Origin: a virus
Reading direction: 5' to 3' (one strand)
Virus record (IMG/VR): IMGVR_UViG_3300009082_000008
Coordinates: 1-45,165 of that record
Length of the DNA: 45,165 nucleotides
Numbering within the stretch: the first letter of the stretch is position 1; the number at the start of each line of letters is the position of its first letter. Below the pieces are notes generated by a model that was given only the letters and a program-made list of their open reading frames with translations, was not told where the DNA came from and made no database searches. This document shows positions 1 through 45,165 of this stretch, piece by piece. The position numbers were made by a program, and so were the translations under genes.

Positions 1-123
1 GCAACAATTTTCTCTTGATAATCAAGGAAAGACGACAAGGTCACACCATTAACTTCACCACCACCGAAACTGATCGATTCGATTTGTCCGCTTCGTATCA
101 ATTTAAGAATATCTGGAACGCGA
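1..123. repeat. Terminal direct repeat, left copy (circular join)
   Basis: These 123 bases are identical to the last 123 bases of the window, seen by direct comparison. The open reading frame that runs off the right end continues without a break through this copy into 203. A head-to-tail overlap of a circular or circularly permuted molecule explains this. A physical terminal repeat of that size lying inside a gene is less likely. Confidence 0.95.
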
Positions 124-203
124 ATGTTCAGTAACTCAGCTGCCTGGTCTAGTGGCATAGCTGAAACCTTTTCCAGGGCTTTCCTAATCATATCTTTTTT
201 CAC
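1..203 (-). CDS. N-terminal part of HTH protein lying between the terminase genes (continues at 45042)
   Basis: This is the 5' part of the gene whose remainder lies at 44508-45042. Start is GTG at 203, overlapping the TGA stop of the small terminase gene (GTGA), so the two are probably translationally coupled. The encoded N-terminus (MPLDQAAELLNIRVPDILKL, then IRSGQIES) has the form of a MerR/excisionase-type helix-turn-helix, as found in small phage regulators and some antitoxins. Full length across the join is 245 aa. The remainder matches no family I recognise. The window origin cuts this gene artificially. Confidence 0.8.
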   Translation of the reverse strand, partial: MKKDMIRKALEKVSAMPLDQAAELLNIRVPDILKLIRSGQIESISFGGGEVNGVTLSSFLDYQEKIV

Positions 204-970
204 GTCTCATCCTCCTCATCTTTCATTTCTTCAAATACCGCCTCGATCCGCCCTGCCGACAATACCTCATTGAACGCCTTGGCAAGGATTTCTTCCGCTC
301 CTTCATAGACTTCCGGTCCCCGCGTAGTATCTCCACCGGCCAGGTGGATGATGTGGGCCTGTCCGACATGGAAGTGGTGGCGCGCGCTGTCGCGCAGGGT
401 GCCGACCAGGGCGGCCATTTGCGCCCAGGTTTCGTCACGGTTAATCCAGTTACGATCCAGTTCGCGGCGAGCTTGTTCTGCTTGCATTTCTTTGATGTCT
501 GCTTCTGCTTTGAGTTTGCGAGCCTCGTCTTTGTCTTTATCGACATAGCTGTCTTCCGGTGACGAGCGGCGCTCGACATCGAGTTGCTGACCGTATTGCA
601 TGGCTTGATAGCGGGAAACGCTGCCGTCTTTGTGGATGGCGGGAAATCCGGCTTCGCAGTCTTGATAAAATTTCCCTTGGCTGATTTTGTAGCCTTGGGC
701 CTGGAGCCAGTTGAGCGCCTGCTTTCGGTTTTTGAAGCGCTCGCCTTCGGGCACCGGGGCCTCCTCGGGGAAGTAGCGGGGCCAGAGGCGGGCGATGGTT
801 TCCTCCAGGTCGAGGCGAGCGGCGTCCTTGTCGGCCTTGGTGTCTTTTCCGGGGCGCTGCTGGTAGGTCCGCATGGTGTCATTGCGGGCGTTGTTGGCAA
901 TACCGAGCTCGGCCTTGTCGGCAGCGGTTACTTCCGGATGATCAAATAGTTTCTTGGCTCGGTCGAACAA
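200..970 (-). CDS. Terminase small subunit (Nu1-like)
   Basis: Probable DNA-recognition subunit of the packaging motor, 256 aa. I place the start at TTG 970: AGAGG lies six bases upstream, and the longer reading would run deep into the preceding gene, which ends at 972. The C-terminal half has a charged helix rich in Lys, Ala and Glu (KLKAEADIKEMQAEQARREL), followed by a stretch like the oligomerisation part of Nu1-type small terminases (NRDETWAQMAALVGTLRDSA). The central part (ALNWLQAQGYKISQGKFYQD) resembles a winged-helix DNA-binding segment. The usual partner, a GpA-type large subunit, is encoded downstream, but an extra HTH gene separates the two. The family call rests on architecture and context, not on an alignment. 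Confidence 0.65.
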   Translation of the reverse strand: MFDRAKKLFDHPEVTAADKAELGIANNARNDTMRTYQQRPGKDTKADKDAARLDLEETIARLWPRYFPEEAPVPEGERFKNRKQALNWLQAQGYKISQGKFYQDCEAGFPAIHKDGSVSRYQAMQYGQQLDVERRSSPEDSYVDKDKDEARKLKAEADIKEMQAEQARRELDRNWINRDETWAQMAALVGTLRDSARHHFHVGQAHIIHLAGGDTTRGPEVYEGAEEILAKAFNEVLSAGRIEAVFEEMKDEEDET

Positions 971-971
971 A

Positions 972-1220
972 TTACACCTCTGCGCTGGTAGCTGGCTGCC
1001 GGTGGCTGCTTTTTCTTTTCCATTCGATGATGCCCCACACGGAGAGCCCGAAATAGATAGCAAACAGGGCGGCCTGAGCGGGGAGGCCTGCCCGAAAATC
1101 TACCACGGCCCAGGCTGCATTTGTCACGGTCCAGATGTAGAAGCAGGCCCGGTTCTGGCGGATATTGAGGACCACTCCTACCAGGGAGGCCATGGTCAGG
1201 ATGATGGTGAGAACGATCAT
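972..1220 (-). CDS. Small PnuC-like membrane protein
   Basis: 82 aa with three hydrophobic segments (about 1-19, 27-45 and 48-66) and a basic C-terminal tail. The pattern IWTVTNAAWAVVDF followed by AQAALFAIYFGLSVWGI resembles the transmembrane repeats of nicotinamide mononucleotide (PnuC) transporters, but the protein is less than half their usual length. It overlaps the recombinase stop as ATGA, and its own stop is two bases from the TTG of the small terminase, so it belongs to that operon. Transport function is not established; it could be a holin-like or membrane-modifying protein. Confidence 0.5.
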   Translation of the reverse strand: MIVLTIILTMASLVGVVLNIRQNRACFYIWTVTNAAWAVVDFRAGLPAQAALFAIYFGLSVWGIIEWKRKSSHRQPATSAEV

Positions 1221-2200
1221 ACTGCCCTCCGTGCTTCCGGGCGTGAATCCAGCGGACTGACAACATCGGTCTTACTCGGCAGCAGGTGCAGGTAGATCAT
1301 GGTAGTGCGGACATCTTTGTGGCCCATGAGCTCCTGCAGACGCTTGATGGCAACCTCGTGAGAGCCTTCGGCGTTTTCCAGCCAGTGAGTTGCGAAAGAA
1401 TGCCGCAGGGTGTGGCAACCGGCTTTCTTGGCGATCCGGGCGGCGAGGATGGCTCGGCGGATCCGTTTCTGCACGGCTGTGTTATGGATATGGTAGAGCT
1501 TGCCGCCCCATTTCGGATCTTTGCAGGGCGTGGCAGCCGGGAAGATCCAGAACCATTCCCAGGAATAGGGGGCGTTCGGGTACTTACGGTCCAGCCGATC
1601 GGGCAGGGATACGGCTACGCGGGCGGCGGAGAAGCGCTCCCAGGTTTCGCGCAGGGTACGGAGGTGCTTTTCCAGAGGGGCACCCAGAGTTTCCGGCAGG
1701 GGAATGCAGCGGTCCTTGTCGCCTTTGCCGCCACGAACCATGACCATGCGCCGGTCCAGGTCGATGTCTTTGGTGCGGAACGAGCAGGTTTCTTCCAGCC
1801 GCAGGCCGCAGCCGTACATGAGCCCAGCCCACAACCAGCCTTCGCCGTCGAGCCGGTCGAGTATCCGCCAGGCTTCTTGACGGCTGAGGACTTCGGGAAG
1901 GCGGGCGGGCCGCCGGGAGCGTAGAAAGGATATGTCGCCGATGTCCATTTTGAGTACTCGCTTGTAAAAGAAGATGATGGCACAGAGCGCCTGTTTCTGT
2001 GTGGCTGCGGATACGCCGTCCTGGGTAACGATGCGGGTCAGGAAGCGCCCGAGTTTTTCCTCTACAGGACCAGTTGGACAGGAGCCAATGAAGTCGATGT
2101 ACCTGCCGAGCCAGTCGGAATAGGCTTTGATGGTCCAGCGGCTCTTGCGCTGGAGGCGGCAGACATCGTGGAGATTTTTCATTGCTTCTGCTTTTGTCAT
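1217..2200 (-). CDS. Integron-integrase-like tyrosine recombinase
   Basis: 327 aa. The N-terminal half (about 1-95) is a SAM-like core-binding domain. The catalytic domain carries the expected residues: R134 (GLRLEE), a lysine near 159-162 (GGKGDKDR), H263 and R266 (HTLRH), H294 (GHKD) and Y303 (MIYLH). Two further features are those of integron integrases rather than XerC/D: an insertion around 206-245 with YPNA, EWFWIFPA and HIHNTAVQKRIRRA, and a C-terminus ending near VVSPLD. Between HTLRHSFATH and the GHKD histidine there are several more residues (ENAEGSHEVAIKRL) than usual. Start ATG 2200 follows GGAGGCGAGCC. No cassette array or attC-like series is visible nearby. It may act in resolution or in recombination with host integrons, while the serine integrase does phage integration; both roles are inference. 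Confidence 0.85.
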   Translation of the reverse strand: MTKAEAMKNLHDVCRLQRKSRWTIKAYSDWLGRYIDFIGSCPTGPVEEKLGRFLTRIVTQDGVSAATQKQALCAIIFFYKRVLKMDIGDISFLRSRRPARLPEVLSRQEAWRILDRLDGEGWLWAGLMYGCGLRLEETCSFRTKDIDLDRRMVMVRGGKGDKDRCIPLPETLGAPLEKHLRTLRETWERFSAARVAVSLPDRLDRKYPNAPYSWEWFWIFPAATPCKDPKWGGKLYHIHNTAVQKRIRRAILAARIAKKAGCHTLRHSFATHWLENAEGSHEVAIKRLQELMGHKDVRTTMIYLHLLPSKTDVVSPLDSRPEARRAV

Positions 2201-2227
2201 GGCTCGCCTCCTGTTTTCAGCTAGTTA

Positions 2228-2256
2228 CCGGCTGCCTGGTGGAATTAGACAGCCGG
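2228..2256. repeat. Hairpin upstream of the IntI-like gene
   Basis: Perfect 7-bp inverted repeat CCGGCTG/CAGCCGG with a 15-base loop, between the stop of the 2276 gene and the recombinase start. It lacks a T-run on the minus strand, so it is not a clear terminator. It could be a recombinase binding site or an mRNA structure. Confidence 0.4.
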
Positions 2257-2275
2257 GGTGGGTGGGTAATTGATG

Positions 2276-2488
2276 TTATGACCACTTCCCCATTATCATT
2301 TCCGTGAGTTCAAGCCGCTGCCCTTTCAGCCGGACTTTATCAGGCCGGAGATGTACCAGCTTGCCACGATACTTCACTGTGACATTGGTTTCGGTCAGAT
2401 GCTCGATTTTCCCCTCACGCGACGAAAACTGAATGGTTTTGCCGCGCTGAGTGCAGTGTGTCCAAGTTATTTTATCTCCTACTTTCAT
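2276..2488 (-). CDS. Small hypothetical protein, beta-rich
   Basis: 70 aa from ATG 2488, chosen because GGGGGAGCC precedes it; a longer reading to 2515 has no ribosome-binding site. The protein is a series of short charged strands (KVGDKITW, GKTIQFSS, TETNVTVKYRGKLVHL), compatible with a small SH3-like barrel. I recognise no family. It is in the early operon between the ASCH gene and the recombinase. Confidence 0.6.
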   Translation of the reverse strand: MKVGDKITWTHCTQRGKTIQFSSREGKIEHLTETNVTVKYRGKLVHLRPDKVRLKGQRLELTEMIMGKWS

Positions 2489-2545
2489 GGCTCCCCCGTG
2501 GTCATAACCAAACATTCAACCCGGCAGGCGGGTTAATTCAAGCCG

Positions 2546-2959
2546 TTATCCTTCTAACCCAAGTGCCGCCGGAACGTCCCACAATCCAAGAGAGCCTTTA
2601 CATGGGATGATTTTGTCGTCCGGCAGCGGCTCAATATCCGTGAGAGACCAGCCCCAACGGCCCGGAGAATAGTCCCCGTAAATGCGCTCAATTGGCGTGA
2701 TGTCGTAAACAAGGGTATCTGTCGGCAGCATCGCAACGATGTTGGCGAACCCAATGATTGCGCCAAATGGCAACCGACCAGGCAGCCGGCCGAGAGCCCT
2801 TTCGATCTGCGCAAACTCCTTGGCGTACCCCGGAAAACCTTTTGATGCGTGAATTGCTATCCGGCCACGGAACGGAGTTTTCCATGATCGCGTTTCAACG
2901 CTTTTGTTGCCGACCATAATGGCGGTTGCCCATGGCTGGATCAGAGATAATGCCTTCAT
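2546..2959 (-). CDS. ASCH-domain protein
   Basis: 137 aa. The N-terminus (MKALSLIQPWATAI, then ETRSW, FRGRIAIHAS) carries the hallmark motifs of the ASCH/PUA-like fold: the conserved QPWA, E-T-R-W and R-G-x-x-x-I-H-A-S elements. The family binds RNA or modified nucleotides, and members are common in phages and next to nucleic-acid-processing genes. Start ATG 2959 has AAGGAGG upstream. Its specific substrate cannot be inferred here. Gene length is normal for the single-domain form. Confidence 0.85.
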   Translation of the reverse strand: MKALSLIQPWATAIMVGNKSVETRSWKTPFRGRIAIHASKGFPGYAKEFAQIERALGRLPGRLPFGAIIGFANIVAMLPTDTLVYDITPIERIYGDYSPGRWGWSLTDIEPLPDDKIIPCKGSLGLWDVPAALGLEG

Positions 2960-3005
2960 TGTGGTTCCTCCTTGCTGGCTACCCCGAAGGATAACCAGCG
3001 CTATG

Positions 3006-3029
3006 CACCCGCCCGAAAGACGGCGGGTG
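3006..3029. repeat. GC-rich hairpin between early genes
   Basis: Perfect 8-bp inverted repeat CACCCGCC/GGCGGGTG with an 8-base loop, followed towards 3060 by a second GC-rich element (gccgcgcctccggcgcc). It separates the zinc-protein cluster from the ASCH gene on the minus strand. It could be a processing site or a weak terminator; no T-run is seen. Confidence 0.45.
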
Positions 3030-3061
3030 ATGCTTAATCGTTCGCCGCGCCTCCGGCGCCC

Positions 3062-3391
3062 TTAAACAAACTTCCCACTCACTAACTGATTACAACTCTT
3101 GATGCTGGCCGAATACCCTCTTCGCTTCAGCATCGACATGATTTTTCTCGAAATTGAACTGAGAGATTCACACTCTGTCATCAGACCCACAATTATCTGA
3201 CGAGTCACTTCATCGTGCGCTTTTAGTTCGGCTTCCTGAACCTGATCCCTTTGACGTTTCGTCGAGGGGTAATTACTATCCAGAGTGCCCGCTTTCTTTT
3301 CTGAGCTGAAACAGGCCTGGCATAAACCGCGAGCCTGGATAAGTTTCGACTCTCCACATCTTTTACAGGGTTTTTCTTTGCCGTATCCCAT
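3062..3391 (-). CDS. Zinc-knuckle protein, paralogue of the 9082-9654 product
   Basis: 109 aa from ATG 3391 (GGAGGGCGT upstream). The N-terminus holds CKRC followed by GLCQAC, a four-cysteine zinc knuckle. The C-terminus ends with CNQLVSGKFV, matching the C-x2-LVSGK of the larger zinc protein at 9082. The middle (about 40-90) is charged and helical. Probably a nucleic-acid-binding early regulator; function unknown. Spacing to the upstream Lar-like gene is 8 bases. Confidence 0.7.
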   Translation of the reverse strand: MGYGKEKPCKRCGESKLIQARGLCQACFSSEKKAGTLDSNYPSTKRQRDQVQEAELKAHDEVTRQIIVGLMTECESLSSISRKIMSMLKRRGYSASIKSCNQLVSGKFV

Positions 3392-3399
3392 ACGCCCTC

Positions 3400-3666
3400 C
3401 TAAGCCTTGCACGCCCTTTTGTTCCAGATTTCTTCCACCACTGTTAAATAGGGTGTATACGGACCCTCGCACCCACAGGATCTGCAAACGTAAGAGTAGT
3501 TCGGCTCATAGTCGATATAGACGGTGTCCATATACATTGATGTTCCGCCACAAAAGGGGCAAGGCAACAGCTCTGCCTCGGACGCGAACTCTATGCAGGT
3601 ATCCGTTTTCTGAGGGTATACCGGGCAACTGACGTTTGCTTTTTTGCAGGTATCGCAGAGGCTCAC
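3400..3666 (-). CDS. Lar-like restriction-alleviation zinc protein
   Basis: 88 aa from GTG 3666, which overlaps the preceding stop (GTGA). The C-terminal half has LLPCPFCGG, then CRSCGCEGPY and ending in IWNKRACKA. This is the arrangement of the Lar family (C-P-F-C-G-G ... C-x-x-C-G ... W-N-x-R), whose Rac prophage member modulates type I restriction-modification. An extra N-terminal cysteine cluster (LCDTCKKANVSCPVY) precedes it, which is unusual for Lar. An anti-restriction role is inferred from family membership only. Confidence 0.65.
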   Translation of the reverse strand: MSLCDTCKKANVSCPVYPQKTDTCIEFASEAELLPCPFCGGTSMYMDTVYIDYEPNYSYVCRSCGCEGPYTPYLTVVEEIWNKRACKA

Positions 3667-3881
3667 AGAACACCCCCTGCCTGATATGGAATCTCTACCA
3701 GGTTTGTGATTTTGGCCCACATCCGGCACTTCGGACAGACAATGGCGTGCGGATACCTTTGGATGAGTGCGCCGCTGCCATTGGGATCACGCTGCCCTGT
3801 TTTCGGGTTTGGTTTTCTCTGCACGGTAAACTCCCCGTGTTTGTTGCATCGTGCGATAATCTGCGCATACGGTGGTTTCAT
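3663..3881 (-). CDS. Small zinc-ribbon-like protein
   Basis: 72 aa, with CNKHGEF near residues 12-18 and CPKC near 49-52, which fit a small Cys4/Cys3His zinc ribbon. The start overlaps the stop of the upstream gene (ATGA) and the stop overlaps the next start (GTGA), so it sits within a translationally coupled chain. Function unknown. Confidence 0.65.
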   Translation of the reverse strand: MKPPYAQIIARCNKHGEFTVQRKPNPKTGQRDPNGSGALIQRYPHAIVCPKCRMWAKITNLVEIPYQAGGVL

Positions 3882-4195
3882 GCTGTCACCTCGGCTTTCC
3901 GCGCTTTTCTGGGAGGCTTGGCTGTAGCCGTAGCTTGTGGCTGTGAATACATCTCCAGCACTTTCGCTTTCAGTAAATCGAACAGCTCCTCAGCCTTCTT
4001 GCAGTCGATGGTGGCCGGCCCGTGCGGTGCGACCGAATCGAGCAGCCGGTTGATGGTTTTGTCGGCAGCCACAACCCTGTTGTACTGGTGAGATTTAATC
4101 GGTACGAGTCGTTTGATTTCGTCGGTCAGGACCAGGGCAAATGAGAGTCCGAAGACGGCGAAATCGAGGCTGGTTTTTGATGGTTTTTTTGGCAT
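3878..4195 (-). CDS. Hypothetical early protein with basic Pro/Ala-rich tail
   Basis: 105 aa from ATG 4195, which overlaps the primase stop (TAATG) with GGAGGAG upstream. The N-terminal two thirds look helical (DFAVFGLSFALVLTDEIKRL); the tail (ATATAKPPRKARKAEVTA) is basic and low-complexity. Directly downstream of the primase, so possibly a replication accessory factor, but no family is recognised. Confidence 0.6.
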   Translation of the reverse strand: MPKKPSKTSLDFAVFGLSFALVLTDEIKRLVPIKSHQYNRVVAADKTINRLLDSVAPHGPATIDCKKAEELFDLLKAKVLEMYSQPQATATAKPPRKARKAEVTA

Positions 4196-5640
4196 TACTC
4201 CTCCTTTGTTTTTGACCAATAACAAGTCCCAGGTTCACGCACCACTTCCGGTTCTGCCGGCTCTGGTTCTAATCCCTCTACGTTGTCAATGCGAGCGCCG
4301 GGGAAGGTCTGCTTGATGTTAAGAAAACTTGCGGCCTGCTCGGGGGTTGCTCCGGAGTTTTTAATCAGTGCGAGCTCTTTCCCGTCGAAGACGATTTTCC
4401 CTTCTGCGACCAAGCGGGCGTATTCGGCCTGGTCGTTAGTGATGTGGATCGTCCTGCCATCCTTGGCAGTGACCACGTGGACCAATGGCTCAACTGTCGG
4501 AGCGGCCTCGGTTATCTCTGCTTTTCCCGGCTTCGTTTCTGTCTTTACTGCTTCCGTTTCCACTTTTACTTGTTTCGGCTGCAGAGACACCGGAAGTCCT
4601 GCGAGTATCCAGGCCCTGATATCGACGCCCTGTTGATATGCTTCCCCGGGATCCTTTCCCACAGGCACCGGCCAGCGGACGGCTTTCTGGTGGTAGTTTT
4701 CCCGCCACCATTTCCAGGCCTTGAGCCCGGCTTCGTCAGCATCGAGCGCGACCAGGATGACGACTGCTTCATCCAGGGCCCTGACTGCGGCTTCCTTGGG
4801 CTTGGCGCTGCTGGTGCCGAGCGGGATGGTGGAGGCCATGTCCCCAGCCAGATGATCCACCAGCAGGCCGTCCAGATCGCTTTCCACGATGACGGCGACC
4901 TGGTGACCCGGTGAGAGGACAACAACGTCGTTGCCGGAGCCAGGCACCCAGTAATAGCGGGAACTGTCTCCAATCACCTCATCGCGGCGGATCCGGACAC
5001 GGTGCAGGTGAGCCCCGAAGAAAAAGGGGATGACTATGCCTTTCGGCAGCCAGAGTTTTTTCGGCTTGCCGTTTTCCTTTATTTCTACCGGCAAGCCCCA
5101 GGAGGATCGGTCGCGGTAATTATCCTGGGGGAGTATGCCGAGGTGATACTTGACGACAGCATCATGATCGAGGCCACGGCCGGAGAGGTATTCGAGCTTT
5201 TCGGCTGAGGCGAGCAACTGGTCATGGGCATACGCCACGAGCTTTTCCGCTTTGCCCCTCCAGATATCAGCCGGGCTATCGGCTACCGCAGGTCGGTTTT
5301 CAGTGGCAGGAACTGCCGGGACGGTGGCGGTTGTGGCGTGCTCGCGGTGCGGCTGCGGTGTTCCGGTGCATTTTTCTCTCACTACGCAGTCTTCTTTTCC
5401 ACACTCCCGGCCAACCCGGGCAAAGGCTTCCTTGCAGGAGAGGCTTTCGAGCACCCGCAGTGCCTCGATGTCGTCGCCGTTCCATTCGCACTGCCGACAC
5501 CAGAAGGAATTCCTTTCCGGCCAAACGATGAAGCGGTCATTGCCGCCGCATTTCGGGCAGGGGCCATGGTACTCGCCGCCCTTGGAGCTGGAGACCTTGT
5601 TGTATCTGCCATGATTTTGGAACAGGGAGAGGAGACTCAT
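4195..5640 (-). CDS. DNA primase, CHC2 zinc finger plus TOPRIM
   Basis: 481 aa from ATG 5640 (AAAGGATAGAAAA upstream). The N-terminal zinc-binding domain has C28-x2-C31 and C48-x2-C51 (GPCPKCGGNDRF ... FWCRQCEWNGD), as in phage CHC2-type primases. A TOPRIM fold follows, with AVIVESDLDG supplying the acidic strand and VALDADEAG the D-x-D motif. The last 110 residues are Glu/Lys/Pro-rich and end in WSKTKEE. The family synthesises RNA primers at the fork; here it is paired with a D5/P4-type helicase gene lying just upstream, with a repeat-rich gap between them. Its N-terminal zinc finger could also help recognise that gap. Confidence 0.85.
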   Translation of the reverse strand: MSLLSLFQNHGRYNKVSSSKGGEYHGPCPKCGGNDRFIVWPERNSFWCRQCEWNGDDIEALRVLESLSCKEAFARVGRECGKEDCVVREKCTGTPQPHREHATTATVPAVPATENRPAVADSPADIWRGKAEKLVAYAHDQLLASAEKLEYLSGRGLDHDAVVKYHLGILPQDNYRDRSSWGLPVEIKENGKPKKLWLPKGIVIPFFFGAHLHRVRIRRDEVIGDSSRYYWVPGSGNDVVVLSPGHQVAVIVESDLDGLLVDHLAGDMASTIPLGTSSAKPKEAAVRALDEAVVILVALDADEAGLKAWKWWRENYHQKAVRWPVPVGKDPGEAYQQGVDIRAWILAGLPVSLQPKQVKVETEAVKTETKPGKAEITEAAPTVEPLVHVVTAKDGRTIHITNDQAEYARLVAEGKIVFDGKELALIKNSGATPEQAASFLNIKQTFPGARIDNVEGLEPEPAEPEVVREPGTCYWSKTKEE

Positions 5641-5659
5641 TTTTCTATCCTTTGAATGC

Positions 5660-5914
5660 TGGACGATTATTTTTATTTTCAATCATCCAAAATCGTCCAT
5701 ACAGAATAAAATCAATACCTTTGGACGATTGGATGATTTTTCCATATTTCTTAAGATGTTTCATTTTAGTCTCTCTGTATGCTTATCTCGGTATAGGTAA
5801 AAGTAGTTTTGCGTGCGCACACACGCGAGGGAAAATCGTCCAATCGTCCAAAGTGCTTAATATCATTACTGGATGATTGCTTTTCAATCGTCCAAAATCG
5901 TCCAGAATCATCCG
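5660..5914. repeat. Iteron cluster, candidate replication origin
   Basis: The 309-base gap between the helicase stop and the primase start has no credible gene. It contains at least eleven copies of an 8-mer ATC[G/A]TCC[A/G] in both orientations: reverse at 5660, 5722, 5730 and 5870; forward at 5682, 5692, 5835, 5843, 5887, 5897 and 5907. Many are spaced exactly 8 or 10 bases apart, including a run of three at 10-base steps. The two clusters flank an AT-rich stretch (about 5738-5834). Iterons beside replication genes, with an AT-rich unwinding region between, are the classic layout of an initiator-dependent origin. Origin function is inferred; the repeats are seen directly. Confidence 0.75.
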
Positions 5915-5943
5915 CCCCTCCCCTTTGGCCAGGCCAGAAAAGA

Positions 5944-5958
5944 GGCGGATCATCCGCC
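5944..5958. repeat. 15-bp palindrome at helicase stop
   Basis: GGCGGAT-C-ATCCGCC is a perfect 7+1+7 palindrome containing the stop codon of the helicase gene; its inner part is again the ATCATCCG variant of the iteron. It may terminate or attenuate transcription between helicase and primase, or be an end site of the origin. Confidence 0.5.
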
Positions 5959-7686
5959 GGAAAGCAATGACAGGTCGGTTACGCGGATCCCGTAGTAGAT
6001 GCGATCGCCGGTGTTGTTCTTCTGAAAGCCTTTTTTGTCGAGAGACAGTGCAACTTTTTTCTTGCTGGGCAGGTACTTGTCGTCTTTGCGATCGTCGATG
6101 TTGTTTCGGAACCAGGTCCGGAAGTTGGAGTACACATCCCTGAAGTACATCCAGTCGTCAGGATTGGTGATGTCGCACGATGTTTCGATGAACTGGCCGA
6201 GGGTGTCTTCCGATAGGCGCAGTTGCTCGATGTCCGCCTTTATCCGTTTGGGCGGGACCAGGCCGTCACGCTGCCAGAGTAGGCAGCCGCGTACGAGCCA
6301 GGCTAACACCCAGGGGAGATTATCGAGCAGCCGGCCGGGGAGTCCCGGATCCTTTTTACGATATATTTCTGCGTTGTGCGGATCCTCGCGGGCCTTGATC
6401 TCCGGATCGTCGACGTAGCGCAGCGGGTAACGGATAAAGAGGAGTCGCTGCAGGAGGGCAAAATCTTTGGTGAGCCCTTGAGGTATATCGTTTGTGTAGA
6501 GGAATAGGGTGTGAGTAGGACGAAAGTTGATCTCAAAACGATCATGGGGACTCCTGGCCGTGACGGTGTCGGCGCCGGTGAGGCGCTTGACTCGGCCTGC
6601 CGAGATACGTTGCCCTTCGTCGGTTTCCGAGGCGATGACGAAGCGGCGGCCGTAGAGGGACATCATGTCTGCGGAGGGCCCTGCTGATGAGCGGGGGTTC
6701 TTCTGTTCGAGGATCATTTCTGGCTGGATGGACCAGGCGAGCTCGCCGAGGGCCGCCTTGATGGTTTCGAACATGGTGCCCTTGCCGTTACGGCCGTCGC
6801 CCAGGGCGGTGGCGATAAAATGCTCAGTGGTCAGGCCGGTTATGCTGTAGCCGAAAAGACGGTGGACGAAGGCAATGACATCTTGTTCATCCAGGTGGAT
6901 TTCGCTGACGAATTTTTCCCAGGGTGGAAAGCCGAAGTTTTCACCGGTCTGGAGGTAGTCCTGGCAGTCAGGAAAGTCGACGGGTACGGCGGTTACCAGG
7001 TAGTCACCAGGGCGGCCGGGAAGGAGCCGGCCGGTACGGAGATCGACCACTCCATTTTTGCAGGGCAGCAGCCAGGGTTGCTGGTCTATTTCGTCGCCGA
7101 CGATGGCGAGCGAGTCGTTTCCGATCTTGTGTGACCACTCCAGGCAGTTCTTTGCTCCGCGCACACTGCGAAGTCGGTCGACTCGGCGGGTGTAGGCTTT
7201 GCGTTCGTCCGTGTAGCGGCTGGCTTCGTAAGCTGCTTTTGCTGCAGCCGTGCGGGCGGCGTCTTCTCCTTCGGTGTCTCCGGAGTTTTTGCAAGCGGTT
7301 GCAATGTCATCTTGCTGTTTCTTCCGGTCTCGCGCTTCGTTTATAAGAGGCGTGATCCGCTCGACCTCCCGAAGGTAAATGCTTGCCACGTCTTCAACAC
7401 AGGCATGGGACAGGTCCAGCTTGTCATCTTCCCAGTGGACACCGTTCCACCACATCCATCTATTTGTCCGCTTGACATAGATGATCTTGTCGCACATGAG
7501 ACGGGCCAGGAGGACACCGTCCCCTCTCTCGTTGTTGAGGAGACACTGGCGGACGGCTCTTCCGTCGATAGTGGGCGGGCCGCCGCTGTCCTTGGGTTCT
7601 TCGGGTGGCAATGCCGCCTCTTCTGCCTGTCGGCGGGCTTCAACTTGTGCGCGGATATCGATGATGTTGGAGGGTAAATCAGGCAC
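5950..7686 (-). CDS. D5/P4-type SF3 replicative helicase
   Basis: 578 aa from GTG 7686, chosen because GGAGG lies five bases upstream inside the end of the preceding gene. The first 230 residues include a D5_N-like region (WMWWNGVHWEDD) and an Ala/Arg/Lys helical insertion. The helicase core has a Walker A (GDGRNGKGT, about 296-304), an acidic strand (RFVIASETDE, about 348-357) and the motif C asparagine strand (HTLFLYTNDIP, about 392-402). The C-terminal 100 residues look like a winged-helix DNA-binding module. Such proteins form hexameric helicases that open phage and plasmid origins. A separate primase gene follows the iterons, so this protein probably supplies origin opening and helicase action. 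Confidence 0.9.
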   Translation of the reverse strand: MPDLPSNIIDIRAQVEARRQAEEAALPPEEPKDSGGPPTIDGRAVRQCLLNNERGDGVLLARLMCDKIIYVKRTNRWMWWNGVHWEDDKLDLSHACVEDVASIYLREVERITPLINEARDRKKQQDDIATACKNSGDTEGEDAARTAAAKAAYEASRYTDERKAYTRRVDRLRSVRGAKNCLEWSHKIGNDSLAIVGDEIDQQPWLLPCKNGVVDLRTGRLLPGRPGDYLVTAVPVDFPDCQDYLQTGENFGFPPWEKFVSEIHLDEQDVIAFVHRLFGYSITGLTTEHFIATALGDGRNGKGTMFETIKAALGELAWSIQPEMILEQKNPRSSAGPSADMMSLYGRRFVIASETDEGQRISAGRVKRLTGADTVTARSPHDRFEINFRPTHTLFLYTNDIPQGLTKDFALLQRLLFIRYPLRYVDDPEIKAREDPHNAEIYRKKDPGLPGRLLDNLPWVLAWLVRGCLLWQRDGLVPPKRIKADIEQLRLSEDTLGQFIETSCDITNPDDWMYFRDVYSNFRTWFRNNIDDRKDDKYLPSKKKVALSLDKKGFQKNNTGDRIYYGIRVTDLSLLSGG

Positions 7687-8029
7687 CGGCGCCTCCAGAA
7701 AAGCGGTTTCTCCAGGCACGGACGGTGTCGGAAGTGATGCCAATGAAGGATGCTATCTTCTGGTTGTCGGATGAATGCTCGATGAGGATGCGAAGCAGGA
7801 GGAACTGGCTGCACGAAAGCCGGGACTTGGAGAGGACGGTGTTTGTCCGCCAGCTGCCACACCAACCACACCTGGTACAATGGATCCGGCGGCCAGCTCG
7901 CCAACCGTCAACGACACGGTGCGAAAGCTGAGCCTTGCAGCGGGGGCAAACCTCCTGCACACCCAGTTGCTCCATCACCAGCGGGCGGGACGAATCCTCT
8001 AACATGTCGAAAATACGGTGATTTTTCAT
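7679..8029 (-). CDS. Zinc-finger plus HTH DNA-binding protein
   Basis: 116 aa. Residues 28-57 form a four-cysteine zinc finger (CPRC ... CTRCGWCG), and the C-terminal half is a helix-turn-helix (NQKIASFIGITSDTVRAWRNRF). The combination resembles the N-terminal DNA-binding part of IS1/IS1595-type transposases, but no catalytic domain follows, and the gene overlaps the helicase start by 8 bases. Its position makes it a candidate initiator or transcription factor for the iteron region. Start ATG 8029 has GGTGGAAAA upstream. Confidence 0.65.
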   Translation of the reverse strand: MKNHRIFDMLEDSSRPLVMEQLGVQEVCPRCKAQLSHRVVDGWRAGRRIHCTRCGWCGSWRTNTVLSKSRLSCSQFLLLRILIEHSSDNQKIASFIGITSDTVRAWRNRFSGGAGA

Positions 8030-8115
8030 TTTTCCACCAGAAACCTAAAATTTATATGGAGTCATATACCGGGAGTCTTGTCGCCCGTGTTGGCCAATAC
8101 CCTGGGAAGGACCCG

Positions 8116-8760
8116 CTACTTTATCAGGCCCTGCCGCTTTAGTTCGTGGTTGAACCGCTCATCGAACTTCTCTCTGATGAACTTCTGCAGCGGTTCGAGG
8201 ACTTCGCGCTTCCTGATCATCGTTGCGACTGATATCATCTTGCGCTCGTAGACAGGCAAACGCCCTCCACCCTTGTGCCGGGAGAATACTCCGAGGTGAT
8301 AACCCGCAGCACCGCTTTTACCGAACTTGACAGCCGAGAAAAACGCCCTGAGTCTGGTCACCCTGCCACCACGAAGCGTTTGAACCTGTACTCCTGTCCG
8401 GTCCTTTGCCGTGCGTCGCGTAATCCGTGAAGACTTCCGGTTCATCTTCACCAGGGTGTTACCCTTAAAACGGAACTCTGTCGCACCTAAATACGCCAGG
8501 CTAATCCCGCCGCTCATGAAATAGATGTGGGCGGTCAGGTCAGAGCCAATATATCCAGACGTCTCGATCCTGTCCTTACCTGAGCTTTTCTTAAGCAGGT
8601 CACTCTGTTTGATGTTCCAGATCTTTGACATTCGTCTGACAGATTCAGTTTTGGCCTGAGTCTTTACTCTGTTAAGAGCAGACTTTGCCGCCTTATCAAC
8701 CTTCTTGGGGTCGAGATTCTTCAAAACTTCCTTAATCCCCTTCACCTCGATACGGATCAT
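8116..8760 (-). CDS. Minor tail protein Z (gpZ-like), in the early region
   Basis: 214 aa. The N-terminus (LDPKKVDKAAKSALNRVKTQAKTESVRRMSK) matches the typical start of the prophage minor tail protein Z family, in which an Asp-Pro-Lys motif leads into a long basic helix. The middle is basic and beta-rich (TLRGGRVTRLRAFFSAV), and the end is helical. In lambda, gpZ acts in tail completion and DNA positioning, and its gene sits beside U. Here it lies about 20 kb from the tail genes, between helicase and MazG-like genes. Start ATG 8760 overlaps the upstream stop (ATGA). Confidence 0.65.
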   Translation of the reverse strand: MIRIEVKGIKEVLKNLDPKKVDKAAKSALNRVKTQAKTESVRRMSKIWNIKQSDLLKKSSGKDRIETSGYIGSDLTAHIYFMSGGISLAYLGATEFRFKGNTLVKMNRKSSRITRRTAKDRTGVQVQTLRGGRVTRLRAFFSAVKFGKSGAAGYHLGVFSRHKGGGRLPVYERKMISVATMIRKREVLEPLQKFIREKFDERFNHELKRQGLIK

Positions 8761-9080
8761 CTGGATAGCTCCTCCCGGGCAGAGAGGGGCGCGGGGGCGG
8801 AATAGTAATCCCTGGCCCTATTCTTGGCTTCCACGCGAGCAAACATCTTCTGAACATACTTCTTGCCGCGTTGCGCTTCCATAATCCGCCAGTAGGTCTC
8901 AAGTGAGTGGGTCAGATCCACCATCTCTTCAATGATGCGATCAAAGGGCCCATCCTCGTCGAGAACAGCTTCCTCAACCTCCATGACCTCGCTCATAATA
9001 TGATCAAGCTGCTGTCCGCCTGTATTCACGCGAACAAAGATCGTCTCAGGGAAATTGTAGACAGGAAGGTTGTGACTCAT
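8757..9080 (-). CDS. MazG-like nucleotide pyrophosphohydrolase
   Basis: 107 aa, all-helical. The motifs IMSEVMEVEEAV (E-x-x-E) and EEMVDLTHSLETYW (E-x-x-D) have the spacing of the metal-binding helices of the MazG/all-alpha NTP-PPase superfamily. Phage members are thought to clean the nucleotide pool or to lower (p)ppGpp signalling. Its start is two bases from the stop of the zinc protein upstream. Substrate not predictable from sequence. Confidence 0.65.
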   Translation of the reverse strand: MSHNLPVYNFPETIFVRVNTGGQQLDHIMSEVMEVEEAVLDEDGPFDRIIEEMVDLTHSLETYWRIMEAQRGKKYVQKMFARVEAKNRARDYYSAPAPLSAREELSR

Positions 9081-9081
9081 A

Positions 9082-9654
9082 TCATGCCACCCCGCGCAGT
9101 TTGCCCGACACCAACATCGAGCACAGCTCCAGGATGTCGCCTGGCACGTCGTCGCTGATTGCTTCCAGGTCCACCAAGAGGCCGGGCCGGGCGCTGAAAT
9201 CGAGGAAGATTCCTTCTGTCTTTACTTCTGGGGGGGGGGTGATCATTGAAAGGAGGGAACGGGTGCTCCTGGTGTGTGCGGGCCTATCGACTGGGTGATA
9301 GTCCAAGCCATCGTAACTCTCTGCGAGATCTGCGAAAGTATTTCCGGTTGATTCTGGTAATTCGGACATTTCCTCAACAAAAGGAGTCTCCCGTACTCTC
9401 CTTCGAGCAGCGTTTTTCTTCGCTTGCCGCAGGGCGTCATAACAAATCCGGCAAAGCCCTTTGGCTATTATTTCTTTATTCTTTTTGCACTTTTCACATA
9501 TTCCCACAACGCCCACAATAACCTCCCCCTTCTCACCTTTCAGGCCTTCACAACCCAGGCAAAGGATATGTTCATTCTCGCGGTTCACGGCACACTGACG
9601 CAGGGTGATACGCGCATGCATCGGTGTGCAGTCATGAAGAGCTAGCTCAATCAC
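9082..9654 (-). CDS. Zinc-knuckle early protein (larger paralogue)
   Basis: 190 aa from GTG 9654 (GTGA overlap with the previous gene). It has a first cysteine cluster (C near 21, CLGC near 32-35) and a second zinc knuckle, CEKC then GLCRIC (about 53-72), that matches the 3062-3391 protein. The C-terminal part (IFLDFSARPGLLVDLEAIS ... CSMLVSGKLRGVA) carries the second shared element, C-x2-LVSGK. A run of ten G at 9230-9239 encodes ITPPPE and is a possible slippage point. Probably a nucleic-acid-binding regulator; role unknown. Confidence 0.65.
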   Translation of the reverse strand: MIELALHDCTPMHARITLRQCAVNRENEHILCLGCEGLKGEKGEVIVGVVGICEKCKKNKEIIAKGLCRICYDALRQAKKNAARRRVRETPFVEEMSELPESTGNTFADLAESYDGLDYHPVDRPAHTRSTRSLLSMITPPPEVKTEGIFLDFSARPGLLVDLEAISDDVPGDILELCSMLVSGKLRGVA

Positions 9655-9827
9655 CAGATGCCCCTTTTAAATGCCATCGACACCTTAAATCCCCGCGTGA
9701 GAATCCGGTCCGGCGGCGTAATGTCTCCACGCCTTGCCAGTTCTGCAATCTCCTTGGGAGACAACGTCCTCACCTTGGATGCAGCGGTTGGCTGAGTGAT
9801 CTTGTCGAGTTCACGAAACAGGTTCAT
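9651..9827 (-). CDS. Small hypothetical early protein
   Basis: 58 aa from ATG 9827 with GAGGTGG upstream; overlaps the upstream gene by 17 bases and the downstream start by GTGA. Sequence NLFRELDKIT ... LSPKEIAELARRGDITPPDRILTRGFKV looks like a short helix-turn-helix-like helical protein. No family recognised. Confidence 0.6.
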   Translation of the reverse strand: MNLFRELDKITQPTAASKVRTLSPKEIAELARRGDITPPDRILTRGFKVSMAFKRGIW

Positions 9828-10047
9828 TGGCCACCTCACTCTCTATTTCAGTCAGGCGCCTTGCAACCCTCTCGCAGGCAACCACACAGACAACCTTTTT
9901 GCCGCAACCTGGGCAATTACCCCGACGCAACAGCTTCCGGGTAAACTCAATCACGTACCCAGCGGCATACAGGATCAAAATAGCCACCATGGCCAAAATT
10001 AGGTACGGGTGTTTTTTAATGATCTCCCACATGCTCGGTAAAATCAT
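9811..10047 (-). CDS. Small single-pass membrane protein
   Basis: 78 aa. Residues 14-36 form one transmembrane helix (YLILAMVAILILYAAGYVI), followed by a basic segment and CPGC plus two more cysteines in the cytoplasmic part. Its start overlaps the stop of the 10044 ORF (ATGA). Possibly an inner-membrane early protein such as an exclusion factor; function unknown. Confidence 0.6.
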   Translation of the reverse strand: MILPSMWEIIKKHPYLILAMVAILILYAAGYVIEFTRKLLRRGNCPGCGKKVVCVVACERVARRLTEIESEVANEPVS

Positions 10048-10211
10048 GTTGGCTGCCCTCCGAGGATCTCGGCGAAATCATCGCCATAGAATGCCAGCAT
10101 GCACGCGATATGCGCTCCGTGGGATACCAATTCGGCACCCGTTAGGCTGAAAATTGGCGGCTCATCATCCTGATTCACAACCTCCCGGCAAATACTGCAA
10201 ACCGTCTTCAT
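10044..10211 (-). CDS. Very short cysteine-containing protein
   Basis: I read this 55-aa ORF directly: it starts MKTVCSICREVVNQDDEPP and ends ILGGQPT. GGAGGTACGC precedes the ATG at 10211, which overlaps the upstream stop (ATGA); the stop overlaps the next start (ATGA). CSIC near the N-terminus suggests metal binding, possibly with C37. It is one link of a chain of coupled mini-genes. No family recognised. Confidence 0.6.
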   Translation of the reverse strand: MKTVCSICREVVNQDDEPPIFSLTGAELVSHGAHIACMLAFYGDDFAEILGGQPT

Positions 10212-10369
10212 GCGTACCTCCTGTGTTCCCGGATCAGGAACAGCGTGCAGCTGCTCAACCTCTCCAAAACCCTGGCCCGCATATTCGAAAGATCATCTGA
10301 TAGCAAAATCTCCCGGCAGACCGCATCACGCACCGAACAACCATTCCAAAACTCACACTCGTCGCACAT
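10208..10369 (-). CDS. Cysteine-rich mini-protein
   Basis: 53 aa from ATG 10369 (AAGGAGGCATCC upstream). It begins MCDECEFWNGCSVRDAVC, four cysteines in 18 residues, followed by a helical part ending in FLIREHRRYA. Likely metal-binding; unknown role. Translationally coupled to the next gene. Confidence 0.6.
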   Translation of the reverse strand: MCDECEFWNGCSVRDAVCREILLSDDLSNMRARVLERLSSCTLFLIREHRRYA

Positions 10370-10453
10370 GGATGCCTCCTTGTGACAACCTATGCGTGGC
10401 AGCAACCTGGGCAGCGGTATCAACTCCAACCACACCCCAGGCTACCACCACCA

Positions 10454-10675
10454 TTACGGCCTCTGATGCATTGGCGTCTTTAGCAATTTGTCCTCACACT
10501 TAACCCAGAGATCCACATCGTAGAGGGTGTAGTTGCCACCAGGCCCACCTTTTACCGGCCAGTAAGGGTCCGTAAAATCCAACTTGACTTTGAAAGGTAT
10601 AGGTTTTTTCTTCAAACCGAATTCCTGCTGATTCGAGTATTTGCTTTGCTTTCGGATCGTGGCATAAAGCTGCAT
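10454..10675 (-). CDS. Hypothetical early protein
   Basis: 73 aa from ATG 10675 (AAAGGAGGAAGGG upstream). Basic N-terminus (QLYATIRKQSKYSNQQEFG), then strands with Trp and aromatic residues (DFTDPYWPVKGGPGGNYTLYDVDLWV). No recognised domain. It is the first gene downstream of the structured non-coding region and might be controlled by it. Confidence 0.55.
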   Translation of the reverse strand: MQLYATIRKQSKYSNQQEFGLKKKPIPFKVKLDFTDPYWPVKGGPGGNYTLYDVDLWVKCEDKLLKTPMHQRP

Positions 10676-10689
10676 CCCTTCCTCCTTTG

Positions 10690-11015
10690 CCGATAACATG
10701 GCCGGTCTCTCCCGGCTGTCACGCCTTGCCGACGGCGGCGTTCCCCCCGCTGGCGGGACTAGGCGGCTGCGCTTGACCTTGGTCTAGGGGAGCTTTACCG
10801 CAGCTCACTCCCCAGGTACACCCTCGCCCGTACTGCGTCCCTCGTTGTTGTGGGTATATGTAACCCCCTCAAGCGTACATTTCCTTAGGCGACCAAGCCG
10901 GATACTCCTTTCGAGTTTATTCGCCGGAGGGGAAACTTGGTAAAAAGAGGCGGCGCGAGCGGAGGAGCTCGCTGCCCGGGTAAGGAGAGGGCAAACCCGG
11001 ACGCGCCGCCTTACT
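10690..11015 (-). ncRNA. Structured GC-rich non-coding region, candidate phage RNA
   Basis: The 346 bases between coding regions (10676-11021) contain no supported gene but many consistent hairpins. There is a three-way junction closed by GGCGGCGC (10949-10956) and GCGCCGCC (11003-11010), holding hairpins GAGC/GCTC (10957-10970) and CCGGGT/ACCCGG (10976-11000). Other stems are GGCGA/TCGCC, GGGGAG/CTCCCC (near 10777-10813), ACGCC/GGCGT (near 10721-10741) and GCCGG/CCGGC (10701-10716). Three GTAC segments could pair in mutually exclusive ways, as in a switch. On the minus strand the junction is followed by TCTTTTT (a possible terminator) and one loop is TCCTCC; on the plus strand that loop is GGAGGA. 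I give minus because both flanking genes run that way; the strand is not proved. I cannot assign a known RNA class. Confidence 0.55.
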
Positions 11016-11021
11016 GGTCAA

Positions 11022-11216
11022 CTATTGGCTCCAGGTCGCAACAACCGCTGCCCGGTCTGCTGGGGACAGCTCGTATTGCTCCTGGTGCTTATCGATTGCA
11101 GCTACGCAGGAATTACCAACCAATCCGCCCAGGACGAAGAGGATCACATAGGGAAACAGTTGTCGCAACAGATCAAGCACCAGCGACTTTCGCCGCTTCC
11201 TCACGTAGTAGCACAT
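11022..11216 (-). CDS. Small membrane protein
   Basis: 64 aa with a basic start (MCYYVRKRRKSLVLDLLRQ), one transmembrane helix (FPYVILFVLGGLVGNSCVAA) and a polar C-terminus. It overlaps the 11201 ORF by 16 bases in another frame and has AGGAGGACAGGGC upstream of ATG 11216. Function unknown. Confidence 0.6.
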   Translation of the reverse strand: MCYYVRKRRKSLVLDLLRQLFPYVILFVLGGLVGNSCVAAIDKHQEQYELSPADRAAVVATWSQ

Positions 11217-11335
11217 GCCCTGTCCTCCTGATCCAGCCGCGCCTTAATCTTTCGAATAAGGCGGAACAGCGCATCAACGCGGATCTGTTCCGCTTCTGAC
11301 AAATCATCCCAGGTCAGCTTGCGCTTGGGTGCCAT
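11201..11335 (-). CDS. Mini-ORF, helical
   Basis: 44 aa read directly: MAPKRKLTWDDLSEAEQIR, then VDALFRLIRKIKARLDQEDR and ACATT. ATG 11335 follows GAGGAGTAATGAG right after the CII-like stop. It looks like a single basic helix pair. It overlaps the next start and appears to carry that gene's ribosome-binding site. Family unknown. Confidence 0.55.
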   Translation of the reverse strand: MAPKRKLTWDDLSEAEQIRVDALFRLIRKIKARLDQEDRACATT

Positions 11336-11339
11336 CTCA

Positions 11340-11798
11340 TTACTCCTCGTCGATCATCTGGATAACGGACATGATCTGCTGGATAACCTGGAACCCCTCC
11401 AGCTCTATCTTCTTCCTCTCAGCAGGGGTGATCCGGCCATCCATGATTGCATCCGAAAAAGCGGAAATATACTCACCGAACTCCTTCACGCACTGGTGAG
11501 ATTGCCGAACGATATCCTTTGTATTGGAAAGACCTGCGGGAAGGGGGATCACCATGAAATTAAACCGGTGAGCCAGATAAAGGATCGGGGCCATTGCATT
11601 CTCTTTCGACTGGCCCTCGATAATAGCAGCGCGGATAACGGTCTCCAGGCGATCAAGGGGGTTCAGTGTGCCGCTGTCTTCAAAATCAGTGGCCGGCTCT
11701 TTCCATTTTCCAACCAGGCTGACGCTCTTCTGAATAGCTTTTGCCACTGCCACTGTATTTCGGCCTATGCAACGCTCCATCGCCTCATGACTTTTCAT
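11340..11798 (-). CDS. CII-like phage regulatory protein (CP76 type)
   Basis: 152 aa from ATG 11798 (GGAGGATTGTG upstream). The N-terminus SHEAMERCIG, followed by VAKAIQKSVSLVGKWKEP and NPLDRLETVIRAA, fits the phage regulatory CII family, in which an HTH is followed by a helical body; the C-terminal DGRITPAERKKIELEG is also typical. These proteins act in the lysis-lysogeny decision. It is expressed from the operator-covered promoter at 11830-11868. Confidence 0.7.
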   Translation of the reverse strand: MKSHEAMERCIGRNTVAVAKAIQKSVSLVGKWKEPATDFEDSGTLNPLDRLETVIRAAIIEGQSKENAMAPILYLAHRFNFMVIPLPAGLSNTKDIVRQSHQCVKEFGEYISAFSDAIMDGRITPAERKKIELEGFQVIQQIMSVIQMIDEE

Positions 11799-11829
11799 CA
11801 CAATCCTCCGTTACGATCAGGGAAAAACC

Positions 11830-11868
11830 CTGTAATATACTTTTGACCGATTACAGGCAAACTGTAAT
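11830..11868 (-). promoter_or_regulatory. Early leftward promoter with three CTGTAAT operators
   Basis: On the minus strand TTGCCT (11855-11860) and TATTAC (11832-11837) are 17 bases apart, a good sigma-70 promoter for the CII-like gene. Half-sites CTGTAAT/ATTACAG at 11830-11836, 11850-11856 and 11862-11868 overlap the -10, touch the -35 and lie just upstream. The element AAACCCTGTAATATA (11825-11839) recurs, with one change, at 13793-13807. Confidence 0.65.
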
Positions 11869-12083
11869 CATGCAGCCTTGTCTTCGTCCTTGAAGACCAG
11901 GTAGCCACTCTCATTCAGGTCCTTCACAATCGCCTTGAAAGCATAGCCAGTCTCGCAGGGGTACGTTCCCGAAAGAATGCGAAGCACAGTCGGCGCCGCA
12001 TGACCCCTACCCTTGGCCCACCTTGTCAGGTTAAGGCCTGCATCGATCATCTTCTGTTTTGTGGCACTGAAATCAATTTTCAT
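11868..12083 (-). CDS. Cro/Ner-like small DNA-binding protein
   Basis: 71 aa: MKIDFSATKQKMIDAGLNL then TRWAKGRGHAAPTVLRILSGTYPCETGYAFKAIVK. The pattern of a helix, then L-x-x-W-A-x-x-x-G-x-x-x-x-T-V-x-R-x-L-x-G, is that of short phage HTH proteins of the BcepMu gp16/Cro-like type. It is the first gene of the leftward transcript, divergent from the lysogeny region, as a Cro should be. SD AGGAAAT lies before ATG 12083. Confidence 0.65.
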   Translation of the reverse strand: MKIDFSATKQKMIDAGLNLTRWAKGRGHAAPTVLRILSGTYPCETGYAFKAIVKDLNESGYLVFKDEDKAA

Positions 12084-12145
12084 TTTGGTTATTTCCTGTT
12101 ATAGTTTTCCGATAAGTTGTAATTTGATCCTTTTCGGGAGGTCCT

Positions 12146-12370
12146 GTGGACGGATTTATCAGAATTCTCATTGATGCCGACCCTGAACGAAGCATCCACT
12201 TCAAAGTCTGTTATGAACTTGGCGCTAATAATTCTGTCACGGTCGAATTCAAAAAAGGCCGGGCGGAATGTGCCGGACTTACTATGTCCGATCTTGAGAA
12301 TCTGGGCCGTACCGCCGCAAAGTTTTTATTACAATCAGCTCTAGATCTTCGGCCAGTAGCCAAAGAATAA
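12146..12370 (+). CDS. Hypothetical protein in the lysogeny region
   Basis: 74 aa with a GTG start and GGGAGG four bases upstream. Sequence FIRILIDADPERSIHFKVCYELGANNSVTVEFKKG suggests a beta sheet, then a helix (MSDLENLGRTAAKFLLQ). No family recognised. It is the first rightward gene opposite the Cro-like gene; the 62-base divergent gap (12084-12145) must hold promoters for both. Confidence 0.55.
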   Translation: MDGFIRILIDADPERSIHFKVCYELGANNSVTVEFKKGRAECAGLTMSDLENLGRTAAKFLLQSALDLRPVAKE

Positions 12371-12452
12371 TTTTCCTGAGAAGCTTTTTCATGGCGTCCT
12401 CACGTATTTGCTTGTGGATTAAACTTACTTTTGGTGTCCATTTCGTAATTGA

Positions 12453-12467
12453 TATAGTGCCACTATA
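12453..12467 (+). promoter_or_regulatory. Palindromic operator over the CI-like promoter
   Basis: Perfect 15-bp palindrome TATAGTG-C-CACTATA, 16 bases before the repressor ATG. It overlaps a consensus -10 (TATAAT, 12464-12469), so binding would block the promoter. Autoregulation by the adjacent repressor is the natural inference. No strong -35 is visible. Confidence 0.6.
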
Positions 12468-12482
12468 ATTGTTAGTCCACAT

Positions 12483-12884
12483 ATGTCAACAGAAAAATTG
12501 ATAAATATGAACTTTGAATTAGTAATAAACAGATTAAAACAAGCGCTAAATCTTAAAAAAGACAGTGATATCGCTGACTTGCTAGGATTTACTAAAACCA
12601 CTTTTTCTCAAAGAAAAAAAAGAGGCGCCCTTCCTGTTGACAAAATTAAACTAATTTGCAATGAGAATAGCCTGAGTGAGGATTGGATATTTAATGGGAC
12701 AGGCGAAATGTACGTCAGTGAGCCCATTCACCTGCCCTACGGCGATCTGCCCCAGTTAAGCGAAAGCCAGCTGGAAGCAGCCCGCATCCTCGGGATGCTC
12801 AGCGTTGAGGACCAGGCCAAGATGATCGATAGCATGAAAAAGGAAATAATCGAGCGGTTGACCGGCAAGAAAACGGCGGAGTGA
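12483..12884 (+). CDS. CI-like repressor, HTH only
   Basis: 133 aa. The N-terminal HTH (INRLKQALNLKKDSDIADLLGFTKTTFSQRKKRGALP) followed by ICNENSLSEDWIFNGTGEM is the classic bacteriophage CI repressor N-domain. There is no S24 peptidase domain, so SOS-driven self-cleavage is not expected; the C-terminal 45 residues form a helix for oligomerisation. Start is ATG 12483, or the ATG at 12507 after a short leader. The first 60 codons are AT-rich compared with the rest, hinting at a chimeric gene. Confidence 0.75.
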   Translation: MSTEKLINMNFELVINRLKQALNLKKDSDIADLLGFTKTTFSQRKKRGALPVDKIKLICNENSLSEDWIFNGTGEMYVSEPIHLPYGDLPQLSESQLEAARILGMLSVEDQAKMIDSMKKEIIERLTGKKTAE

Positions 12885-12938
12885 TAATATTGTTTTTTTG
12901 TGATATTGTTTTATCAGGTCAGATGGAGGATTTTGGTT

Positions 12939-13325
12939 ATGGGCAGAAAAGCACATATAAGGGAACGGAAAAAAGGGACACGGCCGGCCTTATCACCAAG
13001 CCAGCTCATTGTGCGCTGCTTTGCCGAGCGCAAAGGCGACGTCTGGCAGGCCTTCTGTCTGGAATTCAACCTTGCTGCACAAGGCGGCTCTTTCCATGAA
13101 GTCCGACGTAAGCTCCACGAGCAGATCGATCTTTACCTTATTGACATCCTGGAGGGAGATGACCGGCAATTCGCGGACCAGCTGTTGAACAGGAAAGCGC
13201 CACTTGCCATTCGCTCCCGCTATCACTTCTATAAAGCCATGCGGAAAATAATTGATGCCAGAGACGGTCTCGGTCGCATTTTCACCGAAGTCATGCCCCT
13301 TACCTTGGCAGATCGTCATGCATGA
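12939..13325 (+). CDS. hicB: HicB-like antitoxin
   Basis: 128 aa from ATG 12939 (GGAGG nine bases upstream). The stretch DVWQAFCLEFNLAAQGGSFHEVRRKLHEQIDLYL matches the partial RNase H fold of HicB antitoxins (strand, x-C-x-E, x-A-x-G, helix). The C-terminal portion is helical and basic. The stop overlaps the hicA start as ATGA, in the antitoxin-first order. A role in stabilising the prophage is inferred. Confidence 0.65.
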   Translation: MGRKAHIRERKKGTRPALSPSQLIVRCFAERKGDVWQAFCLEFNLAAQGGSFHEVRRKLHEQIDLYLIDILEGDDRQFADQLLNRKAPLAIRSRYHFYKAMRKIIDARDGLGRIFTEVMPLTLADRHA

Positions 13326-13561
13326 GTTCAAAACACCCGCCACTTACCAGCAGGGATGTTAAAAGAGGTCTTACAAAGCTCGGCTTTGCGTTCAGAAACC
13401 AAAAGGGCTCTCACGAGCAATGGGTAAAAATCGTCGACGGCAGGATATTCAAGGTAACCGTTGACTGCCCGAAAGAGCCCTTTACTCACGACTTGATCAA
13501 ATCCATGGCCTCTCAGGCTGGAGTTTCGAAAAAAGATTTTTACGCGGCATGTAACGATTGA
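13322..13561 (+). CDS. hicA: HicA-like mRNA interferase toxin
   Basis: 79 aa with the HicA double-stranded-RNA-binding-like fold: LTSRDVKRGLTKLGFAF, then KGSHEQW with the catalytic histidine at about 31, and the C-terminal HDLIKSMASQAGVSKKDF. Length is normal. HicA cleaves mRNA independently of the ribosome and is neutralised by HicB. Confidence 0.75.
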   Translation: MSSKHPPLTSRDVKRGLTKLGFAFRNQKGSHEQWVKIVDGRIFKVTVDCPKEPFTHDLIKSMASQAGVSKKDFYAACND

Positions 13562-13728
13562 AAGCGGGGATCATTCTCCGCTTTTTCCATTTTGTCAAAC
13601 GCAGCTCTTCCAATCAGAATGAACGCTACATGCAACGGCAAACCAGACAGCCACACCGCCCGAATATCGCGCAATCTCTCAGCATCGGAATAATTCACCA
13701 TTACACAGTGCGCAGCCGGATCGTTCAT
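13540..13728 (-). CDS. Small ORF divergent from the XRE gene
   Basis: 62 aa on the minus strand inside an otherwise plus-strand module. It has GGAGAG before ATG 13728 and a promoter (13753-13781) upstream, so it is probably real. Sequence starts MNDPAAHCVMVNYSDAERL and contains VWLSGLPLHVAFILIG, possibly membrane-associated. It converges with hicA and overlaps its end by 22 bases. No family recognised; a counter-regulator is conceivable. Confidence 0.5.
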   Translation of the reverse strand: MNDPAAHCVMVNYSDAERLRDIRAVWLSGLPLHVAFILIGRAAFDKMEKAENDPRFQSLHAA

Positions 13729-13752
13729 GGTTCTCTCCTTTTTTGTAGGTTA

Positions 13753-13807
13753 ATTACAATTAAACTGTATTTTGTAACCAAAAAAGCAACCCAAACCCTG
13801 TAAAATA
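13753..13807. promoter_or_regulatory. Divergent control region with CTGTA operators
   Basis: For the minus-strand gene, TTGGTT (13776-13781) and TGTAAT (13753-13758) are 17 bases apart. AAACTGTATT (13762-13771) and AAACCCTGTAAAATA (13793-13807) echo AAACTGTAAT (11859-11868) and AAACCCTGTAATATA (11825-11839) at the early promoter. The two regions therefore probably bind the same repressor. Confidence 0.55.
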
Positions 13808-13849
13808 AGAATAGCTTGTCATATTCAAACGGGTCAATAGTATGGGGGC

Positions 13850-14206
13850 ATGAACACCGACACACTAGGAAATCGCATCCGGACCATACGGAAAGGCCAG
13901 CGCCTCACACAAAAGCAATTTGCCAAGCGGCTAGGCGTGTCCAGCTCCAGCGTATCATCCTACGAAATCGGCGATTCACTTCCTTCGATTGAGGTCCTGA
14001 TCAAACTGGCAGAGATCGGAGAAGTCTCCTACGATTGGCTCCTGGCGGGGTGTTATATGGCCAGGGATCCCCAGAACAAAATCATTCAGATCACCAAAGA
14101 AGAACTTGAACTCCTCAAGCTCTACCGGATCGCCACACCCGAGGACCGTGAGATCATCAAGCGTGTCGCTGAATTGACTACAAAACCAAATCCCTCCGAC
14201 CAGTAG
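13850..14206 (+). CDS. XRE-family repressor
   Basis: 118 aa. The HTH occupies residues 6-60 (GNRIRTIRKGQRLTQKQFAKRLGVSSSSVSSYEIGDSLPSIEVLIKLAEI), then SYDWLLAG, a standard Cro/CI-type fold. The C-terminus is helical (ITKEELELLKLYRIATPEDREIIKRVAEL), typical of short prophage repressors that lack a peptidase domain. It lies beside the CTGTA operators and is the best candidate to bind them. Confidence 0.75.
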   Translation: MNTDTLGNRIRTIRKGQRLTQKQFAKRLGVSSSSVSSYEIGDSLPSIEVLIKLAEIGEVSYDWLLAGCYMARDPQNKIIQITKEELELLKLYRIATPEDREIIKRVAELTTKPNPSDQ

Positions 14207-14299
14207 CACCTTCCCTATTGCTTCACCATAATTGCAGACATTAACGACAGCAAGCACCGAGCCACAAAAATAGTGTATCTTCATGATTTAATTAAAACC

Positions 14300-14370
14300 T
14301 GTACCATTTTGAATTTTTGCCGATAGAATAATAAGGGCTTTTTCTCGAAAATATTGTGCAAAACGGTACA
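14300..14370. promoter_or_regulatory. Inverted operator pair before the second XRE gene
   Basis: TGTACCATTTTG (14300-14311) and CAAAACGGTACA (14359-14370) are reverse complements with one mismatch, separated by 47 bases of AT-rich DNA, and lie 38 bases upstream of the 14408 gene. Paired sites of this kind suit looping or a dimer-of-dimers repressor. The sequence differs from the CTGTA and TATAGTG operators. Confidence 0.55.
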
Positions 14371-14407
14371 CGCACTTTCACATACATAGAAGCATCACAT
14401 TTGAGCA

Positions 14408-14770
14408 ATGTTAAAAAATAAGACAGAATTAGAGTTTTGTGATATAAATTACCGTATCTGCGAAAACCTGCAGCGAATCAGGAAGGAACGCGGACTATCT
14501 ATACAAGCGCTCGGGAAAATGTCCGGTATCCCCTACCTGAGCAGGATAGAAGGTGGAAAAAAAAGGGCAGGAAAACAGGTGGTGACCAGATTGGCCGAGG
14601 CGTTACAAATCGACATAGCGGAGTTCTACCGTTCACCTCGAAAACCGGCAGCCCGAGCCGAACAGTTACTCCAAATCTTCGAAACACTCAGCCAGGAAGG
14701 GCAAACCCTCCTGATCGAGTCCGCAAAATCTATAGCCGCATATGAGATGCGGTTGAAATGGAGAGAATGA
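14408..14770 (+). CDS. Second XRE-family regulator
   Basis: 120 aa. The HTH lies at residues 18-70 (NLQRIRKERGLSIQALGKMSGIPYLSRIEGGKKRAGKQVVTRLAEALQI), then DIAEFYRSP, followed by a helical tail (AEQLLQIFETLSQEGQTLLIESAKSIAAYE). A proper repressor-like protein preceded by its own operator pair. Leads directly into the cargo genes and the integrase, so it may control them. Confidence 0.7.
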   Translation: MLKNKTELEFCDINYRICENLQRIRKERGLSIQALGKMSGIPYLSRIEGGKKRAGKQVVTRLAEALQIDIAEFYRSPRKPAARAEQLLQIFETLSQEGQTLLIESAKSIAAYEMRLKWRE

Positions 14771-14790
14771 CCGTTCTCTAGAGGGTTTTT

Positions 14791-15201
14791 ATGAACGATA
14801 GGTGGGTTGGTTGTACCAAAATTATTTTACTTCTTACAATATTTTGCGGCACTGCCTATATGAGCCTAAAGGATCAGAAGCCTTTGAGTAAACCTTTTTC
14901 CTACTCAGCCGACATCATCGCCCAACAGCCCGAACGACAGCGTCTCATCGACAAAATTATTTATGTACATCACGGCTTCACAAAAATTGACGACAGAGGA
15001 GATTTTGCCCGCGTTTTCGTAACAAGATCATTTTTATCTCAAGATTTCGACACCAGAAAGAGCCTCATAACTCTCGTTCAGTCTTATTACGCAGTTAATA
15101 ACAATGTCCCCGCCGAAGATTACTCCGTTGTTGTCCATGACAGCCTTTCTGGAAAAGAAATAGGGACCCTTCAGCGCGGCGAACTTTCGATGGATAAATA
15201 G
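14791..15201 (+). CDS. Membrane-anchored hypothetical protein (cargo)
   Basis: 136 aa. Residues 9-25 form an N-terminal hydrophobic anchor (TKIILLLTIFCGTAYMS); the rest is a soluble, presumably periplasmic domain (QPERQRLIDKIIYVHH, TRKSLITLVQSYYAVN, DSLSGKEIGTL). The preceding 20 bases hold only a weak ribosome-binding site. Likely a lysogenic-conversion gene, for example for exclusion; no family recognised. Confidence 0.55.
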   Translation: MNDRWVGCTKIILLLTIFCGTAYMSLKDQKPLSKPFSYSADIIAQQPERQRLIDKIIYVHHGFTKIDDRGDFARVFVTRSFLSQDFDTRKSLITLVQSYYAVNNNVPAEDYSVVVHDSLSGKEIGTLQRGELSMDK

Positions 15202-15246
15202 CCACGCAACTAACGTAAGTCGGTTAGACAACCAAAGGAGGCAGGT

Positions 15247-15573
15247 ATGAAACGATTAGTAGCACTCGCCCTTTCTGTAACACTTACTGCCAGCTTAACC
15301 CCAGCGTGCTGGGCAAACGATGCCCCTGTCGAAAACGAAGTCGACGGCGGATCCTGGGCTGCTGCCGGGATGAGTGACGTGATTTATATCCCGTCCAAAG
15401 CAGCAAGCTGTGCAATGAGCGGTGTCCTGTGGCTTGCGGTAATGTCTCTTACAGGCGGTACCAAGTACAAGATGGCCGGTAATTTCGTCCATGACGCCTG
15501 CACCGGCAAATGGGTCATTAAGGGCGAGGATATGGTCAAAAATGAAAAAGAAGACTGGTTTTTGGAAGATTAA
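15247..15573 (+). CDS. Secreted hypothetical protein (cargo)
   Basis: 108 aa with a clear signal peptide (KRLVALALSVTLTASLTPACWA, cut near ACWA-ND). The mature part has a hydrophobic segment (CAMSGVLWLAVMSLTGG), then AGNFVHDACTGKWVIKGEDM. Two cysteines in the mature region could form a disulphide. AAAGGAGGCAGGT precedes the ATG. Its stop overlaps the integrase ATG (TAATG), so it is expressed with the integrase. Confidence 0.6.
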   Translation: MKRLVALALSVTLTASLTPACWANDAPVENEVDGGSWAAAGMSDVIYIPSKAASCAMSGVLWLAVMSLTGGTKYKMAGNFVHDACTGKWVIKGEDMVKNEKEDWFLED

Positions 15574-17120
15574 TGACTGCAGCAATCTACATCCGAAAAT
15601 CTCGCAAGGACGGTGACAAGCCAGGTCAACGGCTCACCGTCCAGCGCGAACAGCTCCCCGCATACGCCCGATCCCAGGGCTGGCAAATCGAAATCTATGA
15701 CGACGGCCACGCCTCGGCCGCTCGCGGCAAAACCGAAGATCTCCAGGAGCGCGCCCGCCTCGAAGCTGACATCCGCTCCGGCAAGATAAACATCATCCTC
15801 ACCATCGAGCTTTCCCGCCTCTCCCGAGACGATTCCCTGCAGGACTATGTCGCCTGGCTGCACCTCTGCGGCGAGCATCACGTCCGACTCGCCACCATGT
15901 CACGGATCCTCGACCCGGCCCAGCACTCCGACTGGATGCTGCTGCTCATGGAAGGCGGGTTTTCCTCGGTCGAGATGAAGGTCGTGCAGTCCAGAATGAA
16001 AGAAGGGCGCGACCAGGCCCGCAGCACCGGTAAATTCCTCGGTGGCAAGACTCCACCGCCCTACATCTACGACAAGAACACCAGCAAACCAGTCATCGAC
16101 CAGAAATCCCTGGTCACTATGAAACAGGTCTGGGCCCTGGCCGAAACCATGAGCGCCCGGCAAGTGGCAATCAAGCTCGGACTGCCGCACATCTCCGTGC
16201 GAAGGGCAATCGCCGATGATCGGCTGCTCTACTACCAGGCGCTGCGCCTGGATCCCTCTGGAGGTGACCACATCATCTGCGAATGGGAACCCTGCATGGA
16301 CTCCGCCCAGGCGGAACGAATCCGCTCGCACCGGCGAAGCGGCAAAAAAGGCTACACGCGAAACACTGCCGCCAGCCTCCTCAGCAATCTAGGGCTGTAC
16401 GTTTGTGGCTATTGCGGCCGATCTATTCGGTCATGGTCACCAACCACGCGCCAGGCCTATGCCTATTACGGCTGCAAAGCCAACGAAACCGCCCGGCTGT
16501 GCGACAAATCCCGCATGCACCAACAAACCATCGTTGACGAACGCATCACCACCAACCTGCTCGGAACCCTCGCGGACCTGGATCAAATACAAGAATTCTG
16601 GACCACTTCTCAAAGCGCCGAAAATGCCCCACAATCGGCCGCCGCCCTCGACGAAAAGGAAACCCTGCTCGCAACCAAAAAACAGCGGCTGGTGGCAGCC
16701 GTGGCCGACGGGGTAATTGATTTTGCCGACGCCAAAGCAAAAAGGCTCGAAATCGAAAAAGAGATCGAAGAGATCCAGAAAAAGAGAGTCGAGATAAGCG
16801 CCGGCCAGATGCAGGAACCAGACTGGGACGCCCTCACCTATCTCGGAGCCAACTGGGACCGCCTAGACATAACCGAACAACGTTCCGCGGTCTCGGTTTG
16901 CATCAAGAAAATACGCCTCTACGCCAACTATGCAATCATCGACTACACCTTCCGCAGAGACTCCAGCGGCAACACAACCGCAAGAATCCACCTACCCCCA
17001 CCCGCAAAATCCGGCCCCAAGTCTACAAAATGCAACAAGCCGTTATCATTGAATAAATCGGATATTTCAGAAAAGTTAAAAACTGACAATGTAGAGCAAA
17101 AGACACAAAAAAAGCCGTAA
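15573..17120 (+). CDS. Large serine recombinase (phage integrase)
   Basis: 515 aa. Catalytic serine S10 (AIYIRKSRKDG); the resolvase-type domain includes ELSRLSRDD (79-87). The recombinase domain spans about 150-270. A zinc ribbon follows (C278-x2-C281 ... C301 ... C310), then a coiled coil (358-410). Members integrate the phage between attP and attB without accessory factors and need a directionality factor for excision. The gene is immediately followed by a terminator and a tRNA fragment that may be attP. The last 45 residues are Lys/Ser-rich. Confidence 0.95.
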   Translation: MTAAIYIRKSRKDGDKPGQRLTVQREQLPAYARSQGWQIEIYDDGHASAARGKTEDLQERARLEADIRSGKINIILTIELSRLSRDDSLQDYVAWLHLCGEHHVRLATMSRILDPAQHSDWMLLLMEGGFSSVEMKVVQSRMKEGRDQARSTGKFLGGKTPPPYIYDKNTSKPVIDQKSLVTMKQVWALAETMSARQVAIKLGLPHISVRRAIADDRLLYYQALRLDPSGGDHIICEWEPCMDSAQAERIRSHRRSGKKGYTRNTAASLLSNLGLYVCGYCGRSIRSWSPTTRQAYAYYGCKANETARLCDKSRMHQQTIVDERITTNLLGTLADLDQIQEFWTTSQSAENAPQSAAALDEKETLLATKKQRLVAAVADGVIDFADAKAKRLEIEKEIEEIQKKRVEISAGQMQEPDWDALTYLGANWDRLDITEQRSAVSVCIKKIRLYANYAIIDYTFRRDSSGNTTARIHLPPPAKSGPKSTKCNKPLSLNKSDISEKLKTDNVEQKTQKKP

Positions 17121-17143
17121 GGTCAAAACCTTACAGCTTTTTT
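17107..17143. terminator. Bidirectional intrinsic terminator after the integrase
   Basis: Stem GTAAGG (17117-17122)/CCTTAC (17129-17134) with loop TCAAAA, extended by GC pairs and flanked by A7 on the left and T7 on the right. It therefore works in both directions, ending the rightward integrase transcript and the leftward late transcript. The integrase stop codon lies within the stem. Confidence 0.85.
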
Positions 17144-17153
17144 ATCTACATTC

Positions 17154-17188
17154 GCGCTCTACTGCTCTACCAACTGAGCTAAGGTGGC
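17154..17188 (-). other. tRNA 5'-fragment, probable attP core
   Basis: Reverse complement reads GCCACCTTAGCTCAGTTGG followed by TAGAGCA: acceptor strand, T8-A9 and a complete D-arm of a tRNA (positions 1-26, most like tRNA-Thr). After that the sequence is no longer tRNA. This is a tRNA piece carried for integration, next to the integrase gene. The amino acid identity is uncertain. Confidence 0.7.
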
Positions 17189-17373
17189 AGGTAATTATCT
17201 TTTAACCGCTTGATAATTAAATGTTTTAGGAAGGTTTTGCCCTACAAATGACCCCTGCGAAGCCGCATAAGTTCGTTGTATTGCTTCTTTGTACCTCAAT
17301 CCCCGGCAGGTGTCAAGTTATCACTGTAAAGCCTCGCCTAATAAGAGTTTGCCGGCAATTTGTAGCATGGAAG

Positions 17374-18027
17374 TTAAGCCAGCCCCGCAACATCCCCATA
17401 AACCACATTACTGAAAGAGACGCTAAAAGCATCATCAGACTCAATGGACCAGCCAGTGTGCAGCCCTAGACCGAAATGCTGCAAGTTGGCGGCGGTAAAA
17501 GTTAAGCTTGCCGATTGCCTCATCGTCCAAATAGATCCATCAGGGCTATCGTAAAAATACACCGTACTGCCTACCAGTTTTACGGCAATCCACATCGGCG
17601 CAGTCTGACTATTCAGGTTATTGTTGTAAGTCGACGTCCAGCCAGAGCTCCCTGTAAAATCCCATACTCTAGATAAGGCGTTGTATGAATAGAGTATTGC
17701 AGACCCTCGACTATGAACTCCTGCAAAATGGTGATTGTCATATATATCCTTGAAAATCACCCCGAATCCACACCATTCGTCAGTTTCAAGGGAGAATGCT
17801 TCCACTTTGGCCTTGACCGCAATATTGGCCAGACCAGAACCGTCTCCAACGGACGCTATCATTCTGGGTGCTCCACCGGCACCATCCATCGTCAGCGTAA
17901 AACTAGTGTCATTCCCTGCCATATCAGAATTAGTAACGGAGGTATTCACCACTTTTGTATAGGTAAGAACCCCACCACTACCGCCGCCGCCACCAATCAC
18001 CATCCTACCCCGACGACTAAGAGGCAT
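17374..18027 (-). CDS. Distal tail fibre protein with lectin-like domain
   Basis: 217 aa from ATG 18027, overlapping the end of the upstream fibre gene. After a short basic start comes a glycine-rich linker (VIGGGGGSGG). The rest is a beta-sandwich-type domain with concanavalin/laminin-G-like features (WIAVKLVGSTVYFYDSPDGSIWT, FSVSFSNVVYGDVAG). Last late gene, so a good receptor-binding candidate. The fold call is by pattern only. Confidence 0.5.
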   Translation of the reverse strand: MPLSRRGRMVIGGGGGSGGVLTYTKVVNTSVTNSDMAGNDTSFTLTMDGAGGAPRMIASVGDGSGLANIAVKAKVEAFSLETDEWCGFGVIFKDIYDNHHFAGVHSRGSAILYSYNALSRVWDFTGSSGWTSTYNNNLNSQTAPMWIAVKLVGSTVYFYDSPDGSIWTMRQSASLTFTAANLQHFGLGLHTGWSIESDDAFSVSFSNVVYGDVAGLA

Positions 18028-18805
18028 GGTGCCACCCCGCGTCCCACACACTATCAATCCTGGTCATCTCTACCGTAATTCTGCCACCAGACGTAACATC
18101 AGTGGTGTCAATGGTGGCTCCTTGTACCGTAATTGAGGAGGGAACCGTCCCGGCCATCTTCAGGCGCACAGTGGCAGAACATGCTTTACCTGCGGCGGGT
18201 AGATTAGTAAAGGTCAGTGTGGTATCCGTACTTGCCGCGATGGACACAACGAAAACATTCCCTGCCGAATAGTCCAAGTTGGCGGTGCCGCTAGTGGCGT
18301 CAACAGAGACCTCAGTCTCGCTGTACCCTGTGAGGATGATGCCATTGCCGACTGTGGCCGGATCATAAAGTGCCGACCATTTCTGCCTAATTGCCGCAGC
18401 ATAAAACTCGTCGCTCGTTGTGTTGCGGTAGCCGAGGACAACCCTGCCGAGTGCCAGGAAGTTGGAGGCTGCCGACGTTGTGACTGCCGCTTTCGCCACT
18501 GTCAACACCGCGTCGTTGGTCTCGCTCAGTATAACGTAGCAAAACTCATTATCTGCCAGCGTGACGCTGCCGGCTGCCACCGTGTTCTGGATCGCCAGTC
18601 CCGCAGCCGAGTTGAATAATATTCTCAACGTTGCCGACCAGGAGAAAACACCGGTCGCCTTATTGTAGGATAAATCACCATCGCAATGAATGATCCTGTT
18701 CTGCTGATATGTGAGTTGTTTGTCCAGTTCCGCAAGCGGTGTGTTAAAGTGTGCCGCCTTAAATTGCAGGACTCCGGCAACAAGATTTGTGAAGAAATTT
18801 GCCAT
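18017..18805 (-). CDS. Tail fibre protein
   Basis: 262 aa. The N-terminus (FFTNLVAGVLQFKAAHFNTPLAELDKQLTYQ) looks like an attachment module. The body is Thr/Ala/Ser-rich beta-structure, with AASTDTTLTFTNLPAAGKACSATVRLKM and a C-terminal DVTSGGRITVEMTRIDSVWD resembling fibre tips that pack as trimers. No enzyme motifs seen. Confidence 0.6.
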   Translation of the reverse strand: MANFFTNLVAGVLQFKAAHFNTPLAELDKQLTYQQNRIIHCDGDLSYNKATGVFSWSATLRILFNSAAGLAIQNTVAAGSVTLADNEFCYVILSETNDAVLTVAKAAVTTSAASNFLALGRVVLGYRNTTSDEFYAAAIRQKWSALYDPATVGNGIILTGYSETEVSVDATSGTANLDYSAGNVFVVSIAASTDTTLTFTNLPAAGKACSATVRLKMAGTVPSSITVQGATIDTTDVTSGGRITVEMTRIDSVWDAGWHHAS

Positions 18806-18817
18806 TGATTACCCCCT

Positions 18818-19873
18818 TTACATTATCATTTCGTCTGCGTTGCGTAAAAGTATGTTACAGAAACCCACAAGCCCCGTACCTTCCAGAATCACCTTGAAGA
18901 CAGGGCTTACATCACCTGGGTCTGCATGCCCTCTTGTATAGGTGATTATGGCTGATCCTGATGATAAATAACTGGTCACCTTGGTTGAGGAACTTTGGGT
19001 GCCGATGGAAAGCGTTCCGTTCCCGGAGACAAACTCCACGGACAACAGGCTTGGGCTGTTAAAAGTGTTGCCGTATTGATCCTTGACCGTCACGGTGATT
19101 GTTGTTGATAGCTGGTCCCAGGCCAGATCATTGTCGGCTACGACAACAGTCAAGCTGGCGGCCCGCCCCTGGCTGAATTTTTTACCGATATCGCCGGCCT
19201 TTATGCTTGTTGTTCCAGGAGCAACCAGCAGGTAGCCGCAGAGCAAATGACCCGTAGGGGCGGCCGGCATGGCCGGAGAAGCGGAAGCCGTCCCGGCTAC
19301 GTAATCAATAACCAGATCCGAACCGATAACTATGATGTCATAGCGGTAAGTTCCGGCAGCGGGGGCGGCGTTGATAACTTTAACGGCGGCAAATGTATCG
19401 GCGTAAATGTCACTATCCGCATATAAATTTGAATCCGCCGTAAAATAGCCGGTGTTGAAAACTGCACCTGAAAAACGAACTTGGCCGATCCTGACAGCTA
19501 CAAACATGCCTCCTGCCGGCGAAAGGGTGAGCCCCGAAATGATAGCATCCTGAGGAGTTGGCGGGGTGGGGGCGGCAGAACCGGACATGGGCGTGGGGAC
19601 GGCAAATCCGTTTCCGATAACCTCTATTTTGTGCCTGTTGCCCGCAGCGTGTTGTATCCTGACAGCATTTCCCGGTTTCAGCCAAACTGGATTCTTCTCC
19701 TGATTCTCGGGATAGTTTGCCACTAACAGGGTGTCGCTGCCCAGGATCTTGACGCGGCATCTTTTATTATCGATGATATCCCACAGTATCGCATCGCGGG
19801 TTTCTATATGGTAGACTGCTTCCTTCCGTATTCTCTGCCGGATGATGCGGTTTTTCAGCTGTCGTAGCGCCAT
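18818..19873 (-). CDS. Tail fibre/adaptor protein with Ig-like C-terminus
   Basis: 351 aa from ATG 19873, overlapping the hub stop (TAATG). N-terminal 110 residues begin MALRQLKNRIIRQRIRK and include an OB-like stretch (VWLKPGNAVRIQHAAGNRHKIEVIGNG). A Pro/Thr linker leads to beta-rich parts. The C-terminal 110 residues (LTVVVADNDLAWDQLSTTI, VTVKDQYGNTFNSPSLLSVEF) match a bacterial Ig-like (Big_1) domain, often used for adhesion. Likely joins the hub to the fibres. Confidence 0.6.
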   Translation of the reverse strand: MALRQLKNRIIRQRIRKEAVYHIETRDAILWDIIDNKRCRVKILGSDTLLVANYPENQEKNPVWLKPGNAVRIQHAAGNRHKIEVIGNGFAVPTPMSGSAAPTPPTPQDAIISGLTLSPAGGMFVAVRIGQVRFSGAVFNTGYFTADSNLYADSDIYADTFAAVKVINAAPAAGTYRYDIIVIGSDLVIDYVAGTASASPAMPAAPTGHLLCGYLLVAPGTTSIKAGDIGKKFSQGRAASLTVVVADNDLAWDQLSTTITVTVKDQYGNTFNSPSLLSVEFVSGNGTLSIGTQSSSTKVTSYLSSGSAIITYTRGHADPGDVSPVFKVILEGTGLVGFCNILLRNADEMIM

Positions 19874-22800
19874 TAAATCACCCACCCATCAATCGTGTCG
19901 GTAAAATATCCCTCTCCGCCGTTCAGTGTGGAAGGCTTGTATTTCCGGTTCAGCTTTGTTATCAGCATCTTAATGGTGTTGTCGGTATAGGGGTGAGGCA
20001 CGGAGATCACGTCTCCGACTTCATCCTTGAGGTGTGCAATCTTGCCGGCCGTAACCCGATTCCTTTGCAGAACCGCCAAGTCACGTTCAAAATCTGCAAC
20101 ATACTGACAGTGTGCAGGAGTAAAGCAGAGAAAACCTTCCTCTTTTTGGGGAATAATCATCCCTAGCTGTTGTTGTAATGCCGTGTCGTCCGCGGTGGCC
20201 GAGTAGTCTCGCTTTACATAGCCTATGGGTCGCGCCCAGATTTCCAGCTGATAATTTCCAACTGCTGACAGGATGGCGGATATGGTCATGGTTTCCAAGG
20301 TACACAGCAACGTGCCGTATCTGATGGTTATGCCCCCTGTGGCACCAACACCGAAAGTCAACACCTCATCAGGAACAAGTGATAAAGCGACTAAAGCACC
20401 AACGTGGGCTACTAAGGCATTGGTAAGATTCGGAGAATCGATTGTCACCGTGCAATATTTATTTTCTGTGTCAACGTGGGTTATGGATTCCATCATGTCG
20501 TTGTTTCCAAGTGTAAAATCAAAACCCGTTAAAAAATCGGTCATATCAGCCAAGGCAAATCCCATGGATTGCACAGATTCAACGATTACCAGTCTCGGGT
20601 ATTTGGCCGTCTTTCTCATGTCTTCTGAATAAGGAACTACAAAATCTTTCCTGCCGCCCCACCAGCCAACTGTGCCGGATAAGGTGCCGACCCGCTCCTC
20701 ATTGTATAGTACTTCTATATCATCTAGGGATTGCCCGGTGACAATAAAGCGGTTTGTCAGGTCGGAAAAGGCATCATTCGGCGTGAAATCGATCAGTTTG
20801 CTTTTATCAGTATAAGCATTGCTGACAGCTTTCGTTGTATCGATGCGCCTAGCCTCAACCTTCCCGTCCATATTCATTATGATAAAATACTTAAACCGGT
20901 TCGCCAGGTCGTGAACGATATCGGAGAGGTAGGTGTCGATCCACATGGCGTCGAACGTGAACCTATCCGTGAAGGTGGGCAGGTTGAAATCGTCATCGGT
21001 CAGCGGAGTGTTGGCCTTGACGATCGCCTTGATTCCGTCATCGGGATAACTGGTGGTCAATTGCGTGGCGGCGATCTGCGCCATCTCCCAGAGGCAGGTG
21101 ATGTCCTCGCAGGAGACATCGAGGACCGGATACTCGCCACGCTGGTAGCGCAGGGCCAGCTCGCGGATGATATAGACGCCCTGGTTCGCCCAATACTCCA
21201 CCCCGCCCACCAGCTCGCCGAGTTTGGCCGTGACCGAGCTGCCCTTTGACAGGTAGTAATTGAGGATGGAGGCGGAGTTCTGTGGATCAAAAAGGTGTCC
21301 GTGGGACAGTTTGAAATGCAGGGAGCTTGGCGCACCTTCCAGACTCCACTCGAATTCCGTTTCGTCGGTCAGGTATTTTTGCAGGGAAAGTTGCGCTCCG
21401 GTTTTTCCCCATGATACCGGGAAGGCTGTGGCGGCATTATCAGTCCAGGTCGCCCATACCGCGTCATCTTCTGTTACAGCAAGCCTTCCGGCCACGTTTT
21501 TGTAACCAGAGACGAGGGTTTCTGGTGCACCAAAGGTCCAATCGGTTGTTTTGGTCCCTGTGACATACTTCAGCCGGGTTGCATCGCCACTTCGGGGGAG
21601 TAGGTAAAGTATCCCGCTACCCTTTGCACCAAGATAAACGTCGTTGACCGGGTCATAGTCGAGAACATACCAGTTGTTGTCCACTGGCGTCGGTGCCGAG
21701 CCGTCAACATTGTAATCTACATACTCCCACGAATAGTTTTCATAGTTGAAGACAACGGGATTTTTATATGCAGCGATGATAAATTCCTTTGTGGCTTCGC
21801 ACTTTCTCATCGCCCCATAATAAGGAACACTCCCCGGAGGTGAACTTGATCCAAACAAATTCTCCCTGGGCAGATCATAGGGGGAAATGTGATACATCAT
21901 ATTATCGTTTACGAGGTTGATCTCCAGAATATGATATTTATATGTCTCGCCAACCGAATTAGAACCCACCGGAGTGCAAAATATTGTATTGCCGACTAAA
22001 TGAGCATCCATGACACCGCCAGCAGGGAAATTCAGAAATGATGATTTGTAATAGGACTTATAGATCGCGTTATTATTAATATCAATGACGTGGAGACTGC
22101 CACCCCATGTGGCGCTTGCCCCCCAAATCAGCAACATACTCTCATCGGGGTAAACTCTAAAATTGGTGGCCCATTGATCGTTGCCGTGATTTATGTTTAC
22201 GGTTGCAAGCGTGGTAAAATCGTAAGTCGGGCCGGTCTGGTCAAGGTCGATATAGCCAAACTGATATGCTGAGTGATAAATATAGGTATTGGGCATGTGG
22301 ACATAAAGCCTGTTGTTCACGGTGTCTACCCATGCGCCTTTAATGACGGTAGTTCCACCAACAGTGTACGGTGTCCAGTTTACATTTTTTTCATGGCCAG
22401 CCCCATAGCCGGAAGTTTCATCTGTAAAGAAAAACGATCTGTGATTATCGTTGTCAAAATCAAGTAAACAAACACCGGACCACTTAACTATCGGCATCAA
22501 CCCGAGAGCACCGTGTTGCCTGCCGGGGAAAATATTCGTGCCATTCATAAAATATGCGGGTATAGCTGGAACATTTAGGCCGCTGTAACATTTGTCAATG
22601 GTCCATGTAGCTAGGTCTATTTTTGCCCCGCCCTTGAAACCGCCGCTATAGGACATGACATATAGCTTCCCGTTTGCGCTATCCAGCCACTGATCTGACA
22701 CGGTGAGTGTTTGCCCACTGGCAACGCCCACCACCCAACCGGTAGTGTCTTTTGTCATTGACAGGTAGGAGTTGTATTCGTGCATGGCAATGAACAAGGA

Positions 22801-23634
22801 ACCATCGGATTTCTGTACAACATCGGGGAAATAATAATCTCTGCTTTTAAGTGTTGTGTCTGTCAAGGGCAACACATCTACCCAGGTGATCATATCTGTG
22901 CTGGTGGAATAATAGATATTGTAAATACTGCCCGTGTCATCGATGTACGCCTGATAGGACAGAAACATCATGTAGGAGCCATCGGTTAATTTCGTGACCT
23001 TCACGTCACGGATAATCGAACCTGCCGTTAACCCACCAACTGTTACTGCGCTTTCCGCACTCCAACTAGTGAAGTTTGTGGACGTTATCATCACAAGGGA
23101 GTTGTCGGCCCTCCTGTATACCAAGACAAAATCATTATCAGCACGTTTCACAACTGATATACATTGAATAGCTTCAGCGGTATTCCAAATGGTACTGCTT
23201 GAGATTTTAACACCGGAAGAATTAACAACGTGGGCGTAAAGACCTTTTGACCAGTTAGGGTCATTGAATACCACAATGCCAATATCTCCACTGGCATTCA
23301 ACACCACGGCATCGAGCATCAACCCATGCGAGGAATAGGTATAATCCAGTGCCGGGATAACTCGGTTTCCGAATGCCGTCCTGTCCGCATCAGAAAAAGC
23401 TATACCTATTCCAGCATTACCCCCGTTGTAGTCAACATTGTGTATGAGTGCTATCCGGCCATCAGGCATGACCAGCATTTTTGGGTATCTTTGTGTGCCA
23501 CTAACCGGGATGACCCCGGGATTTTTCGGGAATGGCAAATCGTCAACACTGCGGCGGACGATCAGGTCGCAGATCGGGTGACGGGATTGGCTGGATTGCG
23601 CGGCGAGCAGGGTTTCGTTGAGGGTTAGTGCCAT
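19873..23634 (-). CDS. Tail hub protein with inserted large beta-rich domain
   Basis: 1253 aa. The first 35 residues (ALTLNETLLAAQSSQSRHPICDLIV) match the usual start of phage central tail hub proteins. Residues from about 745 on resume a hub-like body: FEWSLEGAPSSLHFKLS, NQGVYIIRELALRYQRGEYPVLDVSCEDITCLW, then FIVTGQS and FLTGFDFTLGN. Between them, about 45-740, are repeated four-stranded units with D-G and S-x-D-x-x-x-W motifs (PDGRIALIHN, STNFTSWSAE, STSTDMITWVD, KSDGSLFIAMHE), as in sialidase-type beta-propellers. The inserted domain may bind host surface glycans. Propeller identity is inference. Confidence 0.7.
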   Translation of the reverse strand: MALTLNETLLAAQSSQSRHPICDLIVRRSVDDLPFPKNPGVIPVSGTQRYPKMLVMPDGRIALIHNVDYNGGNAGIGIAFSDADRTAFGNRVIPALDYTYSSHGLMLDAVVLNASGDIGIVVFNDPNWSKGLYAHVVNSSGVKISSSTIWNTAEAIQCISVVKRADNDFVLVYRRADNSLVMITSTNFTSWSAESAVTVGGLTAGSIIRDVKVTKLTDGSYMMFLSYQAYIDDTGSIYNIYYSTSTDMITWVDVLPLTDTTLKSRDYYFPDVVQKSDGSLFIAMHEYNSYLSMTKDTTGWVVGVASGQTLTVSDQWLDSANGKLYVMSYSGGFKGGAKIDLATWTIDKCYSGLNVPAIPAYFMNGTNIFPGRQHGALGLMPIVKWSGVCLLDFDNDNHRSFFFTDETSGYGAGHEKNVNWTPYTVGGTTVIKGAWVDTVNNRLYVHMPNTYIYHSAYQFGYIDLDQTGPTYDFTTLATVNINHGNDQWATNFRVYPDESMLLIWGASATWGGSLHVIDINNNAIYKSYYKSSFLNFPAGGVMDAHLVGNTIFCTPVGSNSVGETYKYHILEINLVNDNMMYHISPYDLPRENLFGSSSPPGSVPYYGAMRKCEATKEFIIAAYKNPVVFNYENYSWEYVDYNVDGSAPTPVDNNWYVLDYDPVNDVYLGAKGSGILYLLPRSGDATRLKYVTGTKTTDWTFGAPETLVSGYKNVAGRLAVTEDDAVWATWTDNAATAFPVSWGKTGAQLSLQKYLTDETEFEWSLEGAPSSLHFKLSHGHLFDPQNSASILNYYLSKGSSVTAKLGELVGGVEYWANQGVYIIRELALRYQRGEYPVLDVSCEDITCLWEMAQIAATQLTTSYPDDGIKAIVKANTPLTDDDFNLPTFTDRFTFDAMWIDTYLSDIVHDLANRFKYFIIMNMDGKVEARRIDTTKAVSNAYTDKSKLIDFTPNDAFSDLTNRFIVTGQSLDDIEVLYNEERVGTLSGTVGWWGGRKDFVVPYSEDMRKTAKYPRLVIVESVQSMGFALADMTDFLTGFDFTLGNNDMMESITHVDTENKYCTVTIDSPNLTNALVAHVGALVALSLVPDEVLTFGVGATGGITIRYGTLLCTLETMTISAILSAVGNYQLEIWARPIGYVKRDYSATADDTALQQQLGMIIPQKEEGFLCFTPAHCQYVADFERDLAVLQRNRVTAGKIAHLKDEVGDVISVPHPYTDNTIKMLITKLNRKYKPSTLNGGEGYFTDTIDGWVI

Positions 23635-24008
23635 TAGGCCACCTCGGACATGATGAGCAGGGCTAAGGTGACGTTTTTCCTGAAGGTGGTTGAAACATTG
23701 TTCCGGAGGATATGATACTCGCCATCGAGCGCTATCAGGTTGACGTTGTAGGTTTTGCCCTGGTCGTCGTTGGGGTTGAACACCAGGACGGCATCCGCGA
23801 CATAAAGGGCATCGAGACTGACGAATTCATCGGCCGGGAGAAAGTCCCAGATGAGCGGGATCTCTTGCCCGGCTATCAGTGGCGGCCAGGAGAAATAGCC
23901 GACATTTGAGTAGGTCTCCACCGTGGCGACAGGTTTCTTTGGTCGGATCAGCGGGATGTTTGAGGGGTTGCTTGAAGGGGTCCACGACCCGATGCTGATC
24001 AGTCCCAT
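23634..24008 (-). CDS. Tail tip-adjacent protein
   Basis: 124 aa between tape measure and hub, starting MGLISIGSWTPSSNPSNIPL. Body: LIRPKKPVATVETYSN, YFSWPPLIAGQEIPLIWDF, then beta strands (VLVFNPNDDQGKTYNVNLIALDG). The position is that of a distal tail component or hub cap. Both ends overlap neighbours by a base or more (ATG in TAATG). No family assigned. Confidence 0.55.
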   Translation of the reverse strand: MGLISIGSWTPSSNPSNIPLIRPKKPVATVETYSNVGYFSWPPLIAGQEIPLIWDFLPADEFVSLDALYVADAVLVFNPNDDQGKTYNVNLIALDGEYHILRNNVSTTFRKNVTLALLIMSEVA

Positions 24009-26035
24009 TAGCTGTGCCTCCGTAGTACACGAATTGCCGTCTCTTCCATTTCACGGCGCAGGTCAGAAATCAGGGCTTTGTTGCCGTTTTCTATGGTTAT
24101 CGGGACATTGGCTGAGAAGTTGTTGGCGGCCCCTGCATATCCCATTCTTTCCCTCGCCATGTCAGCCACGGTTTTAACGCCCTCGCCACGGTGGAGTAGA
24201 TAGGGTCCAGTTGCCGGGACAAAATCAGTGCCCGTGGCATAGCTGCCCAACAGTGTGTATTTGCCAGAGGACGCCGCACTGGCAGCCCAACCACTGCCGG
24301 AAGATCCGGTTCCGGAAGAGCCAAACATCCCAAACAGCCCGCCTAAAAAATCCCCCCAACCACCACTCTTGCCCATCATGCTGGCCATGGTCATTTGAGC
24401 CATCGTATCGGCCCACATATCAATCAGTGAGTCCATGAATGAGGAAAAGTAATCAGAGAGGCTTTTCATCTCGCCGCGCATGCCGTCACCGAATACCGAC
24501 GAGAAGGAACTTTGCATACCGCTCGCCGTACCCTGTGCCATATCCGACATTTGCTGGAAGGTCGAGGGCAGGGTTTCCTTATACTTCTCGATGCCTTCCT
24601 TCCAGCCGTCTGCGGCACTGCCATTGTAGGCCTGCACTGCCTTTTCCAGCGCAACGATGCCCTGCCTGGTCTGTTCAATCGCCTGGGACTGGGCCAGCCA
24701 ACCTGAGGCGTCAGTGGCCTTGTCCATCGTGCCGAGCCACTGCTCCTGGACAGAGAGTAATTCCTGATTGAGTGCCAACCGCTGTTCAGCAGCTTCTGCT
24801 TCGCTGATTTGGTTGTAGGCTTCGGCGGTGTCGACCAGGGAGAGCTGGTGCTGAATATCGGCTTCGCGAACCTGCTGCTTCAGTTCAAGTTCTTTGGCCA
24901 GCGCTTCTGCCGCCTCTTTTCTCGCTTTGTCCTCCGATTCCCACCATTTTGCCATCTTGACTGAAAATGCCTCCAGTTCTGACGTCTCCATGGCGTAGGC
25001 ACTTGGTAGGGTTTCGGATTTAGCGGCTCTCTCTTTAAGAGATTTGGTCGCCTTGGGAGGCTTGCCCGAGGGTGTCCCGCCCCCTGCAACGATTGATGTT
25101 TTCTTCGGTGCGAATTTGGTCTCGATGTCATTAATCGTAGCGAACGCCGCTTCGTCGATAATGGCCATCTGTCGCTTCAGTTCGTCCCGCCCGGCTTTCG
25201 TTATTATCCCTTTCCACTTTGCGTCATTGATGGCTTTCATTTTATCCATGAACGCAAAATATGCGACAGATGCTTGTTGGAGGGTTTTGATAAAATCCAC
25301 CAAGGGCATGATACCGTTATTGACAATACCGACCGCAATACCGGTGAAAGAGGCTTTTAGCGTGGTCAGGTTATCGTTGAATTGTTCCGCGGCCTTGGCA
25401 GCTTCACCGGTAAACACAACACCAAGCGCCCGCGCCTCCGTTGCCATATCGTTCAGGCCACTCGCACCGCTGTTCAGCAGAGGTATGAGATCCGCTCCGC
25501 TCCGGCCGAACACTTTCATTGACAGTGCGGTTTTTTCGGCACCGTCCTCCATTGTCGAAAACTTCTCGGCCACATCGCGAAACACATCGTCAGTTTTGCG
25601 CAGCGTGCCATCGGTGTTTTTAATCTCTACGCCAATCTCTTTGAATGCGCGAGCTTGCTCTTTGCCACCCAAACTGGCATCGCGCATATTTTTACTCAGC
25701 TGTTTCAGGCCCACGCCAAGTTGATCGAGCGACACATCGGCCAGGTCTCCGGCATATTTCAGCTCGGACAGCGCCTCTACAGACACACCGACTTTCTGGG
25801 ACATCTTTCCCATTTCGTCAGCCGCATCAATAGTGCTTTTGATCCAGGCCGCAAACGCTCCGGCAGATAGGGTCACTCCCAAGCCCGCCATAACGCCAGT
25901 CAGTCCCGCGAATTTACCTTTTGCCGATTCGAGGTCTTTTGTCAGCCCACTGAACTGCCCCTTTAGCTCACGAAACGCCTGCTGGGTCTGGTTCAAAGCG
26001 GTGATGACTAGCTCGGTTTTATTTTGCTGACCCAT
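24008..26035 (-). CDS. Tail tape measure protein
   Basis: 675 aa. N-terminal coiled coil (TALNQTQQAFRELKGQFSGLTKDLESAKGKF), hydrophobic LTGVMAGLGVTLSAGAFAAWI, then IDAADEMGKMSQKVGVSVEALSELKYAGDLA, all standard tape-measure sequence. A second hydrophobic part (VVNNGIMPLVDFIKTL), a helical Lys/Glu region with KKTSIVAGGGTPSGKPPKATK, and a C-terminal Gly/Ser region end the protein. At about 0.15 nm per residue it suggests a tail near 100 nm (rule of thumb). Sets tail length and probably aids DNA entry. Confidence 0.9.
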   Translation of the reverse strand: MGQQNKTELVITALNQTQQAFRELKGQFSGLTKDLESAKGKFAGLTGVMAGLGVTLSAGAFAAWIKSTIDAADEMGKMSQKVGVSVEALSELKYAGDLADVSLDQLGVGLKQLSKNMRDASLGGKEQARAFKEIGVEIKNTDGTLRKTDDVFRDVAEKFSTMEDGAEKTALSMKVFGRSGADLIPLLNSGASGLNDMATEARALGVVFTGEAAKAAEQFNDNLTTLKASFTGIAVGIVNNGIMPLVDFIKTLQQASVAYFAFMDKMKAINDAKWKGIITKAGRDELKRQMAIIDEAAFATINDIETKFAPKKTSIVAGGGTPSGKPPKATKSLKERAAKSETLPSAYAMETSELEAFSVKMAKWWESEDKARKEAAEALAKELELKQQVREADIQHQLSLVDTAEAYNQISEAEAAEQRLALNQELLSVQEQWLGTMDKATDASGWLAQSQAIEQTRQGIVALEKAVQAYNGSAADGWKEGIEKYKETLPSTFQQMSDMAQGTASGMQSSFSSVFGDGMRGEMKSLSDYFSSFMDSLIDMWADTMAQMTMASMMGKSGGWGDFLGGLFGMFGSSGTGSSGSGWAASAASSGKYTLLGSYATGTDFVPATGPYLLHRGEGVKTVADMARERMGYAGAANNFSANVPITIENGNKALISDLRREMEETAIRVLRRHS

Positions 26036-26050
26036 CGATTTATCCTCTCG

Positions 26051-26715
26051 TTAATCCGGACAGGTGGAACACGCCAATGTGAAGTGCTCGCCGAATTTTT
26101 GCCTGCATTCGTTCAGGTATTTGCCGTTGCAGTATTCCCCAGCCGTCTGATCCCGTCGGCCATGGCCTGGTTGATGCTCGCCTTCGGGACCATGGCCGAA
26201 GAAGTTCAGCACTGCCTCGCGGAACAGCAACTCGCGTTGCCGGTGCTTCCGGTAGGGGAGACACTCTCCGAGAGTGTATCCCCAGAGGATGTCGTCTCGT
26301 TTGACAATGTCTCCTCCGCAGAGGATGACGCAGAGTTGGTCGATCCAGTCCCTTTCCCCATCAGTCCCCGGATCTTTCCTATTACCCCCGCCAGCTTGTT
26401 TAAAAGTGAAGCTGTCGGGTTGCAGATAAAAAAATCCTCAATTACCTCGAAGGCTGTTTCAGGAGGGATAGACCATTCGAGCTCTTCGGCCAGTGTGGGT
26501 AGATCCTTGCCCTTCAGGGCAGTTCCCGCTTCCGTCAAGACAATGGCCAGTGCCTGGTAGAGGCGGTCTTCAAGGGTCTCGATAATTTCCTGAACGGTGA
26601 AGTCCTCTGATATTTCAACACCAGCCAAAACTCCCTTGAGCTGCTTGATCTGCCCCAGCACCAACGCCCGCTGGATGTAGGTTTTACCGCCTATTTCATA
26701 ACTCTTCTCTTCCAT
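26051..26715 (-). CDS. Tail assembly chaperone GT, -1 frameshift product
   Basis: If ribosomes slip back one base on the T7 run (T-TTT-TTT, plus coordinates 26428-26434), the first 96 residues of the G-like protein join a 125-residue extension that ends at 26051. I translated it from sequence; it starts YLQPDSFTFKQAGGG and contains GERDWIDQLCVILCGGDIVKRD, ILWGYTLGECLPYRKHRQREL and FREAVLNFFGHGPEGE. These look like real protein and align with the W-x-x-x-L-W-G-Y style of G-T extensions. Lambda G/GT works by the same -1 slip. Total length 221 aa. Confidence 0.75.
26206..26715 (-). CDS. Tail assembly chaperone G (unshifted form)
   Basis: 169 aa: EEKSYEIGGKTYIQRALVLGQIKQLKGVLAGVEIS ... ALAIVLTEAGTALKGKD ... 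LAEELEWSIPPETAFEVIEDFF. It has the helical chaperone fold seen in phage G-like proteins, between tube and tape measure. From about residue 100 the frame becomes Ser/Thr-rich and ends in CCSARQC, which is poor protein, as expected when the reading frame is shared with an extension. Start ATG 26715 (AAAGGACACC). Confidence 0.75.
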   Translation of the reverse strand: MEEKSYEIGGKTYIQRALVLGQIKQLKGVLAGVEISEDFTVQEIIETLEDRLYQALAIVLTEAGTALKGKDLPTLAEELEWSIPPETAFEVIEDFFICNPTASLLNKLAGVIGKIRGLMGKGTGSTNSASSSAEETLSNETTSSGDTLSESVSPTGSTGNASCCSARQC

Positions 26716-26732
26716 GGTGTCCTTTCAAGATC

Positions 26733-26765
26733 AGACCTGCCAGGTTTTTAAAACCTGGCAGGTCT
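26733..26765. repeat. 33-bp palindrome, copy 1
   Basis: AGACCTGCCAGGTTTT - T - AAAACCTGGCAGGTCT, a perfect 16-bp inverted repeat. The same arms recur exactly at 41065-41097 with G in the centre. It sits downstream of the tube gene and before G, so it could set the ratio between them. Short dispersed elements of this type occur in bacterial genomes, from memory. Confidence 0.75.
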
Positions 26766-26776
26766 CGGGCTTTGGG

Positions 26777-27718
26777 TTAATCAAACAGAATGCTTACTTC
26801 ATCATCGCCGGTTGTCATGGCCAGGGAGAAGCTCAGGCCTGCGACCATCAACTTGGCACGTTCTTCGTCGGAGATCTTGGTGGTGACGACCTTCGGCGCT
26901 GTGATCTTGAAGCGGTTGTATTGGGTGGCGCCGACGCTGCCGAGGCTCATGGCTGCTGATGTTCCGGCTTTCCACTTGCCAAAGAAATCGTAGGTGGCCA
27001 CGGTTACCATCTCCGGATCGAACTTACCGGTGGGGCGGCGGTCGGTTACCAGGGCCGAGATATAGCCTGTCGCGGTATTGATGCTTTCGCGCAGGGTTAT
27101 CTCGTTGCCCATGTCCAGGTCGAAGCTGTTGATGTTTGCCGCATAGGCTCCGATGGTGAAGGCTGAGGACAGCAGCACCGGCGGATCGGTGGCCTCAAAG
27201 GTCGGGGAGATTATTGCGCCGTCCACCACGCCGTCATAGACGCCGGTGAACTCAAAATCAGCAAAGCAGATCTCGCCGTTTTTGCCGGAAAACTTCACGT
27301 TGCCGCGGCAGCCCTTGAGCTTCTTGATTACGCCGTCCTCGTAGGACCACATTGTCAGACAGGGTATCCCGGTGGAAGCCGGGGCATAGGTGACCGTTTC
27401 CACTCCAACCGTGGTAACCACAGTCTCGGCAAAACCGCAGGCCCGCAGGAATTTGCCCAGGGCAGGCTTTACCGTGGAGGAATAGGCGGCTCCGGGGCCT
27501 TTTAGCTCGGCGCGGAAAGAGAGGTTACCGCTGGTCTTGCCGGGTACCGGCTGCAGCTTAGAGAGGGAGTCAACGACCGCCTCACGTTCATTCATCCCGA
27601 AATCAAAATCGATGGCCGGATTGATGACGAGAATCCCGCCATCAGTAACAGTGATGGTCTCTGCCGTCCCTTCCGTGCCCTCAATTTTTGCTGCTATCAC
27701 TCTGCGTCTGGTCAGCAT
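26777..27718 (-). CDS. Major tail tube protein
   Basis: 313 aa. MLTRRRVIAAKIEGTEGTAETITVTDGGILVINPAI followed by EREAVVDSLSKLQPVPGKTSGNLSF is typical of phage tail tube proteins, with a conserved start and a substitute for the NTR-like loop. The C-terminus (MVAGLSFSLAMTTGDDEVSILFD) closes the beta-sandwich. Located directly before the chaperone, as in lambda V-G. SD GAGGAGGTAAAAG lies inside the preceding small ORF. Confidence 0.8.
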   Translation of the reverse strand: MLTRRRVIAAKIEGTEGTAETITVTDGGILVINPAIDFDFGMNEREAVVDSLSKLQPVPGKTSGNLSFRAELKGPGAAYSSTVKPALGKFLRACGFAETVVTTVGVETVTYAPASTGIPCLTMWSYEDGVIKKLKGCRGNVKFSGKNGEICFADFEFTGVYDGVVDGAIISPTFEATDPPVLLSSAFTIGAYAANINSFDLDMGNEITLRESINTATGYISALVTDRRPTGKFDPEMVTVATYDFFGKWKAGTSAAMSLGSVGATQYNRFKITAPKVVTTKISDEERAKLMVAGLSFSLAMTTGDDEVSILFD

Positions 27719-27812
27719 CTTTTACCTCCTCGTTGTGCTCTTTGTCTGCGCTATCGTTAATGATGATCGTTTGCGAGGCGTCCCGCTGTGTCACCCTGAA
27801 ACCGTTTTGCAT
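27681..27812 (-). CDS. Small acidic ORF before the tube gene
   Basis: 43 aa, MQNGFRVTQRDASQTIIIN, ending in a Glu/Asp/Lys-rich disordered tail. ATG 27812 follows GGAGAGCCGCC. Its 3' end overlaps the tube start and supplies that gene's ribosome-binding site, so it may couple translation. Too short to assign. Confidence 0.5.
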   Translation of the reverse strand: MQNGFRVTQRDASQTIIINDSADKEHNEEVKDADQTQSDSSKN

Positions 27813-27822
27813 GGCGGCTCTC

Positions 27823-28263
27823 CTATAGCTCCCACAATGGGGTGCGGTAGTATATTTTGATCCGGACAATTCCGGCGCCGATCGGCTTGTCGCCTTGCTC
27901 CATGTTGAGGCCGTGGCTGATCAGGTCGGTGTCAACGGCCAGGCCGCCCCAGGTGAGGTCGGTACCGATAGCCTTGACCACATCGGCGTTTATTTTTCGC
28001 ACGTCGGCGCGTGCGGCGGACCCTTTAGCGTCGGAGACGAGATCCACGATCAGGAAGTGGCCCTGGAGCCCAACGGGGGTTTCCTCATAGTCGATCGCAC
28101 AGTCTCCGTCATAGATACAAATCGCGGGCAATTCGGTTTCCGGTATCGGGGTAATCCGCCAGTCAAAAACATTCCGCCCGGCGTTAGTGGCATAGCCGCC
28201 CGTGGTGAGGATGGTTTTCATCCGGGTTTCTATTGCGTCGACTATTTGCTGGCGCTTACTCAT
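27823..28263 (-). CDS. Tail terminator-like (gpU-like) protein
   Basis: 146 aa: RQQIVDAIETRMKTILTTGGYATNAGRNVFDWRITPIPETELPAICIYDG and a C-terminus VRIKIYYRTPLWEL. The pattern (helix, A-I-x-x-R-M-K ... V-F-x-W-R-x-x-P-x-P-x-x-E-L-P-A) is characteristic of minor tail/terminator proteins that stop tube growth and dock the head. Its location just upstream of the tube gene supports this. Confidence 0.7.
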   Translation of the reverse strand: MSKRQQIVDAIETRMKTILTTGGYATNAGRNVFDWRITPIPETELPAICIYDGDCAIDYEETPVGLQGHFLIVDLVSDAKGSAARADVRKINADVVKAIGTDLTWGGLAVDTDLISHGLNMEQGDKPIGAGIVRIKIYYRTPLWEL

Positions 28264-28312
28264 CTAAACTTCTCCCTGTACCCTGTTCAACTGTTTAACT
28301 GTTCAACTGCCC

Positions 28313-28636
28313 CTAAGCCAACACCTCCAGGACAACAAAGCCTGACACCTGAGGGTATTGCAGTTTCTGCCCATTACTGGTTACAACCCGAGCGCACACA
28401 CTGTATTTTTGCCCGGCGGTACCGCCCTTGAATTTGCAGATGACGTAGGTGTCGGCATAGACTGCGACGTTGGAAACCAGCGAGGCAGCGACATCCTGAC
28501 CGGCTGAGTCATAAACCAGCACTTCGGCAGAGGACAGCGTTTCGGATTCGTTGAGCCAGCCCTGACCGTCTGACCGGCGGAACTGGAAGTAGTAGACTAT
28601 TTCTTCCCAGGCGGATTTTTGAATGGCTTTACTCAT
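28313..28636 (-). CDS. Small neck/tail protein, Ig-like
   Basis: 107 aa: SKAIQKSAWEEIVYYFQFRRSDG, then ETLSSAEVLVYDSAGQDVAASLVSN and YVICKFKGGTAGQKYSVCARV. This is a common phage head-tail region protein with a small beta-sandwich (K-x-x-E-E-x-x-Y-Y-x-F start, V-x-x-S-x-G-x-D-V). Start overlaps the nonapeptide gene stop (ATGA). Role unproven. Confidence 0.6.
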   Translation of the reverse strand: MSKAIQKSAWEEIVYYFQFRRSDGQGWLNESETLSSAEVLVYDSAGQDVAASLVSNVAVYADTYVICKFKGGTAGQKYSVCARVVTSNGQKLQYPQVSGFVVLEVLA

Positions 28637-29052
28637 AGTTTGTTGACCTCGTGAGAAGATGTCCGCTGGTTGACCTGCCGGGTAAACGATCGCGAATCAA
28701 CCTCGAAGATGAATGAACGCTGCTTGACCTGATGAATAAAGGATCGCGGATCAACCTCGTGAAAAAATGAGCGGTGGTCGACCTGGTGAATAAAGGATCT
28801 CGGATCAACCTCGTGAGAAAATGACCTCTGGTCAACCTGCTGCACAAAGGATCGTGGGTCGACCTCGTGAGAAAATGAGCGCTGGTTGACCGGCCCAATA
28901 AAAGATCTCGGATCAACCTCGCAGATGAATGAGCGCTGGTTGACCTGGTGTCCGCGGATGTAGGCCCCGACAAAGGCCTCGGCTGCATCCACCCCCAGCC
29001 ATCCAGGGTAGATCGTACTATCAGCTACCCAGCGGGGATAGAGTCCGTTCAT
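28633..29052 (-). CDS. Nonapeptide-repeat structural protein
   Basis: 139 aa. After 37 residues it consists of eleven tandem nonapeptides of the form V-[DN]-x-R-S-F-x-x-[EQ], alternating between an acid-ended and an amide-ended version, so the true DNA period is 54 bases (about 28644-28945). Regular short-period repeats of this type make beta-solenoids or triple-stranded stalks. Comparable R-[ST]-[FY] repeat proteins appear in the head-tail connector region of other phages. Start overlaps the preceding stop (ATGA). Confidence 0.7.
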   Translation of the reverse strand: MNGLYPRWVADSTIYPGWLGVDAAEAFVGAYIRGHQVNQRSFICEVDPRSFIGPVNQRSFSHEVDPRSFVQQVDQRSFSHEVDPRSFIHQVDHRSFFHEVDPRSFIHQVKQRSFIFEVDSRSFTRQVNQRTSSHEVNKL

Positions 29053-29627
29053 ACCGGAGTCCTGGTGTTCTTGTCTGCTGAAACAGTAAAGGTGTGCAGG
29101 AGCGAAACACCGTCATCCTCGTAGATACTCACGGAAAGTCCGTCGCTTGAGATGATCGCTTTGTTTGTCTGCATCTTCCGACCCTTGAGTGCTTCCGTCT
29201 TGGCTATCGTAGCCGCTGCCAACGCTGCCGTCAGTGTCGCGTCTTGTTCGACCGATAGTCCAGACCCAGTAGAGTTCGTGACAACTGTACTCGCGGCACT
29301 TTGAAGAAGAAGGACCTGCACCCCTTCGGAATAAGCTACGGGGTCGCCTGAGAATCCCCCGACAAGGTTTCCTCCTGAAATTTTGGCGACGTAGTTTCCT
29401 GTCGCGAACTGAACCTGCCAATCGTCCAGTAGGTTGACGGTGACACCGACGGAGACTGCCCCTCCGAGGCTTTCCCCTCCTGATGCTCCTGCGATTTGGG
29501 CATAAGCTATTCCTTGAGCAGAGGCTTCTGCTTCCCGAATGTCGGAGAGTAGCCCGATCACGGAAACATCAGCTTGCGCCTCTGAAATTGATATAAGTTT
29601 TTCTACAAAATCGTAGCTATATATCAT
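29049..29627 (-). CDS. Appendage-associated structural protein
   Basis: 192 aa starting MIYSYDFVEKLISISEAQADV with LLSDIREAEASAQGIAY; then a beta-rich middle (VTVNLLDDWQVQFATGNYVAKISGGNLVGG) and a C-terminal helix plus beta hairpin (SVSIYEDDGVSLLHTFTVS). Similar D-D-W-x-V-x-F-x-x-G-x-Y sequences occur in phage proteins next to fibre stalks. No function assigned. Confidence 0.5.
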   Translation of the reverse strand: MIYSYDFVEKLISISEAQADVSVIGLLSDIREAEASAQGIAYAQIAGASGGESLGGAVSVGVTVNLLDDWQVQFATGNYVAKISGGNLVGGFSGDPVAYSEGVQVLLLQSAASTVVTNSTGSGLSVEQDATLTAALAAATIAKTEALKGRKMQTNKAIISSDGLSVSIYEDDGVSLLHTFTVSADKNTRTPV

Positions 29628-29630
29628 CCA

Positions 29631-31010
29631 TTACACCGCAATTGCGTCAGTTGTCCTGATAGCCGCTATAGTAGTATTTGCTCCTTCAACGAGTGCAGAG
29701 TTCTCAAAAGGAAGAATTCCTTTCTTCCTAACCCTTGCAATAACGGAGAATGGAGCTACATAGATGATTCCTGTTTTGGAAACACTAGTTGATAACGCCA
29801 CTTGGTCAATCAGTGGAACATAGAACCCGCCAGTCTTGCCTGTTGGGTCAGGAGTCACACCAGAAAAGGTACGGGTCGCCCATGAGGTGTACTCGTACTG
29901 GACATCCCCAATTCTGATCTTCCCGGCCTGAGTTATGTCAGCCGCTATATCAGCCGTTGCAGTGATGCTGTTACTCGTAACACTCGCAATCGTGAACTGT
30001 GATTTGTTGATCGCCAGCGGGTCTCCAGTTGCCCTTGCTACGAGTACCTGATCGCCGGAGACGACACCAGAAACGGTAACGGCAAACGAGACAGGGTAGG
30101 TAATGCCGGTAGTCCCGGCCGTGTCGGTCAGTTCGAGGTTGGCCGTGTCGGAGATGCCGGCGAACCAGACACCTGCAGCACCAAAAAGCTTGCCACCAGC
30201 GAAGGTTCCAAGAGGCGAAGCCTTAATAGTTGACGATGCTGCTGCTAGCTTCTGGAAGAACCGCCCCTGCTCAATCGAGGTATCGAGTGCGGAATCGTTT
30301 AACCTATTCGTCAGGAACTTTATGTATTTGTAAGCGTGTGCCGCTGTCGTAGTCGCGCAGGAAGTCAGATCAACTTCAATACCATAGGTGTGCGCCCCGG
30401 TTCCAGTATCTCTACTTATTGAAGCAAAGTTGATCGTCGCTCCGGTAAAGTCACCTGCTTCGCTGTCTGCGTCATCATTCAGGTCATTTCCGGTAGCAAG
30501 AGGTATCGGGTTACGTCCACCTGTTGCTGTTGCGGTAACTTCAAAGTGGTCGTAAGTATCTCCAAGATTTCGAATGAAAGCTGTGATCTTCTTGCTGTCA
30601 ACGTCAGTCCCGGCATCTGTGACCTTTACAAGTTGGTCAATGTGTCCTGAGACATAGGTTGGTTCGTTGGTGACAAGAACTCCATTCTGCATCCAGTAGA
30701 CAAGGGAGCCTGCCGCAATAGTACCGAGGGTGTAGAAGTTGGCCCAAATGTCGTCGGTGGTAGTGTCAACAATCGAACCACCCTTGAGATAACCAAGATC
30801 TGAATCTGCTCCGAACGTCCAGCCGTTGATAAGCTCAAACTCTGTCGGGGTATTTGCCTTGATCGGTACGGTGTCGTCCATGTTCGCCGCATCATCTAGC
30901 AAATCCATGATGTGCGAGTAGAGTTCCTGCACGGTATAGCGAGTTGTCCCGGAGACGTGGTTGATAGTCTTCGTCGTGTAGTTCAGGGTGTATTCTGTTG
31001 CGATTGCCAT
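29631..31010 (-). CDS. Large appendage protein
   Basis: 459 aa. N-terminus MAIATEYTLNYTTKTINHVSGTTRYTVQELYSHIMDLLDD leads into extensive Thr/Asp/Gly beta-structure, ending RVRKKGILPFENSALVEGANTTIAAIRTTDAIAV. It precedes the repeat-stalk protein and follows the beta-helix protein, so the group probably builds a collar or side fibre. No enzyme motif seen. Confidence 0.55.
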   Translation of the reverse strand: MAIATEYTLNYTTKTINHVSGTTRYTVQELYSHIMDLLDDAANMDDTVPIKANTPTEFELINGWTFGADSDLGYLKGGSIVDTTTDDIWANFYTLGTIAAGSLVYWMQNGVLVTNEPTYVSGHIDQLVKVTDAGTDVDSKKITAFIRNLGDTYDHFEVTATATGGRNPIPLATGNDLNDDADSEAGDFTGATINFASISRDTGTGAHTYGIEVDLTSCATTTAAHAYKYIKFLTNRLNDSALDTSIEQGRFFQKLAAASSTIKASPLGTFAGGKLFGAAGVWFAGISDTANLELTDTAGTTGITYPVSFAVTVSGVVSGDQVLVARATGDPLAINKSQFTIASVTSNSITATADIAADITQAGKIRIGDVQYEYTSWATRTFSGVTPDPTGKTGGFYVPLIDQVALSTSVSKTGIIYVAPFSVIARVRKKGILPFENSALVEGANTTIAAIRTTDAIAV

Positions 31011-31022
31011 TGTTCTGTCTCC

Positions 31023-32840
31023 TTATGCTATCGTGTCTGGTATCTGTGCCACGGTCAAGGCAAAGCCTGCGCTCGTTATCGTTCCTGCATATTCGTAGGG
31101 GAGGTATTTCGTTGCTGCTGTTCCCTTCCGAACCCTCACGATGATGTTCGTATCTGCGGTGTAAGTGTAACTTGCGGAATACGTCCCAGTTGTCGATTGA
31201 GGAGCAGCTATCTCGCTCATGTCAGAAGTTTTGTAAATTGCGAACTCGGAACCGTTTGCCATACCGTTGATAGAGATGGTTACGGTTGCCGGGGCAAGAC
31301 CGTTGCCGTGGTCGTACTCAAATGCCCCAACATCAACAATCTCGTCAGGGTGTGTGCTCGGTTCGTAGTTTGGGCGTACTGCATCTACTATGTCGTAACC
31401 GTAAGCATTATAGACAGGAATTCCTGAATTTACCTGTGGAGAAGAAGCTGACGCAGGATAAAGGACCAAGTTTGAGTAATCGGCGAAATCCGTAGTAGCC
31501 ATTGTTATGTCTGTGGACCCTGTAAGCCCCCACGTAAAAGGGACCTTGATTGTACCGCTTCCAGCGTCTGTATAACTTATTGCTGTACCACCAGATGACA
31601 GAGCCACGGTAAACGTGTCTGTCGACACTACAGTCTTGAGGTAAACAATTGTATTAAAGGTGAGTCCTGTTGGAGCTACAGCACTTCCTCCATCTATAAA
31701 TCTAACCGGTGTACCTGCAGTGATGCCGTGTCCAGCTAAAGTCACGAGCAACAAACCCGAAGAATTACTAAAAGTAACCGCTTTAAAATCTGTTTCTTCA
31801 CCGGCATTTGCTGTAGCGGAAATACAGGTCGGTACATAATTATTAACCCAGTTAGCAACTGTATTACCCACTGATATATTGTTATGAATAAACATATCAG
31901 TGCTAACAGGGTTACTAGCTGAAAAACCATTCTTGTTTCTTACGCAAGTATTGTTATATATAGCCGTACCTCGAGAACCACCATATCCTGCTAAACTAAT
32001 TCCCGTAGCCATATTGTAAACAATATTGTTATAGGCTTGACACCCAGGGACGCCAAAGAATATGCCTACAGTGCCTGAATAGTTCCCCCCCAATGTGTTA
32101 CTGAACACAATACTGTTGCAAACGGTACAAAACATCCTAATGAAACTAAAGCCATTTGAAGATGTTCCTCCAGCTAGTACTCTGATTCCGTTTACAATAG
32201 AAAACTGTGTGTTTAACTTCAACGCACTACCACTAAAGCTAGCGGAATAGTTAAGTAGATAGCCATTCCCGGTACTACCTGCATGAAATGCAGGTGACCT
32301 GATACCACCAACAGAAGAAGTTATTAATATCGACGCAACTGGAAGATCAATTGCTGGTGACGTAGTTGATCTAGTTTCGGTAAAATTATCGCCTATCTCA
32401 CAGACTTCGGAATCGTATAAACTAGTTCCAGCTACTTGTCGAGCATCGAGCCAAGAAAATATACCATCGTAAATCCTCTCACTTCCAGACGCGCCATATC
32501 GCGCCTTTTGCACTGTCGTCAGATCAAGAAAGTAAGCACCCTTGACAGTATGCGTTCCTGAGCCAGTACCGGAGAACGTAACAAGTCCAGTTGCACCACC
32601 AGCAATGGCATGGGCCGAGGTATCGTAGAGGATAAACTTACCAGCATCGGCACCTTGACGGATGTAGTAGCGGGACTGAGAAGGGCTAAACGTGGGCAGT
32701 GAGCCGGTCGTGGAAAACTCTACCCCTGCGCCGTCTCTCATGCCATGCGTGGCGAGGTTAACCACATCACCGGAGTCAGTGAATGTGACTGTTTTGCCTG
32801 CCAAGCCGCCGAAGCAGACTAGAGAATAAACTGTTGCCAT
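31023..32840 (-). CDS. Right-handed beta-helix spike/appendage protein
   Basis: 605 aa. The N-terminus (KTVTFTDSGDVVNLATHGMRDGAGVEFSTTGSLP) carries the YYIRQGADAGKF repeat type often seen in phage tail proteins. The centre (about 200-330) has parallel beta-helix turns with N-x-I-V/N-N-x-x-x-x-N steps (NIVYNMATGISLAG, AIYNNTCVRNKNGFSA, FIHNNISVGN), as in pectate-lyase-like spikes. The C-terminus has an Ig-like part (ATVTISINGMANGSEFAIY). Likely surface recognition or polysaccharide binding; catalytic residues not identifiable. Confidence 0.65.
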   Translation of the reverse strand: MATVYSLVCFGGLAGKTVTFTDSGDVVNLATHGMRDGAGVEFSTTGSLPTFSPSQSRYYIRQGADAGKFILYDTSAHAIAGGATGLVTFSGTGSGTHTVKGAYFLDLTTVQKARYGASGSERIYDGIFSWLDARQVAGTSLYDSEVCEIGDNFTETRSTTSPAIDLPVASILITSSVGGIRSPAFHAGSTGNGYLLNYSASFSGSALKLNTQFSIVNGIRVLAGGTSSNGFSFIRMFCTVCNSIVFSNTLGGNYSGTVGIFFGVPGCQAYNNIVYNMATGISLAGYGGSRGTAIYNNTCVRNKNGFSASNPVSTDMFIHNNISVGNTVANWVNNYVPTCISATANAGEETDFKAVTFSNSSGLLLVTLAGHGITAGTPVRFIDGGSAVAPTGLTFNTIVYLKTVVSTDTFTVALSSGGTAISYTDAGSGTIKVPFTWGLTGSTDITMATTDFADYSNLVLYPASASSPQVNSGIPVYNAYGYDIVDAVRPNYEPSTHPDEIVDVGAFEYDHGNGLAPATVTISINGMANGSEFAIYKTSDMSEIAAPQSTTGTYSASYTYTADTNIIVRVRKGTAATKYLPYEYAGTITSAGFALTVAQIPDTIA

Positions 32841-32842
32841 TG

Positions 32843-33019
32843 CTACCCCTTACTTTTACGGTACTCGGTGCACAGCACTGTCAAAACATCCTTACCGTCG
32901 ACATACCCAACAGCCACACTTGCCCCATGCTTTTCGGCGTTTTCAAGTATCGCGTGGATGCCGCATCCCTTTAGACCAGGTGGGCATTTGTTGCATGTTG
33001 TGCAGAGGGTTGTTGCCAT
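32843..33019 (-). CDS. Cysteine-rich mini-protein
   Basis: 58 aa, read directly: MATTLCTTCNKCPPGLKGCG, then IHAILENAEKHGASVAVGYV and an end VLTVLCTEYRKSKG. Five to six cysteines in the first 20 residues (C-x2-C-x2-C-x6-C) suggest metal or Fe-S binding. AGGTGG precedes ATG 33019; stop at 32843, two bases before the beta-helix gene. Unknown function. Confidence 0.6.
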   Translation of the reverse strand: MATTLCTTCNKCPPGLKGCGIHAILENAEKHGASVAVGYVDGKDVLTVLCTEYRKSKG

Positions 33020-33068
33020 TTAAACCACCTACGTTGGGCCGAGTCCTGCCCAAGTTAAGAGAGAGTAT

Positions 33069-33218
33069 TCAACTGCCATGTTTCATTGCCTCTTTTGCGT
33101 TATCGTAGGCTTGATCTATCAAACTATTCACTATCGCCTGCTTCCCCATTCCGCTCCACTCCCGAAGCTTCTTTATCCGCTCGTTGTTGAGCCTTACGTC
33201 GCATTTGAAGTCTTGCAT
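33069..33218 (-). CDS. Small ribbon-helix-helix-like protein
   Basis: 49 aa, read directly: MQDFKCDVRLNNERIKKLRE, then WSGMGKQAIVNSLIDQAYDN. A short strand followed by two helices with basic residues is the Arc/MetJ type of fold. AAGGA lies about 10 bases before the ATG. It may regulate late or lysis genes. Not confirmed. Confidence 0.5.
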   Translation of the reverse strand: MQDFKCDVRLNNERIKKLREWSGMGKQAIVNSLIDQAYDNAKEAMKHGS

Positions 33219-33299
33219 AGAGTCGCCGTCCTTCTCTGACGCAGTTCATGGAACAGATAGATGCGTCTTGCTCTAATGTGCGAACGCGCCAGTAGATTG

Positions 33300-33560
33300 C
33301 TATCTCCTATACCCATTAATAATAGTCTCCAGCTCACAGGCGTACCCCTGTAGCTGCTCGACGGTGATGACGTAGGCCCGGAGCACCTCGGATGGTGCTA
33401 CAACGGGCGGCAAATCTTGCAGGGCCAGGTGCGGGCGGATCAGTGGCGGCGGCTGTGGGCAAGGTATTGCTGTCGGCACCAGCGTCTCGGTCGGAGCGGC
33501 ACAGGCTAAAATCAGTGAACAGTAGCCAGTGAACAGTAACCAGTGAAAAGCTTTCTTCAT
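33300..33560 (-). CDS. o-spanin lipoprotein (Rz1-like)
   Basis: 86 aa from ATG 33560 (GGAGG seven bases upstream), nested at the end of the Rz gene (ATGA). It has a lipoprotein signal with lipobox LILAC (MKKAFHWLLFTGYCSLILAC) and a Pro-rich mature part (IPCPQPPPLIRP), ending in a helix (YVITVEQLQGYACELETIINGYRR). Outer-membrane partner of the i-spanin; disrupts the outer membrane in Gram-negative hosts. Its signal region is built from a tandem repeat. Confidence 0.8.
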   Translation of the reverse strand: MKKAFHWLLFTGYCSLILACAAPTETLVPTAIPCPQPPPLIRPHLALQDLPPVVAPSEVLRAYVITVEQLQGYACELETIINGYRR

Positions 33561-33928
33561 TGCCATGCCTCCACCAGCACAGTCGCTTTGCCTGCTGCCC
33601 ATTTCACGGCTCCTGTGCAATCGGTTGGTACCTGTTCGACCTGGAGTTCGGCAATGCGGCGGTTGCTTTCGGCCCGCACCTTTGCTGCGGCCTGCTGGGC
33701 TGCCAGTGCCTGTTCTCTTGCCCGCTCGCCCTCTTCTTTCCATTTCCGGACTGCCTGGTTCTGTGTGGAAATCTTGGTGGTGAGGGTTTCGTTTTGCGCC
33801 TTGGCGGTGGCGAGTCCGGCTCGGGAGAGTTGCAGCCATATGGTCAGGACGATGACAACCAGGACTAGGGCAGCAATGACCCAGTGGCGAACATCGGCGG
33901 CGAATTTTGCGAAGAGGGCCGGGATCAC
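33557..33928 (-). CDS. i-spanin (Rz-like)
   Basis: 123 aa from GTG 33928, overlapping the holin stop (GTGA). N-terminal transmembrane helix (VIAALVLVVIVLTIWLQL) then a long coiled coil of Ala/Glu/Gln/Lys (LATAKAQNETLTTKISTQNQAVRKWKEEGE...RAESNRRIAELQVEQ) and a C-terminal VPTDCTGAVKWAAGKA. This is the usual Rz architecture, and the overlapping lipoprotein confirms it. Confidence 0.8.
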   Translation of the reverse strand: MIPALFAKFAADVRHWVIAALVLVVIVLTIWLQLSRAGLATAKAQNETLTTKISTQNQAVRKWKEEGERAREQALAAQQAAAKVRAESNRRIAELQVEQVPTDCTGAVKWAAGKATVLVEAWQ

Positions 33929-34176
33929 TTATCTGCCTCCTGAGGTGTTGCTTTCGCGAGCGTGATGCCGGTAGCTATTTTGTTGATGCCGTAGAGAGAC
34001 AGGATCAACGTGAGCCAGCCCGTCTGCAGATCAGGAAGGGTGCGGGTAGAATAAACGATCCAGGCGGCATAGATCAGGTTGACCAGGAGCACCAGGGCGG
34101 CGGAGATCCGGGAGAAGCTCCACTGGCCGGTTGCGTCATCACGGAAGATCACGAGTATGGATTTTAGCCTTTTCAT
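33925..34176 (-). CDS. Putative holin
   Basis: 83 aa with two transmembrane helices (about 22-44, ISAALVLLVNLIYAAWIVY; and 52-72, GWLTLILSLYGINKIATGITL) and a charged tail. Two-TM class II holin topology, located directly before the spanins and after the amidase. Controls timing of lysis by opening the inner membrane. Family not pinned down. Confidence 0.6.
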   Translation of the reverse strand: MKRLKSILVIFRDDATGQWSFSRISAALVLLVNLIYAAWIVYSTRTLPDLQTGWLTLILSLYGINKIATGITLAKATPQEADK

Positions 34177-34209
34177 GCTGGGATCCTTTTCAAGTAAGGC
34201 TTTTTCTGT

Positions 34210-34308
34210 TTAGAGCAAACACCAAACGATCACGCCCGCAGCAACCACCGCTACCGCTATTCCCCACCGACATCCTTTTGTCCAAAATTCCAGGTCTGAG
34301 AATTTCAT
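34210..34308 (-). CDS. 32-aa single-TM lysis mini-protein
   Basis: MKFSDLEFWTKGCRWGIAVAVVAAG-VIVWCLL, 32 aa. AAGGGATAACC precedes ATG 34308, which begins just after the amidase stop. One transmembrane helix (GIAVAVVAAGVIVWCLL). It may be an additional holin or antiholin; too short for homology. Confidence 0.55.
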   Translation of the reverse strand: MKFSDLEFWTKGCRWGIAVAVVAAGVIVWCLL

Positions 34309-34310
34309 GG

Positions 34311-34778
34311 TTATCCCTTCGTCAGCAGGTGCTCTTTTTGCGGGATCATCTCCGCAGCCAACCAGCCAGCCACGTCGAAGCCAGGGCATTCTTTTTTCAC
34401 ATTCGGCAGATCCCGGTGACCGACGATTTTCGCCCGGGGAAATTTCTCTTTCAGACTGATAACGGCTTCGCGCAGGCTCAACCATTGTTCAGCGGTAAAC
34501 TTCCGTGTGCCGCACATGCAGATACCGATACTTTGGCTGTTGTAGCCAACGGCATGGGCGCCTATCTCATCCATCGACCGGCCGGAATGTATCAGTCCGT
34601 CAATAGCGATGAAGAGGTGATAACCTACCGAGGAAAGCTCCGGGTGCCATGCTCGGCGGTGTTTCGCTTTTCGCTCCCAGCCGATCTTCCTGTGCCAGGA
34701 ATCGACATCGAGAATGGTGTTCGGGCGGCCGTCAGGGGTTGCCGCACAGTGGATGACGATTAGGTCTATTGCTCGCAT
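34311..34778 (-). CDS. Endolysin, N-acetylmuramoyl-L-alanine amidase
   Basis: 155 aa from ATG 34778 (GGAGGAGGACGAACA). It has the amidase_2/T7 lysozyme layout: IVIHCAATPDGR with zinc ligand H10, GYHLFIAIDGLIHSGR, GAHAVGYNSQSIGICMCG, then GHRDLPNVKKECPGFD supplying H121 and C131. Cuts the MurNAc-L-Ala amide bond of peptidoglycan. It has no signal peptide, so it needs the holin. Confidence 0.9.
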   Translation of the reverse strand: MRAIDLIVIHCAATPDGRPNTILDVDSWHRKIGWERKAKHRRAWHPELSSVGYHLFIAIDGLIHSGRSMDEIGAHAVGYNSQSIGICMCGTRKFTAEQWLSLREAVISLKEKFPRAKIVGHRDLPNVKKECPGFDVAGWLAAEMIPQKEHLLTKG

Positions 34779-34963
34779 TGTTCGTCCTCCTCCTTCGCCA
34801 AGGCTTCGGCGGACACGTCCCCTGGTATCCATGCCCTGCCGTCGTACATTCGTTCGCTTGGTTTGCCTTCCTGGTCGCTATCTTCACCTTTTGGACAGCC
34901 ACCGCAGTGGCCATCACAGACAATGGAGTTGGTCCTTTCGCAAAGGAAACAGGTCTTAGCCAT
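34766..34963 (-). CDS. Cysteine-rich protein with repeat-encoded tail
   Basis: 65 aa: MAKTCFLCERTNSIVCDGHCGGCPKGEDSDQE... with six cysteines in 23 residues (C-x2-C, C-x3-C-x2-C), probably zinc binding. The C-terminal DVSAEALAK is encoded by a 28-base repeat also found in the portal gene. Overlaps the amidase start by 13 bases. Confidence 0.55.
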   Translation of the reverse strand: MAKTCFLCERTNSIVCDGHCGGCPKGEDSDQEGKPSERMYDGRAWIPGDVSAEALAKEEDEQCEQ

Positions 34964-34968
34964 TCTTT

Positions 34969-35178
34969 TTACGTCTCCGACTTGCCGCGGCCCTTCTTGT
35001 GGGCCGGTTGTTTTCCGGAGGCGGCAGCATCACCAGATTGTTCCATCCGCCCAGGGCTGTGATCAGCATTGTTTTTTCCTTTCGGTTTTGGGCAGGTATC
35101 GTTGCAGAAGTGCCGTTTGCATGCCGCCTCCCCGCCACGTTTAAAAACCGGGCAGCCTTCGAAGTATTCACATTTCAT
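34969..35178 (-). CDS. Small cysteine-rich protein
   Basis: 69 aa: MKCEYFEGCPVFKRGGEAACKRHFCNDTCPKP followed by a Lys/Gly/Ser-rich disordered tail. Five cysteines and a histidine in the first 30 residues suggest a metal site. Start overlaps the previous stop (ATGA). Unknown function. Confidence 0.55.
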   Translation of the reverse strand: MKCEYFEGCPVFKRGGEAACKRHFCNDTCPKPKGKNNADHSPGRMEQSGDAAASGKQPAHKKGRGKSET

Positions 35179-35498
35179 CGGTGACTCTCGGGGTGTCTCT
35201 CGTCGCAGAGGGCGGCCCGTACCTGGTTGGCAGCCTCTAGCTTGCCGATGCGACCGAATATGCCTGACTGGTTATTGATGATCCAGACGATGACTCCCAT
35301 GAGGATTGTGTTTAGTATGCCGAAGAGTCCGATTATTAATTGCCAGACCACATCGGCATTCTCCGCCACCACGGGAGCTCCTGCAGCATGTATCTGCGCA
35401 GAGAGTACAAAAACAAGAAGAGTCACAACAATCAGCAGGATCTGCACGGTTCTAAGTTTTTTCGAGATCGTCACGACTGGCTCCTGTTTGCTGTTCAA
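35175..35498 (-). CDS. Two-TM membrane protein in the lysis cassette
   Basis: 107 aa. First hydrophobic segment 19-40 (QILLIVVTLLVFVLSAQIHAAGA) could be a signal anchor; the second is 53-75 (WQLIIGLFGILNTILMGVIVWII). A helical charged tail (GRIGKLEAANQVRAALCDERH) follows. Resembles haemolysin XhlA/holin-type proteins. May be the first lysis gene after head genes. Confidence 0.5.
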   Translation of the reverse strand: MNSKQEPVVTISKKLRTVQILLIVVTLLVFVLSAQIHAAGAPVVAENADVVWQLIIGLFGILNTILMGVIVWIINNQSGIFGRIGKLEAANQVRAALCDERHPESHR

Positions 35499-35542
35499 CT
35501 GTTCAACTGCCTTACTGTCCCCTGTTCAACTGCTTTACTGTT

Positions 35543-35854
35543 TCACTGCCTCTCCAAAAGCAACTTCACCAGCCCTTGCCCATCCGGCTGCACACCAATA
35601 ACGGTATAATCGCCGTCAAACTCCCCGACAGGCGTGCCGCTGATGCCTATCTCCGTACCGTGGCCGATCTCGTGTGCCGCGACGGTGGCTGATTGCAGCG
35701 TTGCCGCCGGGGCGTAGGATTCGATTTCCAGGGTCTGAGGGTTGACGCCCTGGTAGGGGGCGTCGAAGAGGACCGGGATCGGGGTGGTGCCTATTGTGGC
35801 GGTTGCGTTGGCAAACTCATCCATCAGCATGTCTATGTCGGTCGAATAGTCCAT
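35543..35854 (-). CDS. Head-tail joining protein (FII-like)
   Basis: 103 aa: DYSTDIDMLMDEFANATATIGTTPIPVLFDAPYQ ... LVKLLLERQ. The combination of an N-terminal helix, then a beta-sandwich with VLFDxPY and a C-terminal strand pattern (GDYTVIGVQPDGQGLVKLLLE) is that of lambda gpFII-like head-tail joining proteins. It follows the capsid gene as expected. Confidence 0.75.
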   Translation of the reverse strand: MDYSTDIDMLMDEFANATATIGTTPIPVLFDAPYQGVNPQTLEIESYAPAATLQSATVAAHEIGHGTEIGISGTPVGEFDGDYTVIGVQPDGQGLVKLLLERQ

Positions 35855-35893
35855 AAAGCCTCAGCCGGTACGATTTGATTCAATCAAAGGATC

Positions 35894-35914
35894 AGGGCGG
35901 GACCAACCCGCCCT
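35894..35914 (-). terminator. Hairpin after the major capsid gene
   Basis: Perfect 8-bp stem AGGGCGGG/CCCGCCCT with a 5-base loop starting five bases from the capsid stop. The T-run after it is weak (GATCCTTTG), so it may attenuate rather than end late transcription, keeping capsid protein in excess. Confidence 0.55.
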
Positions 35915-35918
35915 GTCT

Positions 35919-36959
35919 TTAGGTCCGCTTGCCTAGCATGAGCACTTTGGGCCGGGTGCAGATGGGGAGCGGGTTTGATTGGGCTTCGAGGTCGACCCAT
36001 TTCTGGAACTGCATATCGGGCGCAACCTTGGCATATTTCGGCAGGCCGAGAGTGTTGACGGTCTCCATGTAGTTTGCCGGGCCGAAATAGGTTTTAAACA
36101 ATCCGGTGGCGCCGACCGGGAAGAAATGGGCTTTGTCTGTATTGACATAGGTAGTGTTACCCACCTTGCCTCGGTAGTTTTCGAAGACGATCCCGCCGAA
36201 TTCGAAGGCTCCGCTGATCTTCTGGCCGCTGTTCGGATAGACGTAGCCTTGGCGCAGGACCTCGGCCATTGGGGTGCCCTTGTAAGATTCAACAACTTCG
36301 GGATGAGCAAGGAGATCATCGAAAAAGGCATCGCCGCAAAGGCAGTGCACACCGGCATAAGGGGTGGCACCGAGATTGTCGCCAATCTTGCGAACAACGG
36401 CGGCGCATTTCTTACGCAGGACACCAGAAGCTGGGGCGGCGTTGTCCAGATCAAAATCAACCTCGGATTCCTGCGAGACGCCGAATTCGGTAAACAGGTT
36501 GTAAATTACCGTGCTTCCGTCGGAGTCGAGGATCTGGCCTTTAATGGCACCGATACGCAAGTGTTCCAGCGTGGCGTCGAGGCTGTTTGACATATCCGCG
36601 AGCCGGCCGTTAACCACGTTTATGATCGCCTTGGCCTGGTCGTTACTGCCAAATTCGCGGACATTCTGTATTTCGTCGGCGATGATCCGATCTCCGACCG
36701 GCAGATGGGTCAGGACAAGGGAGCGGGCCTTGCGTTTACTGGTCTGGTTCTGCTGTGCGGCTGATCCGCGCGGCTTGTTTTCGACCAGGTAGAGGACGCC
36801 GTCTTTTTCTTCGATCATGACCGAAGTGGTGTTGACAGGTTGTTCAACAAAAAGCCCGAGTTGGCCGAGGCGTCCGGGGATGAATGGCACATTGTTAATG
36901 GCGTCGGTAAGCGACACCAGGCTGAACGCGTCGGAATTAAATACGTCGAAGACACTCAT
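35919..36959 (-). CDS. Major capsid protein (lambda gpE-like)
   Basis: 346 aa from ATG 36959 (AGGAGAACAGACAA). MSVFDVFNSDAFSLVSLTDAINNVPFIPGRLGQLGLFVEQPVNTTSVMIEEKDG is the signature start of gpE-type capsids; HK97 fold. Further motifs: VENKPRGSAAQQNQTSKRKARSLVLTHLP, GVHCLCGDAFFDDLLAHPEV, DKAHFFPVGATGLFKTYFGPANYMETVNTLG. Partner of the decoration protein and cleaved scaffold; length matches. Confidence 0.95.
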   Translation of the reverse strand: MSVFDVFNSDAFSLVSLTDAINNVPFIPGRLGQLGLFVEQPVNTTSVMIEEKDGVLYLVENKPRGSAAQQNQTSKRKARSLVLTHLPVGDRIIADEIQNVREFGSNDQAKAIINVVNGRLADMSNSLDATLEHLRIGAIKGQILDSDGSTVIYNLFTEFGVSQESEVDFDLDNAAPASGVLRKKCAAVVRKIGDNLGATPYAGVHCLCGDAFFDDLLAHPEVVESYKGTPMAEVLRQGYVYPNSGQKISGAFEFGGIVFENYRGKVGNTTYVNTDKAHFFPVGATGLFKTYFGPANYMETVNTLGLPKYAKVAPDMQFQKWVDLEAQSNPLPICTRPKVLMLGKRT

Positions 36960-36983
36960 TTGTCTGTTCTCCTTTTCATGTAG

Positions 36984-37003
36984 GGGCACAGCGTGCTGTG
37001 CCC
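36984..37003. repeat. GC hairpin between decoration and capsid genes
   Basis: GGGCACAG-CGTG-CTGTGCCC, perfect 8-bp stem. The GGGGCACAGC arm recurs in the hairpin at 37699-37720 on the other side of the decoration gene, so the gene is flanked by related elements. Confidence 0.65.
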
Positions 37004-37007
37004 GACT

Positions 37008-37655
37008 TTACCTTACGATGATGCCAAGGACGGCGAGCTGTGCAATGGCGGCGGTCTTTTCACCGGCTTCGATATCTGCCGGCCAGGTGATTTCACTGCC
37101 ATTGACTTCGGCGTCCCGGGCTACGATGACGGCCTCCACGTCGGCGGAGGTGGCGTCGACGTTGTCGTAGAGGATGGCCGCGGCGATTTCGGAGCCATCG
37201 ACGCCGTCCTGATTGAAGGCAACGTATTTCAGGGAGCCTGCCGCCACTGTGATGGTGAAAGAGTCGCCGGAGGCAAAGTCGGTGGACCCGTCGGCGATAG
37301 TGAAGGTAAGTCCGCCGCCGACGAATTCCACGGCAACGGTGGCTACCCCGAGGTTAATGCCGTCGGGGTCGGTGACCAAGAACTTGCCGACGTTGGTGGC
37401 AGGCTCGATGCAGACGGCACGGTAGACACCTGCTTTTGCACCGGCGGCGACGGCAGGAGCGGCGGTGATGGTACCGTTACCGGTGCCGCCTGCTACGGCC
37501 GCGCCGGTGGCCGCTCCCTTGGTGATCTGGCCGAGCACGGTGCCTGCGGCCAGGTCGCCGGTATCGATGGTGACAGTCTCCAGCGAGCGGGTGCCGCACG
37601 CTTCGCTGTAGAGAAATTCGCCGCGATAGCGGCCTTCGCTTATAACTGGTGACAT
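37008..37655 (-). CDS. Head decoration protein (gpD-like), extended
   Basis: 215 aa: MSPVISEGRYRGEFLYSEACGTRSLETVTID ... VLGQITKG then a C-terminal AAAILYDNVDATSADVEAVIVARDAEVNGSEITWPA, the core of lambda gpD-type trimeric capsid stabilisers. An extra 90-residue Ala/Gly/Thr beta insertion (about 55-145; VCIEPATNVGKFLVTDPDG) makes it larger than lambda gpD (110). Trimers sit on the capsid surface. Confidence 0.85.
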   Translation of the reverse strand: MSPVISEGRYRGEFLYSEACGTRSLETVTIDTGDLAAGTVLGQITKGAATGAAVAGGTGNGTITAAPAVAAGAKAGVYRAVCIEPATNVGKFLVTDPDGINLGVATVAVEFVGGGLTFTIADGSTDFASGDSFTITVAAGSLKYVAFNQDGVDGSEIAAAILYDNVDATSADVEAVIVARDAEVNGSEITWPADIEAGEKTAAIAQLAVLGIIVR

Positions 37656-37698
37656 GGTCGATTCTCCTTTTCTGTGATAGTGCTGCGTTACTCATTGA

Positions 37699-37720
37699 GG
37701 GGCACAGCACGCCGTGCCCC
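37699..37720. repeat. GC hairpin between protease and decoration genes
   Basis: GGGGCAC/GTGCCCC, perfect 7-bp stem with an 8-base interior. Related to the 36984-37003 hairpin by the shared GGGGCACAGC. Confidence 0.65.
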
Positions 37721-37724
37721 TACG

Positions 37725-38132
37725 TTATTTTCTGGCCTGACGGGCAGAGTAAATGGCCGAGGTGTCGATTGCCGCTTTTTGCTGCTGTACTATCTGGCCG
37801 GGTCTGAGGCCTGTTGGCGCTACGGCGGTGAGGCCTTCCAGGATGGATGCTTTCGCAGCGGCATCGCCGGTTTCGGCGGTAATGCCGAGGGCTTTTGCCT
37901 GATCGGCGGTGATGCCGCTTTCGGCGGCTGCGGCAAACCGGATCCCGGCCTCTTCGCCGAAAATGGCGGAGTGCAGGCCGAGCAGAGAGGTGCGGGTTGC
38001 CGTGCCGGCTTCTGTGCGGGCCGTGGCCAGGGCGGTTACATGATCGGCGGAAGTAATCATTCCTTCGCGGGCGGCGGCCTCAATCTGGGCGAGCAGGTCG
38101 GGATGCTCTGCTTTAAGTTCTTCGATTTTCAT
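37725..38132 (-). CDS. Nested scaffold protein (Nu3-like), in-frame start
   Basis: 135 aa. ATG 38132 lies in the S49 protease frame and has a very good ribosome-binding site (AAAGGAGTACGAGCC). The product (MKIEELKAEHPDLLAQIEAAAREG, Ala-rich helices, ending YSARQARK) has the helical, Ala/Glu-rich composition of capsid scaffolds. In lambda, Nu3 is likewise translated from inside gene C. Independent initiation is inferred from the RBS. Confidence 0.65.
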   Translation of the reverse strand: MKIEELKAEHPDLLAQIEAAAREGMITSADHVTALATARTEAGTATRTSLLGLHSAIFGEEAGIRFAAAAESGITADQAKALGITAETGDAAAKASILEGLTAVAPTGLRPGQIVQQQKAAIDTSAIYSARQARK

Positions 38133-39014
38133 GGCTCGTACTCCTTTTACCGGGACGGTGACCGCCCCTCTGGTTTGTCGTTTGACGTAGTCGATATATT
38201 CATCACGTCCCATAACGTGGTCGATGAGGCCCAGTTTTTGAGCTTGGGCGGCTTTGTAAACACGGCTCTGCATCTCCCGGATCTTGTCGGCGGAGAGCTG
38301 CGGACGGCCTTTGCCGACAGCGGAAATAAAGAGGCCGTAAGTTTGTTCCAGGCGGTCCATGATATAGGCTTGTTCATCGCTGGTGAGCGGGGCGGTGTCA
38401 TTACCGGCTGCCTTATAATCGCCGACAGCAAGCACTGTCCGCTTGACGCCGTTTTGCTCATCGCGACCGGAGCGGTCGTAGTTGACAGTCAGGACACCGA
38501 TGGAGCCGATATCGGCGGCGGCGTGCGCCCCGATCATGCGGGTCTGTGACAGGAGCCAATAACCGGCGGAGGCCGCCAGATCATCTACCCAGCCGTAGAG
38601 GGGTTTTCGTTGGCCGACCTTGGTGAGGAAATCACCGGCCTCCTGGACGCCTGCCACGGTACCGCCGGGGGTGTCACCGTCGAGAATGATGGCGTCGATC
38701 CCTTTGGCCTTTTCGGCGGCTGATACGGACCGGCGCAAATCGCCGTAGGTGGCGTCGCAGGAAAAGAGCGTATTGGCTTTGACCAGGGTGCCGACTACCG
38801 GGACGATGGCGATGTTGCCGTCGCGGATGAATGATTCTTCATCGCTTCGAGAGGCAGAGCGCCCGGAGGATATTTTTTCCTCAATGGAGATGAGTTGGTC
38901 CGGGAGCGGAAGGCCGGAGAGTTTGGCATCGAGGATCTGACACCAGTTTTCCAGAACCTCTGCTTCAATGGCCCATTGTTGACTGATCAGGCGGACCAGG
39001 TGGTCGAGTTTCAT
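37725..39014 (-). CDS. S49 head maturation protease with C-terminal scaffold (gpC-like)
   Basis: 429 aa. SppA-type serine protease: catalytic S149 (AASAGYW) and K201 (GDYKAAGN), with DTPGG (114-118) in place of the usual SPGG loop. Residues after about 290 are the Ala-rich scaffold. It cleaves scaffold and portal during head maturation. The start overlaps the portal stop (ATGA). Confidence 0.9.
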   Translation of the reverse strand: MKLDHLVRLISQQWAIEAEVLENWCQILDAKLSGLPLPDQLISIEEKISSGRSASRSDEESFIRDGNIAIVPVVGTLVKANTLFSCDATYGDLRRSVSAAEKAKGIDAIILDGDTPGGTVAGVQEAGDFLTKVGQRKPLYGWVDDLAASAGYWLLSQTRMIGAHAAADIGSIGVLTVNYDRSGRDEQNGVKRTVLAVGDYKAAGNDTAPLTSDEQAYIMDRLEQTYGLFISAVGKGRPQLSADKIREMQSRVYKAAQAQKLGLIDHVMGRDEYIDYVKRQTRGAVTVPVKGVRAMKIEELKAEHPDLLAQIEAAAREGMITSADHVTALATARTEAGTATRTSLLGLHSAIFGEEAGIRFAAAAESGITADQAKALGITAETGDAAAKASILEGLTAVAPTGLRPGQIVQQQKAAIDTSAIYSARQARK

Positions 39015-40693
39015 ACTTCCTCCGTGCGCAGGGCGGCTTTTACTTCTTGCCGGACCGCTTCGGCTATAATGTCGGCGACCGCATTTGTCGTTTCTAGGGC
39101 TTCCGCCTTCGCCGAGGCTTCGGCGGACACGTCGGCGGAGGCGGACGGATTTTCCGGGTCTTCCGGTTTTTCCGGTTTTTTGGAGACGGTAGGGTCGTTA
39201 ATCTCGGGGAGGTTTAAGTCCTTGGCAAGTTTGCGCTCGCGGTTTCTTTGCTGGTAGACAGCTTCGTAATCCTTGCCACGCTTGGCGCAGAAGTCGGCGT
39301 CGGTGGCGACGTTGTTCTGCTTGCCCATAACGTGGGCGACCATGTCCTTGACCGGGTCGAGGCTGGTACGCTCGGGAACGGTCCATTGCGCCGAGCACCA
39401 TTCGGCCCGGGCGGCGTAGAAGTCCGGGGAGCCTTTCGGGAACTTGATCCGGCCCCTGAGCCAGGCCTCTTCGAAGACCATTTCCCATACCGGCTGACAA
39501 AAGCCCTTGATCAGCCAATCCTGATTAAAACCAAACACGCGCCAGGCTTCTTCGAGGGCGGCCCGGGCGGAGCTGTAGTTGGTTTTGCTGAAGTCTTTGG
39601 CCACCAACTCGTAGGGCATTCCACCGCCGCCTGCGCCGATGGCGCGCAGCACCGTCTCCAGGAAGGCCGGGAGGTTTCCGGAAGGACGGGTCGAGCTGGG
39701 GAAATGGGGCTTCTCGCCGGTGTTGCCATAGTGGACCTGGCCGGGGCGGAGCTCGTGGTAATAGGTCGGTTCGCCGTCAGGTGACACAGGAGCGCCGACG
39801 CGCACACCGGGCAGGGTGTTTGCGTCGTAGGGGTTTGCCTTCTCGATCCAGACCGGGAAGTTGGCTGCGACAATGGCGGCGACCAGCTCGAAATCCAGGT
39901 AATCGGATTTGTCGCGGAAGAGTTTCATTACTGGGGCGAAGATCGGAACCCCACGGGCCTGCTCCGGCTCTTTCGGCACGAACCTGTGTATGACCACCGG
40001 GCGATGTCCGCGTTTGGGGGGCAGCTCCTGGAATTCGTAGTTGTAGGAGTCGCCGGAGAAGATCAGGCCGTTTTCCGGGTCGGCCAGGAAATAGCCGGTC
40101 GCCTGGCCATTTTCACCCAGGCGGATACCGTCGCGGACATCGGGAGCGGCGGCGTAGGCGGCGGGAGTGCGCAGGCGGGCGGGGTCAATGGTCTGGATGG
40201 CCAGGGCATAGCGGCGGGCCTGATCGCGTAGCATCAGCGGGAGATTGAGAAATTCCCCCTTGACCAGCATCGCCCAGATATTCTGCACCTGAATGCCGTA
40301 AAAGTCGGTAACGCCCCGGGCATCGGCTTCTTTGGCAAACTGTTCGAATTCCCACTCCATCGCCTCGGCGACTTCGGTGGCCTGTTCTTCAGTGATTTTG
40401 AGCCGCTTGTAATTGGGGGTGGAGCGTGGCCAGAGGCCGGTGCCGACGGTGTTGGTGGTAATGGATTCGATGATGCTGGCGCCGTGGGCGTCATTGACGG
40501 CGATATCGGTGGAGCGGAGCGCGACTTTTTCGCGCTGGCTGCCTTCTTCGCGCCAGGAAAGGCGGCGGGGTGTCCAGTTGCTCATGGTGCCGATTGCAGT
40601 GGCGGCGGAACGGGATACGGTTGCCGCTTCCATGGCAAGGCCGGAGTAGCTGGCAGAGGGGTATGTCCGCCCTATTCTGCAAGAGTTGTTCAT
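39011..40693 (-). CDS. Lambda-family portal protein (gpB-like)
   Basis: 560 aa from ATG 40693 (GGAGGCCCGCCCG; ATGA overlap with the gpW-position gene). Characteristic portal sequence: NDAHGASIIESITTNTVGTGLWPRSTPNYK, DPARLRTPAAYAAAPDVRDGIRLGENGQATGYFLADPE, HRFVPKEPEQARGVPIFAPVMKLFRDKSDYLDFELVAAIVAANFPVWIEK, then LPAFLETVLRAIGAGGGGMPYELVAKDFSKTNYSSARAAL. Forms the dodecameric DNA channel. The C-terminal 60 residues are Pro/Glu/Ala-rich and include the repeat-encoded DVSAEASAK. Confidence 0.95.
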   Translation of the reverse strand: MNNSCRIGRTYPSASYSGLAMEAATVSRSAATAIGTMSNWTPRRLSWREEGSQREKVALRSTDIAVNDAHGASIIESITTNTVGTGLWPRSTPNYKRLKITEEQATEVAEAMEWEFEQFAKEADARGVTDFYGIQVQNIWAMLVKGEFLNLPLMLRDQARRYALAIQTIDPARLRTPAAYAAAPDVRDGIRLGENGQATGYFLADPENGLIFSGDSYNYEFQELPPKRGHRPVVIHRFVPKEPEQARGVPIFAPVMKLFRDKSDYLDFELVAAIVAANFPVWIEKANPYDANTLPGVRVGAPVSPDGEPTYYHELRPGQVHYGNTGEKPHFPSSTRPSGNLPAFLETVLRAIGAGGGGMPYELVAKDFSKTNYSSARAALEEAWRVFGFNQDWLIKGFCQPVWEMVFEEAWLRGRIKFPKGSPDFYAARAEWCSAQWTVPERTSLDPVKDMVAHVMGKQNNVATDADFCAKRGKDYEAVYQQRNRERKLAKDLNLPEINDPTVSKKPEKPEDPENPSASADVSAEASAKAEALETTNAVADIIAEAVRQEVKAALRTEEV

Positions 40694-40932
40694 CGGGCGG
40701 GCCTCCCGACGTGAGCTTGTGCGCCGGGGCCGATCTGCAGGGCGGCACGCTGGCCCTGGAGCCATTCCAGGTGGCGCTGCAGGACATCAACCCGCTCGCG
40801 CATGCTGGCCCGGTTGCTGGCTCCGGTGCCGATGCTGCGAGAAATCGCCTGGCGGGCGGAGGCTAGGTCGCGTTTGGCCTGGGTGATTTCGGCGTCGATT
40901 TCCGCTTGGGTGTAAAGGGGGGTGAGTGCCAT
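40690..40932 (-). CDS. gpW-position head-tail joining protein
   Basis: 80 aa from ATG 40932: MALTPLYTQAEIDAEITQAKRDLASARQAIS ... RVDVLQRHLEWLQGQRAAL. Two helices around an SRSIGTGASNRA loop, the layout of small gpW/DUF6148-type proteins that sit between terminase and portal genes. No clear SD; the preceding region is repeat-rich. Functional equivalence to gpW is inferred from position and size. Confidence 0.65.
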   Translation of the reverse strand: MALTPLYTQAEIDAEITQAKRDLASARQAISRSIGTGASNRASMRERVDVLQRHLEWLQGQRAALQIGPGAQAHVGRPAR

Positions 40933-40966
40933 GGGCCGTATGGTACGGCGGGGAAAGTGGAAAGTC

Positions 40967-41007
40967 TTGCACCACGTGCACCACGTGCACGCCTTGCACC
41001 ACGTGCA
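40967..41007. repeat. CACGTGCA tandem repeats upstream of the gpW-position gene
   Basis: TTGCACCACGTGCA occurs at 40967-40980 and 40994-41007 with an extra CCACGTGCA at 40981-40989. Each unit is itself an inverted repeat (TGCAC..GTGCA). A CACGTG-type palindrome array just before a head gene could be a protein-binding site. Confidence 0.6.
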
Positions 41008-41064
41008 CATGTTTTTTTACAGGATTGGGGGGTTTTGTAAAAATATTTAGGGTGAGGAGGGGTG

Positions 41065-41097
41065 AGACCTGCCAGGTTTTGAAAACCTGGCAGGTCT
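41065..41097. repeat. 33-bp palindrome, copy 2
   Basis: AGACCTGCCAGGTTTT - G - AAAACCTGGCAGGTCT. Arms identical to copy 1 (26733-26765), 14.3 kb away. It lies just after the stop of the metallopeptidase gene (41104, minus strand), so it may terminate or stabilise its mRNA. Confidence 0.75.
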
Positions 41098-41103
41098 GGG
41101 GTT

Positions 41104-41760
41104 TTAGCGCCGGATATGCCAGTTAGCCGAACTACCCAGAATTACCCTCAGATTAGTATATGGAGAAGCAAGTGAGTTGATCAGGAACTCCATTTTTTTA
41201 GCCGTCGGCTTCTCCGTGCGAACCGACAAAAAAGCGTTCACAACATCGCGCAGTTGCCCGCCGGTGTTATTCAGCTTACTCAAGTATTTAATGCCCTGGG
41301 CTATCATAAGTGCCGTGCCATAGAGGACTTCAGCCTCGACCGGGCCGCTGGCCCGTCGCAGAGCCGCCATGGCCAGTTCGTAATGCTCCTCTATTTCCGC
41401 CCTTTCCAGCTCCGGGCAATGCTCCATCAGCCACTGATCGGCGAACCAATCGGAGGCTGCGCGGACAATCGGGGTAAGTGTGCGGATGTCTTCAGCGGGC
41501 GTATCGGCGGCAAAGTAATGGGTGGAAAATACCGGGTGCACCGTTTCGCAGAGGGTGGCATGGGCCAACTCGTGCAGATACTCGATGTCCCGGAGCGGGT
41601 TTTGCGGAGACGGGTTTGCCGGGGTGAGGATGGTGTGGGTGCGCTCCGTCCGGTCGCTGACGATCTCGATGGTGTCCTGGTTGTGGGTCTGTTCGATGAT
41701 GCGCCAGCGGAGGGCGGAGCGGGTGCGGTTGATGAGGTTTTTCAGTTTTTTCGGTTTCAT
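41104..41760 (-). CDS. HExxH metallopeptidase-like protein
   Basis: 218 aa from ATG 41760, overlapping the ParB-like stop (ATGA). HELAH at 63-67 within YLHELAHATLCE gives two zinc ligands and the catalytic Glu; AASDWFADQWL (101-111) resembles the E/D-x-x-x-F-A-x-x-L segment of ImmA/IrrE-type peptidases, where the third ligand lies. The remainder is helical. ImmA-type enzymes cleave phage repressors, but this one lies in the packaging operon, so its target is unknown. Confidence 0.6.
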   Translation of the reverse strand: MKPKKLKNLINRTRSALRWRIIEQTHNQDTIEIVSDRTERTHTILTPANPSPQNPLRDIEYLHELAHATLCETVHPVFSTHYFAADTPAEDIRTLTPIVRAASDWFADQWLMEHCPELERAEIEEHYELAMAALRRASGPVEAEVLYGTALMIAQGIKYLSKLNNTGGQLRDVVNAFLSVRTEKPTAKKMEFLINSLASPYTNLRVILGSSANWHIRR

Positions 41761-42020
41761 ATCTGCTCCGGCTCCAGGCACTGCAGCACTTCAGTCACGG
41801 CGGCCTCGAAGCGGGCCGCAATGTCACGCTCGATGCGGACCTGTTTTTCGGCATACTGTGTGCCGGGAGGAAAGCCAACCAGGCGGGCCGTGCGGATGTT
41901 GAAGACGATACCGGAAAGGTCACCAAACTCCGCAAGTTGGGTGCGAAGGAGCGCAAGGCGTTCTTTTGATATCTTTCGAGGGTTGTATTCTGCCGTTGCA
42001 AGTTGAGAAGTATCTGACAT
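41757..42020 (-). CDS. ParB-like domain, N-terminal fragment
   Basis: 87 aa. Residues 11-48 (YNPRKISKERLALLRTQLAEFGDLSGIVFNIRTARLVG) match the start of ParB/sulfiredoxin-like nuclease domains. The expected G-G-H-Q-R box directly after R-L-V-G is missing and is replaced by FPPGTQYAEKQ and a helix. So the catalytic/CTP motif is lost and the C-terminal half is unrelated: a truncated or chimeric gene. It is still followed by a coupled gene. Confidence 0.6.
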   Translation of the reverse strand: MSDTSQLATAEYNPRKISKERLALLRTQLAEFGDLSGIVFNIRTARLVGFPPGTQYAEKQVRIERDIAARFEAAVTEVLQCLEPEQI

Positions 42021-42267
42021 TGTTAGTATTTTTCCTTTCTGCCTAAAAAGACGGCTGCGAAATTTGACTTTAGAAGGGTCTTTGCCTACAGGTCAAGGTT
42101 ATGGTATTACCCGAAGTGATGAACTGCGTTATATGACTTTCGTAAATAGCTGATTTCGTGTGCTTTTTTGACTTTTATTCATTTTTTGCTAACTTATCTA
42201 TCCGCACAAGTCTATAACGATAAATTACGTAATAATTATAAGTGGTTATGAGTATGTTTTTTCACTC
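42021..42267. other. AT-rich spacer in the packaging operon
   Basis: 247 bases with no ORF, clearly more AT-rich than the flanking genes. Contains ATTACGTAAT (42224-42233, perfect palindrome) and a candidate minus-strand promoter (42069-42096). It looks like the boundary of an inserted accessory patch (HTH, ParB-like, metallopeptidase). Confidence 0.5.
42069..42096 (-). promoter_or_regulatory. Candidate promoter for the ParB-like/metallopeptidase genes
   Basis: Minus strand TTGACC (42091-42096) and TCTAAA (42069-42074) with a 16-base spacer, about 50 bases before the ParB-like start. Acceptable but not strong. It could give the downstream genes expression in the prophage state. Confidence 0.35.
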
Positions 42268-42486
42268 TTACGCTCCCACCTCCACCCGGCACTGCTCCTT
42301 ATACGCCAGCACGGCATCTTTCGTGACGCACGTCCCGCGACTACCGGCGAAGCGATAGACGCTGCCTTCGCCAAACTCTCCGCTTTCGATGAGGTAATAA
42401 ATTTTGCGGATGGATATCTTGCGGTCAAGCTCCTTCCAGATCTGCTTTACGGTGAGGGTATCTTCCCTGCGAAACGGCTGTGGCAT
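42268..42486 (-). CDS. Small HTH DNA-binding protein
   Basis: 72 aa: TLTVKQIWKELDRKISIRKIYYLIESGEFGEGSVYRFAGSRG, then VTKDAVLAYKEQCRVE. Typical excisionase/MerR-like winged HTH with a strand wing. Follows the large terminase by 60 bases. Possible regulator of late genes or directionality factor for one of the recombinases; speculative. Confidence 0.6.
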   Translation of the reverse strand: MPQPFRREDTLTVKQIWKELDRKISIRKIYYLIESGEFGEGSVYRFAGSRGTCVTKDAVLAYKEQCRVEVGA

Positions 42487-42546
42487 TGCTACCTCCGGGA
42501 CAAAATAAAAAGGATAAAGGATGAATTATGAAGTATGAAAAATTTT

Positions 42547-44511
42547 CTATCTGTTATTGAACCAGCCTGGGCGGTTGCTGGTGGGCTGGGGTTGCGTTTT
42601 TACCGGTGGTGGCGGTGGTGGTTTATTTTTTTCGGATACGGCGTGCTGCCAGCCGAGCCACAGGACCAGGGCCAGGCCGTTTGATTCGCAGTCCCAGAGA
42701 TGGTTTGCTTTATTGTCCGGACATTGCCAGAGGTTGCGGTCGTCGCGGTATTCCGAGCACATCTGTTTTGCGTAGTCGCCAAGGTTGTGGTTGCCGGCTT
42801 GGCCGGGGTCGCGCTCCAGCGATTTGTGCTGGTCGTGGGTGAGGCCGCTGTGCAGGACCATGGCTCCGTTGTCGGTGGGGTCGATGAGGAGCTTGTTGGC
42901 CAGGTGGTCTTTGTGATAGTGGGTGTCGATCGAGTAGAGCGCCAGTCCGCCGGGGATAGGACGGCCGTTGCTGGGGAAGCGGTCCATTCTGCTGACGGTG
43001 ACCGGTTGGGTTTTTCTTCCCTGAGAGCCTTGGGCGGAGAGGATGCCGGTTCTTCTGCTCCAGGCGTAGACTTCGGAGGTACGGTGGCCCATGGCGTCGA
43101 TGATCCCTGCCATGATGCGGTGCGGCTCTCCGTTGCTGTCGGGGTATTCGGCTGCCAGCAGCGTGTCGAGGGCGGTGAAGTCGTCGGGGGTGGCGCTGGG
43201 GACGTAGCCGTGCTTGACGAGCCAGCTTTTTAGGTCGATGCCGTAGCGCCAGGCGCGTATCCGGTACCAGAAGCCGTGATCCTGGGTGTCGATGGATATT
43301 TCCAGGGCGTCTGCTTCGCAGGGGACGATACCGATGGCGCGGGTGTCGCGCAGGCGGAGGATGGTGTCTTCCTGGCGTTCGGAGATTTCGGCTTCGTAGT
43401 CTTTTACCTGGTAGCCGTGGGCGTAGTCTATCTGGGCGGCAAGATCACCGGTTTTGCTCCGCAGGTATTTGCCGCAGTATTCAGTCAAGGGGATCATCGG
43501 GAACGGCAAGGCGCTGGCGTGATAGCCGATGGAGATCGGACGTTTGACGCTCTCGCCTTTGATGATGAACCATTTGGCGTGGCGGTAGGACTCTTCCCGG
43601 TCGGCTTCATCCCACAACTGTCCGCAGGCGTTGCAGGCATATCCTACTTCAACGTCGCCGCATTCGACTTGTTCGGGGGTGGCGCCTTCGGGAATGGCGA
43701 GGTGTTCATCATCCATCAGGAGGTATTCGCCGCAATGAGGGCAGCGGTTGCGCAGTTCCTTGACCTGGCGGCAGGCGAGTGTGCCTTTGTAGATAAAGCG
43801 GCCTGCAGGGGTGGAGCTGAACATGTATTTGGAGCCGCGTTTGTCACGGCCACGCTTACGGATCAGGTTGATGGGGTCGGTTTCGGGGCCGGTCATGGCC
43901 GGGTATTTGTCGACCTCGTTGCCGAAATTGTGCATGCCGAAAAAGTTGGCCATGGTGCGGGCGCTGTTGGAGTGGGCCGGAAAGAGGTAGACACCGTGGG
44001 AAAAGGCAATGAGTTTTTTCCCGGAGTCGTCGGCTTTGTCGGAGAGGTATTTACGGAATTCCTTTGACTCGCGGAACAGCGGTATGATTTTGGTTTTGAT
44101 GTTGCGGCCGGCGTCGTCTTCGGCGGGGTCGAGCCAGAAGACATTGCCGGGACGGTTGCGGACCGCCCAGGCCATGCAGTTGAGCATTACGTTGGTTTTT
44201 GCGGCTCGCTCTGGCCAGCAGAGCCAGATTTCCTTGACACCGGGTTTGGCGTACATGTCCATGGGCTCGATGGCGTGGGGTACCAGGTCGTTGCGCCAGG
44301 GACCTGGGTTGGAGTCGACGCCGGTGACGGTGCGGTATTTTTCGGCGCACTGGCTGACGCTAATGTCTTCAGGCGTGCGCATGCGCAGTTTGACCGGGCG
44401 AGGGATGTCGAAGGAGACCCGGCGGCCGGAGAGCGTTCGGCGGATATGACCCGGCAGGGTGTCAGGGATAGGGAGGACCGGGAGAGTATATGCGAGGGTT
44501 GGGTGGGTCAA
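42547..44511 (-). CDS. Terminase large subunit (GpA family)
   Basis: 654 aa from TTG 44511 (GAGG seven bases upstream; TTGA overlap with the HTH gene stop). ATPase part: WPERAAKT (99-106) in place of the canonical G-x-x-x-x-G-K-T; the acidic motif region is GNEVDKYP (198-204). A zinc ribbon (CPHC 257-260, CNAC 293-296) follows, then the nuclease domain beginning IDTQD with D408, and DAMGHRT. The C-terminus is Pro-rich (NKPPPPPPVK). Cuts and translocates DNA into the procapsid through the portal; GpA members generally make cohesive ends. Confidence 0.95.
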   Translation of the reverse strand: MTHPTLAYTLPVLPIPDTLPGHIRRTLSGRRVSFDIPRPVKLRMRTPEDISVSQCAEKYRTVTGVDSNPGPWRNDLVPHAIEPMDMYAKPGVKEIWLCWPERAAKTNVMLNCMAWAVRNRPGNVFWLDPAEDDAGRNIKTKIIPLFRESKEFRKYLSDKADDSGKKLIAFSHGVYLFPAHSNSARTMANFFGMHNFGNEVDKYPAMTGPETDPINLIRKRGRDKRGSKYMFSSTPAGRFIYKGTLACRQVKELRNRCPHCGEYLLMDDEHLAIPEGATPEQVECGDVEVGYACNACGQLWDEADREESYRHAKWFIIKGESVKRPISIGYHASALPFPMIPLTEYCGKYLRSKTGDLAAQIDYAHGYQVKDYEAEISERQEDTILRLRDTRAIGIVPCEADALEISIDTQDHGFWYRIRAWRYGIDLKSWLVKHGYVPSATPDDFTALDTLLAAEYPDSNGEPHRIMAGIIDAMGHRTSEVYAWSRRTGILSAQGSQGRKTQPVTVSRMDRFPSNGRPIPGGLALYSIDTHYHKDHLANKLLIDPTDNGAMVLHSGLTHDQHKSLERDPGQAGNHNLGDYAKQMCSEYRDDRNLWQCPDNKANHLWDCESNGLALVLWLGWQHAVSEKNKPPPPPPVKTQPQPTSNRPGWFNNR

Positions 44512-45165
44512 TTTATGGCCTCGAAGAAAAAGTGCCCTCTCGACGATGCTGTTCTCTTTCCCCTTCGCAATAGTATTCCACGAGATTTAAGTATTCCTTT
44601 ATTGACCGTGAGCCACATGCCCATTGATGTTGGAGTAGCTGGCCAAGAAACAGGCCTGCAATTGTCAGGGACTATTTCATTCACTTGTCGCAAAATATCG
44701 TCTGCGACTCCGCGTAGGTTGTTATAATTTTGTAAAACAGTTTCCAGTAAAACATCTTCACCTTCACACACTCTCTCTTGAGCACCTAGCAAAGAGAACC
44801 CACTAAAGACTCTTTCGTTCTCGGTTATTGACGATTGATATTTACATACATTTTCAAGGTATTCGCACAACTGAACTTTATCCATGGTCAAGTAACCATT
44901 TTTATCAGTCCATCTCCGATATGTTTCGTAAAATGCAGGAATATTCTGTTTTAAGGTTTGCCCATTTTCACAGTTATTACTGAAAAATAAATCGAAACCC
45001 TTCTTAGCATTCGCATAGGTTTTTGATTTCAACACCCGATCTGCAACAATTTTCTCTTGATAATCAAGGAAAGACGACAAGGTCACACCATTAACTTCAC
45101 CACCACCGAAACTGATCGATTCGATTTGTCCGCTTCGTATCAATTTAAGAATATCTGGAACGCGA
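44508..45165 (-). CDS. HTH protein between terminase genes, C-terminal part (5' end at 203)
   Basis: 211+ residues of a 245-aa protein whose start is at 203. After the HTH region (IRSGQIESISFGGGEVNGVTLSSFLDYQEK) come helical segments with many Asn/Lys/Glu (YANAKKGFDLFFSN, IPAFYETYRRWTDKNGYLTMDKVQLCEYLENVC). It is more AT-rich than the terminase genes on both sides, which suggests a late insertion (moron). C-terminal GILLRRGKRTASSRG is basic. Function unknown; a regulator is the simplest guess. Confidence 0.65.
   Translation of the reverse strand, partial: RVPDILKLIRSGQIESISFGGGEVNGVTLSSFLDYQEKIVADRVLKSKTYANAKKGFDLFFSNNCENGQTLKQNIPAFYETYRRWTDKNGYLTMDKVQLCEYLENVCKYQSSITENERVFSGFSLLGAQERVCEGEDVLLETVLQNYNNLRGVADDILRQVNEIVPDNCRPVSWPATPTSMGMWLTVNKGILKSRGILLRRGKRTASSRGHFFFEAIN
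45043..45165. repeat. Terminal direct repeat, right copy
   Basis: Identical to 1-123. Base 45042 (t) precedes it, which no base in the window can match since the window starts at its first base. Indicates a circular genome written with overlap. Confidence 0.95.

Follow-up and report, generated by a model that had tools for sequence, protein, structure and literature searches.

A conserved structured RNA element of tailed phages with its core in the early operon of a temperate phage

Results

Genes and features of the locus

The window (the whole stretch of DNA analysed here, 45,165 nt) is a temperate-phage record whose early operon, according to a gene search, runs along the minus strand. At 10690-11015 this operon contains a gap that, as an earlier sequence-only reading had pointed out, has no supported ORF; it lies between a 64-aa ORF and an 81-aa ORF. 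The features referred to below are as follows.

12483-12884, repressor gene, divergent from the early operon
11868-12083, HTH gene, minus-strand early operon
11340-11801 (-), gene for a CII-like activator (Pfam and PHROG searches), marking the early-operon setting
11022-11216 (-), 64-aa ORF upstream of the gap (ORF list)
10941-11011 (-), three-way junction, a probable intrinsic terminator, separate from the core
10699-10743 (-), conserved core, model R1 (49.6 bits, E about 5e-13, R1 E-values being rough)
10728-10767 (-), possible short S1 of a pseudoknot, GCCG (10767-10764) with CGGC (10731-10728)
10737-10741 (-), 5′ strand of S2, ACGCC (R1 alignment; helix covaries across the family)
10721-10725 (-), 3′ strand of S2, GGCGU (R1 alignment; helix covaries across the family)
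10717-10720 (-), linker GACA (GAC is invariant in the 51-sequence alignment, partly by selection, because GAC belonged to the search pattern)
10701-10716 (-), S3 hairpin, GCCGG-GAGAGA-CCGGC (stem pairing retained across the family; scrambled-loop control)
10454-10675 (-), downstream gene with a match to phrog_18597; the full ORF is 81 aa, 10454-10699
5950-7743, D5-type primase-helicase gene, minus-strand early operon, beyond the gap and small genes

The core therefore stands in the early transcript, with the CII-like gene before it and the replication genes after it. The phrog_18597 gene likely starts at the ATG at 10675-10673, which follows an AGGAGG and lies 25 nt 3′ of the S3 hairpin. Searches of Pfam and PHROG with the 64-aa ORF gave no match, and origin iterons were looked for in the gap and none was found. 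A gene resembling that of minor tail protein Z (Pfam) lies amid the early genes at 8116-8760 (-), an odd position for a tail gene.

A 45-nt core and a separate junction

The sequence-only reading had seen in the gap a structured non-coding RNA with many GC-rich stems that it could assign to no class. What survives is a 45-nt core on the minus strand (10743-10699), at the 3′ end of the region, which that reading had not picked out; the rest of the 330 nt gained no support from comparison. The many stems are expected from the composition, as the fold of the whole 341-nt region was no better than those of dinucleotide shuffles (z -1.05 on the minus strand and +0.25 on the plus strand), and the sub-stretches 10800-10945 (z +0.11) and 10699-10800 (z -0.45) were likewise unremarkable. 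What rises above chance in the region is the core, by homology and covariation, and the junction, by stability. An Rfam scan of the region, the GOLLD and ROOL models included, gave no match, in agreement with the earlier statement that it belongs to no known class.

The three-way junction and closing stem that had been described are real, near 10948-10956/11003-11011, with z -4.17 on the minus strand (0/200 shuffles) and z -2.89 on the plus strand. The 9-bp closing stem ends at a T-run, with UCUUUUU directly 3′ on the minus strand, so that 10941-11011 combines the marks of an intrinsic terminator: a GC-rich stem, a U-run directly 3′ and a position near a gene end. Because of this U-run and the position just past the end of the 64-aa gene, the junction is most likely an intrinsic terminator with elaborate arms, which a consensus terminator scan misses because of the loop limit of the scan. 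With the terminator upstream, the core cannot serve its read-through. A sigma-70 scan found no promoter between the two.

A search for relatives with the helicase yielded three loci; the same search with the CII-like protein yielded none, and BLAST of a 501-nt region against annotated phages gave no match. The nearest relative, L002, whose helicase is 86% identical, has at the corresponding place a 690-nt gap with two copies of the core, scored by R1 at 40.0 and 22.2 bits. The L002 gap and the window have CAGCCGGGAGAGACCGGC in common, and the second L002 copy carries a compensatory change in the stem. The upstream part of the region gave no alignment with L002, in which a weaker stem, tailed by CUUUUUCUU, occupies the junction position. 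The earlier description is right that the sequence contains three GTAC strings and GGAGGA/TCCTCC loops, but the alternative pairings suggested for the former, and the CsrA-like and anti-Shine-Dalgarno roles suggested for the latter, find no comparative support, L002 being unalignable there.

Evidence for an RNA family

The covariance model R1 was trained on 51 sequences, with the window and L002 left out. A search of the window returned the core as the sole match, with no second copy, and the core has the layout that defines the element, namely S2, the linker GAC(A) and a 5-bp hairpin with a GARAGA loop.

When viral contigs were scanned with the 16-nt hairpin, at least 120 stretches were found, and in most of the matches listed the hairpin is preceded by GUGACA. 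With a pattern that left three stem positions free on each side, at least 120 stretches were again found in the viral contigs, compared with 3 for a control pattern with a scrambled loop, all of one sequence and with the stem unpaired; the counts from these scans are lower bounds from a non-random sample. The three free stem pairs were kept in 169 of the 175 distinct matches listed (chance, ~5%), about 80 of which carry evidence of covariation, because about half have a stem fixed by the first scan. Moreover, in 79 of the 175 matches listed, a perfect complement to the five bases 5′ of GACA lies no more than 60 nt upstream, compared with 24 expected and a maximum of 39 over 1000 permutations. 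All pairs hold in the 51-sequence alignment, with two-sided changes in 8 of 10 pairs and a covariation score of 0.651 (0.135 shuffled); because these 51 were chosen for complete pairing, the case should be judged on the permutation test and the control pattern. Covariation among phage relatives, which the sequence-only reading had named as a check on its RNA, was thus found for the 45-nt core alone.

A further helix, S1, was detected in 17 of 100 sequences, compared with 5.0 by permutation (maximum 11 over 200 permutations). Its 5′ strand typically lies 14-17 nt before S2 and its 3′ strand ends 0-3 nt before the 3′ strand of S2, and the resulting H-type pseudoknot (S1/S2) is present in about a fifth of members. 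S1 in the window has 4 bp at most, below the level used in the S1 test; it is supported in other members.

No family in Rfam 15 matches the element. We found no description of such a family in the openly searchable literature; subscription papers lay outside the search, and an earlier description is possible. The string GGGAGAGACC also occurs in flavivirus papers, dengue among them, probably by coincidence. We consider it very likely that the element represents a real conserved RNA family that is not in Rfam. The window sequence 10743-10699 (-) is the 3′ core of this RNA element, which belongs to many tailed phages and lies mostly in untranslated phage RNA.

A 155-nt form, with the H-type pseudoknot present, occurs in the enterobacterial phages mEp390, cdtI, P7, D6 and phiV10, and sequence related to it was found in 68 phage records, nearly all of them enterobacterial. 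In 11 aligned examples, S1 and S2 make a compact knot with two-sided changes, 3′ of which come UGAC and then a hairpin with a GAAGAG-type loop. The annotated gp36 of mEp390 (L174 2729-2971), an 80-aa hypothetical protein, overlaps this conserved form, and for this reason is probably not a gene. Phage epsilon15 (L287 2480-2700) lacks the 3′ core and has just the 5′ portion of the 155-nt form, and its record labels part of this stretch an RNase III site. The leader after the repressor of Stenotrophomonas phage BUCT708 (L289 2413-3000) holds two clear core matches and one weak one in tandem, plus the 155-nt form. A subgroup of loci (L023, L033, L064, L113, L129, L136, L197 and L251), several of them from Roseobacter relatives, has a GAGUAG(G) motif and a hairpin just 5′ of S2; GAGTAG is found in 15% of the upstream 200-nt stretches, compared with 1%.

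Distribution and gene context

R1 scores in 39 of 40 phage or viral records, which were chosen for already holding matches; there are usually one or two copies per record, some in tandem and some 41 kb apart. An exact 22-mer occurs in 49 GTDB contigs labelled Proteobacteria, Chloroflexi, Planctomycetes, Cyanobacteria, Acidobacteria, Bacteroidetes and others. Few host genomes contain the element (3 of 199 for the family that includes Roseovarius), as carriage by phages would predict. Carriers include lambdoid, P1-like, T1-like, N4-like, crAss-like and cyanobacterial phages.

In annotated records, which were hand-chosen from BLAST hits and are not random, the element usually resides in a CDS-free gap of unusual length, 310-1869 nt (mEp390, CS01, MinM2, a P1-like plasmid, Medea1, Alexa, Klebsiella P7641, Itty13, DIBBI, Cruim01, a crAss-like phage, PAKlein3 and two more plasmids). 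It occupies the early leader after the repressor in mEp390, cdtI, Medea1, Cruim01 and BUCT708, and the leader before the terminase genes in CS01, DIBBI, Itty13 and PAKlein3. Other annotated copies lie inside tRNA arrays, and units of ~105-160 nt are found between tRNA genes. A same-strand tRNA is nearby in 24 of the 128 matches listed, compared with ~2% at random positions; among the matches listed, 12 of the 14 same-strand tRNAs within 400 nt downstream begin 4-15 nt 3′ of the hairpin, and many downstream tRNAs are tRNA-Met. Gene starts led by a Shine-Dalgarno sequence are enriched 7-67 nt downstream (31% versus 10%). The genes downstream are diverse, both early and late, with no preferred family; ORF-based gene context in GC-rich loci is too noisy for sole use. 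There are exceptions to the usual setting: the copy in RcCWillis is antisense and beside the integrase gene, that in Pan5 lies in a 60-nt gap, others lie in short gaps before head-tail adaptor genes within translated late operons, one faces convergent genes, and in the Uetakeviruses the element forms a short separate unit, oriented against the late genes on either side.

Discussion

What might this element do for the phages that carry it? Because the downstream genes are so diverse, early and late, a gene-specific role is not indicated, and we dropped the idea of a gene-specific regulator. The spread over many host phyla makes either a universal target or action by the RNA alone likely. We tentatively favor, at a rough probability of 40%, a cis-acting RNA on the nascent transcript with put-like antitermination. 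The element would fold on the nascent transcript and, in its folded state, would act in cis on the transcription machinery, like the HK022 put RNA without being put; polymerase would thereby pass long untranslated or tRNA-bearing tracts otherwise prone to termination. We favor this reading for the placement in both early and late leaders and in tRNA arrays, and for the small number of copies per record.

Further put-like RNAs were reportedly the subject of work in 2011. The put RNA itself (putL and putR) folds on the nascent transcript, and in HK022 the nascent phage RNA alone is able to antiterminate (PMC9378689). It binds the zinc-binding domain of the RNAP beta′ subunit and suppresses termination, whereas antitermination by the element is our proposal, by analogy. 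Like put, the element is a small two-stem phage RNA with a short linker between helices, has an early-leader position (in mEp390, cdtI, Medea1, Cruim01 and BUCT708) and has no known phage partner protein; its spread is far wider. The element is not put itself, in that R1 finds nothing in HK022 26000-34000, which has no GGGAGAGACC within 1 mismatch, and a GARAGA hairpin is absent from the HK022 put region. The lambda nut site (boxA-boxB) is likewise an RNA hairpin in early phage leaders; the element differs in lacking boxA enrichment in the upstream 200 nt (CTCTTT, 4.4% versus a background of 2.3%; GCTCTT, 0.6% versus 4.3%), and, because its hexaloop is common to phages of unrelated hosts, it is not tied to one N protein. 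There was also no enrichment of ops strings upstream.

Several observations count against antitermination. First, terminators are not enriched downstream of the element. Second, copies occur in short gaps of translated late operons, antisense to an integrase gene, facing convergent genes and in the separate units of the Uetakeviruses. Third, the element is present in N4-like and crAss-like phages, which bring their own RNA polymerases. Fourth, the terminator in the window is upstream of the element. Given the exceptions, the lack of terminator enrichment and the adjacency to tRNA 5′ ends, cleavage or processing stays in play.

It is somewhat unlikely, but deserves serious thought, that the element is a self-cleaving ribozyme or an RNase processing signal at which the polycistronic phage RNA is cut, freeing tRNAs and downstream messages. 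The close spacing of 12 of the 14 downstream tRNAs among the matches listed fits such a cut, as do the enriched gene starts, the compact pseudoknot with near-invariant unpaired bases, and the tandem copies. Hammerhead, twister, pistol and hatchet ribozymes are also compact and show no gene preference, and some occur in phages. Against this, no conserved cleavage site is discernible from sequence, and no Rfam ribozyme model matches the element, which sets it outside the self-cleaving classes modelled there. In the crAss-like phage cr55_1, a Hatchet ribozyme (L278 6850-6949, 77.5 bits) lies ~3.3 kb downstream of the element, and its detection indicates that the Rfam ribozyme scan works.

A stable small RNA gene, released in the manner of a tRNA and acting in trans on a host machine, seems unlikely to us: the units of ~105-160 nt between tRNA genes and the independent Uetakevirus units would suit it, but the usual position is in the sense leaders of protein genes, and no constant terminator follows 3′ of the element. 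We doubt still more that it is a 5′-UTR element of the next gene, either a riboswitch or a translational control, because, although gene starts are enriched downstream and the hairpin in the window ends 25 nt before an ATG led by a Shine-Dalgarno sequence, the downstream gene family is not constant, and a tRNA or hundreds of untranslated bases often follow. The original view, in which the whole 330 nt with the junction makes up a single ornate RNA similar in kind to GOLLD and ROOL, is very improbable. In its favor, the region is non-coding throughout and L002 has its 690-nt gap with two core copies at the corresponding place, but the whole fold is not unusual, the upstream part cannot be aligned with L002, the GOLLD/ROOL models are unmatched and a terminator-like junction lies inside.

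GOLLD and ROOL resemble the element in being structured phage RNAs, and are often found near tRNA genes. They differ from it in size, the element having a core of 45 nt and a unit of about 70-160 nt; both are in Rfam, and without a covariance-model match the element was rejected as a member of either. What would be new is the RNA family, which membership tests place outside the known classes compared here; its mechanism may be of a known kind. We see an even chance that this is a class of phage RNA, from phages of hosts in many phyla, that either acts in cis on a universal host machine, as an antiterminator unrelated to put, or is a new self-cleaving ribozyme.

A compact RNA with near-invariant loop bases that so varied phages carry, yet absent from Rfam 15, suggests a solution that phages share and that targets a universal feature of the host. 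Were the element a ribozyme, it would constitute a new class. If the put-like antitermination that we favor is correct, RNA-only antitermination, as in HK022 put, would be far more widespread, and the element would hint at how phages transcribe their untranslated leaders and tRNA arrays.
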